This document shows positions 1 through 42,230 of a stretch of 42,230 nucleotides of DNA, in pieces. Position numbers and translations under genes: made by a program. Each line of letters starts with the position of its first letter. The stretch's first letter is position 1. This DNA comes from a virus. Location: positions 1 to 42,230 of IMG/VR virus record IMGVR_UViG_3300046703_000092. One strand, given 5' to 3'. The notes beneath the pieces are model-generated. The model had not been told where the DNA came from. It did not search any database and was given only the letters and a program-made list of their open reading frames with translations.

Positions 1-127
1 CGATCGGCCCGGCCGCCTTGCGGAGCAGTGCCGCGTTGGTCAGCATGTTCGTGTTCTCCCTCGCGGCCGTGGCCGCCTTCCTGGTGGCCTGCTACTCGGT
101 CGTGAGGCGGGCGTACTCGATGAACGC
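1..127. repeat. Terminal direct repeat, left copy (contig closure)
   Basis: Identical to the last 127 bases of the window. It holds the first codons of the capsid gene (ATG at 44-46 on the minus strand) and the 3' end of the gene that precedes it, so coding continuity is restored when the ends are merged. A length of exactly 127 is a usual assembler k-mer, which favours a circular-contig overlap over a real phage terminal repeat. Confidence 0.95.
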
Positions 128-496
128 TCGGGCCTTGCCCGTGCTCGCCGCGGTGTCGCCCGGCGTGTAGTACACGTACACGTCCTTGGCCGCCGTCTCG
201 GCTGCGAATGGCCCAGTCGCCGTGGCGAGGCTCGCCTGGCTTTCGTCGACGGTCGCGACGTAGTCGTCGGCCGTGGCTGCGGCGATCGCGCCCCAGCCGA
301 CCGTGAGCAGATTCGACGTCCCGGCGTTGAACGCCGTCAGGACCTCGACCCAGGCCCGCAGGACGACCGAGAGGGCCGGCAGCGAGCAGATGAGCTGGCG
401 GGCCGCGGCGGCCGAGAAGGTGATCTCCGCCTCGGCGATGGACGTGGCGCCGGCTGCGCCGGCATGGTAGGGGCGGGTGCGCTGGGAACCGGCCAT
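92..496 (-). CDS. Small virion-region protein upstream of the capsid gene
   Basis: A 134-residue, Ala/Thr-rich protein with no motif I recognise. It lies between a head-fibre-like gene and, after circular closure, the major capsid gene whose start is 45 nt downstream. That position is typical of decoration, fibre or accessory head proteins. The C-terminal half (VYVYYTPGDTAAS, then ARAFIEYARL) looks beta-rich. A purine-rich ribosome binding site (AGGAGACC) precedes the ATG. Its role in the head is inferred from position only. Confidence 0.6.
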   Translation of the reverse strand: MAGSQRTRPYHAGAAGATSIAEAEITFSAAAARQLICSLPALSVVLRAWVEVLTAFNAGTSNLLTVGWGAIAAATADDYVATVDESQASLATATGPFAAETAAKDVYVYYTPGDTAASTGKARAFIEYARLTTE

Positions 497-532
497 TGGT
501 GTGGTCTCCTGTTTCTCGCGGTCGCCCGCGCC

Positions 533-1072
533 TTATGCCTGCTTGGCCCAGGTGCCGACGACGGCCTCGATGACCCAGCCGTCGACGCCGTCGCAGTAGA
601 TCCGGACGCTGTCGCCGAGACGATCGGTCGCCCCGGTGTTGACGAGGTCCTTGTCGTCGGTCGAGGTCAGGCCGTTGCCACGGATGTGATCTGCGGCAGC
701 CGGGCTGATCGAGAGGCCCGTCCCGGTGCTGAGCGCCCCGGTCTCGAACTCGTACTCCACGCCCTTCGTCGCAGCCGCGGCCGCCGGCAGGGTGAAGACC
801 GCGTCGACGGCGCCGACGAACCTCTGACCGCTCTGGGCGGCTGTCAGGTCTTGCGTGGCGGCCGCCAGGTTGATGACGCGCCGGATCCCGCTGACCTGCT
901 TGTTTGCGTCGAGGATCACGGCCTTCGATGCCGAGGCCGCGCCGGCGGTCGCCCCCAAGAGGACGTCGTCGGCGTTGCTCTGCGCGATGAGCTCGTCGAC
1001 CTTCGACTTGGCGTCGTAGGCGAGGCCGTCCGGCGAGCTCGTGCCGGAGGCCCCGAGGGCTGCGATCGTCAT
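533..1072 (-). CDS. Putative head fibre/decoration protein
   Basis: A 179-residue protein, Ala/Thr/Gly-rich, with an N-terminal segment that contains LGATAGAASASKAVILDANK. From memory, motifs of this kind (a GTAxASKAxxxDxNK pattern) recur in phage head-fibre and decoration proteins. The rest is low in charge and predicted beta-rich (EYEFETGALSTG, VRIYCDGVDGWVIEAVVGTW), as in small beta-sandwich capsid accessories. It starts 1 bp before the stop of the scaffold-like gene, within a continuous head operon. The exact role is not shown by the sequence. Confidence 0.55.
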   Translation of the reverse strand: MTIAALGASGTSSPDGLAYDAKSKVDELIAQSNADDVLLGATAGAASASKAVILDANKQVSGIRRVINLAAATQDLTAAQSGQRFVGAVDAVFTLPAAAAATKGVEYEFETGALSTGTGLSISPAAADHIRGNGLTSTDDKDLVNTGATDRLGDSVRIYCDGVDGWVIEAVVGTWAKQA

Positions 1073-1073
1073 C

Positions 1074-2105
1074 TCACATGATCCCGGCGAAGACAGAGGC
1101 CTTCTTGACCTCGACCCCGCCGTCCTGGCCGACCAGGCTCTTGCGGACCCCGCCCGAGCCCTCGACCTTCTCGAGGCGATCGGCGAGCTTCTCGATCACC
1201 GCGGCGATCGTCTCGAGCGTCACCGGATCCTCGCCCTCGCCCTCGCCGGCCGTCTCGACCTTGACGACGGGCTTGTCCTCGAGCGCCGCGATGCGCTTCG
1301 CGATCGGCTCCAGGGCCTCGGTCATCGCTGCGACCATCTCGGCCTTGTCCACTTCGACCTCCTCGGCCGTATCGGCCGCTTCGTCTGCCACGACATCCGC
1401 GACCTCGGCGAGGACGCTGTTGAGCGCTTCGGCTGCGGCGTTGAGCCGCACGAGCCGAGAGGCGGTGATCTTCTTGCCGATCTTCCGGACGATCGCGCCC
1501 AGGCGGCGCTGATCGGGGGACCCCTGGTCGCCCTTGGCGACGGCCGTGCCGGCCATCTGGGCGAGCAGGTAGCTCTTGAACTCGTCGAGGTCCTGGGCGA
1601 CCAGCGCCGTCTTGGCCTCGAGCGTGAGGGCCTGGCCCGCCTCGTCGTAGGCGTAGACCACGGACCAGAGAACGTCCTGGAGCGTGTAGAAGCTGTCGGA
1701 CAGGGCATCCGTGAGCTCCTGCCCTGCGACGACCTCGGCGAAGGTGGCCGTCTTGGCCACCGTGTGGCTGTGGTCGGCCCCTGCGGCGTGCATGGCCGTG
1801 TGCTTCTTCTCCATCGCGGCCATCGACATGTTCGCCACCGCGATGTCGCCCAACCCGTGACCGCTGGGCGTCTTGGCGCTGAGGTGACTGCGCATCGCGG
1901 CGTCGGCGGTCGGCACGGCGCTCTTGACCACGCTATCGATGCCCAGAGCCTTGCGCAGCCAGGCGATCACGCCAGCGGGCGCGTCGGCCGGGTCGGTCAT
2001 GGATCCCTCCTCGTCTCGCTTGAGCACGGCCAGACGCCTCGCGTTGGCCCCCTTGTCGACCAGGGAGACCCGGGTGATCTCGAGGTCCGTGAGTCGCTGT
2101 GTCAT
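1074..2105 (-). CDS. Capsid scaffold/assembly-like protein downstream of XkdF-type protease
   Basis: A 343-residue protein. The N-terminus (ITRVSLVDKGANARRLAVLKR) resembles the start of XkdF-type and related prohead proteins. The middle is helical, with an acidic segment (EEVEVDKAEMVAAM), and the C-terminal third is a likely coiled coil (IEKLADRLEKVEG) followed by a short basic tail. Small, charged, helical proteins between a prohead protease and the capsid protein are usually scaffolds. The ATG at 2105 overlaps the protease stop by 4 bp, so a longer upstream extension of this frame is not used. It could also be a minor capsid protein. Confidence 0.6.
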   Translation of the reverse strand: MTQRLTDLEITRVSLVDKGANARRLAVLKRDEEGSMTDPADAPAGVIAWLRKALGIDSVVKSAVPTADAAMRSHLSAKTPSGHGLGDIAVANMSMAAMEKKHTAMHAAGADHSHTVAKTATFAEVVAGQELTDALSDSFYTLQDVLWSVVYAYDEAGQALTLEAKTALVAQDLDEFKSYLLAQMAGTAVAKGDQGSPDQRRLGAIVRKIGKKITASRLVRLNAAAEALNSVLAEVADVVADEAADTAEEVEVDKAEMVAAMTEALEPIAKRIAALEDKPVVKVETAGEGEGEDPVTLETIAAVIEKLADRLEKVEGSGGVRKSLVGQDGGVEVKKASVFAGIM

Positions 2106-2509
2106 CCGAACACCCTCATGCCCTTGCCCCAGACGGAAAAGGCGCCGAGCTCGCCCTTCACGATCTGGCCCCAGGTCTCCACATCCGGGTAGTGGACGCC
2201 CATGACCCACGAGCCCGCCTTGACGATCTCGGTGCGATCGGCGTCGCCCCACACGAAGTCGATGGGAGCGATGAAGCTCTCGACCGGGAAACCGATCAGC
2301 GGGCCGTCGCCGTCCTGCAGATGCATCAGGTCGGCGCCGCCCTCGCCCTTGGCGACGGCCTCGAGGAAGCCGTGCGCGGCGAGCTCGATGTCCTCGGCTG
2401 TGTACCAATCGCCCTGGCTGTCGCGCGTCGTCTCCGCGGTGCAGGGCTCGAGCACGACGCCGTAGGCGATCTGCCGGGCGACGTCGCTCTTGACGATCCG
2501 GGCGGGCAT
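2102..2509 (-). CDS. XkdF-type prohead serine protease
   Basis: A 135-residue protein matching the XkdF-like phage serine protease family (Peptidase_S78_2). It shows the YGVVLEP start, a DSQGDWYTAEDIELAAHGF segment, His63 in LMHLQD, Ser78 in FPVESFIAP and a C-terminal GSWVMGVHYPD/GELGAFSVWGKG block. The His and Ser are the likely catalytic residues. The enzyme should process head proteins during capsid maturation. The ATG at 2509 is used here. A TTG at 2536, overlapping the stop of the MuF gene as TTGA, would add nine residues. It is a short member of the family. Confidence 0.85.
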   Translation of the reverse strand: MPARIVKSDVARQIAYGVVLEPCTAETTRDSQGDWYTAEDIELAAHGFLEAVAKGEGGADLMHLQDGDGPLIGFPVESFIAPIDFVWGDADRTEIVKAGSWVMGVHYPDVETWGQIVKGELGAFSVWGKGMRVFG

Positions 2510-2532
2510 GGCAAAGGTCGTCGTCGCCGTCG

Positions 2533-3318
2533 TCAACGCGCCACCACCGGGCCGAATGCGCGCTGGCAGTTCGGATGCGCCGTCGGGTAGTCGTCGGCCT
2601 CGGCGAGCGACCGCGTGGATCCGTCCGCGAGATCCGGATCGTCGTGCTCGGTCCAGCCGCACTCGGGCCCGTCGTAGACCTCGGCCTCGTCGATAAGCCC
2701 TGACTCACGGTAGCCGAGCGTCGTGGAGGCGTTGTACGCGGTTGCGGTTTCCGACAAGGCAATGGTCTCTGCACGGTTACCGAAGAGCTCCCGGAGCCCC
2801 TGGACCGCGTCCGTCCCGCGCACGAGCTGCTCGATCGACAGGCCCCGTGCGATCGCGTCCTCGACCCGGTTCCGCAGGATCTCGCGCAGCGTGTCCGTGA
2901 TGCTCGTGACGTTGATGCCGATCAGGTGGCGCACGCGCTTCGTCGACGCGGCCGCCAGGTCGAACGTGAGCTCGATGCCGAGCTGCTCGCCGAGTGCGCT
3001 GTAAGCCGCGTCGCCCATGACGACGTACCAGCGCTCGAGAACGGCGCGGAGCCGGCTCTTCTCGTCCTCCCAGTCGACGTCAGCCTCGGGGTCGAACGGG
3101 AACGCCACGTCCTTGCGAACGCCAGCCCGCGACAGCAGCCCGTCGAAGAGATCGACGAGCTCGGCGGCCATGGCCGGCTGCGCCTTGGCGAAGAGCTTCT
3201 GGCGGCTGGCGATGGCCGAAGGCATCGCGGCCTTGGCCAGGCGGCCGCGCGCGAACCGGAGCAGCTCGTCGACGATCGGCAGGATGACCTCGCCCTTGTG
3301 CACCATCACGAGCGTCAT
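2533..3318 (-). CDS. Minor head protein, phage Mu gpF / SPP1 gp7-like
   Basis: A 261-residue protein with the MuF-type C-terminal signature: RAETIALSETATAYNAS, a substrate-like stretch (YDGPECGWTEHDDPDLADG) and AHPNCQRAF near the C-terminus. The N-terminal half is helical. MuF-like proteins sit between portal and capsid in the head and are often encoded directly after the portal, as here (4-bp overlap with the portal gene). They may be injected or help capsid assembly. No fused toxin domain is visible, unlike some MuF polymorphic proteins. Confidence 0.85.
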   Translation of the reverse strand: MTLVMVHKGEVILPIVDELLRFARGRLAKAAMPSAIASRQKLFAKAQPAMAAELVDLFDGLLSRAGVRKDVAFPFDPEADVDWEDEKSRLRAVLERWYVVMGDAAYSALGEQLGIELTFDLAAASTKRVRHLIGINVTSITDTLREILRNRVEDAIARGLSIEQLVRGTDAVQGLRELFGNRAETIALSETATAYNASTTLGYRESGLIDEAEVYDGPECGWTEHDDPDLADGSTRSLAEADDYPTAHPNCQRAFGPVVAR

Positions 3319-4805
3319 GCGACGGCTCGTCCGTCGACCATCTCGGCGATCCGCTTGCGCAGCTCGGCGAGCTCGCGGACCTCGGCGCTCCAGCGCTTGG
3401 CGATCAGCCCGCCGTCCATCGCGGTGAGGCCGGCAGACCCGCCGAATGCCGGAGCAGGTGCCGGACTCGGAGCGGTGAAGTACTCGCCGGCGAGCTCGGC
3501 CGGCAGGTCGTCGAGGTTATAGAACCGGGCGATCGCGCCCTTGGTGATGACGCCCATCGCCCAGAAGGCCGAGGTGGCCGCGATGTCGGCGGCCAGGTCA
3601 CGGGAGTCGAGGCGCTTCGCCTTGAGCTCGACGGTCGTGAGCGCGAGACCCTTCGCGCCAAGCAGCGCGCGGTTGAGGCGCTGCTCCCAGGTCTCCTGGC
3701 GCGGCTGAACGATCGAGTCGTTGTAGATCTTCGTCATCTCGAGGGCCGTGGAGCCGCCCAGGGAGCCGATGATCGGCCAGCCGACGCGGTACGGCGGGAC
3801 GCCGTGGGCGATGCAGATCTCGAGGGCGTTGTCCTGCTTGTAGAGCCGGAAGCTCGCGTCCTTGACGTCGACCGAGAGCTTCTCGAAGCGGACGTTGACC
3901 TTGGTCGCCTCGTCGCCGGGGAGGCCCGGGACCGGGATCACGATGGTTCGGTGCGGGTCGCCCTTGATCGTTTTGAAGTAGCCGAGGATCTTCTCCTCGA
4001 ACTCGGGCGTGACGTCACTTCCCTCGACGACGACCGCGTAGGACGGCACGGCGTTGTTGTTGAAGAACCGGATGTTGAATTCGGCCTGGGCCTGCCAGCC
4101 GTCGATCGCGGAGAGGGCCGGGATGTGATCGGGCAGACCGTAGTAGCTCGAGCGCGGCGTGTAATTCCGGATCACGATCAGCTCGTTGCCGGTCCAGTCG
4201 CCCGCGACCGTCCGGTCGGACCAGGCGCCCGTCTGCGCGTGGACGGTGCCCTCGATCCCGTATCGCTTGAACCAGACCGCCTTGCCGCCGCGCTTCTGCG
4301 CGAACCGGCGACCGTCGACGTGGGCCCGGATCGTGTGTGAGGGGACGTGCCACAGGCCGTCCGGCGTGCGATCGGTCGTCCGGCCGACCTCGAGCGTCGC
4401 CCAGCCGATCGACTCGAAGTCCTGGTGGGCCTGCGTGATCCGCTGCGCGAACGACTCGTCGCCGCGCTCGTCCTCCTCGACCGCGGAGACGAACGTGGAC
4501 CACTTCGCCTGGTCGGCCGCGGCGCCGCCCTCGGCGACGTCGGCCTTGACACGGAGCTCGAATCCGCGGCCGGCGACGTCGGTCGCCTTCTGCTTGGCGC
4601 AGCGGGCGTGGAGCGTGTTGTCCTCGAGCATGGCCGCGAGCCGGTCCAGGTCGTAGAGCGGGTGGACGAGGCCGCCCTCGCCGGCGTCCTTCGAGTACGT
4701 GAACGGATCGTCGGCGAGCTGCTGGCTGACCGAGTCGGCCTTCCGGATCCGGGCGCCCTCGGACCCCTCGGTGATCCAGAGCGTGGTGAGCGGCAGTCGA
4801 GTCAT
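3315..4805 (-). CDS. Phage portal protein
   Basis: A 496-residue protein with portal-family features: the N-terminal QQLADDPFTYS region, the FNIRFFNNNAVPSYAVVVEG segment, KTIKGDPHRTIVIPVPG, and DNALEICIAHGVPPYRVGW with GGSTALEMTKIYNDSIVQP. The last block is characteristic of PBSX/HK97-type portals, where it precedes the stem and clip. It forms the dodecameric DNA channel at the capsid vertex and docks the terminase. It lies directly between TerL and the MuF gene with 4-bp overlaps on both sides. Length is usual for the family. Confidence 0.92.
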   Translation of the reverse strand: MTRLPLTTLWITEGSEGARIRKADSVSQQLADDPFTYSKDAGEGGLVHPLYDLDRLAAMLEDNTLHARCAKQKATDVAGRGFELRVKADVAEGGAAADQAKWSTFVSAVEEDERGDESFAQRITQAHQDFESIGWATLEVGRTTDRTPDGLWHVPSHTIRAHVDGRRFAQKRGGKAVWFKRYGIEGTVHAQTGAWSDRTVAGDWTGNELIVIRNYTPRSSYYGLPDHIPALSAIDGWQAQAEFNIRFFNNNAVPSYAVVVEGSDVTPEFEEKILGYFKTIKGDPHRTIVIPVPGLPGDEATKVNVRFEKLSVDVKDASFRLYKQDNALEICIAHGVPPYRVGWPIIGSLGGSTALEMTKIYNDSIVQPRQETWEQRLNRALLGAKGLALTTVELKAKRLDSRDLAADIAATSAFWAMGVITKGAIARFYNLDDLPAELAGEYFTAPSPAPAPAFGGSAGLTAMDGGLIAKRWSAEVRELAELRKRIAEMVDGRAVA

Positions 4806-6322
4806 GCTGCGGCCACCTCGTCGCGCCGGACATCGAGGACGCGGCCGAACGCCCGACGACGCAGCTGGATCGCGATGCCGGCCGCCATCACGTCGTCGTC
4901 GTGGTAGCCCTCCTGGGCCTCGGGTCGGCCGTCGTCGCTGTAGGCGAACGTGGCCATCTGGTCGACCGTGCCCGCGTCTCGGATCACCAGCGCCTTCGTG
5001 CGCAGCGCCTCCTCGAGCTGGTCAACGAGCACCGGCCGGCTCGCGCTCGTCGTGAGCCAGCCGACGCGCCTGTCGGGCGCCCGGTAGATCCGGTAGGGCC
5101 CCGTGCCCGCGTGGAGCTTCGTGAGGGCGAGCAGCACCGCATGGCCGTGGTTGTTGCGCTCCACACCGACGATGACCGGATGAGCGTTGGCGGGCTCGGC
5201 GTGGCGCGCGAAGCGGCGGGCGAGGGCGTCGAGCTTCGCGGCGAAGACGTCGGGCGTCCAGCGCGCCCGCAGCTGCGCGACCTGCTCGCCCGAGTCTCGC
5301 TCGAGGACCGTCGCCGAGCTCCAGTCCGACGTCGTCAGGCCCTCGCCGACGTCGGCGCCGATGACGTAGACGCGGCCGGCCTCAGGCTCGCGGTAGTACG
5401 TCACCCCCGGCTCACCGGCATGGCCGGGCTCGAGCTCCTGGAGCGTCAGGTCCTGGTGACGGAAGACGGGCCGGCCGGTCGAGACGATGGCCTCGACGTC
5501 GTTGGCGGGGTACTCCTGGGCGAACTTGGCGTCGTCGAGCTGCTCGAGCTCGGCCCGCTCTCGCTCGAGCCATCCCGGGGCCTGTCGATCCGGGTGTGCG
5601 CTGAAGGGGATGAACACCGCCCGCCAGCCGTTGGTGCCGGCCTTGGCGGCGAGGTAGATCTGGGAGTGGAGCGCGCCCTGGCCGTTGGCCGAGCTGATCG
5701 AGAGGACCTGGCCTTTCTCGGCGACGGCCTTGATCGCGAGGAAGATCTTCCGGGCCCAGGGCTGGTGGGCGTGCTCGTCGAGGATCACGAGCTGCGCGGT
5801 GCGCGAGCGGCCGACGTTCTCGGTCGCCGGGAGCGCCTCGATCTCGCTCCCGAGGCCCGGGAAGCGGATCGAGCGGGCATTGACGATCGCCCGCGGTCGC
5901 CAGGCGGGCAGGCGCTCGTAGATGAAGGCCACCTTGGCCAGCAGCTTCTCGGCGTCGGCCTGATTGCGGCTGATGAGCAGGACCGACTGGCCCGGCCGGC
6001 GGATGGCCACCCAGAGGGCGTACATCGCGGCGAGCCAGGACACGCCGAGCTGGCGCGCCTTGAGCACGACGCACAGGCGGCTGGCGACCCAGAGCGCCAG
6101 CAGCTGGAACTGCCAGGCCCAGCCGGCGTCTCGGAACGCGATCTCAGCGCCCTCGGCGTCCTGGATCTTGGCGTGCCGGGCGAAGGTCCCGACGTCGGCA
6201 TACGCCGCCTCGCGCTCGCGCTCCAAGGTCGCCTGCTCCGATGCCGGATCGAGGCTACGCGACAGCCGGGCGAACACGTTTCTGGTGCGCGGCGGAACGA
6301 GTGTCTGAACGGCGAGGGTCAT
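4802..6322 (-). CDS. terL: Terminase large subunit
   Basis: A 506-residue packaging motor and nuclease. The ATPase half has a variant Walker A (KARQLGVSW, 88-96) and a Walker B (LVILDE, 178-183) followed by HAH. The RNase H-like nuclease half has the expected acidic triad: Asp324 in VIGADVGEG, Glu388 in VIVGVERNN, and the Asp cluster at 475-477 (YHDDDVMAAGIA). It cuts concatemers and drives DNA into the prohead through the portal. It is encoded between TerS and portal. All catalytic motifs look intact. Confidence 0.95.
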   Translation of the reverse strand: MTLAVQTLVPPRTRNVFARLSRSLDPASEQATLEREREAAYADVGTFARHAKIQDAEGAEIAFRDAGWAWQFQLLALWVASRLCVVLKARQLGVSWLAAMYALWVAIRRPGQSVLLISRNQADAEKLLAKVAFIYERLPAWRPRAIVNARSIRFPGLGSEIEALPATENVGRSRTAQLVILDEHAHQPWARKIFLAIKAVAEKGQVLSISSANGQGALHSQIYLAAKAGTNGWRAVFIPFSAHPDRQAPGWLERERAELEQLDDAKFAQEYPANDVEAIVSTGRPVFRHQDLTLQELEPGHAGEPGVTYYREPEAGRVYVIGADVGEGLTTSDWSSATVLERDSGEQVAQLRARWTPDVFAAKLDALARRFARHAEPANAHPVIVGVERNNHGHAVLLALTKLHAGTGPYRIYRAPDRRVGWLTTSASRPVLVDQLEEALRTKALVIRDAGTVDQMATFAYSDDGRPEAQEGYHDDDVMAAGIAIQLRRRAFGRVLDVRRDEVAAA

Positions 6323-7143
6323 CAGTTCACCGCCGTAACGCTGCCGCTCAGCTCGAGGAGGCGCTGCGAGGCCCAGACCTGGAGCTCCGGACGGGTGGGC
6401 GCCGGCACGCGCTCGAGGAAGTCATTCACGAATGCCTTCAGGAGCTCGAACGCGGCGTCCTCGAGGACTGCGCCGCGGTCGGCGACCTTCGCGTCGACGA
6501 CGGCCTTACCGCCACGGAACGCGGAGCGGATCGTCTCGGTCTGGAAGTCGAGCGCGGCCACCAGATCGAGCTGGTTCGTCGCTGCCCCCTCAGCCTCGAT
6601 GGCTTCGCGAACCAGCGCAGCGCTCCCCACGAGCTGGCTCTGGGCATGCTGGACGGCGCTCGTGAGGAGGTCGAACGGATCCCCGTTGCCGAGTGGGATC
6701 CCGAGCAGCTCGGCGGCACTCTTGGCGCGCTCGGTGGCCGCGTACTTCTTGCCGTTCGGAGAACCGCCGCCGTGCCACCGACACTTGCCGGAGCCCGGGT
6801 GATCGGTCCGCCAGCCTCTCGGCTGCGTGCAGGGCGTGCCCTTGCTCTTCGTGGTCCCACCACACTTGCGAGAGACCGGCGCCGGGGTGCGCTCGAGCAG
6901 GAACGAGGCCGCGCGCCAGTTGCCGGCCTTGGCTGCCTTGGCGATCGCCCCGATGTTCGCGACGCGAGCGGCCGCTTCCGCGCCCTCGACCTCGAGGCGC
7001 AGGTCCGGCGCCTTCTCGAGCATCGACGAGAACGCGACGATGTCGAGCCCGACATACCCTGCGGCGGTCGATCGATCGACGGCAGCGCGGAGGGCATCGA
7101 GGACCTTCCTGCGGTCGGGCTCGGGCAGGCTACGCGACGGCAC
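6322..7143 (-). CDS. terS: Putative terminase small subunit with HGG zinc-type motif
   Basis: A 273-residue protein directly upstream of TerL. The N-terminal half is helical and TerS-like (RVANIGAIAKAAKAGNWRAA). The middle holds a Cys/His cluster (CGG, PCTQPRGW, HPGSGKCRWHGGGSPNGKK) of a kind common in proteins encoded beside phage terminases, likely metal-binding. The C-terminal half is a long helical region that may oligomerise. A GTG start at 7143 overlaps the methyltransferase gene by 14 bp. The TerS role is inferred from position plus the motif. No HTH is obvious. Confidence 0.7.
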   Translation of the reverse strand: MPSRSLPEPDRRKVLDALRAAVDRSTAAGYVGLDIVAFSSMLEKAPDLRLEVEGAEAAARVANIGAIAKAAKAGNWRAASFLLERTPAPVSRKCGGTTKSKGTPCTQPRGWRTDHPGSGKCRWHGGGSPNGKKYAATERAKSAAELLGIPLGNGDPFDLLTSAVQHAQSQLVGSAALVREAIEAEGAATNQLDLVAALDFQTETIRSAFRGGKAVVDAKVADRGAVLEDAAFELLKAFVNDFLERVPAPTRPELQVWASQRLLELSGSVTAVN

Positions 7144-8440
7144 GATCTGCCTCCAGGCCCGTGAACGCCTGCCAGCGCTCGATGATCACCTGGGCGTAGC
7201 GCGGATCGATCTCCATGCCGAAGCAGCGCCGGCCCAGCGTCTCGGCCGCGATCAGGGCGGTGCCCGAGCCCAGGAAGGGGTCGTAGACGTCGCCGGCGTG
7301 ATTGCGGATCGGGGTCTCGAAGAGGACGACCGGCTTCTGGGCCGGGTGGTCGAACTTCTCCTCGGTCGAGCCGGCCATGATCATCTTCGGGCTCGGGGCT
7401 CGCCAGATCGTGGCCTGGTCCCGTTCACCGAGGAAGAGGTTGGGCACCCCTGGCTTGCGGACCGCCCAGCAGGGCTCGTGGGACCAGTGGTACCAGGAGC
7501 GGCCCATCGCGAACAGGCCCTTGTCCCAGATGATCTGGGCGACGATCTCGAAGCCGATCCGCTCGAGGCCCTGCGCCACCTCGGCGGCATGGACGCCCGC
7601 GTGCCAGACGTAGCCGACCTGGAGGGAGGGGACGAGGGCGAACGCCTCCGACCAGTCGGCGCGCGTGTCGCCGGACATGCTGGCGTTGCGATGGCCACGT
7701 GTGCGCCCACGGCGCGCACCGGGCGCGCGTGTTGCGTCGTCAGGCTCGGGTTGGCCATCGATCCGCATGTACGGGTGTTCGGCTGGCCCGAGGGCGTTGT
7801 ACACGCCGTCGCGCCACGAGCCGTCCAGGCTCACCCCGTAGGGCGGATCGGTCGCGAGGAGCTTCGGCGTCGCGCCGTCCAGGAGCCGGGCGACGTCCTC
7901 GGGGCTCGTGGCGTCGCCGCACAGCAGGCGATGCTCGCCGAGGACCCAGAGGTCGCCCGCCCTGACGTAGGGATCCTCCGGCGTCTCGGGAACATCGTCG
8001 GGATCCGTTCGCCCGACCTTCACACCGGCGAGGTCTCCGAGGAGGGCCCGGAGCCCCGCGTCGTCGACCGAGACGTCGGCGAGCAACGCGTCGAGCGCCT
8101 CGCGGTTCGTCTCGGCCATGGCGCTCAGCGGATCGAGCGTGGCCAGGACCAAGGCCTCTTCGGCCTCGCTGAGCTCGACGTAGATGACCGGCACGGTGGC
8201 TTCGCGCCGGGCCAACGCGCGCTCAACCCGGGCGTGGCCGTCCACGAGCCGTCCGGTGACCTGGTTGACGATGACCTGCTGGACCCAGCCGACCTCGTCG
8301 AGCGCCCCCTCGAGGGCGTCGAGCTGGCGCTTCGGGTGGGTGCGCCAGTTGCGTGCGTTCGGGATCAGGTCGCCGGGCGCGACCTCGCCCGAGCCGACGA
8401 TGCGATTGCGCCAGGCGGGCTTCGTCGCGATAGCGGTCAT
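7130..8440 (-). CDS. ParB-like / DNA methyltransferase fusion
   Basis: A 436-residue protein. Residues 20-105 form a ParB/Srx-like domain (LIPNARNWRTHP, GRLVDGHARVERALA). Residues about 160-425 form an N6-adenine/N4-cytosine methyltransferase of the beta arrangement, with catalytic motif TDPPYG at 197-202 before the SAM-binding motif DPFLGSGT at 387-394, and DHPAQKP between them. It probably modifies phage DNA against host restriction and may mark packaging substrate, as it sits just before the terminase. Residues 229-248 form an Arg/Ala-rich insertion flanked at DNA level by a 9-bp inverted repeat. Confidence 0.92.
   Translation of the reverse strand: MTAIATKPAWRNRIVGSGEVAPGDLIPNARNWRTHPKRQLDALEGALDEVGWVQQVIVNQVTGRLVDGHARVERALARREATVPVIYVELSEAEEALVLATLDPLSAMAETNREALDALLADVSVDDAGLRALLGDLAGVKVGRTDPDDVPETPEDPYVRAGDLWVLGEHRLLCGDATSPEDVARLLDGATPKLLATDPPYGVSLDGSWRDGVYNALGPAEHPYMRIDGQPEPDDATRAPGARRGRTRGHRNASMSGDTRADWSEAFALVPSLQVGYVWHAGVHAAEVAQGLERIGFEIVAQIIWDKGLFAMGRSWYHWSHEPCWAVRKPGVPNLFLGERDQATIWRAPSPKMIMAGSTEEKFDHPAQKPVVLFETPIRNHAGDVYDPFLGSGTALIAAETLGRRCFGMEIDPRYAQVIIERWQAFTGLEADRAVA
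7689..7760. repeat. 9-bp inverted repeat flanking an insertion inside the methyltransferase gene
   Basis: CGATGGCCA at 7689-7697 is the exact reverse complement of TGGCCATCG at 7752-7760. The 54 nt between them encode a low-complexity Arg/Ala/Gly-rich stretch that interrupts an otherwise conserved-looking methyltransferase region. The 72-nt span is a multiple of three, so the frame is kept. Confidence 0.55.
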
Positions 8441-8730
8441 GCGACGGCCCCGCGGACGCCGGCCATCGCAAGGAGGCCGCCCCAGGCGGGCGTCGCGGGC
8501 CGGATCCAGGCGCGCTCCCGGTCAGCGTCGAGCGGCGCGACCGGGGAGGCCAGCGCGATCGCGTCGACGTTGCCCGGGCCCACGACCCGAGAGAAGCACG
8601 ACTCGCTGCCCGGGGCGGAGCTGGGGCAGGACGGCCGGCACACGTAACGGCGCGCCTCGGGGTGCCCGATCGGCCAGAAGGCGATCAGGTCCGAGGCGTC
8701 GCGCGTCAGGTGGCAGGCCGCGCAGATCAT
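8437..8730 (-). CDS. Small Cys-containing protein of unknown function
   Basis: A 97-residue protein that I do not recognise. The N-terminus has a CAAC pair and a second pair in VCRPSCPSS, which could bind one zinc. The C-terminal part (DADRERAWIRPATPAWGG) has no clear motif. It overlaps its neighbours by 4 bp on both sides, between the lysis-type genes and the methyltransferase, so it is translated as part of the same coupled series. Confidence 0.6.
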   Translation of the reverse strand: MICAACHLTRDASDLIAFWPIGHPEARRYVCRPSCPSSAPGSESCFSRVVGPGNVDAIALASPVAPLDADRERAWIRPATPAWGGLLAMAGVRGAVA

Positions 8731-8957
8731 CGGGTCAGGACGCCCCCCGATGGCTCGACCACGACTGGCTCAGGGAAGCAGAGGCGGCAGAGCGAGTCGG
8801 CATCCACCTCGGCAAGGGCGGACTCTGGGATCACGATGTACGCGCCCGACTGGTCCGTGTTGCATCCCTCGTCGACCACCAGCCGACGCCCTCTGCGAGT
8901 GCGCTTGTGGATCTTCCCGCTCGAGCGATCGCGGGTCAGGATCGTGTCGCCGTCCAT
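8727..8957 (-). CDS. Small protein of unknown function with C-terminal CRLC
   Basis: A 76-residue protein, charged at the N-terminus (RSSGKIHKRTRRGRRLVVDEG), with CRLCF near the C-terminus that might be half of a metal site. It is coupled to the upstream membrane-protein gene (ATG inside TGA) and to the downstream gene by a 4-bp overlap. I see no known family. Confidence 0.6.
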   Translation of the reverse strand: MDGDTILTRDRSSGKIHKRTRRGRRLVVDEGCNTDQSGAYIVIPESALAEVDADSLCRLCFPEPVVVEPSGGVLTR

Positions 8958-9304
8958 CAGGGCACGTCCGTCATCGGGAAGTCGGGCGGGAACGTGGTCC
9001 CTGTGAGCGCGGCCAGGAGCTGCTTCACCTCGGCTGCGGCTGCGGCCACGACGCCCGCGAGGTAGGCGACCACTAGCGCATCGCTCGTCGTCGGGTCACT
9101 GACCACCTTGGCGGCGATGCCCAGCACCGCGAGCGGCACGAGCTTCTGGAGCACGAGGCTGTCGAGGAGGCGCGGGAGCTTGTTCAGGTCGAACTGCCCC
9201 GCCTCGATCGAGCGCCACACGGTCAGCACGAAGACCGCGAGCGAGAGCAGGGCAAACGCCCACAGCGGGGTGACGAGTGGATCGTTGAGCAGCTGGCTGA
9301 TCAT
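8957..9304 (-). CDS. Small membrane protein, holin candidate
   Basis: A 115-residue protein with an N-terminal transmembrane helix (PLWAFALLSLAVFVLTVW), an amphipathic stretch, and one or two further hydrophobic helices (LVPLAVLGIAAKVV and LVVAYLAGVVAAAAAEV). It is encoded immediately after the lysin candidate with a 4-bp overlap. Size, topology and position fit a holin that permeabilises the membrane for the lysin. A second one-helix candidate is encoded at 10920-11177. The assignment is by context. Confidence 0.55.
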   Translation of the reverse strand: MISQLLNDPLVTPLWAFALLSLAVFVLTVWRSIEAGQFDLNKLPRLLDSLVLQKLVPLAVLGIAAKVVSDPTTSDALVVAYLAGVVAAAAAEVKQLLAALTGTTFPPDFPMTDVP

Positions 9305-9909
9305 CGGGGCCTCCAGATCGCGAACGTCACGCTCCATCCGCTCGTGCCGGGTAGAGCGTTGATGGCCCGGCTCAGGAATGTGGTGTCGAAGCGGTCGTAG
9401 ACGGGCGCTGGCCGCGCGCCGTCCATGCCGTTCCAGTGGTGGTCGGGATCGCGGGTCCAGCAGACCCAGCGCCCGTTGACCTTGCGGCGGCCCCACAGGC
9501 TGATGGCGTGGGCGCCAAGGAAGCCCATGTCGACCTTGCCCCCGACCTGGCATTCCTTGACCGTCGGGTAGCCGGCGTATCCCACGCCGACGAGGACGAT
9601 GCCGCGATCCGTCGCCTCGAGAGCGGATGAAGCGGTCACGTGGTCGGCGTACTCGTAGCCCTTGACGCCGAAGGCGCGGAGGCCGGCCAGGAACTGGGCG
9701 GGCGTCAGCCCGCCGCACGGGATCGGGTCACTCGGACGGGCTGCGTGGCGGAAGGCGGCCGGGGTGATCGTCCGGCCACGGTCACGGCGCACGATCTCGA
9801 CGCCCACGCTGTCCGTGCAGCAGGAGCGTCCGCCGCATGGAGCGCCGGGGTAGCCGATCTGCCGGATGGGCGGGACCAGGGTCGGCAGGAGGTTGACCTG
9901 GTCGCTCAT
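9301..9909 (-). CDS. Cysteine-peptidase-like protein (C39-like fold), endolysin candidate
   Basis: A 202-residue protein with the layout of papain-fold/C39-like peptidases: Cys30/Cys31 in GGRSCCTDSV, His134 in FLGAHAISLWG, and Asp154/Asp156 in CWTRDPDHHW. This pattern of Cys, then GxHAI, then WxRDPD is shared by peptidase-type lysins and virion proteins of GC-rich phages. It has no signal peptide and lies between several small membrane-protein genes, so a peptidoglycan-cutting endolysin released by a holin is the likeliest role. No separate cell-wall-binding domain is visible. Start ATG at 9909. Confidence 0.6.
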   Translation of the reverse strand: MSDQVNLLPTLVPPIRQIGYPGAPCGGRSCCTDSVGVEIVRRDRGRTITPAAFRHAARPSDPIPCGGLTPAQFLAGLRAFGVKGYEYADHVTASSALEATDRGIVLVGVGYAGYPTVKECQVGGKVDMGFLGAHAISLWGRRKVNGRWVCWTRDPDHHWNGMDGARPAPVYDRFDTTFLSRAINALPGTSGWSVTFAIWRPR

Positions 9910-10238
9910 GCCAGCGCCCTCGTCTCGCCGTGCATCCCATCGCGGCAGAAACCGCAGAACACCACGACGGCCTCGCGGCAGCCGCAGGCGCAGACGCACG
10001 TGACGGCGGGCTCAGGAAGCGGGCGTGGATAGGAGGCAGTCCCGATGTCAGCCGGGTCACCGTTCCTCCACGCCCGCTTCCTGAACGTGCGCAGCGCCTC
10101 ACGCTCGCGGTATTCCGGGTGAGCCGCGCGCCAGGCACGGTGATAGGCCGCGCTATAGCCAGGCTCATGCCAACGCCCGCCGCGGGAGCCGGCGCCCGTG
10201 GGCAGGCGGTTCGCCATCGGCATCATCGCAGTGGTCAT
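9906..10238 (-). CDS. Small Cys-rich protein
   Basis: A 110-residue protein. The middle carries YSAAYHRAWRAAHPEYRERE, a pattern seen next to zinc sites in many phage proteins. The C-terminus has a Cys cluster (CVCACGC, then FCGFC) that probably binds zinc. It lies inside the lysis-type cluster, overlapping both neighbours by 4 bp. I do not recognise a defined family. DNA or RNA binding is possible. Confidence 0.6.
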   Translation of the reverse strand: MTTAMMPMANRLPTGAGSRGGRWHEPGYSAAYHRAWRAAHPEYREREALRTFRKRAWRNGDPADIGTASYPRPLPEPAVTCVCACGCREAVVVFCGFCRDGMHGETRALA

Positions 10239-10714
10239 GGCGTCGTCTCTGGTTCGCGGTCGAGGTCGAGCTCGTCCTCTGCCGCTGTCGTCGGGGTGCG
10301 GGACGCGGCGCGTCTCACTCGCCAGATCTCGAGCGCGTAGCTGATCGGGATCGCGACGACCACCGCCAAGAGAAGACCGCTGATCGGGCCGGTGACATCC
10401 GTCGACGGCGAGGGGATATCGAACCATCCGGTTCGGTCGCCAGCCCGCGCCACGACGAGATAGCCGACCCAGATCCCCAACGCCAACTTGCCGGACTGTG
10501 CCGCGACCAACATCCTGAAAAAGCGGGACCGCGGAGCAGGCTGGCGCTCGTAGATCCGCACGATGTAGAGCTCGGAGAGGATCGCGAGGACCACCAGCGG
10601 AGGGAGACCGATGACGATGGCGACGTCCAGCGACGTGGCGGGGAGCACGAGGATCGCGATGATGCCGGCCGTGAGAGCCAGGGCCGTGGTGACGAGGCTG
10701 CGCTTCGGCGTCAT
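10235..10714 (-). CDS. Polytopic membrane protein
   Basis: A 159-residue protein with about four transmembrane helices: two near the N-terminus (LVTTALALTAGIIAILVL; VAIVIGLPPLVVLAILSEL), one in the middle (LALGIWVGYLVVA) and one near the C-terminus (GLLLAVVVAIPISYALEIW). It ends in a short acidic tail. Its place within the lysis-type cluster suggests a lysis or superinfection-exclusion role, but no family is recognised. ATG at 10714 overlaps the upstream stop. Confidence 0.6.
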   Translation of the reverse strand: MTPKRSLVTTALALTAGIIAILVLPATSLDVAIVIGLPPLVVLAILSELYIVRIYERQPAPRSRFFRMLVAAQSGKLALGIWVGYLVVARAGDRTGWFDIPSPSTDVTGPISGLLLAVVVAIPISYALEIWRVRRAASRTPTTAAEDELDLDREPETTP

Positions 10715-10923
10715 CGCGGCTTCCGCCGGCGCTCTACCCAAGGGAGCGGCCCGAACGCTTGATCCGCGTGCGCCATCGCCTCGTGGATCGCCGCGTCAGC
10801 TCGCGTCAGGATCCGGCGCTGCTCGACCTTCGCGCGGACCAGGTCAACGCGGTCCGCGGACGCGACCGCCGGTGGCAGATCCTCCGGCGCCCAACGGCTC
10901 AGCATCCTACGCAGCCAGCTCAT
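10711..10923 (-). CDS. Small basic protein of unknown function
   Basis: A 70-residue protein, Arg-rich and predicted helical (DLVRAKVEQRRILTRADAAIHEAMAHADQ), with a tryptophan near each end. No transmembrane segment or known motif is seen. It is coupled by 4-bp overlaps to two membrane-protein genes, so it may be an accessory of the lysis-type cluster. Confidence 0.5.
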   Translation of the reverse strand: MSWLRRMLSRWAPEDLPPAVASADRVDLVRAKVEQRRILTRADAAIHEAMAHADQAFGPLPWVERRRKPR

Positions 10924-11177
10924 GCACGGCTCTTGCCGGTGAGCGTCTCGACCACATCCGTGAGCCGGTCCAGCTTCGCGAGGGAGTTGTTCGCGATGGC
11001 TTTCCATTCGTCGCGATCGACGCGAAGCTCGGCGAGACGTGACTCCCCTTCGGCGCGGGCGTCCTTGAACTCGCCCTCTCGGCGGACCTTGCCGGTGAGG
11101 AACGCCCAGATCGCGATGACGAAGAGGGCGCTCGAGCCGAGGTTGGCGATCGCATCGACGACATCTGGACTTAGCAC
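10920..11177 (-). CDS. Single-helix membrane protein with coiled coil, holin-like candidate
   Basis: An 85-residue protein with one N-terminal transmembrane helix (IANLGSSALFVIAIWAFL) followed by a charged, probable coiled-coil tail (EFKDARAEGESRLAELRVDRDEW). One-helix proteins of this form often sit beside the lysin in siphophages as a holin or co-holin. It is the first gene after the promoter at 11350-11378. The GTG at 11177 is the best start, as no in-frame ATG is available close by. A longer Arg-rich extension upstream looks non-coding. Confidence 0.55.
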   Translation of the reverse strand: MLSPDVVDAIANLGSSALFVIAIWAFLTGKVRREGEFKDARAEGESRLAELRVDRDEWKAIANNSLAKLDRLTDVVETLTGKSRA

Positions 11178-11277
11178 CCGCGCATCACGAGGACGGCGGG
11201 CGTTGTACCGGGGATGACGGACCCCGGCGACCGGGCGGGCGAAGGGGCTGTGCGGCTCGCCAGTAGCTGAACGGGAC

Positions 11278-11309
11278 GCCCGGACGCGAAGAGGAGTCGA
11301 CGTCCGGGC
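11278..11309 (-). other. Hairpin in the leader of the lysis-type region
   Basis: GCCCGGACG at 11278-11286 and CGTCCGGGC at 11301-11309 form a perfect 9-bp stem with a 14-nt loop. No U-run follows on either strand, so it is not a standard intrinsic terminator. With the next dyad it makes a structured leader of about 165 nt before the first lysis-region gene, or part of an integrase site. Confidence 0.6.
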
Positions 11310-11315
11310 AGGTGT

Positions 11316-11333
11316 CCACGCCCTATAGCGTGG
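11316..11333 (-). other. Second leader dyad
   Basis: CCACGC (11316-11321) and GCGTGG (11328-11333) are separated by CCTATA. The 6-bp dyad lies between the promoter and the larger hairpin. It could be RNA structure, an operator, or part of the attP site expected near a serine integrase gene. Between 11178 and 11277 I see only more GC-rich potential structure and no gene. Confidence 0.45.
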
Positions 11334-11349
11334 GCGCGTTAGCCGGCGC

Positions 11350-11378
11350 TTACTACCCTGACAACCAACACGTGTCAA
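11350..11378 (-). promoter_or_regulatory. Leftward sigma70-type promoter with dyad operator
   Basis: On the minus strand TTGACA (11378-11373) matches the consensus -35. It is followed after 17 bp by TAGTAA (11355-11350) as a weak -10. The -35 overlaps the palindrome ACACGTGT (11368-11375) and an outer dyad of TGACA (11359-11363) and TGTCA (11373-11377), which look like a regulator site. It would drive the lysis-type cluster and perhaps the packaging genes beyond. Confidence 0.55.
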
Positions 11379-11411
11379 ACAGAGGGGGTCGAATGGCCCG
11401 CGGCGGGCAGG

Positions 11412-11633
11412 TCAAACGGCCTTCGCTGATCTCAGATTGCCGCGCTTCGAGAGCCGAAAGATGAGCTGCTCGTTGCTCTCAACTCCGACGCGAATCCGGG
11501 CGTCGGCGATGAGGTTGCGGAACGTCAGCGGAGAGATACCCATCGAGTGGGCGGCGGCCTTCGGGTTGCCGGTGGCGAGGAGAGCGCGGACGGCGTCGAG
11601 CTGGCGTGGCGTCAGGGCGCGAGCCCGCGCCAT
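11412..11633 (-). CDS. LuxR-type HTH protein lacking any sensory domain
   Basis: A 73-residue protein consisting almost only of a LuxR/GerE-type helix-turn-helix: LTPRQLDAVRALLATGNPKA, AAHSMGISPLTFRNLIADAR, then VGVESNEQLIFRL. There is no receiver or autoinducer domain. It should bind DNA as a dimer. The neighbouring promoter with a dyad over its -35 lies only 34 nt downstream of its stop, so it is a natural candidate regulator of the lysis/late region. The start overlaps the integrase stop by 1 bp, so the two are co-transcribed. Confidence 0.8.
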   Translation of the reverse strand: MARARALTPRQLDAVRALLATGNPKAAAHSMGISPLTFRNLIADARIRVGVESNEQLIFRLSKRGNLRSAKAV

Positions 11634-13183
11634 CAGCCGACCAGGCAGATGCGCCGCTCGGGGAGCGGCATGGTCACGCGGCAGCCCCGGATCTGCTGGC
11701 TGGCGGAGGCCCGAGTCCTCTCGCCCCGACCATAACCAGCAGATGCGCTCGAAAACGCCTCCGCGAGCCCCCGCGCGATCGCCGCGGGCGTCGGCTCCAG
11801 GCGCATCGACCGCAACCCCAGGACGTCGACGCGCTCGAAGAGCGACTCCGACATGGCGCGGCGCGAGAGCGGCGCGTCGTCCCAGAGCGAGGGCAGCTTG
11901 CGCAGGTAGTCGACGACCTCGGCCGCCTCCATCGCGGTCGGCGCCACGAGCTCGCGGGCCGCTGCCTCCTGCTCGTCGAGCACGGCCATGGTCGCCTCGA
12001 GGGCCCGGGCGTCGCGGTCGTGGCGGTAGCGGGCCACGGCAGCCTCGCGCTCGCGCTCGACGCGGGCCAGGCCCAGGCGATCGGGCTCCGGATCCCGCGT
12101 CACGGCGACGACCTCGGCAACCAGGTCGGCACCGAGCGCGATCCGGTCGAGGACGTCTCGAACGATCGCCTCGTACTCCGCGGCGCGGTAGCTCGCCCCT
12201 GGCATGTCGCGACGCTGGCCGCGCTTGCGGTTGCGCGGCTCCCGCCGGACGGCCCTGAACGCGTCACAGGCGTCGGGGTGGCGGTAGCGCCCCGTGTCGC
12301 CGATCAGGTGCCTGCCGCACGCCGCGCAGTGGAGCTGGGTCAGCGCGTAGGGCCGGCGCGTCGTGACCCGGCCGTCCCGGGTCCGGCGGAGCTCGCGAAT
12401 CGCCTGGACGGTCTCCCACAGCGCGGGCTCGACGATCGGCGCCCAGTGCGCGCGCTCGCCGGTACGGAGTCGGCCGACGTAGAGCGGGCTCGTGAGCATG
12501 CCGCGGACGGTGTAGAGCGGCAGCCCCGTGGCAGCGGCGACGGCTCGATCGTTCATCCGCGACGCGGCGAGCTCGAACGCCCGGACCACGACGTCCACAC
12601 GTTCCGGGTCGGCCTCCATGAGCTTCGTCGTGGGATCGCGCCGCAGCCCGAAGGGCGCCCGCCCGCCAGGGTCGCGTTGCTCGGCGCGCTTCGCGGCGTA
12701 GCCCTCTCGGACGCGGCGGCGGTGCTTGCGGAGCCAGGAGTCGGCCGCCTTCGCCTCGTCGACGAGCTGGTCCCAATGGCGCTCGTTCGAGGACAGGAGC
12801 TCCTCGTCACAGAACCAGACGGCGACCCCGCCCGGGTGAAGGTCCTCCTCGAGCAGGTTCAGCGTCTGGCGGAGGTTGCGCTGCCAGCGGGCGACGTAGC
12901 CCACCAGGAGCAGGTCGAACTCGCCTTCGGCGGCCGAGGCCAGCATCGCCCGCATCGCCGGCGAGCCGTGCACTGTGGCGCCCGACTGCGCGGCAGACCA
13001 TTCGAGCCCGGTGTCGACGAGAGCGAGACGTCGGATCGCGCCAGCCTGGAGCTCGCGCTGGGCGCCAGGGCCATACCGGTCGAACTGGCCGGTGGTGCTC
13101 TCGCGGATCCACCGAGCAACGCGGAGGCCGCGGAGGTCGTCCACCGATCGCGGGAGACGGGGGGTCAACGCGGAGCCGCCCAT
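11633..13183 (-). CDS. int: Large serine recombinase (integrase)
   Basis: A 516-residue protein. The N-terminal resolvase domain starts with RVARWIRESTTGQ, with Ser29 as the likely nucleophile, and continues with FDLLLVGYVARWQRN, carrying the catalytic arginines. Next comes the recombinase domain (KRAEQRDPGGRAPFGLRRD, SPLYVGRLRTGERAHWAPIVEPALWE). A zinc ribbon follows, with LHCAACGRHLIG and a third Cys in YRHPDACDAF. The helical C-terminal part probably contains the coiled coil. It integrates and excises the prophage. The attP site should lie nearby. Alternative start: TTG at 13168, overlapping the upstream stop. Confidence 0.9.
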   Translation of the reverse strand: MGGSALTPRLPRSVDDLRGLRVARWIRESTTGQFDRYGPGAQRELQAGAIRRLALVDTGLEWSAAQSGATVHGSPAMRAMLASAAEGEFDLLLVGYVARWQRNLRQTLNLLEEDLHPGGVAVWFCDEELLSSNERHWDQLVDEAKAADSWLRKHRRRVREGYAAKRAEQRDPGGRAPFGLRRDPTTKLMEADPERVDVVVRAFELAASRMNDRAVAAATGLPLYTVRGMLTSPLYVGRLRTGERAHWAPIVEPALWETVQAIRELRRTRDGRVTTRRPYALTQLHCAACGRHLIGDTGRYRHPDACDAFRAVRREPRNRKRGQRRDMPGASYRAAEYEAIVRDVLDRIALGADLVAEVVAVTRDPEPDRLGLARVEREREAAVARYRHDRDARALEATMAVLDEQEAAARELVAPTAMEAAEVVDYLRKLPSLWDDAPLSRRAMSESLFERVDVLGLRSMRLEPTPAAIARGLAEAFSSASAGYGRGERTRASASQQIRGCRVTMPLPERRICLVG

Positions 13184-13446
13184 CGCTCGAAGTTGACCAT
13201 GAAGTCCGCGACCGTGTCGTCCGGGCTGGCCCCTGATCCAGTGATGCGGCCTTGGTAGTCCTGCCCGGCAAGGAGCTCGAGCGTCCACATCTGGTCTCGC
13301 CCAAGGATCATCTGGAGATGGCCGCCCTCGAGACGCTCGAGCGGAACGACCTCGGCCATGAGCACCCGGACCTGTGCATAGAGATCGCCTCCGCCCTGGG
13401 CCCGCTTTCGAGCCAGCCAATGCTCGCGCCGGTCGCCATCCGTCAC
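13165..13446 (-). CDS. Protein of unknown function upstream of the integrase
   Basis: A 93-residue protein with a basic N-terminus (REHWLARKRAQGG) and an acidic/hydrophobic rest (QVRVLMAEVVPLERLEGGHL, DDTVADFMVNFERW). I recognise no family. It overlaps the integrase start by up to 19 bp and begins with a GTG inside the preceding stop (GTGA). Overlap with the integrase could mean translational coupling, perhaps as an accessory or directionality factor, but there is no motif evidence for that. Confidence 0.5.
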   Translation of the reverse strand: MTDGDRREHWLARKRAQGGGDLYAQVRVLMAEVVPLERLEGGHLQMILGRDQMWTLELLAGQDYQGRITGSGASPDDTVADFMVNFERWAAPR

Positions 13447-13589
13447 GCTGCCCGTCCTCCCTGATTGCCGCCGGTCACGACCACGATCCTACGCCGCCGC
13501 TCGGCCGCCTCGGCAGCCCGTCGCGCGGCGATCTCGGCGATCGCAGCTGCGAGCGCCAGGACGATCGGGTCGGTCGGTCGGCGGTTCAT
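13443..13589 (-). CDS. Small Ala/Arg-rich helical peptide
   Basis: A 48-residue reading frame beginning MNRRPTDPIVLALAAAIAEI and continuing as an Ala/Arg/Glu-rich helix, ending in VVVTGGNQGGRAA. The stop overlaps the next start as GTGA, and the ATG is 4 nt after the upstream stop. This spacing matches the compact layout of the region and supports it as a real gene. Function unknown. Confidence 0.5.
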   Translation of the reverse strand: MNRRPTDPIVLALAAAIAEIAARRAAEAAERRRRIVVVTGGNQGGRAA

Positions 13590-13592
13590 CAG

Positions 13593-13721
13593 TCAGCCGA
13601 TCCTCGACACGATCACCGCCGCCACCACGAGGATCACGACCCAGAACAGGGCTAGCGCCACCAGGACGAGGGCGCAGCCGCAGCCCCGGGCGGGATCGGC
13701 GTCGGTGTAGTGGGTGGTCAT
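13593..13721 (-). CDS. Small single-pass membrane protein
   Basis: A 42-residue protein. It has a short N-terminal segment (MTTHYTDADPARGCGC) with two cysteines followed by one long hydrophobic helix (ALVLVALALFWVVILVVAAV) and a short C-terminus. The start overlaps the upstream stop by 4 bp. Similar Cys-plus-helix miniproteins occur elsewhere in this genome (18220-18375). Function unknown. Confidence 0.55.
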   Translation of the reverse strand: MTTHYTDADPARGCGCALVLVALALFWVVILVVAAVIVSRIG

Positions 13722-13960
13722 GACCGCAGCCGCTTCCGCTTGACGATGGACCTCTGGGGGATGAGCGTCACCTCGCCGACTCGCTTCCCGTGGACGCTCC
13801 CGGCGAGGATCAGGACGCGCTTGTCATCGGCGAGGACGTAGCCCATCGATCGGACCCGCACGAGCGACCGGCCTTCCTTGGAGAGCACGGCCTCACGGTC
13901 GTCCCAGGCAGCCGTCAGATGCGCGGCGTCGTACCACGTGACTTCGAGCCGACGGGTCAT
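13718..13960 (-). CDS. Small beta-rich basic protein of unknown function
   Basis: An 80-residue protein, probably all beta (RLEVTWYDAAHL, SLVRVRSMGYVLADDKRVLILAGSV), ending in a basic tail (SIVKRKRLRS). No family is recognised. It follows the HNH gene with a 4-bp overlap (ATGA) and precedes a small membrane protein in the same way. Confidence 0.55.
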   Translation of the reverse strand: MTRRLEVTWYDAAHLTAAWDDREAVLSKEGRSLVRVRSMGYVLADDKRVLILAGSVHGKRVGEVTLIPQRSIVKRKRLRS

Positions 13961-14373
13961 TCGGGGTACTTCCTGAACCACCGGGAGACCGTCATCCGGT
14001 GGACGCCCAGCTCTGCGGCGATCGCGCCCACCTTCCACCCGGCTGCCCTGTAGCCACGGGCGATCGCGGCGAGGGCTACGGCCCGGTCTCGCTGCATCGC
14101 GTTGACCCTCGGGCGGCGGCCACCGGAGGCGCGCCCAACGTGGGCCATCGCCATGCGCCGGTGCTCAGCATCGTGGTCCGCCTTGCACAGGAAGGCGATG
14201 TTGGCCGGCACGTTGTTCGTCTGGTCACCGTCACGGTGGTGCCGGTGGATGAGCCCCAGCCCTCCGCGTCCACCGGGCTGGTTGACGGCGCCGCACACCT
14301 CGCAGGGCCTGTTCGGGCTCTTGGAGTCGCGCGTGATCGTGGCGCCGCAATGGGCGCAGGTCGGCTGGTCCAT
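13957..14373 (-). CDS. HNH endonuclease with C-terminal helix-turn-helix
   Basis: A 138-residue protein. Zinc-type pairs CAHC and CEVC (residues 6-27) are followed by the HNH core (LIHRHHRDGDQTNNVPANIA, then FLCKADHDAEHRR). The C-terminal 40 residues hold an HTH (GAIAAELGVHRMTVSRWFRKY) for sequence recognition. Free-standing HNH-HTH proteins of this size are typical homing endonucleases of phages, though some help packaging. The RBS (GGGGA, 6 nt before the ATG) lies inside an 8-base motif that is complementary to a hairpin loop just upstream, suggesting translational control. Confidence 0.85.
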   Translation of the reverse strand: MDQPTCAHCGATITRDSKSPNRPCEVCGAVNQPGGRGGLGLIHRHHRDGDQTNNVPANIAFLCKADHDAEHRRMAMAHVGRASGGRRPRVNAMQRDRAVALAAIARGYRAAGWKVGAIAAELGVHRMTVSRWFRKYPE

Positions 14374-14375
14374 GT

Positions 14376-14461
14376 CTAGTCCCCATGGACGCAACGACGC
14401 CCGGCAGGGACTAGCTACCGGGCGCCGTTGGCATCGTATCGAATTGGTCGCTGCTAGTCCC
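14376..14461 (-). promoter_or_regulatory. Structured HNH leader: hairpin plus three GGGACTAG elements
   Basis: On the minus strand, GGGACTAG occurs at 14461-14454 and again at 14383-14376, where it overlaps the HNH RBS. The complement CTAGTCCC (14414-14407) sits in the 13-nt loop of a 12-bp hairpin with one mismatch (14429-14418 with 14404-14393). The loop can pair with either copy. Pairing downstream would make a pseudoknot hiding the RBS. It lies in a 95-nt intergenic gap with no obvious promoter or U-run. It could equally be a protein operator. Confidence 0.6.
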
Positions 14462-14468
14462 AGCGCGC

Positions 14469-15137
14469 TCATTGTACCGTCTCCACGGTCACCGGAACGA
14501 GGCCCCGCGAGGGGTCCGCGAGCCTCGCGAAGGCGTCTCGGCTGAGGTCGACAACCCGGGCATCGGGCGTCCCCACCAGGCATTGACAGCTCGTGATGAC
14601 GCTCGACACGACACAGCGCGAGCCAGCGCAGACGCGGATCGTGACGTGCGTCCCGGCGACGTAGCCCGGCAGCGCGGCGTAGATCCCGGGGCCGAAGCTC
14701 GCCCACCAGGAGGCCGTCCCCGCGACCCGGGTACCGGACCGAGCCGCGAGGACGATGGGGTGCTCCGCCATGGACAACCCCGAACCTTCCGGCCTCGCGG
14801 CCGTCTCGCACGGTTCAGGGAGGGCGCCACAGCGGGTATGCGCGCTGGACGCCGACGGAGCAGGGACGCCTACCGGCCGGACGTCTCCGGACGCGGTTGC
14901 CGGCACGATGGCCGGATCGAGCGGCGCCCCGGGCAGCCCCGAAGCTGCGTCCTCCGTGGCAACGTCAGCCTGCAGGGCCGACACACCGGAGGCATTCGGG
15001 GCTGCCCGGGAGGCCGCGATGGCGACGTCCGGGATGACGAGGCGCAGGATCAGGAAGCCGGCGACGATGCCGACGGCGACGGCGGAGGCGATGCCGAACC
15101 AGAGGGCGAGCAGGGTCAGGGCGGGGCGCGCGCTCAT
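14469..15137 (-). CDS. RlpA-like double-psi beta-barrel protein with membrane anchor
   Basis: A 222-residue protein. An N-terminal transmembrane helix or signal anchor (residues 8-34, LLALWFGIASAVAVGIVAGF) is followed by a low-complexity Ala/Pro linker. A C-terminal RlpA-like/double-psi barrel domain follows: GTASWWASFGPGIYAALP, then VTIRVCAGSRCVVSSVITSC, ending RVVDLSRDAFARLAD. Some RlpA proteins cut glycan strands. This copy has the barrel signature but catalysis is unproven. It would act outside the membrane, perhaps in lysis, entry or host modification. It is coupled to the DUF4326 gene upstream. Confidence 0.75.
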   Translation of the reverse strand: MSARPALTLLALWFGIASAVAVGIVAGFLILRLVIPDVAIAASRAAPNASGVSALQADVATEDAASGLPGAPLDPAIVPATASGDVRPVGVPAPSASSAHTRCGALPEPCETAARPEGSGLSMAEHPIVLAARSGTRVAGTASWWASFGPGIYAALPGYVAGTHVTIRVCAGSRCVVSSVITSCQCLVGTPDARVVDLSRDAFARLADPSRGLVPVTVETVQ

Positions 15138-15442
15138 GGGACGAACTCCGCAATCACATCGCCGTGGCAGGGCAGGGGCGCGCACCAGCAGGCGAGGCGC
15201 TTGCCTCGGAGGGGCTCGAGGAAAGCCGGGTTGTCGGCGAGCAGGATGGCGAGGATGCCCCGGTACTCCGCGATGGCCATCGCCCGACGCTGAGCCTTCG
15301 GCCCGTGGAAGTCGTCCATGTGGACCGGGTTACCCCAGACCGTCAGCCGGTCAATCCGCTCGACATCGGGGGGCAGGATCGAGGGATCGCGACGGGTCAT
15401 CGTCGCCCCGAAGGCGCGGAGGTTGACGACGCGCTTGCTCAT
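15134..15442 (-). CDS. DUF4326-family protein
   Basis: A 102-residue protein with the DUF4326 pattern: RLTVWGNPVHMDDFHG, an internal helix with AEYRGILAIL, and the C-terminal LRGKRLACWCAPLPCHGDVI, where CWC and PCH are the conserved residues. The family is common in phages. Its biochemical role is not established, although the Cys/His set suggests a metal site. Coupled by 4-bp overlaps to the RuvC-like gene upstream and the RlpA-like gene downstream. Confidence 0.85.
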   Translation of the reverse strand: MSKRVVNLRAFGATMTRRDPSILPPDVERIDRLTVWGNPVHMDDFHGPKAQRRAMAIAEYRGILAILLADNPAFLEPLRGKRLACWCAPLPCHGDVIAEFVP

Positions 15443-15969
15443 GGCTTCTTCGGCTCCGGGTTCTTCGCGCCCTCGGCGTAGGCGACGGCGACCGCGAGCG
15501 CCTGCCAGCAGTCCGCATGGAACCCGTAGAGCGGCCCCGGGTGCGCCTTGACTCCCTTGGCGCCATCACCACCGAAGCGGTCCAGCATCGTCCGGCGGAT
15601 GAGGGAGTCGGCGCTCTTCACGTTGCGCTTGCCGAAGAAGTGAGCGAGGACATCGGCCCGGGGCAGGAGCACGACCGGGACGGCGCTCACCTGCTCGAAC
15701 CGCCCGACCCAGCGGCACGTCTGGTAGATCTCGGCGCCAGCGATAGAAGCGACGGTGATCCATTCGATCACGGCGACGTCGCCGCGCCACTTGGCTGCGA
15801 GCTCGAGCACCTCCTCGTTCGGCAGCTTCGCGGTGGCGGTCGGTTCGCCGAGGGCCAGGATGACGTAGGCCGAGCGGGTCGGACCCGGATCGATGGCGAG
15901 GATGGTCCGGGCAACGACAGGCGCTACATCGGCTGGCCCGGCCAGCGAGGCGAACATGGGCTCGGTCAT
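15439..15969 (-). CDS. RuvC-like Holliday-junction resolvase
   Basis: A 176-residue RNase H-fold nuclease. The first strand ILAIDPGPTRSAYVIL contributes Asp27, VAVIEW contributes Glu69, and the C-terminal GFHADCWQALAVAVAY contributes His151/Asp153 in the DxxxA position. Phage RuvC-like enzymes cut branched recombination or replication intermediates before packaging. It sits in the replication region with SbcCD. Start ATG at 15969, overlapping the upstream stop by 4 bp. Longer upstream extensions of the frame look non-coding. Confidence 0.85.
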   Translation of the reverse strand: MTEPMFASLAGPADVAPVVARTILAIDPGPTRSAYVILALGEPTATAKLPNEEVLELAAKWRGDVAVIEWITVASIAGAEIYQTCRWVGRFEQVSAVPVVLLPRADVLAHFFGKRNVKSADSLIRRTMLDRFGGDGAKGVKAHPGPLYGFHADCWQALAVAVAYAEGAKNPEPKKP

Positions 15970-16379
15970 GGCGTCGCCTCCGCTGCTCGGCGCAGGATCG
16001 AGCCCACGAGCTTCTTGGCCGACTCCGGGTCTGGGTCGCCACGGCGCTCCCAATCGACGTCGTCCTGGGCACGGGTCGCGTCCTCTCGGAGCCCTTCGAC
16101 GTGGGAGATGAGCTGCGTGATGACTGCCGACCACGACCGGGAGCGCCGCATGATCCGCTCGAGCTCCACGGGCTGGTCGCACATCGCGGCGTAGACGATC
16201 GCCCGCTGGCTCGGCTGCTCTTCGTCGCGATCGTCGTGCACGGTCCCGATCGGCGGGTAGATGTAGCCGCGCTCCGCTGCCAGCCGGTAGATCGCGTGCC
16301 AGCGCCGATCCCGGAAGTCGCCCTCTGCCCACGCTCGGCGTGCAGCCGCGTATGTCCTCCGGTCGTAGGTCTTCGTCAT
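15966..16379 (-). CDS. Replication-region protein of unknown function
   Basis: A 137-residue protein, rich in Arg and aromatic residues at the N-terminus (TYAAARRAWAEGDFRDRRWH), then largely helical with charged residues (VELERIMRRSRSWSAVITQLISHVEGLREDA). No named domain is recognised. It lies between the replisome-organiser-like gene and the RuvC-like gene with 4-bp overlaps on both sides, so a DNA-metabolism role is plausible but unproven. Confidence 0.55.
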   Translation of the reverse strand: MTKTYDRRTYAAARRAWAEGDFRDRRWHAIYRLAAERGYIYPPIGTVHDDRDEEQPSQRAIVYAAMCDQPVELERIMRRSRSWSAVITQLISHVEGLREDATRAQDDVDWERRGDPDPESAKKLVGSILRRAAEATP

Positions 16380-17041
16380 CGGACAGTCCCAACAGGCTGA
16401 ACAGCAGCGGGTGACGTGGCCTCGAACCAGGAGCCGTCCTCGGCGCCCTCCTGCGCGCCAACGGCCTCAGGCTGCTGTATAGCCTTCGTAGAGATTCCGT
16501 CGCCTGGTAGCCTGGTAGCCGTCGCCACGGCGTTGCGGGCGCGTCGTGGCGCGCGCACATCGCCCGTGCGAGGGTCCTCTGTTACATCGGGCGTTACGTC
16601 TGCCGTTACCGCTCCGTTAGCACCACCGTTAGCACCACCGTTAGCGTCGGCGTTAGCAGGGGAGTTACGCTGCCGGGCTCGGAAACGGTGCACCCGGTCG
16701 GCGATGGTGGTGTCGCCCTCCTGCAGGATCTCCCACCCCTCGACGTCCAGCCCACCACCCGCGGCGGCCACCAGATCGCCGTGTTTGATCAGGAACGGGA
16801 CCTGCCGAGCGAACCGACGGCCCTTGCCGGTGGGTCCCTCGAGGAGGACGCGCAGGAGCCGCTCCGACTCGAAGTGGCCCCGCCGCGGCTGCTCCTCGGC
16901 TAGCTCGAGCATCCCGTAGAACGCCACGATGGCGTCGGGCCCATAGGCTGGCCGCCTCGGCGAGCCGTCGTCGTTGCACGTGCCGAACGCCTTCCGGCGG
17001 TAGGTGCCGACGACCTGGCGGATGGTGTACCTGGGCGGCAT
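16376..17041 (-). CDS. Putative phage replisome organiser / replication initiation protein
   Basis: A 221-residue protein. Residues 1-125 are compact and helical (MLELAEEQPRRGHFESERLL, RQVPFLIKHGDLVAA, then IADRVHRFRARQRN). Phage replisome organisers often show this pattern of a winged-helix-like N-domain ending in RVxRFRxRxRN. Residues 126-155 are a repetitive linker (ANGGANGGANGAVTADVT) whose DNA forms the iteron-like array annotated separately. The C-terminal tail is low complexity. It probably recruits host helicase at the phage origin. The family call rests on pattern and context, not on a catalytic motif. Confidence 0.5.
   Translation of the reverse strand: MPPRYTIRQVVGTYRRKAFGTCNDDGSPRRPAYGPDAIVAFYGMLELAEEQPRRGHFESERLLRVLLEGPTGKGRRFARQVPFLIKHGDLVAAAGGGLDVEGWEILQEGDTTIADRVHRFRARQRNSPANADANGGANGGANGAVTADVTPDVTEDPRTGDVRAPRRARNAVATATRLPGDGISTKAIQQPEAVGAQEGAEDGSWFEATSPAAVQPVGTVR
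16581..16667 (+). repeat. Iteron-like array: eight GTTA motifs at 11-12 bp spacing (origin candidate)
   Basis: GTTA begins at 16581, 16593, 16605, 16616, 16628, 16640, 16652 and 16664. The spacings are 12, 12, 11, 12, 12, 12 and 12. The two central units are identical 12-mers (GTTAGCACCACC). The array lies inside the replisome-organiser-like gene. The single 11-bp step changes the reading phase from Ala-Asn to Val-Thr repeats while the DNA motif goes on, which suggests selection on the DNA. Iterons inside the initiator gene are known from lambda O. Confidence 0.6.
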
Positions 17042-17223
17042 CAGGTCTCCTCTCCCTGCCATTCCCGCCGCGCCCGCGACCACCAGCCGAGGTGCTCGAT
17101 CGTCAGGTTGTGGCGCATGACGGCCCGGAACGGCCGTCGCGGATCGGCCACCACGTACCCGCCGCAGGTGCACCGCTGCGTGACGACGACGGGTACCACG
17201 ACGGGATGGGCGTGGGCGCTCAC
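17041..17223 (-). CDS. Small protein with a CTCGG element
   Basis: A 60-residue protein beginning at a GTG that overlaps the previous stop (GTGA). It contains QRCTCGGYVVADPRRPFRAV and a C-terminal WWSRARREWQGEE. A single Cys pair is present, too little for a firm zinc-finger call. Its stop shares one base with the start of the replisome-organiser-like gene (TGATG), so the two are translated in series. A longer upstream extension looks like out-of-frame shadow. Confidence 0.5.
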   Translation of the reverse strand: MSAHAHPVVVPVVVTQRCTCGGYVVADPRRPFRAVMRHNLTIEHLGWWSRARREWQGEET

Positions 17224-17846
17224 CCCGCGGCCGCACCTTCCCGGCCGGCCAGATTTCGGGCGCGCATCCGATCGCCCTGGGCCGCGCGCTGTTCGGCGGT
17301 CCACTCGTGGCTCGTCCGCTTCGCGCCGGGCCCGTTCGCCTGGCCCCGCTGCTCGGGCGTCAGGACGCGCACGGGCGCCGGCTTGGCCCTGTCGCGCAGG
17401 AAGTGCGAGCACTCGACTGTGGCCACGAGCGACAGCCGGAGGCCGTCCGGCAGCGACGGCGCGCTCGTCTCCACCGTGGCCATGCCCTCGAAGTCGACGC
17501 GCAGGGCGCACACGGGCTCGTGGGCGCAGGACCCGCACGGTGGCGCGGAGACCTCGAGCTGCATGCGACGGGGGATCGTCAGGCCGCGCGGTGCGGTCGG
17601 TGCGGGCTGGTCCATGGCGTCAACCTCCTGGCCGCCCTTCGGCGTGCCGTTACATCGCCCCTGCGGGTACTCCGGGCTCTTCGCCTTGTGCATCTCGTCC
17701 GAGAACGCAGGGAGGCAGTCAGTGCAGGGGCTCTGGGCGTGGGATCCCATGCTCGTCACGCGGCGGTTCATCTCCTCCCAGCGGGCCAGCTCGTCGGGCT
17801 CCATGCACGCGGGGGACCAGGCAGGGACGACGGGGTCGGCGATCAC
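17220..17846 (-). CDS. Two-part Cys-rich protein of unknown function
   Basis: A 208-residue protein. The N-terminal part holds SPCTDCLPAFSDEMHK followed by GRCNGTP, a Cys arrangement I have seen in phage proteins of GC-rich hosts (PCxDC, then RCxGxP), probably a zinc site. The central part has a second set (PPCGSCAHEPVCALR) and a beta-rich segment. The C-terminus is basic and helical (KRTSHEWTAEQRAAQGDRMRARN). Nucleic-acid binding is plausible. It is linked by 4-bp overlaps to its neighbours in the replication region. Confidence 0.6.
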   Translation of the reverse strand: MIADPVVPAWSPACMEPDELARWEEMNRRVTSMGSHAQSPCTDCLPAFSDEMHKAKSPEYPQGRCNGTPKGGQEVDAMDQPAPTAPRGLTIPRRMQLEVSAPPCGSCAHEPVCALRVDFEGMATVETSAPSLPDGLRLSLVATVECSHFLRDRAKPAPVRVLTPEQRGQANGPGAKRTSHEWTAEQRAAQGDRMRARNLAGREGAAAG

Positions 17847-18223
17847 GACAGCTCATCCCCGGCGCAGGCCGAGCACAGCGGCCCGCCGGCGGCCGGGTCG
17901 ACCGTGACCCAGGAGCACCCGCCGGCGCATGCCCGGTCATCGGTGCAGCCGCACCCGCGACAGACCGGGCCGAAGGCGACGCCGTTCGCCTGGCAGATCG
18001 AGCAGCTGCAGCCGTTCGGCTGGCCGGATCCCGTGCAGGTCGCGAAGAGGTTGTGTGAGCAAGGGCAGCCGGGCGTCAGGCAGTTGTAGCGGAACCGATG
18101 GTGCCCCCCGAACGGATGCCCGCACCGGCACAGGTCGCCCTGATGTTCGCGGATCAGGGCGCCCTTCCGGAGCGCGACGTCGCGGCCGCAGACCGGGCAG
18201 GATCCGCGCGGCAGGGCGCTCAC
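17843..18223 (-). CDS. Small multi-zinc-site protein
   Basis: A 126-residue protein with about 18 cysteines in pairs: CPVC, CRC, CLTPGCPCSH, CSCSIC, CRGCGC, CAGGC and CSAC. Several zinc ribbons or knuckles are likely. It lacks any enzymatic motif. Such proteins may bind DNA/RNA or host RNA polymerase. The GTG at 18223, overlapping the previous stop, is the likely start. The frame upstream of it is the shadow of other genes. Confidence 0.65.
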   Translation of the reverse strand: MSALPRGSCPVCGRDVALRKGALIREHQGDLCRCGHPFGGHHRFRYNCLTPGCPCSHNLFATCTGSGQPNGCSCSICQANGVAFGPVCRGCGCTDDRACAGGCSWVTVDPAAGGPLCSACAGDELS

Positions 18224-18375
18224 GCCGGCACCGCCAGCCGTAGCACGAACACCGCGACGAACACGGCGATCACCACGAGGGCGAGCATCCGGTCGCGCCG
18301 CGCGCTCCGCCGGCACGTTGCGCAGCCCGGGCAGGAGTAGCGCCGGGCCGGGGCAGGATGGGCCATGGGCGTCAT
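18220..18375 (-). CDS. Small membrane protein with CxxC
   Basis: A 51-residue protein. It has a hydrophilic, Arg-rich N-terminus with SCPGCATCRR, then one transmembrane helix (MLALVVIAVFVAVFVLRLAV). The ATG at 18375 overlaps the previous stop (ATGA). A second ATG three codons on is possible. It has the same design as the 42-residue protein at 13593-13721: a Cys pair followed by a single helix. Function unknown. Confidence 0.6.
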   Translation of the reverse strand: MTPMAHPAPARRYSCPGCATCRRSARRDRMLALVVIAVFVAVFVLRLAVPA

Positions 18376-18554
18376 CGCCCGTCATCCTCTGGGTGATCCC
18401 AGAACAGCAGCCCGAACAGGTGCCATTGGAGCGGCGCACCTGCGCTTCGTCCCCACGGGCACGGCCCGAAACGCCGGCCGCAGCCGCCACGCCGCAGGAA
18501 GAGGAGCCCGCGTCCAGCCTGCGTGAAGACCCACCAGCCGCGGATGAGCTTCAC
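18372..18554 (-). CDS. Small Trp/Gly-rich protein
   Basis: A 60-residue protein starting at a GTG within the previous stop (GTGA). It is rich in Trp, Gly and Arg (GWWVFTQAGRGLLFLRRGGCG, then LQWHLFGLLFWDHPEDD) and moderately hydrophobic, so it may associate with the membrane. No family recognised. The overlap pattern on both ends supports translation. Confidence 0.5.
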   Translation of the reverse strand: MKLIRGWWVFTQAGRGLLFLRRGGCGRRFGPCPWGRSAGAPLQWHLFGLLFWDHPEDDGR

Positions 18555-18805
18555 AGCGCCGCCTCCTCTCGCGAGGCCTTTGGCTTCCGCCAGGAGGGCG
18601 CGTCCGGACAGCGCGCGAAATGACTCTCGCCATCCGCCTCAACCGGGGCCAGCGAGCCCGTCTTGATCGTCTTGAGCCACGCCACGCGGGCGCCGCACGA
18701 TCGGCAGGTCCTCGTGTCGATCCGGGCCGCCGGAGTGACCGCCCAGGGAGGGCAGAGCCAACTCTCGCCCGAAGCCACGGAGTACGGCGTCATGGCGGGC
18801 GTCAT
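18551..18805 (-). CDS. Small zinc-binding protein
   Basis: An 84-residue protein with CRSCGARVAWLKTIKTGSLA followed by PVEADGESHFARCPDAPSWRK. The order CxxC, then SHFxxCPDAxxWR, fits a small phage zinc-finger family that I have seen in GC-rich phages. The likely ligands are the first Cys pair plus the His/Cys of SHFARC. DNA binding is plausible. Two nearby ATG codons (18805 and 18793) are possible starts. The first overlaps the upstream stop. Confidence 0.65.
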   Translation of the reverse strand: MTPAMTPYSVASGESWLCPPWAVTPAARIDTRTCRSCGARVAWLKTIKTGSLAPVEADGESHFARCPDAPSWRKPKASREEAAL

Positions 18806-19239
18806 CCCAGCCGCGCTCCTTCACTCGGTGCGCCCTCGGCGCGAAGCGGGCTCGGCGCGTCTGCGTGTGCGACACGTACTCCCTCCATCCCCCACAGCGA
18901 CGGCCGCGGGGCCTCGACCTCTCGCATCCGAGCGATCAGCGCGCGCTCGCCCTGCAGGGTCTCCATCTGGCGGATCGCCCGGCTGTGCCGCCGCTCGACA
19001 TTCGCCTCAGCTTCGGCGAGCGTGGCGGGCAGCCAGTAGCCCGCCGGCTGTGCGCTGCTGGATGCGACGAGCCCGATCGACTCGCGGCGGATGTGCTCCA
19101 CCGTCGCCTCCACACCCCGACTCGACAGCCCGGTGCGCATCGCCAGCCACGCCTTCGTGACGGGGTGCCGCGCGTCGGTGCCGCCGAGGGCATCGAGGAC
19201 GAGCTCGATGTGCTCCGGGAAGACGGGCGGGCCGCTCAT
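18802..19239 (-). CDS. Winged-helix-like DNA-binding protein
   Basis: A 145-residue protein. The first 70 residues look like a winged helix: VTKAWLAMRTGLSSRGVEAT as the HTH, then VEHIRRESIGLVASSSAQPA and GYWLPA as the wing. The rest is a charged helix (EAEANVERRHSRAIRQMETL) that may dimerise, with a disordered C-terminus. It is probably a regulator or replication accessory in the early region. The domain call rests on pattern recognition only. Confidence 0.6.
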   Translation of the reverse strand: MSGPPVFPEHIELVLDALGGTDARHPVTKAWLAMRTGLSSRGVEATVEHIRRESIGLVASSSAQPAGYWLPATLAEAEANVERRHSRAIRQMETLQGERALIARMREVEAPRPSLWGMEGVRVAHADAPSPLRAEGAPSEGARLG

Positions 19240-19886
19240 GCTGGGCCGCCAGCCGGCTGGTCGAAGTGCCCGCAGTTCGGGACGTGGTTGCTGCCCTCGC
19301 AGCGAAGCTCGCCGGGAAGGAGGCCGTCGTCAGCGTCCTGGTCATCGTCGCTGGCGTCGTCTGCGCCGTCGTCGTCCTGATCCTCATCGCCGGACCCTTC
19401 GCCGAGGTCGACGGAACTCGCGTCCCCGACGATGTCCTCAAGCTCAAAGCTCCCCTGGCCCTTAGACCCGGCCGAGAGGATGAGCTGGCCGCAGGTGTGC
19501 GTCCGCGGCTTGGCCTTGGCCTTGAGCCGGAGCTCCGCGGAGGAGCTGTCAACGCGCAGCTCGGGGTCGATCTGCAGGTTGATGACGCCGGGGATGCCGC
19601 AGCGCGGGCAGGTCGCCCAGACGGTCACGGATGCGCCGGTGACGACTTCGGCGTAGTGCCGGTCGATCGCCGGCAGGGGCGCGAACTCGGTGGCGCGGAG
19701 GATCTCGATCCACGCCTTGTGCGTGACGACCTTGACCCCGTCCTCCTGCCCGCCCTCGACCGTGTACTCGGCCGCGATGAGCAGCTCGTCGAGCTTCTCG
19801 AGGAGGTCCCGGCGGAACTGGCTCCGCGTCTCCCACTCCTGCTCGGTCTCGGGCGTGACGTCGGGTGCGATCGGTTCGATAGCCAT
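19236..19886 (-). CDS. Acidic-tailed protein with Cys pair, SbcC neighbour
   Basis: A 216-residue protein. The N-terminal part is helical and charged, the middle carries CPRCG and HTCGQL as a probable zinc site, and residues 155-190 are extremely acidic (DEDQDDDGADDASDDDQDAD). The C-terminus ends with RCEGSNHVPNCGHFDQ, a second Cys/His pair. Acidic tails occur in proteins that mimic DNA or recruit replication factors. It follows SbcC after a short gap with a good RBS (AGGAG). No family recognised. Confidence 0.55.
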   Translation of the reverse strand: MAIEPIAPDVTPETEQEWETRSQFRRDLLEKLDELLIAAEYTVEGGQEDGVKVVTHKAWIEILRATEFAPLPAIDRHYAEVVTGASVTVWATCPRCGIPGVINLQIDPELRVDSSSAELRLKAKAKPRTHTCGQLILSAGSKGQGSFELEDIVGDASSVDLGEGSGDEDQDDDGADDASDDDQDADDGLLPGELRCEGSNHVPNCGHFDQPAGGPA

Positions 19887-19898
19887 GGCGTGCTCCTC

Positions 19899-22109
19899 TC
19901 AGCTGATCTGCTCGACCACGGATCCGCCCGGGCCCTTCGAGACCCGGTAGACAGCGTCCCCGACCTCGGCGAGGTCCTCGTGGTGGCTGACGACGACGAC
20001 CCGCTCGAGCTCGCCGTGGTGGGCGAGGACGCGCAGGGCCAGGCCGAAGGCGCGGCGCGCCTCGGCGTCGAGCCCATCCGGCTCGTCGACGACGAGCGTC
20101 CTGATCGCGGTCCCGGCTCGGCGTGCCACGAGGCGCGAGAGCCCGACCGCGAGGGCGAGCGAGACGCTCATTCGCTCGCCGCCCGAGAACAGCGACAGCG
20201 GTCGCTCGCCGACGTCGTCGCGGACGACCAGGTCGAGCGCTTCGACGATGCCCTTGCCATCCCGCTTCGCGCGCTGGGCCCGGATCGAGAGCTCCATGCC
20301 CGGCCGCAGCTGGTCGAGCAGCTCCTGGGCGTAGCTCGTGAGCTCGGGCAGGACCGACTCGATGATCCGGGCCGGGATCCCGGTGACCCCGAATGCGGCC
20401 ACCAGGCGGCGCAGGAGCGCCAGCTGGCCATCGGCCCGGGCGACGTCGCCGGCGATGCGATCGCGCTCGACCTGGTCGCGCTCGAGGCGTACCAGGGCAC
20501 CGCGGGCCTCGGCGTCGGCCGCGATCGCCGCGGCGTGGCGCCGGCCGGCATCCATGGCGTCTGCGACTGCCTGGCGGCGTTCGAACTCCGCATCCGAGAG
20601 CTCGCCGGCCGCCTTGCTGGCATCGGCCGCCCGCTCGTCCGCCTTCGCGCGAGTGATGGCTGCGGCCTTCCCGGTCGCATCGATCTCGTCCTGCTCCTCG
20701 TCAGCGCGCGCCAGGGCGGCCTCCGCCCCTGCCAGTGCTACACGTGCGCCATCCCGGGCCACTTCGGCCGCGTGTGCGCCCCGTGCCGCGTCCAGGGCCA
20801 AGCGGGCGGTCCGCAGCAGCTGGTGATCGAACGCGTGCTCGAGCAGGTGCGTCTCCGTCCGCGAGACCGCGACCCGAGCGCGGGACATCGTCATCGGCTC
20901 GGCCGGCGCAGGCCCGACCGCGGCGAGCTCCTCCCGGGCCGCGGTGAGCCGGCCGGCGACGTCGCCCGGATCCGCGGGGAACCGATGCGCGCACTTCGGG
21001 CAGGTGACCGGCGCCAGGTGCATCCCCTGGTCTTCGAGGGCCGCCACGAGCCCCGCGGCCGTCGCCTGGCGTCCGCGCCAGTCGGCGGCCACCTGGGTGT
21101 GGACCCTCTCCATCTCGACGAACTCAGCCCGGCGGGCCTCGAGGGCCTCGCGCTGTTCGCGCTCGCGCTCGGCGGCCGCCTCGAGCGTCTCGACCTCCGC
21201 CATGGCGGCAAGGACGTCGTGCTCGGGCACCTCTGCCGCAGCCGCGGCCTTCGTCCGATCGATTGCCGCCTGTGCCTCACGCCGAGCCTCAACGGCACGG
21301 CGATAGCGTTCGCGGAGGGCATGGAGATCGCGATCGATGCGCTCGAGCTCGGCGACCGCGGCCCGTGCTTCGGCGAGGCGCCCGGACAGGGCGGCGATCG
21401 CCTCGTCTGCCGCGTCCCGCCGGCCGCCGGCGGCCTCCATCGCGGAGACGGTCGCCTCTTCCTCGGCCTTCGCCGCAGCCGCGGCCGCCTCAAGCTCGGC
21501 CCGGTGAGAGAGCGCCGCGTCGAGTGACTCGAGGGACCTGCGAGAGACCTGTGTCTCGGCCTCGATCCCCCGGGCGCGATCGCGGGCTCGCGCTTCCGCG
21601 GCCGCGTACACGTCGAGCCCGAGGACCGACCCGAGGATCCGCTTGCGCTCCGCGGCCGTCGCGCTGATGAACGCGTCGGCGTCGCCCTGGCGCAGGAAGG
21701 CAGCCGTCGTGAAGGTGGCGGCGTCCAGGCGCAGCAGGGCCTCGATCGCGGCCTGCGTCTCTCGGATCGAGTCGGCCGTCAGTGGCCGCCAGGAGCCGTC
21801 AGCCTGCGCGATCGCGAGCTCGAGGTAGCTCTTGCCGCCCGAGCGCGTCGTCCGTCCGCGGGTGACCCGGTAGCGGGCGCCGGCGAAGCTGAACGTGACC
21901 TCGGCGGACATGTCGGTGGCGCCCAGGCGCACGAGGTCATCGGTCCGGGCGCGGGCGGCGTCGTAGAGCGCGAAGAGGAAGCCATCGAGCAGGGCGCTCT
22001 TCCCGGCGCCGTTCGGGCCCACGATCGTCGAGAGCCGCGAGCCGTTCGGCTCCCAGTGGGTAGCCTCGTGCGAGAGGAAGTTTCGCAGGTCGATCGACTC
22101 GAGCTTCAT
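19899..22109 (-). CDS. sbcC: SbcC/Rad50-type SMC-like ATPase
   Basis: A 736-residue protein. Walker A is GPNGAGKS at 31-38. Long coiled-coil arms rich in Ala/Glu/Arg follow on each side of a zinc hook with Cys370 and Cys373 (TCPKCAHR). The ABC signature SLFSGGERMS lies near residue 640, and Walker B plus D-loop (LVVDEPDGLDAEARR) near 675, followed by the His loop (VVVSHHEDL). With SbcD it opens and degrades DNA ends and hairpins. It is shorter than most bacterial SbcC because the arms are short, comparable to phage gp46-type proteins. Confidence 0.92.
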   Translation of the reverse strand: MKLESIDLRNFLSHEATHWEPNGSRLSTIVGPNGAGKSALLDGFLFALYDAARARTDDLVRLGATDMSAEVTFSFAGARYRVTRGRTTRSGGKSYLELAIAQADGSWRPLTADSIRETQAAIEALLRLDAATFTTAAFLRQGDADAFISATAAERKRILGSVLGLDVYAAAEARARDRARGIEAETQVSRRSLESLDAALSHRAELEAAAAAAKAEEEATVSAMEAAGGRRDAADEAIAALSGRLAEARAAVAELERIDRDLHALRERYRRAVEARREAQAAIDRTKAAAAAEVPEHDVLAAMAEVETLEAAAEREREQREALEARRAEFVEMERVHTQVAADWRGRQATAAGLVAALEDQGMHLAPVTCPKCAHRFPADPGDVAGRLTAAREELAAVGPAPAEPMTMSRARVAVSRTETHLLEHAFDHQLLRTARLALDAARGAHAAEVARDGARVALAGAEAALARADEEQDEIDATGKAAAITRAKADERAADASKAAGELSDAEFERRQAVADAMDAGRRHAAAIAADAEARGALVRLERDQVERDRIAGDVARADGQLALLRRLVAAFGVTGIPARIIESVLPELTSYAQELLDQLRPGMELSIRAQRAKRDGKGIVEALDLVVRDDVGERPLSLFSGGERMSVSLALAVGLSRLVARRAGTAIRTLVVDEPDGLDAEARRAFGLALRVLAHHGELERVVVVSHHEDLAEVGDAVYRVSKGPGGSVVEQIS

Positions 22110-22345
22110 CGGACCGCTCCTGGTGCGGCCCGGGCGGTGCGAACGAACGTCTTGCACGGGCCGCCGTAGTCGCTCGTCAGGCTCTCGATCGTCGCGTCGA
22201 AGAAGTAGATGGCCCTCTCTCTCGGGACGAAGAGCTCGACGCGACCGCGATCCCCGACTGCCGCGTCATCGGGAGCCGAGTACGTCAGCGACGCTCGCTG
22301 CGAGCCGTCCCGGTTCCAGACCGCCACCACCACGCGCTTGCTCAT
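22106..22345 (-). CDS. Small protein between SbcC and SbcD
   Basis: A 79-residue protein, beta-rich (VVVAVWNRDGSQRASLTYSA, GRVELFVPRERAIYFFDATI). It is encoded between the two subunits of the SbcCD nuclease and overlaps both by 4 bp. No family recognised. Its fixed place inside the sbcDC pair suggests an accessory or a simple early gene. Confidence 0.55.
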   Translation of the reverse strand: MSKRVVVAVWNRDGSQRASLTYSAPDDAAVGDRGRVELFVPRERAIYFFDATIESLTSDYGGPCKTFVRTARAAPGAVR

Positions 22346-23463
22346 GCCGCAGCCTCCAGGAGCTCGCGCCCGAGCGCGACGAGCGGCTCGGCGTCCGGGT
22401 CGGCCGCGAAGTAGGCGGAGAGTGCCTCGAGCGGGCCGAGGGACTCGGACAGTCCGCCGGCGATCTCCGGGGCATCGGGGCGGAGCCGGGTGATTGAGAC
22501 GACGTCCCAGGCGCCCGCGAGCTCCATCGCCTTGTGGATGTCGTCTCCGGACACGCCGGGGTCGACGTTGATCGCGCGCACGACCGCGTCCTCGACGTCA
22601 GGGAACCCCGCGGCCTCGAGCGCGTAGTCGACCGTCACGAACCGCCGCGCTGGCGTCTCGACGAACTGCATCGTCGTGGCATTGCCGACGTCGACGACCA
22701 TGTAGCCCTTGCGCTGATTGGCTTCGCCGAAGTCCGTCCGGTAGGGCGACCCCGCGTAGGCGATCAGCGGGTGTTCGGAGATCACCTGGTGCTTGTGGTA
22801 GTGGCCGGCGACGATCGCGTCGAACCCGATCGCGCCGAGTGCGCCCGAGTCGATCACGAGGCTCTTGTCGCCCAGGAATGCCGCCTGGCTGTCGCTCATG
22901 AGACCGCCGGAAAGCCCCTGATGGACCACGAGGACCTGATGCGGCAGGACGTCGCTCGCCTGGACGTAGAGACGCCGGGCTTCGAACAGGAACTGCTTGG
23001 CCAGCTCCTCGAGGATCTTGGATTCGGGCAGCTTCTCCATGCCCGGCCGGGCCCGCAGCCAATGCCTGTCGGCGTAGGGAAGCACCGCCACCGCGACGTC
23101 GCCGACGACCACGATCCCCTGGTGCGTGAAGCCGTGCCACCCCGGCCGCCCACGGGCGAGCACATCGACGATCGAACGGTCGTTGCGCTCGCCGTCGTGA
23201 TTGCCTCGAGCGAGGACCGTTGGGCCGCCGAAGGCGTCGAGCGCCTCGCCGATCTGGGCCACGCGCCAAGGCGCGGGATGGCGGAACTCGGTCAGGTCGC
23301 CGGCGACGATCAGGGCGTCGCAGCCGCGCTCGCGCGCATCGTTGGCGACCCACCGGACCATCGCGACGGTGTCCACCCAACGGGCGTTCAAGCCCGTCGC
23401 GGCGTCGATCTTCGAGCCGAAGTCGTCGCAGTGCGGATCCGCCAGGACGGCCAGGCGCGTCAT
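22342..23463 (-). CDS. sbcD: SbcD/Mre11-type nuclease
   Basis: A 373-residue calcineurin-like phosphoesterase with all five metal-binding blocks: Asp9 and His11 in LADPHCDDF, Asp56 in VAGDLTEF, Asn88/His89 in RGNHDGE, the VVHQGLSGG block, and GHYHKHQ. The C-terminal 150 residues form the capping domain and the SbcC-binding part. It is the nuclease partner of SbcC and probably trims DNA ends for phage recombination. Start ATG at 23463, overlapping the previous stop. Length is near the usual 380-400. Confidence 0.93.
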   Translation of the reverse strand: MTRLAVLADPHCDDFGSKIDAATGLNARWVDTVAMVRWVANDARERGCDALIVAGDLTEFRHPAPWRVAQIGEALDAFGGPTVLARGNHDGERNDRSIVDVLARGRPGWHGFTHQGIVVVGDVAVAVLPYADRHWLRARPGMEKLPESKILEELAKQFLFEARRLYVQASDVLPHQVLVVHQGLSGGLMSDSQAAFLGDKSLVIDSGALGAIGFDAIVAGHYHKHQVISEHPLIAYAGSPYRTDFGEANQRKGYMVVDVGNATTMQFVETPARRFVTVDYALEAAGFPDVEDAVVRAINVDPGVSGDDIHKAMELAGAWDVVSITRLRPDAPEIAGGLSESLGPLEALSAYFAADPDAEPLVALGRELLEAAA

Positions 23464-23789
23464 CGGCCGAACACTTCCGCGGTCTCGCCTGGCGGCCCGT
23501 CGAACCAGGTGGGCTCGCCCTCGGCGAGCCGCTCGTGTCGGATCTCGGCCGCGGACGGCGCCATGGGCCAGGGGCCCTCTTCGGCCGCCTTGACGACGTA
23601 GCAGGCGCCTCGGAACCGGCCGCCCTCGCACTCGCAGGTGAGCTCGCCGACGCGGCGGAGCTCGTCCCGGACGCGGAAGTCGCCGGCCTCGATCGGATGA
23701 ACGAAGTGGTAGCGGGTGCCGTCCTTCGAGAGCGCCAGCCAGGTCCGGCGCGCCGGATCCGCGAAGGCGAACACGACGGGCGGGGTCAT
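23460..23789 (-). CDS. Small protein with SWIM-like Cys motif
   Basis: A 109-residue protein with WLALSKDGTRYHFVHP at the N-terminus and a central LTCECEGGRFRGACYVVKA. CxC followed by Cys recalls SWIM zinc fingers (CxCx-CxH), but the last His is missing here, so the match is partial. It is encoded directly upstream of sbcD with 4-bp overlaps. A nucleic-acid-binding accessory role is possible. Confidence 0.55.
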   Translation of the reverse strand: MTPPVVFAFADPARRTWLALSKDGTRYHFVHPIEAGDFRVRDELRRVGELTCECEGGRFRGACYVVKAAEEGPWPMAPSAAEIRHERLAEGEPTWFDGPPGETAEVFGR

Positions 23790-23998
23790 CGCCGGGACCG
23801 ATCGAGCGCCTGGAGGACCTCGCCGCGATCGAGGTAGTCGCCGTTCGGGGAACCGTCCATTCCGTCTTCGCGCCACTCGTACCGACGGAGCGCGTTGATG
23901 GCATCCAGGAGGTCCTCGCGGACCTCCTCTTCGATCTTCTCGACGGCGTCCGAGAGGTTGTCGACGGCGTCTTTGCCGGCTTCGGTCAGGATGGTCAT
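23786..23998 (-). CDS. Small acidic helical protein
   Basis: A 70-residue protein, helical throughout (DAVDNLSDAVEKIEEEVRED, LLDAINALRRYEW), with an acidic first half. The C-terminus (GDYLDRGEVLQALDRSRR) is amphipathic. No known family. It sits between a possible annealing protein and sbcD, coupled at both ends. It could be a protein-protein interaction module. Confidence 0.55.
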   Translation of the reverse strand: MTILTEAGKDAVDNLSDAVEKIEEEVREDLLDAINALRRYEWREDGMDGSPNGDYLDRGEVLQALDRSRR

Positions 23999-25080
23999 CC
24001 CGCCTGCGCCCCTGCCACGAGCTCGCGCCACAGGTCGGCGAACTCGGCGTCGACCGACGCCTCGATGAGCGCCTGCGCTTGGGAGCCGAGGAAGTCGGCC
24101 CGGCCGTGGACCCCGAAGATGATCCGGAGGCCGGCATCGGTCTCCGGCCTGCCGATCCTGCTGGCGACGAAGATCTCGGCCAGCTTCTGCAGCTGGGGCG
24201 CGGTCGCGGGCCCGACCATGCCGGAGCTCGCGGCCTTCTCGCGGAGGACCGCGGCCAGGCGCATGGCCGGCGTCTGCGTCGACGCCGCTGCCTCGGCCGC
24301 AGGCGCCGCATCGAACCAGGAGGGCGCGGGGTCGGTGTTCTCGACCTCCTGTGCCTGGCCGTCGACGGTGTCGTCGTCGTCCTCGGGAGCCTCGCGGCCC
24401 TCGATGACCTGGCCGGCCGCGATCTGTGGCGCGGCCGCGGGCCCGTAGAGCTGCGAGACCGTCCCGGCCATCACGTCGATGACCCGGGCGCGGATCTCGG
24501 GGTGGTTCATGTTCGGGGCGAAGGAGATGACCGCGAACGGGCGGGCGAGCTCCGTGGCCGGGTAGCTGCCGCGCAGCGAGAGAAGCGCCCGGAGGGCGCG
24601 GTTGCGCGCCCGGGTGGCCGTGTGCTCGTAGAGGAAGCCCGCGAACTTGCCGCGCTGCGCGGGGCTCGCCCAGGTCATCCGCCCCATGTCGACCCACTTC
24701 GATCCGGGCACCCGCTGGCGCTGGCCGGTAGGCAGCGTCATCTCGGCGTAGACGGTGACGCCGCAGACATTCGGGTCCTTCCCATCGTCGACGCGGCGCT
24801 CGTCGAAGAAGCTCACGCCGGCCGCGGTGGCGAGCTTCGCGAGGCCACGGGCGGTCGGGGCGTTGTGCCCGGCCTTCATGTCGTTCGAGTGGTAGACGTC
24901 GCCGCCATCGGGGCTCGGGTCGAGGCGCACGATCTGGACGACAGGGACCATGAGGTCCGAGGGGACCCGGACCGTCTCTGTCGGAATGAGCCGGTTGTAG
25001 GCGTTCACCGGGAACGCGTCGAGGTTGTAGGCGATCCCGGCGTCGGGGGCGAGGACAAGGGCTGTTTCCTGGTTGCTCAC
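23995..25080 (-). CDS. Possible phage recombination protein (ssDNA-annealing type)
   Basis: A 361-residue protein. The N-terminal 230 residues form a compact domain: AFPVNAYNRLIPTETVRVPS, SKWVDMGRMTWASPAQR, then TRARNRALRALLSLRGSY and ELARPFAVISFAPNMN. The RNRALRALL-type helix followed by YxxxELARPF resembles blocks I remember from annealing-protein-like phage families. An acidic linker (DDDDTVDGQAQEVE) leads to a helical C-terminal domain (LQKLAEIFVASRIGRP) that may bind partners. It sits next to sbcCD, as annealases often do. The family name is not certain. GTG start. Confidence 0.45.
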   Translation of the reverse strand: MSNQETALVLAPDAGIAYNLDAFPVNAYNRLIPTETVRVPSDLMVPVVQIVRLDPSPDGGDVYHSNDMKAGHNAPTARGLAKLATAAGVSFFDERRVDDGKDPNVCGVTVYAEMTLPTGQRQRVPGSKWVDMGRMTWASPAQRGKFAGFLYEHTATRARNRALRALLSLRGSYPATELARPFAVISFAPNMNHPEIRARVIDVMAGTVSQLYGPAAAPQIAAGQVIEGREAPEDDDDTVDGQAQEVENTDPAPSWFDAAPAAEAAASTQTPAMRLAAVLREKAASSGMVGPATAPQLQKLAEIFVASRIGRPETDAGLRIIFGVHGRADFLGSQAQALIEASVDAEFADLWRELVAGAQAG

Positions 25081-25286
25081 GATGCCGCCTCGCAGTCCGC
25101 GCACCGGCCGTAGAGGTTGTCCAGGTCGGCGGGCCCACCGCAGCGGGGGCAGGCGAGCTCGGGCGTCTCCATCGAGGGCTCGGGCGAGTCGACCGGCGCC
25201 GCGGTACCGGTCCAGTAGCCTGGCCGGCTTGAAGGGCCGACTTGGGCGATGGCGCCCGAGGTCGGCATGAACCCGCTGCTCTCCAT
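25077..25286 (-). CDS. Small zinc-ribbon protein
   Basis: A 69-residue protein, disordered at the N-terminus and ending with a zinc ribbon: CPRCGGPADLDNLYGRCADC. The ATG at 25286 is chosen because it has a strong AGGAG six nucleotides upstream. A longer start at 25310 has no such site. A 39-nt gap separates it from the previous gene, one of few real gaps in the early region. Confidence 0.65.
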   Translation of the reverse strand: MESSGFMPTSGAIAQVGPSSRPGYWTGTAAPVDSPEPSMETPELACPRCGGPADLDNLYGRCADCEAAS

Positions 25287-25325
25287 GTGCGTCTCCTCTT
25301 GCCCGGCCACCCGGCCGGCGTGCTG

Positions 25326-25862
25326 CTAGAACCAGAGCTCGTCGGTTAGCGTCAGCGGCTCGGCGAGACCCGCCAGGAGCCCGGGATTTGCCCTTTTCGC
25401 CAACGCAGAGCCGCGATCAGGTGCTGGGTGCCTCTTTGCTCGACTGGCCGCCATCGCGTCCTTCTGCGTTGGCGACGCCTCAGCCCGGAACCAGTCCGCG
25501 AGGCCCATCGGCAGGTAGCAGCCCGAGCAGTAGAAGTGCGCCGCCTCGGGTCGCCCGCAGTCCGGGCACCGCTGCGACAGGTGCCCCTCGAGGGCGGTCA
25601 GCTCCTCAGCCGTGACCGGCGTGTGGCGCTGCGCCGCGATGAACGCGACGCGCTCCGCCTCGCTCATCTCCACGCGGTTGGCCGGGATGGGATCGGGGCT
25701 CTCGAGGAGCGCAGGCGGGCCCTCGGGTTCGCCTCTGCGTCGGTCCCCCTGCCGGGTCGCCGCCGTTGCGTTTCCGTGTCCTGCGCTCCTCGAGAGCGGC
25801 GATGCAGCAGTCCGGGAGATTCGCCGGGTCACGCGAGTGGCGGCGCGACGGCGGGGCGTCAC
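25326..25862 (-). CDS. Protein with C-terminal zinc ribbon
   Basis: Up to 178 residues. The certain part starts at MSEAERVAFIAAQRH (ATG 25667) and includes a zinc ribbon RCPDCGRPEAAHFYCSGCYL, with a helical C-terminus. A GTG at 25862, overlapping the previous stop as GTGA, would add 65 Arg-rich residues. That coupling pattern is usual here, but the extension has poor complexity, so the start is uncertain. Function unknown, perhaps nucleic-acid binding. Confidence 0.55.
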   Translation of the reverse strand: MTPRRRAATRVTRRISRTAASPLSRSAGHGNATAATRQGDRRRGEPEGPPALLESPDPIPANRVEMSEAERVAFIAAQRHTPVTAEELTALEGHLSQRCPDCGRPEAAHFYCSGCYLPMGLADWFRAEASPTQKDAMAASRAKRHPAPDRGSALAKRANPGLLAGLAEPLTLTDELWF

Positions 25863-26038
25863 GGCGCGTAGACCTTCACCGGCAGCCGGCGCTCTTCGGC
25901 ACGCTTGACCCACTCGGGCCGGTCGTCGCCCTTGCGGCACGCCTCGCAATTCCCGAGCACGATCCCGAGGCGCACGTGGTGCTCGTGGACGCGCTCGGCC
26001 CACGACTTGGCGGGGGCGGGGCTAGGCAGCGCGGCCAT
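25859..26038 (-). CDS. Small early protein, CxxC
   Basis: A 59-residue protein (MAALPSPAPAKSWAERVHEH at the start). It holds GNCEACRKGDDRPEWVKRAE, which fits a small zinc or HNH-remnant fold, with HEHHVRLGIVLG just before it. It overlaps the previous gene by 17 bp and the next by 4 bp. The short length, correct overlaps and GC-rich third positions support it as real. Confidence 0.55.
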   Translation of the reverse strand: MAALPSPAPAKSWAERVHEHHVRLGIVLGNCEACRKGDDRPEWVKRAEERRLPVKVYAP

Positions 26039-26273
26039 GGCCAGGCTCCAAGATCCCGTCGGCGCAGCCCGCGCTCACGCGCCCGGCCATGCGCTTCGCG
26101 ATCCGATCGGCGACCTTCAGGAGCTGGTCGAGCGCCTTGGCATCGGAGAGCTGCCCCCAGTCGCCGGAGCCGAGGGCCGCTTCCCAAAGGGGGGCGGCAG
26201 CGCGGCGGCGGAGCTCGCGCACGCCGACCTGGAACTCGACGGCGGCTTCGTCGACGGCGAGATGGCGGGCCAT
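26022..26273 (-). CDS. Small helical early protein
   Basis: An 83-residue protein with helices VEFQVGVRELRRRAAAPLWE and ALDQLLKVADRIAKRMAG. The helix content recalls small phage proteins that bind other regulators, but there is no clear motif. The ATG shares a base with the previous stop. It is the second gene of the leftward early operon. Confidence 0.5.
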   Translation of the reverse strand: MARHLAVDEAAVEFQVGVRELRRRAAAPLWEAALGSGDWGQLSDAKALDQLLKVADRIAKRMAGRVSAGCADGILEPGHGRAA

Positions 26274-26494
26274 CAGGCGGCCCGGCCCTGCCGGCGGGCG
26301 GGGATGCCGCACCGCTCGAGCCAGCGGGAGACGGTGCCCTTCGTGACGCCGAGCTCGGCGCCCACTGCGTCGACCGTCAGGCCCCTGGTTACGTACAGCT
26401 CGGTGAGGAGCTCGTTGATGGGCTTCCCGTGCGCCGCCTCGAGGACCTGCATCTCGCGGGTCCGGATCAGGGTTCGCGACACCTGGATGGTCAT
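26273..26494 (-). CDS. HTH protein, first gene of the leftward early operon
   Basis: A 73-residue protein with a helix-turn-helix in the C-terminal half: LTVDAVGAELGVTKGTVSRW followed by LERCGIPARR. The first half is helical (REMQVLEAAHGKPINELLTE). It is the first gene after the strong leftward promoter, in the position of a Cro-type regulator. A GGAGG lies 4 nt before the ATG at 26494. It may compete with the divergently encoded repressor. Confidence 0.75.
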   Translation of the reverse strand: MTIQVSRTLIRTREMQVLEAAHGKPINELLTELYVTRGLTVDAVGAELGVTKGTVSRWLERCGIPARRQGRAA

Positions 26495-26507
26495 CAATCC
26501 TCCGACG

Positions 26508-26522
26508 GCAACTTGTTGTTGC
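26508..26522. promoter_or_regulatory. Operator-like dyad O1
   Basis: GCAAC and GTTGC are separated by TTGTT. It contains AACTTGTTG, which recurs at 26583-26591. It lies between the leftward -10 and the first early gene, within the transcribed leader, a place where repressor or Cro-type binding would block the operon. Confidence 0.5.
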
Positions 26523-26530
26523 TAGGGGGG

Positions 26531-26560
26531 ATTGTCGCGCTAGGATGCTGTAGTTGTCAA
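26531..26560 (-). promoter_or_regulatory. Leftward early promoter
   Basis: On the minus strand, consensus TTGACA at 26560-26555 is followed by an 18-bp spacer and GACAAT at 26536-26531 (four of six consensus bases). The first leftward gene (HTH protein) starts about 37 nt further. This is one of the two best promoter matches I find in the window. Confidence 0.65.
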
Positions 26561-26582
26561 GGGGGAAACTTCACGGTACTGG
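26554..26582 (+). promoter_or_regulatory. Rightward repressor promoter, overlapping the leftward one
   Basis: TTGTCA at 26554-26559 is a good -35. TACTGG at 26577-26582, after 17 bp, is a weak -10. It would start transcripts close to the repressor ATG at 26616, leaving a leader of about 25 nt. Its -35 overlaps the opposite strand's TTGACA, so the two promoters exclude each other, as in lysis-lysogeny switches. Confidence 0.45.
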
Positions 26583-26592
26583 AACTTGTTGC
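26582..26592. promoter_or_regulatory. Operator-like site O2
   Basis: GAACTTGTTGC repeats the AACTTGTTG core of O1 and directly abuts the rightward -10. O1 and O2 flank the divergent promoters about 73 bp apart (about seven helical turns), which would allow a dimer pair or loop by the repressor. Confidence 0.45.
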
Positions 26593-26615
26593 CCATTCGG
26601 CCACACCTTGTGGTT

Positions 26616-26996
26616 ATGACCACCGATCCCGCGCTCGAGCAACGACGCCGCGGCTTCTGGCTGCGCATTGCGCGCGAGCGCGCCAATCTCTCCCAGGAGG
26701 ACGCCGCCAAGCAGATCGGCCTCTCGGGGAAGTCGAAGTCGACGATGTCGGCATGGGAGGCGGGGACCCGTGAGATCCCGGCGTCGAAGCTCGCGGCGCT
26801 CGCGCGGCTCTACGCAGTCCCGGTGGAGCGCTTCATGGAGCCCGCGCCGGCCGCGTTCGAGGCGATCGACGAATGGCTCAATGCGACGGTGATTGCGGCA
26901 TCAGCTCTTGAGCGCGCGGATTGGGCGCGGGCGGAGGAAGCTGGCCAAGGGCCTGGAGACGAGCCCGCCGCTGGGCTCGGTAGACGCTCAGCATGA
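26616..26996 (+). CDS. XRE-family repressor (Cro/CI type)
   Basis: A 126-residue protein with an N-terminal XRE helix-turn-helix at residues 14-73: LRIARERANLSQEDAAKQIG, then LSGKSKSTMSAWEAGTREIP and SKLAALARLYAVPVERF. The rest (AAFEAIDEWLNATVIAAS) is short, with no peptidase domain of the LexA/CI type, so autocleavage is unlikely. It is transcribed divergently from the early operon and is the probable lysogeny repressor acting on O1/O2. Third-codon GC falls after about residue 88, where a minus-strand gene overlaps its 3' end. Confidence 0.85.
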   Translation: MTTDPALEQRRRGFWLRIARERANLSQEDAAKQIGLSGKSKSTMSAWEAGTREIPASKLAALARLYAVPVERFMEPAPAAFEAIDEWLNATVIAASALERADWARAEEAGQGPGDEPAAGLGRRSA

Positions 26997-27057
26997 GCTC
27001 GGAGAGGATCGCTTCGAGGACCCGTGGATCCGTGACGGGCTGCGCGCGTTCGACCAT
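26878..27057 (-). CDS. Possible small protein antisense to the repressor 3' end
   Basis: A 59-residue frame, MVERAQPVTDPRVLEAILSE, then LMLSVYRAQRRARLQALGQL and a proline-rich tail. GC-rich third positions in its first two thirds exceed those of the overlapping repressor strand. A GAGGGGTGG ribosome binding site precedes the ATG. It overlaps the repressor tail to tail by 119 bp. If expressed, its transcript would be antisense to the repressor message. Coding status needs expression data. Confidence 0.4.
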   Translation of the reverse strand: MVERAQPVTDPRVLEAILSELMLSVYRAQRRARLQALGQLPPPAPNPRAQELMPQSPSH

Positions 27058-27138
27058 GAGACCACCCCTCAGCAGCGACGGCGGATTGGGCCGGCCGGCG
27101 CCGGGGGTATGCCCGGTCGAGCGGTACAGCATGCTCCA

Positions 27139-27924
27139 ATGCAAACGGACGCTCTAGGGGAGTTGTCCACCGGGGATGCACCGGCGCCTATCAGCGGCGC
27201 GCGGACGCAACGGATCCGCTGGGCCGTCCCGCGCGTGCTCGCGGGCGTCCTGCTGATCGTGGCCGCGTGGGAGTGCGTGCTCCTGCTCCAGTGGCTCGAC
27301 GGCCGGTGGGGCACCTCGCCCGGCTCCGATTTCCCGTGGCTCCGCGACGTTGGCCGCCGCTGGCTCGACACCGGGTCGTTCTATCTCCCCAGCCAGCTCG
27401 CCGGGCCATATGAGATCGTCAAGATGCGCGATGTTCTCTACCCGCCGACCGCGCTGTACCTCTTCGTCCCGTTCGTGTGGCTGCCCGCGATCCTCTGGTG
27501 GATCATCCCGCTCGGGACGCTCGGCTATGCGTTCCGGCGCTGGCGACCCACCGCATGGACGTGGCCGCTGCTCGCCTTCGGCCTCGTGTGGCCCCAGACG
27601 CAGGGCGCGATCCTGCTGGGCAGCACCGACATGTGGATCGCGGCGGCGATCGCAGGCGGCTTCCTGTGGGGCTGGCCTGCCGCGATCGTGGCCCTCAAGC
27701 CGTCATTCCTGCCGCTGGCCCTCGCCGGGGCGCCGCGTCGGCTCTGGTGGGCGGGCTGGGCTGTCATGGCGCTCATCAGCCTGCCCCTGCTCCCGCTCTG
27801 GGCAGACTACCTCGTGACGCTGCGGAACTCGGGCATCCCCTGGACCTACTCGCTCCTCAATCTGCCCTTGCCGCTCATGCCGGTCATGGCGTGGGCCGGG
27901 AGGACGCGCGAGCGCCGCGCCTAG
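27139..27924 (+). CDS. GT-C-type polytopic membrane protein (DUF2029/GT87-like)
   Basis: A 261-residue protein with about seven or eight transmembrane helices, starting at VLAGVLLIVAAWECVLLL. Features recalling GT-C glycosyltransferases are SDFPWLRDVGRRWLDTGSFY in the first loop, where the catalytic Asp is expected, VLYPPTALYLFVPFVWLP, and WPAAIVALKPSFLPLALA. GT-C enzymes use polyprenyl-phosphate sugars outside the membrane. A prophage copy could alter host surface glycans (conversion or superinfection exclusion). It is shorter than usual GT87 proteins (about 400 residues), so it may be truncated or specialised. Alternative start ATG at 27109. Confidence 0.6.
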   Translation: MQTDALGELSTGDAPAPISGARTQRIRWAVPRVLAGVLLIVAAWECVLLLQWLDGRWGTSPGSDFPWLRDVGRRWLDTGSFYLPSQLAGPYEIVKMRDVLYPPTALYLFVPFVWLPAILWWIIPLGTLGYAFRRWRPTAWTWPLLAFGLVWPQTQGAILLGSTDMWIAAAIAGGFLWGWPAAIVALKPSFLPLALAGAPRRLWWAGWAVMALISLPLLPLWADYLVTLRNSGIPWTYSLLNLPLPLMPVMAWAGRTRERRA

Positions 27925-28619
27925 AGCACCGCCGCGCGCGCGACGTGGCCGCGGAGCGCGATCGAGCGTGGCCAGAGCAGGAATGCCCTGATGCCCTCCG
28001 TGTCGTCCAAGAGGTTGATGTACCCCGGGACCGCGGCGCCGCTCGTGCCCGGAATATACGGCGACGCCCATGTGGCGGACAGCGACCAGTAGCGATGAAA
28101 GACCTCGGCGTCCGGGATCGGGACGACCGAAAAGCCGAGAGTGAGGAGATTGGCTCCGAAGTCCGCGCTCGAGACGATCTCCGTCCACGCGGCGCCATCG
28201 TCGGAGACCTCGATCGAGAGATAGCCCCAACTCCGGCACATCACCCCAACGGCGCAAAGCGGCGGGTAGTAGGCCCCGAGGTCATAGATCCACCGCGCCT
28301 TGATGGTTTGCCCGTTCCACCAGGCGGACGCTCCGGCGACTCCGAAGTCCGAACCGTTGTTGGGCGTGCCGTAGATCGGCTGCGACCCCCAGGGCACTCC
28401 CCACCCGACGATCGAGGGAGGGACCCCGGGAGCGGCGATCGAGAACTCCGCGAACAGACCAGCAGGCGAGGCTGCCGGAGCATAGCCATAGACGTAGCGG
28501 AAGGGCTGCGTGACCGTCCCGCCGAGGATGTCGACCGGGAAGTCGCCGACGATGTTCGGCCAGTCGCGACAGGCGCCGAGGATCACTCGGCGGCTCGCCG
28601 AGATCGTCGCCTCCGTCAC
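27921..28619 (-). CDS. Tail-tip protein with discoidin-like domain, receptor-binding candidate
   Basis: A 232-residue protein. Beta-rich, with aromatic patches (QPFRYVYGYAPAASPAGLFA, TIKARWIYDLGAYYPPLC). The segment YLSIEVSDDGAAWTEIVSS resembles the end strand of F5/8 type C (discoidin-like) sugar-binding domains. It is the last gene of the leftward tail series. Its stop is the CTA complementary to the TAG of the convergent membrane-protein gene, so both use one CTAG. Receptor or carbohydrate binding is inferred. Confidence 0.55.
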   Translation of the reverse strand: MTEATISASRRVILGACRDWPNIVGDFPVDILGGTVTQPFRYVYGYAPAASPAGLFAEFSIAAPGVPPSIVGWGVPWGSQPIYGTPNNGSDFGVAGASAWWNGQTIKARWIYDLGAYYPPLCAVGVMCRSWGYLSIEVSDDGAAWTEIVSSADFGANLLTLGFSVVPIPDAEVFHRYWSLSATWASPYIPGTSGAAVPGYINLLDDTEGIRAFLLWPRSIALRGHVARAAVL

Positions 28620-29107
28620 GGCTTGTACTTCCTCGTCACGGTGACGAGGAAGCCGACCAGCGCGTTCGGAGCCGCTGGTGCCTTCACGACGCGCGTCACG
28701 ACGACCGGGTTGGAGATCGCCTCGTCATACGTCGTCGGCGTCACTCCATCCTGGAACGTCCAGCCCGGCGGAGGCACCCAGAGCATCCGGAATGCCTGCA
28801 GCAACGGGTCGACGCGGTGCTGCGTGATCCGGCATCGCCAGTACCAGAGGGAGAGTCCCTCGGGCGAGAGCATGTCGGCGGAGTAGGTCCGGCCGGCGTC
28901 CGTCCCGGTCGCCGGCGAGAACCCGATGTCGCCGGAATACTGGTCGTCGATCAGAGTCCGCGAGCGGATCGTGAACGGCTTGGGCTTGGGCTTGTTGACG
29001 ACGGCGACGACCTTCTTGACCTTCGCCGCCTGGACCGGGTCGGGGGCGCGCGGGGCCGGCGCGAGGCGCGCGGCCATCCGCGTCCGGGGCTCGTTCACGG
29101 CAGCCAT
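28616..29107 (-). CDS. Tail-tip protein of unknown function
   Basis: A 163-residue protein. It starts with a basic/proline-rich region (KVKKVVAVVNKPKPKPF) followed by a beta-rich domain (SLWYWRCRITQHRVDPLLQA, PVVVTRVVKAPAAPNALVGF). The basic linker then beta domain suggests a small baseplate or fibre component. It overlaps the large hub-like gene upstream by 13 bp and the receptor-binding candidate downstream by 4 bp. Confidence 0.55.
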   Translation of the reverse strand: MAAVNEPRTRMAARLAPAPRAPDPVQAAKVKKVVAVVNKPKPKPFTIRSRTLIDDQYSGDIGFSPATGTDAGRTYSADMLSPEGLSLWYWRCRITQHRVDPLLQAFRMLWVPPPGWTFQDGVTPTTYDEAISNPVVVTRVVKAPAAPNALVGFLVTVTRKYKP

Positions 29108-32100
29108 TGGAGCACCACCTCCGTCTCGCCGTCCCCCGTGCTCCACCCGATCGCCCGCCCGGTCCCGCTCCAGCGGCCGGGCGCTCCCTCCGTGGCGACG
29201 TTCACGGCGTGCGTCGAGCCGTAGGCGATCGTCAGCTGGTCGTCGCGGAAGTGGGCGACATGGACGCCGACGTCGATGCGCGGCCGGGACAGCTCCGCGA
29301 GCTCGTCGGCGGCCCACTGCTCGCCCTCGGGCCAGGTGTACGGGAACGGGAAGCCGGCCCATGCCCCGACGCCCTCGCGCCCGACCGGAGCTCCGGCCTC
29401 GTGGATGATCGCCTCGGTCCCAAGTTGGCCGCGGACGACGTGCCAGAGCGTGCCGAGCATCGAGAGCACGAGCACGACCTCGCGGTTCGAACCCTGGTCG
29501 ATCCAGGCGAGGAACGGGAAGGCGGAGAGCTCCGCGTCCGGATCCGGGAAGCCCATGATCGAGTCGACCTCGAAGTCGGCGTCGCCCGCCGAGATCCCGG
29601 TGGTCAGCGACGTCGTCGCGTCTCCGCCGACGTCAAAGCTCGCGATGTGCCAGCGCGGCCGGCTCGTCTCCGCGCCGTTGAACACCGTGAGGGCCGACTT
29701 GAGTATCCCGATCCCGTCGCGGCGCGGGTCGTAGTCGTCGATGCGGTCGAGCTCAAAGTCGTATGCCTTGCCGATCAGCGAGCTCCCGTCGCCGGCGACC
29801 TGGTCGACCGCGGCATCCGCCCCCATGTCGACGAGGTGATTGGTGGAGTCCGCCGGGTCGATCCAGTAGTTGAGCGCCCAGTCGCCGTTGATGATCCGCC
29901 GGAGATAGCGGTATCGCTTCGCGACCGGGTCCCAGATCCGGACCGAGTACGGATCCACGAACGCGCCCGTGGGGCCCTCCGGGGCCCGCGAGACGATCCT
30001 CCCGCCGCTCACCTTGTAGACCGTCACGCTGGCGACCGCGTTCCACTTGATGAGCGCGGCGCCGACGACCGTCGGGATCGCCCACGTCCAGACCGACTGG
30101 ACGCCCGTGACCCGATCATAGGCGACCACCAGCCACTCGCGGAGGTTCGACACCACGTTCTTGTCCGAGATCATGACCGCGGACGCCGGCACGTTGTCCT
30201 GCAGCTCGACCAGCTGGAGGCGCGTCCTCCACGCACGCCGCGAGAGCGAGTCCTTGCCCGCGTTCGTCGGCTCGAACTCGGCCGGCGGACCGAGGAATGC
30301 CCAGCCGTCATGCCAGGGCCGGCCTTCGATGTCGTGGACGGCGCGGAGAAAGCTCCGGTAGAGCTCCCAGATCCACGCCTGGATCGCTGCGCACTGCGCT
30401 GCCACGGCGGCCTTGCTCAGCCCCCAGTCCAGCGACTCTTCGAGGACCTGGCGCATCCGGCGCTCGCCCGGGTCGACCGAGACTGTCGCCTCGGGCGTCA
30501 CGTCGAGCAGCGCCCACTGCGCCCACTCCGGCAGGCACTTCGCGAGGTCGGTGGTCAGGCCGCGCAGTCGGATCGAGAACACCAGGGGCGTCGGGTCCTC
30601 GACCACCTGAGCGCCGGCCGTGACGTTGCCGCCCGGCCCGTCGTAGATCGCCGCTCCGGCGCCGGCGGCGAAGCTGTCGCGGGCCCGGAGGATGGGCACC
30701 AGGCGGTTGCCCTCGAGCCGGCTGTCCCATGCGATCTCGGTCCGGCTCCGCCCGATGATCGTGTCGAGGCAGGAGAGGGTGTCGGTGTCGACGTCGATGT
30801 CGCCGCGGAACGGTCGCGAGCCCTGCAGGTCGAGCTCCCACTGCGCCTCGCCGTTCGTCGCGCGCAGGTCGTTGTGGATGCCCATGATCCGGGCGTAGAC
30901 GCCGGTCGCCGGCGTGTCGTCGCCGACCTCCTCAGTCAGGGTGATCGCCAGGCCGTCGCGCAGGACGGTGAACGGGTCCTTGCAGGTCACCTCCTGGATG
31001 CCCTTCGCGGAGACCTGCGGGCTCATCGTCCCCCACCAGGGCGTCTCGCCCGCGACGCTCTGAAGGCGGACCAGACGGTCCGACGCGATCAGGCCGATGT
31101 CGGGCGAGTGCCGGGAGACGTTGAACGTCATGCCGCCCTCGTTCGTGACCCTGCGGCTGCGGAGGTAGCGGACCGGCTCGATCGTCACGTTGAACGCGGC
31201 GATCGAGCCGAGGTAGCGGCCGGCCTTGTCGAAGACCATGAGCGGCAACCAGAGCAGTGGGACGTTCTGGATGAGACCGCCACCACTGGACGTCGGCCCA
31301 CCAGTCGTGGTGGTGCCAGCGATCGGCGGCGTGCCGGAGATGCCGGTCGCGACCACCGTGATCTGAGGGACGTTGATTCCGGCGAGGGTGCCGCCGAACG
31401 TGATGACGAGATCGGCCGTGTTCAGCGGTCCGCCCGTGATCGTGATGTCTCCGGGGGCGAGGTTCGAGAGGGCCTCGAGGGCCGCCTGCGCGGTGGCCGC
31501 GTTGGCCGTTCCGGTAATCGCCCCGGTTGACTGCCCGTCGAAAGTGAGCACGTAGCTCGTGACGGGGCCGCCAGACGCGATGACCTGGACCTCGTTGGCG
31601 AGTGGCGCCGAGCCGAGCAGATCGAAGAGCTGGCGCAGCGAGGCGCCGACCGCGTCCGTCAGGAAGTCGAACGGCTGAGAGAGCGTCGACCCGACCGGCC
31701 CCGTGAGATCGAACAGCTGGTGAAGGGTGACGCTGACGTCCGGCGCGAGCAAGTCGAACGGCTGGGAGAGCGCGGACGAGACCGCGAGCAAGTCGAACAA
31801 CTGGTGGAGGCTCGCGAGGGATCGCGTGACGCTCGGCGTCGGGATGACCAGGGCGATCGCGACCGGGCTCGGGACCAGCGTCCGGATGCCGCCCGTCAGG
31901 ACCGGGACCGGGATGAAGAGAGGGATGGCGACCGGGCTCGGGGCGAGGATAAAGGTGATCGTAGGCGTCGGGATGACCAGGGCGATCGCGACCGGGCTCG
32001 GGACCAGCGTGCCGAGGAACGGCGCCGGGATCGCGAGGTGGATCGCGACCGGGCTGGGATGCAGCGCTCGCGGGCGATCGATCGCCGGGACCGGTACGAC

Positions 32101-32211
32101 CAGCGCGATCGCGACCGGCGCCGGCGTCAGGACATAGGCGGTCTCAGGCCCGACGAGCCCGCCGCCCGGCCCGACGAGCCCGCCGCCCGGCCCGACGAGC
32201 GCCCTAGTCAT
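29095..32211 (-). CDS. Large tail hub/baseplate-like protein with repeat-rich N-terminus
   Basis: A 1038-residue protein. Residues 5-22 hold Gly-rich LVGPGGG repeats. Residues 28-132 hold five PSPVAIALVIPTP-type repeats, and 133-200 five alternating HQLFDL/SQPFDL repeats. Residues 206-305 form a domain resembling a repeat found in large phage and bacterial surface proteins (ANEVQVIASGG, TFDGQSTG, AQAALEALSN, GDITITGG). From about 315 on there is a siphophage hub-like region (VSRHSPDIGLIASDRLVRLQ). The C-terminus is beta-rich with many tryptophans. It probably joins tail tube to fibres. The functions of the repeats are unknown. Confidence 0.75.
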   Translation of the reverse strand: MTRALVGPGGGLVGPGGGLVGPETAYVLTPAPVAIALVVPVPAIDRPRALHPSPVAIHLAIPAPFLGTLVPSPVAIALVIPTPTITFILAPSPVAIPLFIPVPVLTGGIRTLVPSPVAIALVIPTPSVTRSLASLHQLFDLLAVSSALSQPFDLLAPDVSVTLHQLFDLTGPVGSTLSQPFDFLTDAVGASLRQLFDLLGSAPLANEVQVIASGGPVTSYVLTFDGQSTGAITGTANAATAQAALEALSNLAPGDITITGGPLNTADLVITFGGTLAGINVPQITVVATGISGTPPIAGTTTTGGPTSSGGGLIQNVPLLWLPLMVFDKAGRYLGSIAAFNVTIEPVRYLRSRRVTNEGGMTFNVSRHSPDIGLIASDRLVRLQSVAGETPWWGTMSPQVSAKGIQEVTCKDPFTVLRDGLAITLTEEVGDDTPATGVYARIMGIHNDLRATNGEAQWELDLQGSRPFRGDIDVDTDTLSCLDTIIGRSRTEIAWDSRLEGNRLVPILRARDSFAAGAGAAIYDGPGGNVTAGAQVVEDPTPLVFSIRLRGLTTDLAKCLPEWAQWALLDVTPEATVSVDPGERRMRQVLEESLDWGLSKAAVAAQCAAIQAWIWELYRSFLRAVHDIEGRPWHDGWAFLGPPAEFEPTNAGKDSLSRRAWRTRLQLVELQDNVPASAVMISDKNVVSNLREWLVVAYDRVTGVQSVWTWAIPTVVGAALIKWNAVASVTVYKVSGGRIVSRAPEGPTGAFVDPYSVRIWDPVAKRYRYLRRIINGDWALNYWIDPADSTNHLVDMGADAAVDQVAGDGSSLIGKAYDFELDRIDDYDPRRDGIGILKSALTVFNGAETSRPRWHIASFDVGGDATTSLTTGISAGDADFEVDSIMGFPDPDAELSAFPFLAWIDQGSNREVVLVLSMLGTLWHVVRGQLGTEAIIHEAGAPVGREGVGAWAGFPFPYTWPEGEQWAADELAELSRPRIDVGVHVAHFRDDQLTIAYGSTHAVNVATEGAPGRWSGTGRAIGWSTGDGETEVVLQWLP
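31835..31881. repeat. 47-bp direct repeat, copy 1
   Basis: Identical to 31964-32010, inside the PVAI-repeat region of the large tail gene. The copies are offset by 129 bp (43 codons), so recombination between them would keep the reading frame. Confidence 0.9.
31964..32010. repeat. 47-bp direct repeat, copy 2
   Basis: Second copy of the 47-bp unit. It encodes the LVPSPVAIALVIPTP repeat in the same frame as copy 1. Nucleotide identity over the full 47 bases implies a recent duplication or gene conversion. Confidence 0.9.
32147..32200. repeat. 21-bp tandem repeat at the tail gene 5' end
   Basis: Two complete 21-bp units and one partial 12-bp unit, encoding LVGPGGG repeats near the N-terminus. 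The length is a multiple of three, so copy number can vary without a frameshift. Confidence 0.85.
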
Positions 32212-32214
32212 TGG

Positions 32215-33276
32215 CTAACTGATCTCGGCCATGAGCGCAGCCCCGGCGTTGGCGAGCTCGAACCTCGCCCTGACGGGATAGCCCTGCGAGTAGCCGAGGA
32301 GCGCCCCGACGATCACGCTACCAGGGGCACCGCCATGTGGCGGGCCGACCATCGGGATCGAGGTCCAGATGCTGCCGTAGATGGAACTCGTATTGTCGCA
32401 GCCCGATCCGACCACGATGATGTGGCCCGCGGTCGACGCCGCGAGATCGAGCGTTACGTTGTTACCGGGGTTGTTGCCCGAGGCCGTCACGCCAGCCGTT
32501 CGCGTGAGCGTGTCCGTGATCTCCATCGCGATCATGCTGCAGTTTGACCCTGCAAGCGTCCAACTGATCGTGGCTCCACCGGCCCCGCCAGCCACCGACC
32601 CGACCCAGATCGCATAACGGCTCCCCGCCGTACTCGTGAAGGCGAGGATCTGCGTCCACGTCGTGTTGGTCGAGGTGACGGCCGAAACCTGCCCCGTCGT
32701 CGCATCAAAGACGAGGATGATCGAGTGCCCGTTCGCCGGAGCGGCGTCGAGCGTGATGCTCGTCACAGCACCGGCGCTGGCGCCTTTCATCTGAACCAGC
32801 ACCGGGACGGCAGGTGCTCTGGCCGCTGGCAGAGCGAACACCGTGCACCGCTTGTCGGTGATCTGACCGCTGCTGATCGCCGTGTCGCTCGCCGGGACGT
32901 CGACCATCGCGAGCGCGACGTGGCCGCTCGGCAGATCGGGAGGCTTGGGTGAGGCGGCCGCCGTGCCAGCGGTGACGGTCTTGGTGCCCGTCGCGCTGGC
33001 GGAGACGAGGTCGATCCGCGGGTTCGTCCCGTCCGCGGTCGTGATCGTGACGTTGCCAGCGGTCACGGCGACGGACGCGGCGCCGGCCGCCGGCTGGATC
33101 GACCCGGCCGCGACCGCGAGCGTCATGTCCGGCGAGCCCTGCGCGGTGACGCCACAGCCCGTCAGGACGCCGGTCCCAGCGAGCGCGGCGACCAGGATGG
33201 CGATGTCGGTCGAGTACCACGGCGACTGGCGAGCCGGGACGCCGGCGACGTCCTGGCCGGGAATTGTGAATGGCAT
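32215..33276 (-). CDS. Tail fibre/baseplate-upper-like protein
   Basis: A 353-residue protein. The N-terminal 150 residues match a frequent phage tail-fibre base: GVTAQGSPDMTLAVAAGSI, NPRIDLVSASATGTKTVTAG, PPDLPSGHVALAMVDVPASD and ISSGQITDKR. The C-terminal 200 residues are beta-rich and Ser/Thr/Gly-rich (SITLDAAPANGHSIILVFDA), suggesting a jelly-roll tip. It likely trimerises at the tail end. AGGAGG lies 6 nt before the ATG at 33276. Confidence 0.75.
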   Translation of the reverse strand: MPFTIPGQDVAGVPARQSPWYSTDIAILVAALAGTGVLTGCGVTAQGSPDMTLAVAAGSIQPAAGAASVAVTAGNVTITTADGTNPRIDLVSASATGTKTVTAGTAAASPKPPDLPSGHVALAMVDVPASDTAISSGQITDKRCTVFALPAARAPAVPVLVQMKGASAGAVTSITLDAAPANGHSIILVFDATTGQVSAVTSTNTTWTQILAFTSTAGSRYAIWVGSVAGGAGGATISWTLAGSNCSMIAMEITDTLTRTAGVTASGNNPGNNVTLDLAASTAGHIIVVGSGCDNTSSIYGSIWTSIPMVGPPHGGAPGSVIVGALLGYSQGYPVRARFELANAGAALMAEIS

Positions 33277-33286
33277 GGGGAGCCTC

Positions 33287-33718
33287 CTACAGCTGTGCGA
33301 TGCCCTCGCCATTCCAGGCCACGGCCACGTTCGATCCGTTCCCATCGAACGGGAAGCCGCCCGAGTCGATGAAGAGGATCGGGATCGAGTCAGCGTCGTT
33401 CGTCACGAACTTGTAGACGACCATCCCGACCGCCTGCCGGGTCCCGACGCCGAGCGTCGACCAGGTGATGTCGTCGGCGTCCATCTCGGCCCGGTTGTTC
33501 GGGTCATCCTCGTTCGTGGCGATCCCGGCGAACGTCTTGCGGGCGTAGCTCGCGCCGTTGTACTCGTCGAGCGTCCCGATCCCGGAGATCGTCGCGGCGT
33601 CCTGGTCCGTGTCGGCCGTCGTGTTCGACATGACCAGCAGGACGCGGATGTCGGAGGTGTGCCAGGTGAGGGTGCTCCGGGCGATGCCGTACTTGGCTGG
33701 CGTGTACGCGAAGCTCAT
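33287..33718 (-). CDS. Tail-region structural protein
   Basis: A 143-residue protein, mostly beta (IARSTLTWHTSDIRVLLVMS, AVGMVVYKFVTNDADSIPIL), with many Asp/Thr residues. The pattern SDIRVLLVMSNTTADTDQDA followed by EYNGASYARKTF is frequent in small tail-module proteins of siphophages, but no activity is assigned. It is located between the fibre-like gene and another structural gene, so it is probably a virion part. Confidence 0.6.
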   Translation of the reverse strand: MSFAYTPAKYGIARSTLTWHTSDIRVLLVMSNTTADTDQDAATISGIGTLDEYNGASYARKTFAGIATNEDDPNNRAEMDADDITWSTLGVGTRQAVGMVVYKFVTNDADSIPILFIDSGGFPFDGNGSNVAVAWNGEGIAQL

Positions 33719-33728
33719 GGCGTCTCCT

Positions 33729-34439
33729 TTAGATCGCTTCGGTGGCGAGCGGTAGATCCTGGGCTCCAGCCGTCGCCGCGGCAGACCAGGTGACCTTCTC
33801 CCAGATGCCGTAGTTGTCGCTCGCGGCGAGCGCCGGGAGCCGGAGCCCGGCTGACTTCGAGGCCGCAGCGAGCCAGAGGAAGCAGGACGCCTTGCCGATC
33901 CCGATCGTGCCTCGGGTCGTCCCGCCCGAGCCCTGCTTGATCGTCACGATCCGGCTCGCCGAGACGGTGGTGTGGAAGCCGAGCACCTCCGCGAAGGTCG
34001 CGACCGAGAGGACCGCCGAGGCGCCCGTCAGGACGACTGTCTCCTTGGTCGGCGAGGTCCCGACGATCCCGTAGATGTCGACTGAGCGGGTGTCGGCCGC
34101 GTCTGACGCGAGCGAGACCTTGGCGCCGGCGGACCAGGCGACCAGGATCCCCGTCGCCGAGTCCGCGTCGTCGGCATCGTCGAAGCCGAGCCCGATGTAG
34201 CCGTCGCAGTGGGACGGGTCGGTCGAGATCCAGATCGAGGGCGGCCCATAGGCGTCGCTCGCGTGCTCGTTGGCGAGGAAGATCTTGCGGTACTCCGTCC
34301 CGCCGGCGATCCGCGACGAGCTCGAGACGTCGGCGAGCACGTTGTTGTCCGTCGCCGGGACGATCTCCGTCGCGCTCCGAGCTCCGCCCGACGACGGCCC
34401 ACTCGAACTCAAGAACCAATGCAGGTCGGATCCGTCCAT
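33729..34439 (-). CDS. Tail-region structural protein
   Basis: A 236-residue protein. The start holds GGARSATEIVPATDNNVLAD and GTEYRKIFLANEHASDAYGP, a pattern I remember from phage structural proteins of unknown role. The remainder is beta-rich (TKETVVLTGASAVLSVATFA). It starts a few bases before the stop of the preceding gene and is probably part of the tail tip. Confidence 0.6.
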   Translation of the reverse strand: MDGSDLHWFLSSSGPSSGGARSATEIVPATDNNVLADVSSSSRIAGGTEYRKIFLANEHASDAYGPPSIWISTDPSHCDGYIGLGFDDADDADSATGILVAWSAGAKVSLASDAADTRSVDIYGIVGTSPTKETVVLTGASAVLSVATFAEVLGFHTTVSASRIVTIKQGSGGTTRGTIGIGKASCFLWLAAASKSAGLRLPALAASDNYGIWEKVTWSAAATAGAQDLPLATEAI

Positions 34440-34440
34440 G

Positions 34441-34848
34441 TCAGCTCCAGGTTGGGTCGGGGGCGATGGCCTTGGCGGTGCAGAGCCCGGTCTCGGTATC
34501 GACGACGAGGCCGGCGTCGAAGTACACGGCGACGCTCTTGCCGGTGTCCGTCTCGCCGGGCCGCGCGCGGGTGTACGTGTGGACGCCGGGCGCCGTGCGG
34601 GCCTTGGCGATCGCGAGGTCGCCCGGGCCGAGGGTCGGGTCCATGAAGTTAAGGCTGGTGATCAGGAACGTGAACCGGCCGGGCGTCGGCTGCTGGCGGT
34701 TGAACACCGGGGTTCGCGCCTGCATGTCGGTCAGGAGCACGGTCGCCCCGAAGTCGGCCTCGGCCTCTGGGACGGTGCAGACGAACTTGTCGGCGTCGTT
34801 GAAGTCGGTCCCGTCGATCTTGTGGATCCAGCGCGTCGCAGCGGTCAT
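34441..34848 (-). CDS. Putative tail-tip protein downstream of tape measure
   Basis: A 135-residue protein, beta-rich, with IDGTDFNDADKFVCTVPEAE at the start and AVYFDAGLVVDTETGLCTAK at the end. The gene directly after the tape measure usually encodes a distal tail or tail-tip protein, and this one overlaps the tape measure gene by 4 bp. It is shorter than typical Dit proteins (over 200 residues), so the name is only positional. Confidence 0.5.
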   Translation of the reverse strand: MTAATRWIHKIDGTDFNDADKFVCTVPEAEADFGATVLLTDMQARTPVFNRQQPTPGRFTFLITSLNFMDPTLGPGDLAIAKARTAPGVHTYTRARPGETDTGKSVAVYFDAGLVVDTETGLCTAKAIAPDPTWS

Positions 34849-37229
34849 CCCTGCACCGCCGCGAGGAACCGGAGGCTCTGCACGAGGCTGAACTCGTCGT
34901 GCGCGTCGGCGATCTCGACGTGCTCGATGTTGATGCGCTGCTCGCGCGCGCCGGCGGCTTGGCCCCCGCCCGGCTGGGCGCTCATCGCCGACTGCCCACG
35001 ATCGACGTAGGTCAGCATTGCGCGGTCCACGTAGGGGACCGAGGGCAGGATGTAGCCGTTCGTCTCGGGGATGAACAGCTCGGGGCGCTTCTCCCCGACG
35101 ATGTATGGCACGCCTGCGCGGGCGGGGCCACCGTTCGCGAGTCCGCCGCCACCGCCGATGCTGACATGGATGCCGCCCACGGTGAGCTTCCGACCGGCCC
35201 CCAGCGTGAAGCCGTCCCCGAACGCTCCGCCTGCTGCCAGGCCCGCCAGCCGCGCGTCCGCCGCCGTCTTGTCGAGCTCGGCGATCACAGCGTCGTGCGC
35301 CGCCTTGGCGTAGGCGCGGATCGTCGGGTCCGCATCCTTCATCCCGGCAGCGAGTGCGTCCATCGCCTTCTTGCCGAGTGGTCCGCTTTCCCCCGCGATC
35401 GTCACCAGTCGGTCGAGGATCGCCTCCTTGGCCGCGATGGCCTGGGCACGGACCGCCGGGCGGCTGTCCCCCAAGCCCGCGGCCAGTGACTTGCTCGTCA
35501 GCTCACCGACGAGCCGTGCCGCCTCTGCCTGGGGCGTCAACTCCGACTTCATCAGCGCCAGCATCGTGGTGAAGGCGTCGAGCGGGGCTTTCTCGGCCGC
35601 GACGATGCCCTCCGCCATCGCGGTCATGCTCTCGACGCCGGTGGCGTGGCCCTGCCTGTGGGCGGCGTCCATGACGCCCTTGAGGCCGGTCCCGAAGGTG
35701 GCGACCAGCTGGTCGACGGGGATGGGAGCGTTGAGCCCAGCCCTCAGGATCCCCCCGACCTCGGCGACGAGCCGCTTCGCGCGGTCGATCATCGCGGCCG
35801 GATCGATCGTCGGAGTCACGGTCGGCGCCACTGCCCCGGTGAGAGCAGCGTTCCGGCGGATCTGCTCCTCGTTGCTGACGCCCTGCTCGCCGACAGGGTG
35901 TATGCCCGCGTTCGGCGCAAGCGCGCCCTGCCCCGAGAAGAGGTCGGGCACGTTGAAGCCCCACCCGGACGTCTGCCGCTTCCACTCGTCGCGGACGGAC
36001 ACCAAGATCGCAGCGATCGTGATCGGGACCGCCAGCAGGAGCGCGCCCTGCATCGCCGCCCCGATCGTGGTGCCGATCGCCGTCCCGGTCGTCATCCAGG
36101 CCTCGACGCCCGCGGCCCCCAGGAGCGGCCCGACGATCTTCGAGATCAGCAGTGCGCCCGCTCCTCCGAGCCCGCCCGCGATCGCCGCGAGCATCTTCGG
36201 ACCGAACGCTGCGGCGACCATGAGCAGCGGCCCGAACTGGGTGCCGAAGTCGGCGAGCGCGCCCCCGACCTTGTGCAGCACCAAGGTCCACTTGTCGCTC
36301 CAGGACAGCGACGCCTCGGCCGCCCTGTCCGTGGCGCCGGCGGCCTCGCCCATCGAGATCGTGAAGTCCGCGAGCGTCCCAGCCCCGAGCGCGGTTGCCA
36401 GCTGCGGCCCGGCTCGCTGCCCGAAGAGGTCGACCGCCTTGGCCGCCCGGGCGAACGGGTCGGTCGTCGCCGAGATGTCGGCGATCAGCGCCTTGAGCTC
36501 CTCCGGAGACTTCACCTTGGAGAGCGCGATCGCAAGAGCTTGCGGCGCCTTCGCGGCGTCGATCCCGGCCGCGTTGAAGAGGTTGAGCAGCGCGATCCCG
36601 TCGTCGACCGTCATGTTCGCCGCGGTCATCGCCGGCGCGAGCTTCGACAGGCTCGCCGCCGACTCCGCGACGGATCCGCCGAACCGCTGGTGCGAGAGCA
36701 CCAGCTTGTCCATGAGCATGGCCGAGTCGGTCGCTTTCAGGCCAAACGCATCGAGCACGTCATCGAAGCTGGTCACGGCCTGCGCGGCATCGATGCCCGT
36801 GGCCGTGCTGAACTTGAGGAACTTCTCGGTCGTCGCGTCCGCCTCTGCGCCGGTGAGGCCGAGGTCGTTGTGGACCTTCGCCATGGCGGCGCTGATCGCG
36901 TCGAAGCCCTGCAGGTTGTTCTGGTACATCCCGGCGAGCGCGTGCTCGGCCTTCGCCGCCTCCGCTGCTGTCATCCCGGTGTCTGCCTGCAGCCTGCGCG
37001 TCGCGGCGTCGAGCTGGTTGGCGCCGGTGAGTGCCAGGCCGAAGGCGGCTCCCGCCGCGGTGGCGAGAGCGGCGAAGACCTTGCTCGGCGTGAAGAGGCC
37101 GGAGATCCGATCGCCGCTCGCCTTGGCCTTGGCCTCTGCCTGCGTGAGAGCAGCGTCGTAGCCCGACGTGTCGCCGCCGATGGCGATGTACGCGTCGAGC
37201 AGCTTCAGGAGACCGCCGCCAGCCGCCAT
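34845..37229 (-). CDS. Tape measure protein
   Basis: A 794-residue protein, the usual size and layout for a siphophage tape measure. The N-terminal part is Ala-rich and helical (EAKAKASGDRISGLFTPSKV). It has a TMP-like core with LQADTGMTAAEAAKAEHALA and DQAVT-like SFDDVLDAFGLKATD. Central hydrophobic segments follow (MLAAIAGGLGGAGALLISKI; ALLLAVPITIAAILVSV) that may insert in the host membrane. The C-terminus is helical and beta mixed. It sets tail length, probably around 110-120 nm by the usual proportion. No lysozyme or peptidase domain is seen. Confidence 0.9.
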   Translation of the reverse strand: MAAGGGLLKLLDAYIAIGGDTSGYDAALTQAEAKAKASGDRISGLFTPSKVFAALATAAGAAFGLALTGANQLDAATRRLQADTGMTAAEAAKAEHALAGMYQNNLQGFDAISAAMAKVHNDLGLTGAEADATTEKFLKFSTATGIDAAQAVTSFDDVLDAFGLKATDSAMLMDKLVLSHQRFGGSVAESAASLSKLAPAMTAANMTVDDGIALLNLFNAAGIDAAKAPQALAIALSKVKSPEELKALIADISATTDPFARAAKAVDLFGQRAGPQLATALGAGTLADFTISMGEAAGATDRAAEASLSWSDKWTLVLHKVGGALADFGTQFGPLLMVAAAFGPKMLAAIAGGLGGAGALLISKIVGPLLGAAGVEAWMTTGTAIGTTIGAAMQGALLLAVPITIAAILVSVRDEWKRQTSGWGFNVPDLFSGQGALAPNAGIHPVGEQGVSNEEQIRRNAALTGAVAPTVTPTIDPAAMIDRAKRLVAEVGGILRAGLNAPIPVDQLVATFGTGLKGVMDAAHRQGHATGVESMTAMAEGIVAAEKAPLDAFTTMLALMKSELTPQAEAARLVGELTSKSLAAGLGDSRPAVRAQAIAAKEAILDRLVTIAGESGPLGKKAMDALAAGMKDADPTIRAYAKAAHDAVIAELDKTAADARLAGLAAGGAFGDGFTLGAGRKLTVGGIHVSIGGGGGLANGGPARAGVPYIVGEKRPELFIPETNGYILPSVPYVDRAMLTYVDRGQSAMSAQPGGGQAAGAREQRINIEHVEIADAHDEFSLVQSLRFLAAVQG

Positions 37230-37232
37230 CGC

Positions 37233-37604
37233 TCAGTGCTCCCGGAACCTGACGGTGCCGGGGAACTGAGCCGCCATCTGGGCCATGGCCGCGCGGTACT
37301 CCGCGACGGTCTGCGTCTGGGGCGGCCCAGAGTCACGACGTCGGGCGTTCCATGCCCGCGCCGCCTCCGGGTTGCGGGCCATCGCATAGCCCTGGTTCAC
37401 TGCGAGCGTCATTCGGTCCAGGTCCGCCTCTGCTTCGCGCTTGCGGCGCTTGAGGAGCTTGTCGATCAGGAGGCTGAACTGGCGCGGGGTGAGCGAGGCT
37501 TCGAGCTCTTGGGGGCCTCGGAAGGCGGGCCAGCTGGAGAGGGCGAGCTCGTAGAGCTCCGCAGCAGTTGCAGCACCGTTGGGATCAGGATGGCCGGCGG
37601 CACC
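37233..37604 (-). CDS. Tail assembly chaperone gpT-like part (-1 frame of gpG)
   Basis: A frame open to the stop at 37233, three nucleotides before the tape measure start. It has no good start of its own and lies -1 relative to the gpG-like gene. It reads AAELYELALSSWPAFRGPQE, LEASLTPRQFSLLIDKLLKR, then a charged helix and ends FRFREH-like (VRFREH). The layout matches the lambda gpG-gpGT fusion made by programmed -1 frameshifting, so the 3' portion is normally made only as a fusion of about 248 residues. Confidence 0.7.
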   Translation of the reverse strand, partial: GAAGHPDPNGAATAAELYELALSSWPAFRGPQELEASLTPRQFSLLIDKLLKRRKREAEADLDRMTLAVNQGYAMARNPEAARAWNARRRDSGPPQTQTVAEYRAAMAQMAAQFPGTVRFREH

Positions 37605-37978
37605 TTTCGGAGCAGCTCGGCGATCTGAGGGAAGGCCTCATCGAGCACCGCCTTGAGCCCGGTCCAGACCTCGCGCTCGCTGGCATGGCTCCCGATCCAC
37701 TCGGCGCCGCCGAGCGACCCGGCCTCGTCATAGGAGACCAGCAGGTCGATGTGCTGGTCGGTCATGGCCGCGACGGTCGCGACGAGCTTCGTCCAGTCAT
37801 CGGCGCTGCCCGCGAGTGACGTCAAGCCCGCGCCGATCGTCTCGGCCAGGCCCTTCTTCCACGCGCGGTTGCGATCGATGGTGAGGGGGGCCACGTACTT
37901 CGCGTGGCCCCCCAGGACGATCCGGATCCCTGCGCGGGTCAGGATCTCCTCTTCTTCGGCAGGCGTCAGCTCGGGCAT
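37466..37978 (-). CDS. Tail assembly chaperone, gpG-like
   Basis: A 170-residue protein, acidic and helical (LTPAEEEEILTRAGIRIVLG, WKKGLAETIGAGLTSLAGSA, LDEAFPQIAELLRKVPPAI). It lies between the tail tube gene and the tape measure, the fixed position of gpG-type chaperones. Past about residue 150 the zero frame becomes Ser/Pro-rich and loses quality, while the -1 frame becomes strongly coding. This is expected if a fraction of ribosomes shift to make the gpGT fusion that recruits the tape measure. Confidence 0.75.
   Translation of the reverse strand: MPELTPAEEEEILTRAGIRIVLGGHAKYVAPLTIDRNRAWKKGLAETIGAGLTSLAGSADDWTKLVATVAAMTDQHIDLLVSYDEAGSLGGAEWIGSHASEREVWTGLKAVLDEAFPQIAELLRKVPPAILIPTVLQLLRSSTSSPSPAGPPSEAPKSSKPRSPRASSAS
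37604..37610 (-). other. Candidate -1 frameshift site (C CGA AAG)
   Basis: On the minus strand CCGAAAG in zero-frame phase (CGA then AAG) resembles the lambda G GGA AAG site. CGA AAG is a known -1 shift sequence in Bacillus subtilis cdd. The -1 frame is open from here to 37233. Codon third-base GC, however, favours zero frame for another 35-45 nt, so a later shift (for example near CCCAACG at about 37583) is possible. Confidence 0.45.
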
Positions 37979-37984
37979 CTGCCC

Positions 37985-38500
37985 TTACCCGACGATCCAG
38001 CGCCAGGGCAGCTCGTCCGGATGCGCCGGATCCCCCATGGCCGTGAGCTCGACGAGGAAGCTCGACCAGTCGTCATCGCTGAACGGGATGTCCTGGTTGA
38101 CGACCGAGATCGCGTCGTCGAGCTCGAAGCGCAGCGGCAGGCCGTCGATCCCAACGCCCAGCATGACCACGTTCTTGTAGGCCGAGCTCGGCATCCGGCC
38201 GGCCTTCGGCTGGACCGTGACCTGGGTTGTGCCGGTGACGTCGGCGCCGGGCAGCACCCAGGAGAACTTGGATCCCGAGAACTCGTAGACGCGGAAGACG
38301 GCCTTGCAGACCGCCGACTTGACGTACAGCAGGCCCTTGATCGGGCCCCGGGCGCCCTGGGGGCGGATCTTGTCGGCGTTCGTCTCGTACTCGACCGTGA
38401 TCTTGGGCGCCTCGAACATCGTGCCGGCTTCCTCACTGTCGACGGTGAGCGATGTCGGCGCTCCGAAGAACAGCAGCCCCGGCGTGATCGCGATGGCCAT
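37985..38500 (-). CDS. Major tail (tube) protein
   Basis: A 171-residue beta-rich protein (PKITVEYETNADKIRPQGAR, CKAVFRVYEFSGSKFSWVLP, RFELDDAISVVNQDIPF) in the tube-protein position: after the tail terminator region and before the gpG chaperone. It has the length and low-Cys composition of siphophage tube subunits. GGAGG stands 10 nt upstream of the ATG. Hexameric rings of this protein would form the tail tube around the tape measure. Confidence 0.7.
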   Translation of the reverse strand: MAIAITPGLLFFGAPTSLTVDSEEAGTMFEAPKITVEYETNADKIRPQGARGPIKGLLYVKSAVCKAVFRVYEFSGSKFSWVLPGADVTGTTQVTVQPKAGRMPSSAYKNVVMLGVGIDGLPLRFELDDAISVVNQDIPFSDDDWSSFLVELTAMGDPAHPDELPWRWIVG

Positions 38501-38532
38501 TGGTTTCGAGCCTCCTTGCTGGTTCGGGACTG

Positions 38533-38907
38533 TCAGGGCAGCGTGATGACGGCGATCAGGACCGCCACGTCGCTGACATCGATCCAGAGGCCACCATCAG
38601 CCCCGGAACCGTGCGACCAGCCCGCGGCCTTGAACGGCCCGAACAGGGCGGACTCACCCTGGCCGATGCTGTAGGTGGTGATGTCGCCGACCCGGCCGTA
38701 GGCGTCCGAGACGGACGTGAAGGTCACGGTCTTGGCCCCGGCGAAGGTATTCCGGAGAAGCACCATCGTCTTGTTCTCGACGATCGGGGTGTAGTTGCCC
38801 GTCGCGATGTCGCCGGCCTGTTCCGCGAGGTCGCGCGTGTTCGCCCCGATCGGGAGCGACGGGTAGGCGCCGGGGGTGGTCTGGGCTGCGACGAGTACGC
38901 GAGCCAT
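38533..38907 (-). CDS. Neck/tail structural protein of unknown role
   Basis: A 124-residue protein, all beta (KTMVLLRNTFAGAKTVTFTS, SVSDAYGRVGDITTYSIGQG, SALFGPFKAAGW). The TSVSDAYGRVGDITTYSI pattern recurs, to my knowledge, in small virion proteins of siphophages and fits a single beta-sandwich, as in decoration or tail-ring proteins. It lies between the tail terminator and the tube gene. Confidence 0.6.
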   Translation of the reverse strand: MARVLVAAQTTPGAYPSLPIGANTRDLAEQAGDIATGNYTPIVENKTMVLLRNTFAGAKTVTFTSVSDAYGRVGDITTYSIGQGESALFGPFKAAGWSHGSGADGGLWIDVSDVAVLIAVITLP

Positions 38908-38931
38908 GGTTCTGGTCCTCCTGCTTCTGGC

Positions 38932-39351
38932 CTAGGCCATGATCTGATCGACCATCACCAGGTCGAACACGCCGAATGCCCGCCACCAGCCGGTGTCGGG
39001 ATCCTCGAATGGCTGCTGCAGGCCCGTCTCCTCGAAGACCCGGAAGATCCCTGCGCCGTTCTTGACCAGGGGCCCCAGCCGGTGGAGCAGCTGCGCCGCG
39101 GTGAGGTACATCTCGACCGCCCCATCGGCGTCGAGAGCCCAGGCCGTGAAGTTCACCCGGGCCGGGTTGTAGGCCGGGCCCGTGCGGTGGTGGAGCGCGC
39201 CACCCTCGCTCACGACGATGAACGGCGGCAGGTCGTCGGCATGCCGTGCGTTGGCACGGACCGTGACGGCGGCGAGCGCCGTCCCAGGGACGCGCTCGAG
39301 GAGGACGTCGCGGAAGCTCGCCAGCGAGTCGACATATGTCGGGCTGGTCAT
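38932..39351 (-). CDS. Tail terminator-like protein
   Basis: A 139-residue protein with VRANARHADDLPPFIVVSEG, RVNFTAWALDADGAVEMYLT and a helical stretch (LLHRLGPLVKNGAGIFRV). It sits after the gp10-like gene and before the tube gene, as tail terminator or completion proteins do in HK97-like modules. The alpha-beta pattern fits that fold. A 4-bp overlap with the gp10-like gene. Assignment by position and pattern. Confidence 0.6.
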   Translation of the reverse strand: MTSPTYVDSLASFRDVLLERVPGTALAAVTVRANARHADDLPPFIVVSEGGALHHRTGPAYNPARVNFTAWALDADGAVEMYLTAAQLLHRLGPLVKNGAGIFRVFEETGLQQPFEDPDTGWWRAFGVFDLVMVDQIMA

Positions 39352-39806
39352 TCGCCGACGTGCTTTCGTGCGCCCGCGGCGATCAGCGCCGGCGCCTGGG
39401 ACTTGAGCCCGAGGAGCGCCGGCACGAGGGTCGGCCGGGCCGCCATCTTGACCGTGCCGAGGTCGACGAACCCGCCGTAGCCCGAGTTGCTCCCGACGAA
39501 CACGACCATGCCGGAGCCGGCCGGGTACTCGGGCGGGACGTTGCCGTTCTCGTCGGTCGGCTCGCCACCGATGCGGGTGCCATCGAGGTACGCGGCCGTG
39601 TGGTAGGACCGTCGCAGGGTGCCCCCGATCCGCGCCGTGCCGGCCTTCGTCTTCGGCCCCGTCATGAAGCTGCGATGCCCGCCGCGCACGACGGCGTCCC
39701 GCTTGGCCGCGCCCTCGACCGCGTAGCCGAAGTTGAGCAGGCCGTAGGCGCTCGCCTCGCGGGCGAGCTTGATCGCCGCGGGATGACGCACGATCCGCGT
39801 CGTCAT
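39348..39806 (-). CDS. HK97 gp10-like head-tail connector
   Basis: A 152-residue protein, basic, with AKRDAVVRGGHRSFMTGPKT, RIGGTLRRSYHTAAYLDGTR and VVFVGSNSGYGGFVDLGTVK, then MAARPTLVPALLG. The GGFVDLGTxKMxARPxLxPAL block is the typical ending of gp10-like proteins (YAxxxExGTxxMxAxPFLxPA). These help join head and tail. The ATG at 39806 overlaps the head-closure stop. Confidence 0.85.
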   Translation of the reverse strand: MTTRIVRHPAAIKLAREASAYGLLNFGYAVEGAAKRDAVVRGGHRSFMTGPKTKAGTARIGGTLRRSYHTAAYLDGTRIGGEPTDENGNVPPEYPAGSGMVVFVGSNSGYGGFVDLGTVKMAARPTLVPALLGLKSQAPALIAAGARKHVGE

Positions 39807-40150
39807 GGCGACACCCGGCGCAGATCCGCCTCGAGGTGGCGACCGCGGCCGCCGGCGTCCCGCGGGAGGCCGATGAGCTCGTAGACGAGGGCGCCGCACT
39901 TCAGGCGATCGGGCGCCAGCAGGCGCGACGTCGCCGCGGCGATCGGCAGGAATGCGATCGCATCGCTGAGGGCGACCCCGCCGAGCTCGCCCGTCGAGAC
40001 TTCTTTCGCCGCGCGTTCCTGGAGGTTGCCCTTGATCGTCGCGGTGTCGTCGACGTAGCCCTTGACGAGGTTGCCTCGGGCGTTGGCGGTCCCGCTCTCG
40101 ATGAAGCGGCTGATCGTCAGGGTGTGCCGGAAGCGTGCGGCGATCGCCAT
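39803..40150 (-). CDS. Head closure protein-like
   Basis: A 115-residue protein (FRHTLTISRFIESGTANARG, VKGYVDDTATIKGNLQERAA, LLAPDRLKCGALVYELIGLP). The pattern RHTLTIxR...YxxxxTIKGxLQ, with a late GDxLxxxxxxYEVxG-like ending, is that of phage head-tail joining (head closure) proteins. It lies between the connector and the gp10-like gene in the normal order. Length is typical. Confidence 0.75.
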   Translation of the reverse strand: MAIAARFRHTLTISRFIESGTANARGNLVKGYVDDTATIKGNLQERAAKEVSTGELGGVALSDAIAFLPIAAATSRLLAPDRLKCGALVYELIGLPRDAGGRGRHLEADLRRVSP

Positions 40151-40761
40151 CAGACGACCCCTCCGCCGACCAGGTGTGCCACGCCCATGATCGCCAGGAG
40201 GGCAGAGCGCGGCGGCAGGCCGGCCAGGGCAGGGAAGTAGCTCTCCGCGTCCTGTCCGGTGCTGTAGGACGCCAGGCCAGCGCTGCGGTCCCGTTCCTCC
40301 CAGCGGGTCTTGCCCCAATCGAGACAGGCCTGTGGGAGCTGGGCCGGGATCTCGCCGGTGGTCGTCCAGACGACGTGGATGTAGTCGGGATTGCGCAGCC
40401 ACCGCGCAGGCGGCCCATCCCAATAGCCGCTCGATCGGAGCGCTATCACTCCGCGATCGGCATCCTCGAGGCGCCACAGTTGCGCCTCGTATGGATCGTC
40501 CTCGGTCGCGTCGAAGTGGACCCGGGCGATGCTGGTGATCGAGGCGACCGGGCCCCACGGCAGGGTGAACTCGCGCTCGCCGTGGATCCGGATGACCTGG
40601 TCGTAGGAGCCGCCACCGTCGCCCTCGAAGGCGCGATGGGTCAGCCGGCGGATCTCCGCGTTGATCGCGTTGAACAGCAGGCTGACAGCGTCAACCTCGG
40701 GATCTGTCGCGGCCACCCCAAGGTAGTCACGGAAGACCTCGAACTCGATGACGGCTCCCAC
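40150..40761 (-). CDS. Head-tail connector (gp6-like adaptor)
   Basis: A 203-residue protein. The N-terminal helices (FRDYLGVAATDPEVDAVSLL, FNAINAEIRRLTHRAFEGDG) and the FTLPWGPVASITSIARVHFD segment are typical of gp6-like head-tail adaptors, which have a DxxLxxLIxxAxxxIxxxTGR-like start and a LPxxPVxSV element. It binds the portal after packaging. The C-terminus is longer than usual and helical. One-base overlap with the head closure gene. Confidence 0.8.
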   Translation of the reverse strand: MGAVIEFEVFRDYLGVAATDPEVDAVSLLFNAINAEIRRLTHRAFEGDGGGSYDQVIRIHGEREFTLPWGPVASITSIARVHFDATEDDPYEAQLWRLEDADRGVIALRSSGYWDGPPARWLRNPDYIHVVWTTTGEIPAQLPQACLDWGKTRWEERDRSAGLASYSTGQDAESYFPALAGLPPRSALLAIMGVAHLVGGGVV

Positions 40762-40764
40762 GGT

Positions 40765-41193
40765 CTAGGAGCCTCCGACCTTGGCGCTCGGCGGCAAATC
40801 GCCGAGCGTGATGGCCCCCGGAGCGGGCGGCGCGTCGGCCTTGACGACGCTGGGTGCGGCGACCTGCCGCTTCTCCGCGGCCGCGATGGCCGTCGAGAGG
40901 TGCTTTGCCGTGCCCGTGGCCGGGATCCCGAGCTCCTTCGCCCTGGCCCGAAGCGCCTTGATGGCGTCCAGTCCGGAGGTGGAGTGCGCCCGGGCCGGCG
41001 CCGGGGCGGTCGGCTTGGCGGTGCCGACGACCGTGAGCTCGACGGCATCGGCGGGAGAGACGTGCGGATCGGCGAGCAGGATCTTGGCCAGCTCGGCGCT
41101 GGCCTCGAACGGCTCGCCCCGCTTGACGATCTGACGGCCGGTCCCTGACCCGAAGGTCAGGGACGCTCCGCCGAGGTACACGAGCGTTGCCAT
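40765..41193 (-). CDS. Virion-region protein with SAP/Rho-N-like helices
   Basis: A 142-residue protein. The first half (VYLGGASLTFGSGTGRQIVK, RGEPFEASAELAKILLADPH) is beta-rich, and after a Pro/Ala linker comes a helix-turn-helix-like pair (IKALRARAKELGIPATGTAK, HLSTAIAAAEKR) resembling SAP or Rho-N nucleic-acid-binding helices. Small proteins of this form frequently follow the major capsid gene in phages. The C-terminus is disordered. Confidence 0.6.
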   Translation of the reverse strand: MATLVYLGGASLTFGSGTGRQIVKRGEPFEASAELAKILLADPHVSPADAVELTVVGTAKPTAPAPARAHSTSGLDAIKALRARAKELGIPATGTAKHLSTAIAAAEKRQVAAPSVVKADAPPAPGAITLGDLPPSAKVGGS

Positions 41194-41204
41194 GGCTGTC
41201 GGCG

Positions 41205-42149
41205 CTACGCCGTCAGGCCGTAGATGTCGGCGATCCCGGCATCCTCTTCGATGATCGGGTCGTCGCTGAGGAACCATGCGTAGAACCGCTTGTCCTCGCG
41301 GATCGCCTCGCGGCCCTCGGTCGTCTTGCGGTACCGGATCTCCCGGGCGTAGACGACGATGAAGTTCTTCGTGGCCGAGAGGAGGATCCGGTCGTTCGGC
41401 ATCGAGGGGATCGTCGTGATGGCGATCCCGAGCGGGCCGCGGGTCGCGCCGGTGCCGAAGAGCGCGGCATCGCCCGCGCCGGTGGCGCGGTTGGTCAGGT
41501 ACTCGAGCCAGCGAGCCTCGTTGGTCGGGCTCATCAGCCAGCGCATCTGGTCCGACTGCGCCTTGTACTGGTCCGGCAGCGCCTCGTAGGCGCCGAAGAA
41601 GTGCCCCTTCGAGAGGGCGCCGGCGGTGATCGTGCCGCCGTTGATCCGATGGGCCGTCCCGCTCAGCTCCAGCTGGCGGAGCCAGCCGCGGTTGAGGTTC
41701 AGGAACGGATCGAGGCTCGTCTCGTCGCCGTTGAAGTGCAGGTCCTCGAGGTCGCGGCCGACCTGGCCCGTGACCGTGTTCAGCCAGTGGTCCTCGAAGC
41801 CTTCCTGCTCGATGTTCTCCTCGAGGACCTCCTCCTCGATCTCGCTGTCGACGCGATAGCGAGCGATCGCGTAGGCGACGTCGCCGAACGTCGGCTTGAC
41901 GAGGACCGAGTCGTCGACGCCGGCGTGCTTGGCACGCAGGATCCGGCCACCGATCCCCATCTTCGCGATCGTCCCGACCATCGCCCGGCGACGCTCGCTC
42001 CGCTGGAGCTGCGTGAACGGGGTCGAGACGTAGACCCGATCGAGGAATGCCGAGCTCTGCTCGGCGGACAGGAGGCCGGAGGCCGCCGTGAAGTCCCCGG
42101 TCCCGATCGGCCCGGCCGCCTTGCGGAGCAGTGCCGCGTTGGTCAGCAT
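41205..42149 (-). CDS. Major capsid protein
   Basis: A 314-residue protein with the features of XkdG/HK97-fold capsid proteins encoded after XkdF-type proteases: LDRVYVSTPFTQLQRSERRR, the E-loop/spine region with RVDSEIEEEVLEENIEQEGF, HFNGDETS, RGWLRQLELSGTAHRINGGT, MRWLMSPTNEARWLEYLT, ATRGPLGIAITTIPSMPND and ILLSATKNFIVVYAREIRYR. No long N-terminal scaffold domain is visible, in line with a separate scaffold-like gene. The ATG is also present in the repeated left end of the window at 44-46. The RBS is AGGGAG. Confidence 0.92.
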   Translation of the reverse strand: MLTNAALLRKAAGPIGTGDFTAASGLLSAEQSSAFLDRVYVSTPFTQLQRSERRRAMVGTIAKMGIGGRILRAKHAGVDDSVLVKPTFGDVAYAIARYRVDSEIEEEVLEENIEQEGFEDHWLNTVTGQVGRDLEDLHFNGDETSLDPFLNLNRGWLRQLELSGTAHRINGGTITAGALSKGHFFGAYEALPDQYKAQSDQMRWLMSPTNEARWLEYLTNRATGAGDAALFGTGATRGPLGIAITTIPSMPNDRILLSATKNFIVVYAREIRYRKTTEGREAIREDKRFYAWFLSDDPIIEEDAGIADIYGLTA

Positions 42150-42230
42150 GTTCGTGTTCTCCCTCGCGGCCGTGGCCGCCTTCCTGGTGGCCTGCTACTC
42201 GGTCGTGAGGCGGGCGTACTCGATGAACGC
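42104..42230. repeat. Terminal direct repeat, right copy (contig closure)
   Basis: Exact copy of the first 127 bases. Removing one copy leaves a circle of about 42,103 bp. This copy carries the start of the major capsid gene and the last codons of the small structural gene found complete near the left end. Confidence 0.95.

Follow-up and report, generated by a model that had tools for sequence, protein, structure and literature searches.

A frame-shifting array of short direct repeats within a phage initiator-like gene as a probable replication origin

Introduction

The origin of bacteriophage lambda lies within a coding sequence: the iterons of lambda ori are located inside the initiator gene O, as four 18-bp iterons approximately 20 bp apart that are accompanied by an AT-rich region. 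Similar arrangements are described for other phages. In Tuc2009 and TP901-1, the products of ORF16 and ORF13, respectively, bind direct repeats within their own genes, and these repeats serve as the origin (PMC8965321). In SPP1, gp38 binds the direct repeats of oriL, which lie in gene 38, and the origin also contains an AT-rich unwinding element (PMC6316719). ORF20 of 80alpha cannot be complemented in trans, suggesting that the gene itself contains the ori (PMC5499656). Moreover, the 80alpha sequence record annotates a rep_origin within ORF20.

Here we analyse a 42,230-nucleotide viral DNA (IMG/VR record IMGVR_UViG_3300046703_000092; hereafter, the window) in which an initiator-like gene contains eight closely spaced copies of a short motif. 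An earlier note, made from the sequence alone, had likened this arrangement to the origin in lambda O. The comparison is apt, and Tuc2009, TP901-1, SPP1 and 80alpha provide closer precedents.

Results

With a 127-bp direct terminal repeat and 70% GC, the window represents a complete phage genome. Portal and terminase genes are present, as are SbcC/SbcD-like genes, which adjoin one another at 19899-23904, and a Holliday-junction resolvase-like gene (Table 1). A search of the window against Rfam gave no match. Elsewhere in the genome, a perfect 21-bp tandem repeat of 2.6 copies (32147-32200) is located at the start of a 1038-aa tail-fibre-like ORF. The start of the gene that carries the array is most likely the ATG listed in Table 1 rather than the upstream GTG of the mechanically derived ORF. 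In the homologue L362, the array gene is likewise trailed by a protein similar to the product of the 137-aa gene of the window. Among the neighbours of the array gene that were tested, no recognisable match to a helicase loader gene was found.

Table 1 Features of the array gene and its surroundings, by position in the window
Feature	Position	Strand	Remarks
Holliday-junction resolvase-like gene	15439..15996	-	PHROG 1770, E 6e-8; same module, downstream
Next gene after the array gene, 137 aa	15966..16379	-	
Block ~97% identical to L001, end of the array gene and start of the next	16263..16502	.	Candidate unwinding element
Initiator-like gene	16376..17041	-	221 aa, ATG at 17041; family of 23 by protein and profile searches
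47-bp block identical in L001, read there in another frame	16510..16556	.	After the array
Eight-unit TAAC array (+ strand: GTTA) in the predicted disordered linker	16581..16667	-	Steps of 12 or 11 bp
Three VT-encoding units (frame xTA-AC) past the 11-bp step	16581..16608	-	
Five RN/AN-encoding units (frame xxT-AAC; one RN, four AN)	16616..16667	-	
N-terminal winged-helix-type domain, residues ~10-108, presumed DNA-binding	16718..17014	-	AlphaFold2 and Foldseek

On the + strand, the GTTA motifs start at 16581, 16593, 16605, 16616, 16628, 16640, 16652 and 16664, with steps of 12, 12, 11, 12, 12, 12 and 12 bp; on the coding strand, the TAAC units correspond to gene offsets 374-457. The extent of the array and its steps are as the earlier note had given them. 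The note's reading of the array as five Asn units followed by three Val-Thr units also holds, except that the first unit encodes RN and not AN. The 42,230 bases contain 24 GTTA/TAAC sites in total, eight of which fall within the 87-base array. A four-unit pattern with 12-bp spacing matched twice at the array and found no match in any of 100 dinucleotide-shuffled versions of the window. When codons were shuffled synonymously within the gene (1000 shuffles), the longest TAAC/GTTA chain averaged 1.37 units and never exceeded 5, as against the 8 observed. The order of the two frames follows from the motif itself. An 11-bp step can lead only from xxT-AAC to xTA-AC, because moving by −1 once more would turn TAA into an in-frame stop codon; with TAA barred in frame, the xN units must precede the VT units, and a return is possible only by a 10- or 13-bp step. 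The array thus presents one hallmark of intragenic iteron origins, namely, directly repeated short sites inside an initiator-like gene.

The protein encoded by this gene was predicted by AlphaFold2 to contain an N-terminal domain of helices plus a two-strand wing (pLDDT ~90-98 for residues 11-100), followed by a disordered linker (pLDDT ~43-53) that bears the array. A disordered linker would need only to tolerate the residues that the DNA dictates. Foldseek searches against the PDB matched winged-helix proteins weakly (E ~0.3), and against phage helix–turn–helix (HTH) proteins the probability was 0.99-1.00 with a weak E of ~1e-3. Pfam and PHROG searches with the protein returned no match and no named initiator family, including DUF1376 and the primosomal YdaU type (PF07120 or primosomal PHROGs). 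A PDB sequence search returned nothing, and tblastn against cultured phages found no relative even at E 1.

The array gene is shared with the two nearest relatives, L001 and L002, at 86% identity over the whole protein. Their array consists of seven TAAC units with steps of 12, 12, 12, 11, 12 and 12 bp; one unit has been lost and the 11-bp frame shift has been retained. When the units of the window and L001 were paired, 28/28 motif bases were identical versus 37/56 spacer bases (Fisher p 0.0002). At two places, the encoded residue is replaced (A->G and V->L) and TAAC is unchanged. Just beyond the array, conservation rises at the level of DNA. Identity to L001, high in the block at 16263-16502, is ~89% in the N-domain and <80% further on, and synonymous changes number 1 in 41 codons at the gene end versus 32 in 124 in the N-domain. 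Two of the twelve least stable 50-bp duplex stretches of the genome lie in this block, starting at 16468 and 16351, with GC there still ~65%. These properties would suit an unwinding element. We offer this role for the block as a suggestion only, because recent recombination could also explain it.

Searching with a profile built from three sequences added 19 viral relatives and another two found in genome assemblies; the family has 23 members. Across the family, the motif generalises to GTNAC, and the frame in which it is read varies from member to member. GTAAC is read as VT in L358 (five units), L359 (four) and L361 (five) and as N in L360 (four), and GTTAC is read as VT in L355 (four) and L363 (eight). 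A switch from N to VT occurs within the arrays of L362 and L364, and GTNAC arrays run through all three frames in L368 and L369 (steps of 11, 11 and 11 bp) and in L366 (steps of 12, 12, 11 and 11 bp). In L362, a sixth GTAAC follows an 11-bp step and places TAA in frame, where it is the gene's own stop codon. Summed over the family, the TAAC/GTTA chains amount to 68 units versus 24.3 ± 2.4 (maximum 34) in 1000 synonymous shuffles. Codon usage shows the same bias: the Val codons of VT pairs in the linkers are GTA or GTT in 57/64 cases versus 64/342 elsewhere (p 1e-27), and T precedes AAC in 24/52 cases versus 1/54.

The motif is not present as an array in every member. In 8/23, we found no GTNAC, TAAC or GTTA chain of more than two units; L354 and L365, both among these eight, lack any clear array. 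A purine-rich tract of repeated hexamers (TAGCGG/TAGGCG) is frequent after the array in relatives such as L354, L356 and L374; it was considered as part of the model and left out, because neither the window nor several other members have it. The 86%-identical homologue L373 (4950-6260, from a Chloroflexi MAG) contains an HNH-like insertion precisely at the junction of the N-domain and the array linker, and its linker motifs are mostly GTGAC.

The family therefore exhibits another hallmark of intragenic iteron origins, which is conservation of the repeats at the DNA level and independent of frame. The claim that the DNA rather than the protein is conserved is upheld by the homologues, through the motif bases kept in L001 and the frame switches, and by the synonymous shuffles. 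The earlier note had further proposed comparing motif with amino acids among homologues, and retention of AN or VT without the motif was not seen as a rule. In our view, the sequence comparisons establish that selection acts on the DNA of the array and not on a protein repeat.

To place the array in a wider context, IMG/VR was scanned for TAAC at this spacing. Tail-fibre repeats also contain TAAC at 12 bp, always in a single frame in the sample read; demanding one 11-bp step drops most of them, and initiator-type genes become prominent. With the frame shift included, at least 16/61 ORFs match initiation, primosomal, replisome-organizer or DnaD-like PHROGs, a share that is a lower bound, as 20 chosen candidates were scanned individually; the totals of the TAAC scan are lower bounds as well. 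By contrast, in a control scan with the reversed motif CAAT at identical spacing, the leading families were portals, methylases and tape measures, with one DUF1376 initiator among 49 ORFs (Fisher p 3.5e-4). This comparison is approximate, as the control was judged by family counts. The phages whose initiator-type ORFs contain frame-shifting TAAC arrays range from 35% to 68% GC, and genomes above 60% GC account for 18/119 among the TAAC matches listed versus none in the CAAT control.

We also fetched 69 DUF1376 initiators regardless of motif. A TAAC/GTTA array is present in 3/69 of these, so GTAAC was rejected as a universal initiator motif. However, in 19/69 some 5-mer forms a significant array at 10-13 bp, versus ~3.5 expected at p<0.05 (binomial p 8e-10, with relatedness ignored); often it is GCAAT or GCAAA in steps of 11 and 12 bp and in more than one frame. 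The architecture is thus shared, and the motif is specific to the family. The suggestion in the earlier note that comparable linkers might all be hidden origins thus stands in part: many of them are arrays, but the motif differs, and L354 and L365 show no clear array. Individual DUF1376-type examples include L440, L399, L452, L454, L415, L411, L397 and L424, with GCAAA, ACGCA and AGCAATGC-like arrays in 11-/12-bp steps and mixed frames. The Rac prophage of E. coli K-12 has an active origin, oriJ, and its DUF1376 gene ydaU (L345 5120-5977) was considered as a candidate for it. The ydaU linker contains TGTT units spaced 12 and 11 bp apart, but the longest chain is 3, and the candidate was not retained. 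In the RepA-like initiator gene of Microbacterium phage Blett (gp42), DnaA-box-like GTTGATAAG and GTGCATAAG lie just past GTCAC repeats (L455 1552-1581).

The same detector was applied to initiator genes of cultured phages. In the rep gene of Tuc2009, CAACCA occurs four times, exactly 11 bp apart (offsets 341, 352, 363 and 374), in frames 2, 1, 0 and 2, and we infer that these units are the repeats bound by the Tuc2009 product. No exact 10-13-bp chain was detected in TP901-1 rep or 80alpha ORF20, and mapped intragenic origins therefore need not resemble the array of the window. Initiator-type genes of two further phages contain chains: GTAACG three times at 11 and 10 bp in Staphylococcus phage phi11, and GTTAC five times in all three frames in S-CoN_Ph27.

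Discussion

Taken together, the anatomy of the locus and the mapped precedents make it likely that the array is a cis-acting set of iterons that is bound by the product of its own gene and acts as a replication origin. We propose the following mechanism. The iterons (core GTAACG, family consensus GTNAC), which recur every 11-12 bp, would lie roughly on one face of the helix and would be bound by the winged-helix-type N-domain of the array gene's own protein. Several initiator molecules would assemble on the array, melt the less stable duplex in the neighbouring conserved block and, by recruiting a helicase loader and helicase, initiate theta replication. Two other features associated with origins gave nothing here: GC skew across the window contained no usable signal, and no DnaA box within 1 mismatch was found near the array.

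Binding of the initiator to the array could instead serve mainly autoregulation or copy control, making it an operator or handcuffing site and not a start site. Plasmid iterons commonly serve both replication and copy control, and the array does sit within a transcribed gene. However, the arrays are located in the linker, ~300-480 bp into the gene, where an operator would be unusual, and the mapped precedents are origins, which leaves this explanation unlikely. We consider it more improbable still that the array is bound by another factor, such as a host factor, a partition protein or terminase, and functions as a centromere or packaging site whose location within this gene is a coincidence. 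The protein proposed to bind the array is so far a candidate only, and ParR-type centromeres also have repeats about one helical turn apart; yet unrelated phages repeatedly have frame-shifting arrays in genes of the initiator, primosomal and DnaD-like types, and the motif of these arrays varies with the initiator family (GTNAC here, GCAAT/GCAAA in many DUF1376 members and CAACCA in Tuc2009). A low-complexity Asn/Val/Thr linker repeat produced by slippage, without a function in the DNA, might account for nearly tandem units and, with a four-residue period, for 12-bp steps, and GNVT repeats in tail fibres do yield similar DNA without frame shifts, but the frame shifts within arrays (some of which cycle through all frames), the array unit that doubles as a stop codon in L362, rare codons confined to motif positions and residue changes that spare TAAC make it scarcely credible, and it was rejected on the evidence of the homologues, synonymous shuffles and codon usage.

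If the array is an origin, as we favour, it has practical consequences. For a phage with no cultured relative found, the origin could be placed to within ~100 bp from sequence alone by an array that withstands frame shifts, codon bias and the loss of units, and such an array supplies a motif that can be tested. The odd Asn/Val/Thr linkers of several initiators would be explained as a by-product of a constraint on the DNA rather than by protein function. Because the same architecture occurs with differing motifs in staphylococcal, lactococcal, Gordonia and many uncultured phages, origins and initiator specificities could be annotated on the scale of whole collections. A broader proposal, which we hold tentatively, is that frame-blind 11-12-bp iteron arrays in disordered linkers are a general way in which many unrelated initiator families carry their origins. 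Origin and DNA specificity might then be read from the linker codons of uncultured phages, and xN followed by VT, as the in-frame-stop rule demands, would mark the GTAAC class. Our paper searches found no description of the breadth of frame-blind arrays or of the stop-codon rule, part of which earlier reviews may have anticipated; these two aspects may be new.

The remaining question is how the locus relates to the known systems. Lambda ori has 18-bp iterons, unlike the window, in which a core of 4-6 bp recurs every 11-12 bp. Gene 38 of SPP1 and ORF20 of 80alpha have the origin inside the initiator gene, as proposed for the window, although in 80alpha ORF20, unlike the window, no short motif forms an exact 10-13-bp chain. 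Among actinophages, a cultured example is gp51 of Gordonia phage TinaLin (L456 1264-2094), annotated as a replication initiation protein, in which GGACCGGCG occurs four times at 11 bp in all three frames; its motif differs from that of the window. Farther on in the same gene, CGAA occurs five times at 11 bp in three frames. We know of no mapped origin in TinaLin. In Tuc2009, rep2009 (ORF16) resembles the window in having an array of short direct repeats inside the initiator gene. It differs in its CAACC motif, in its protein family, in the higher AT content of its genome and in having four tight units rather than eight. On these comparisons, the array of the window is best read as a further case of the known origins carried within initiator genes.
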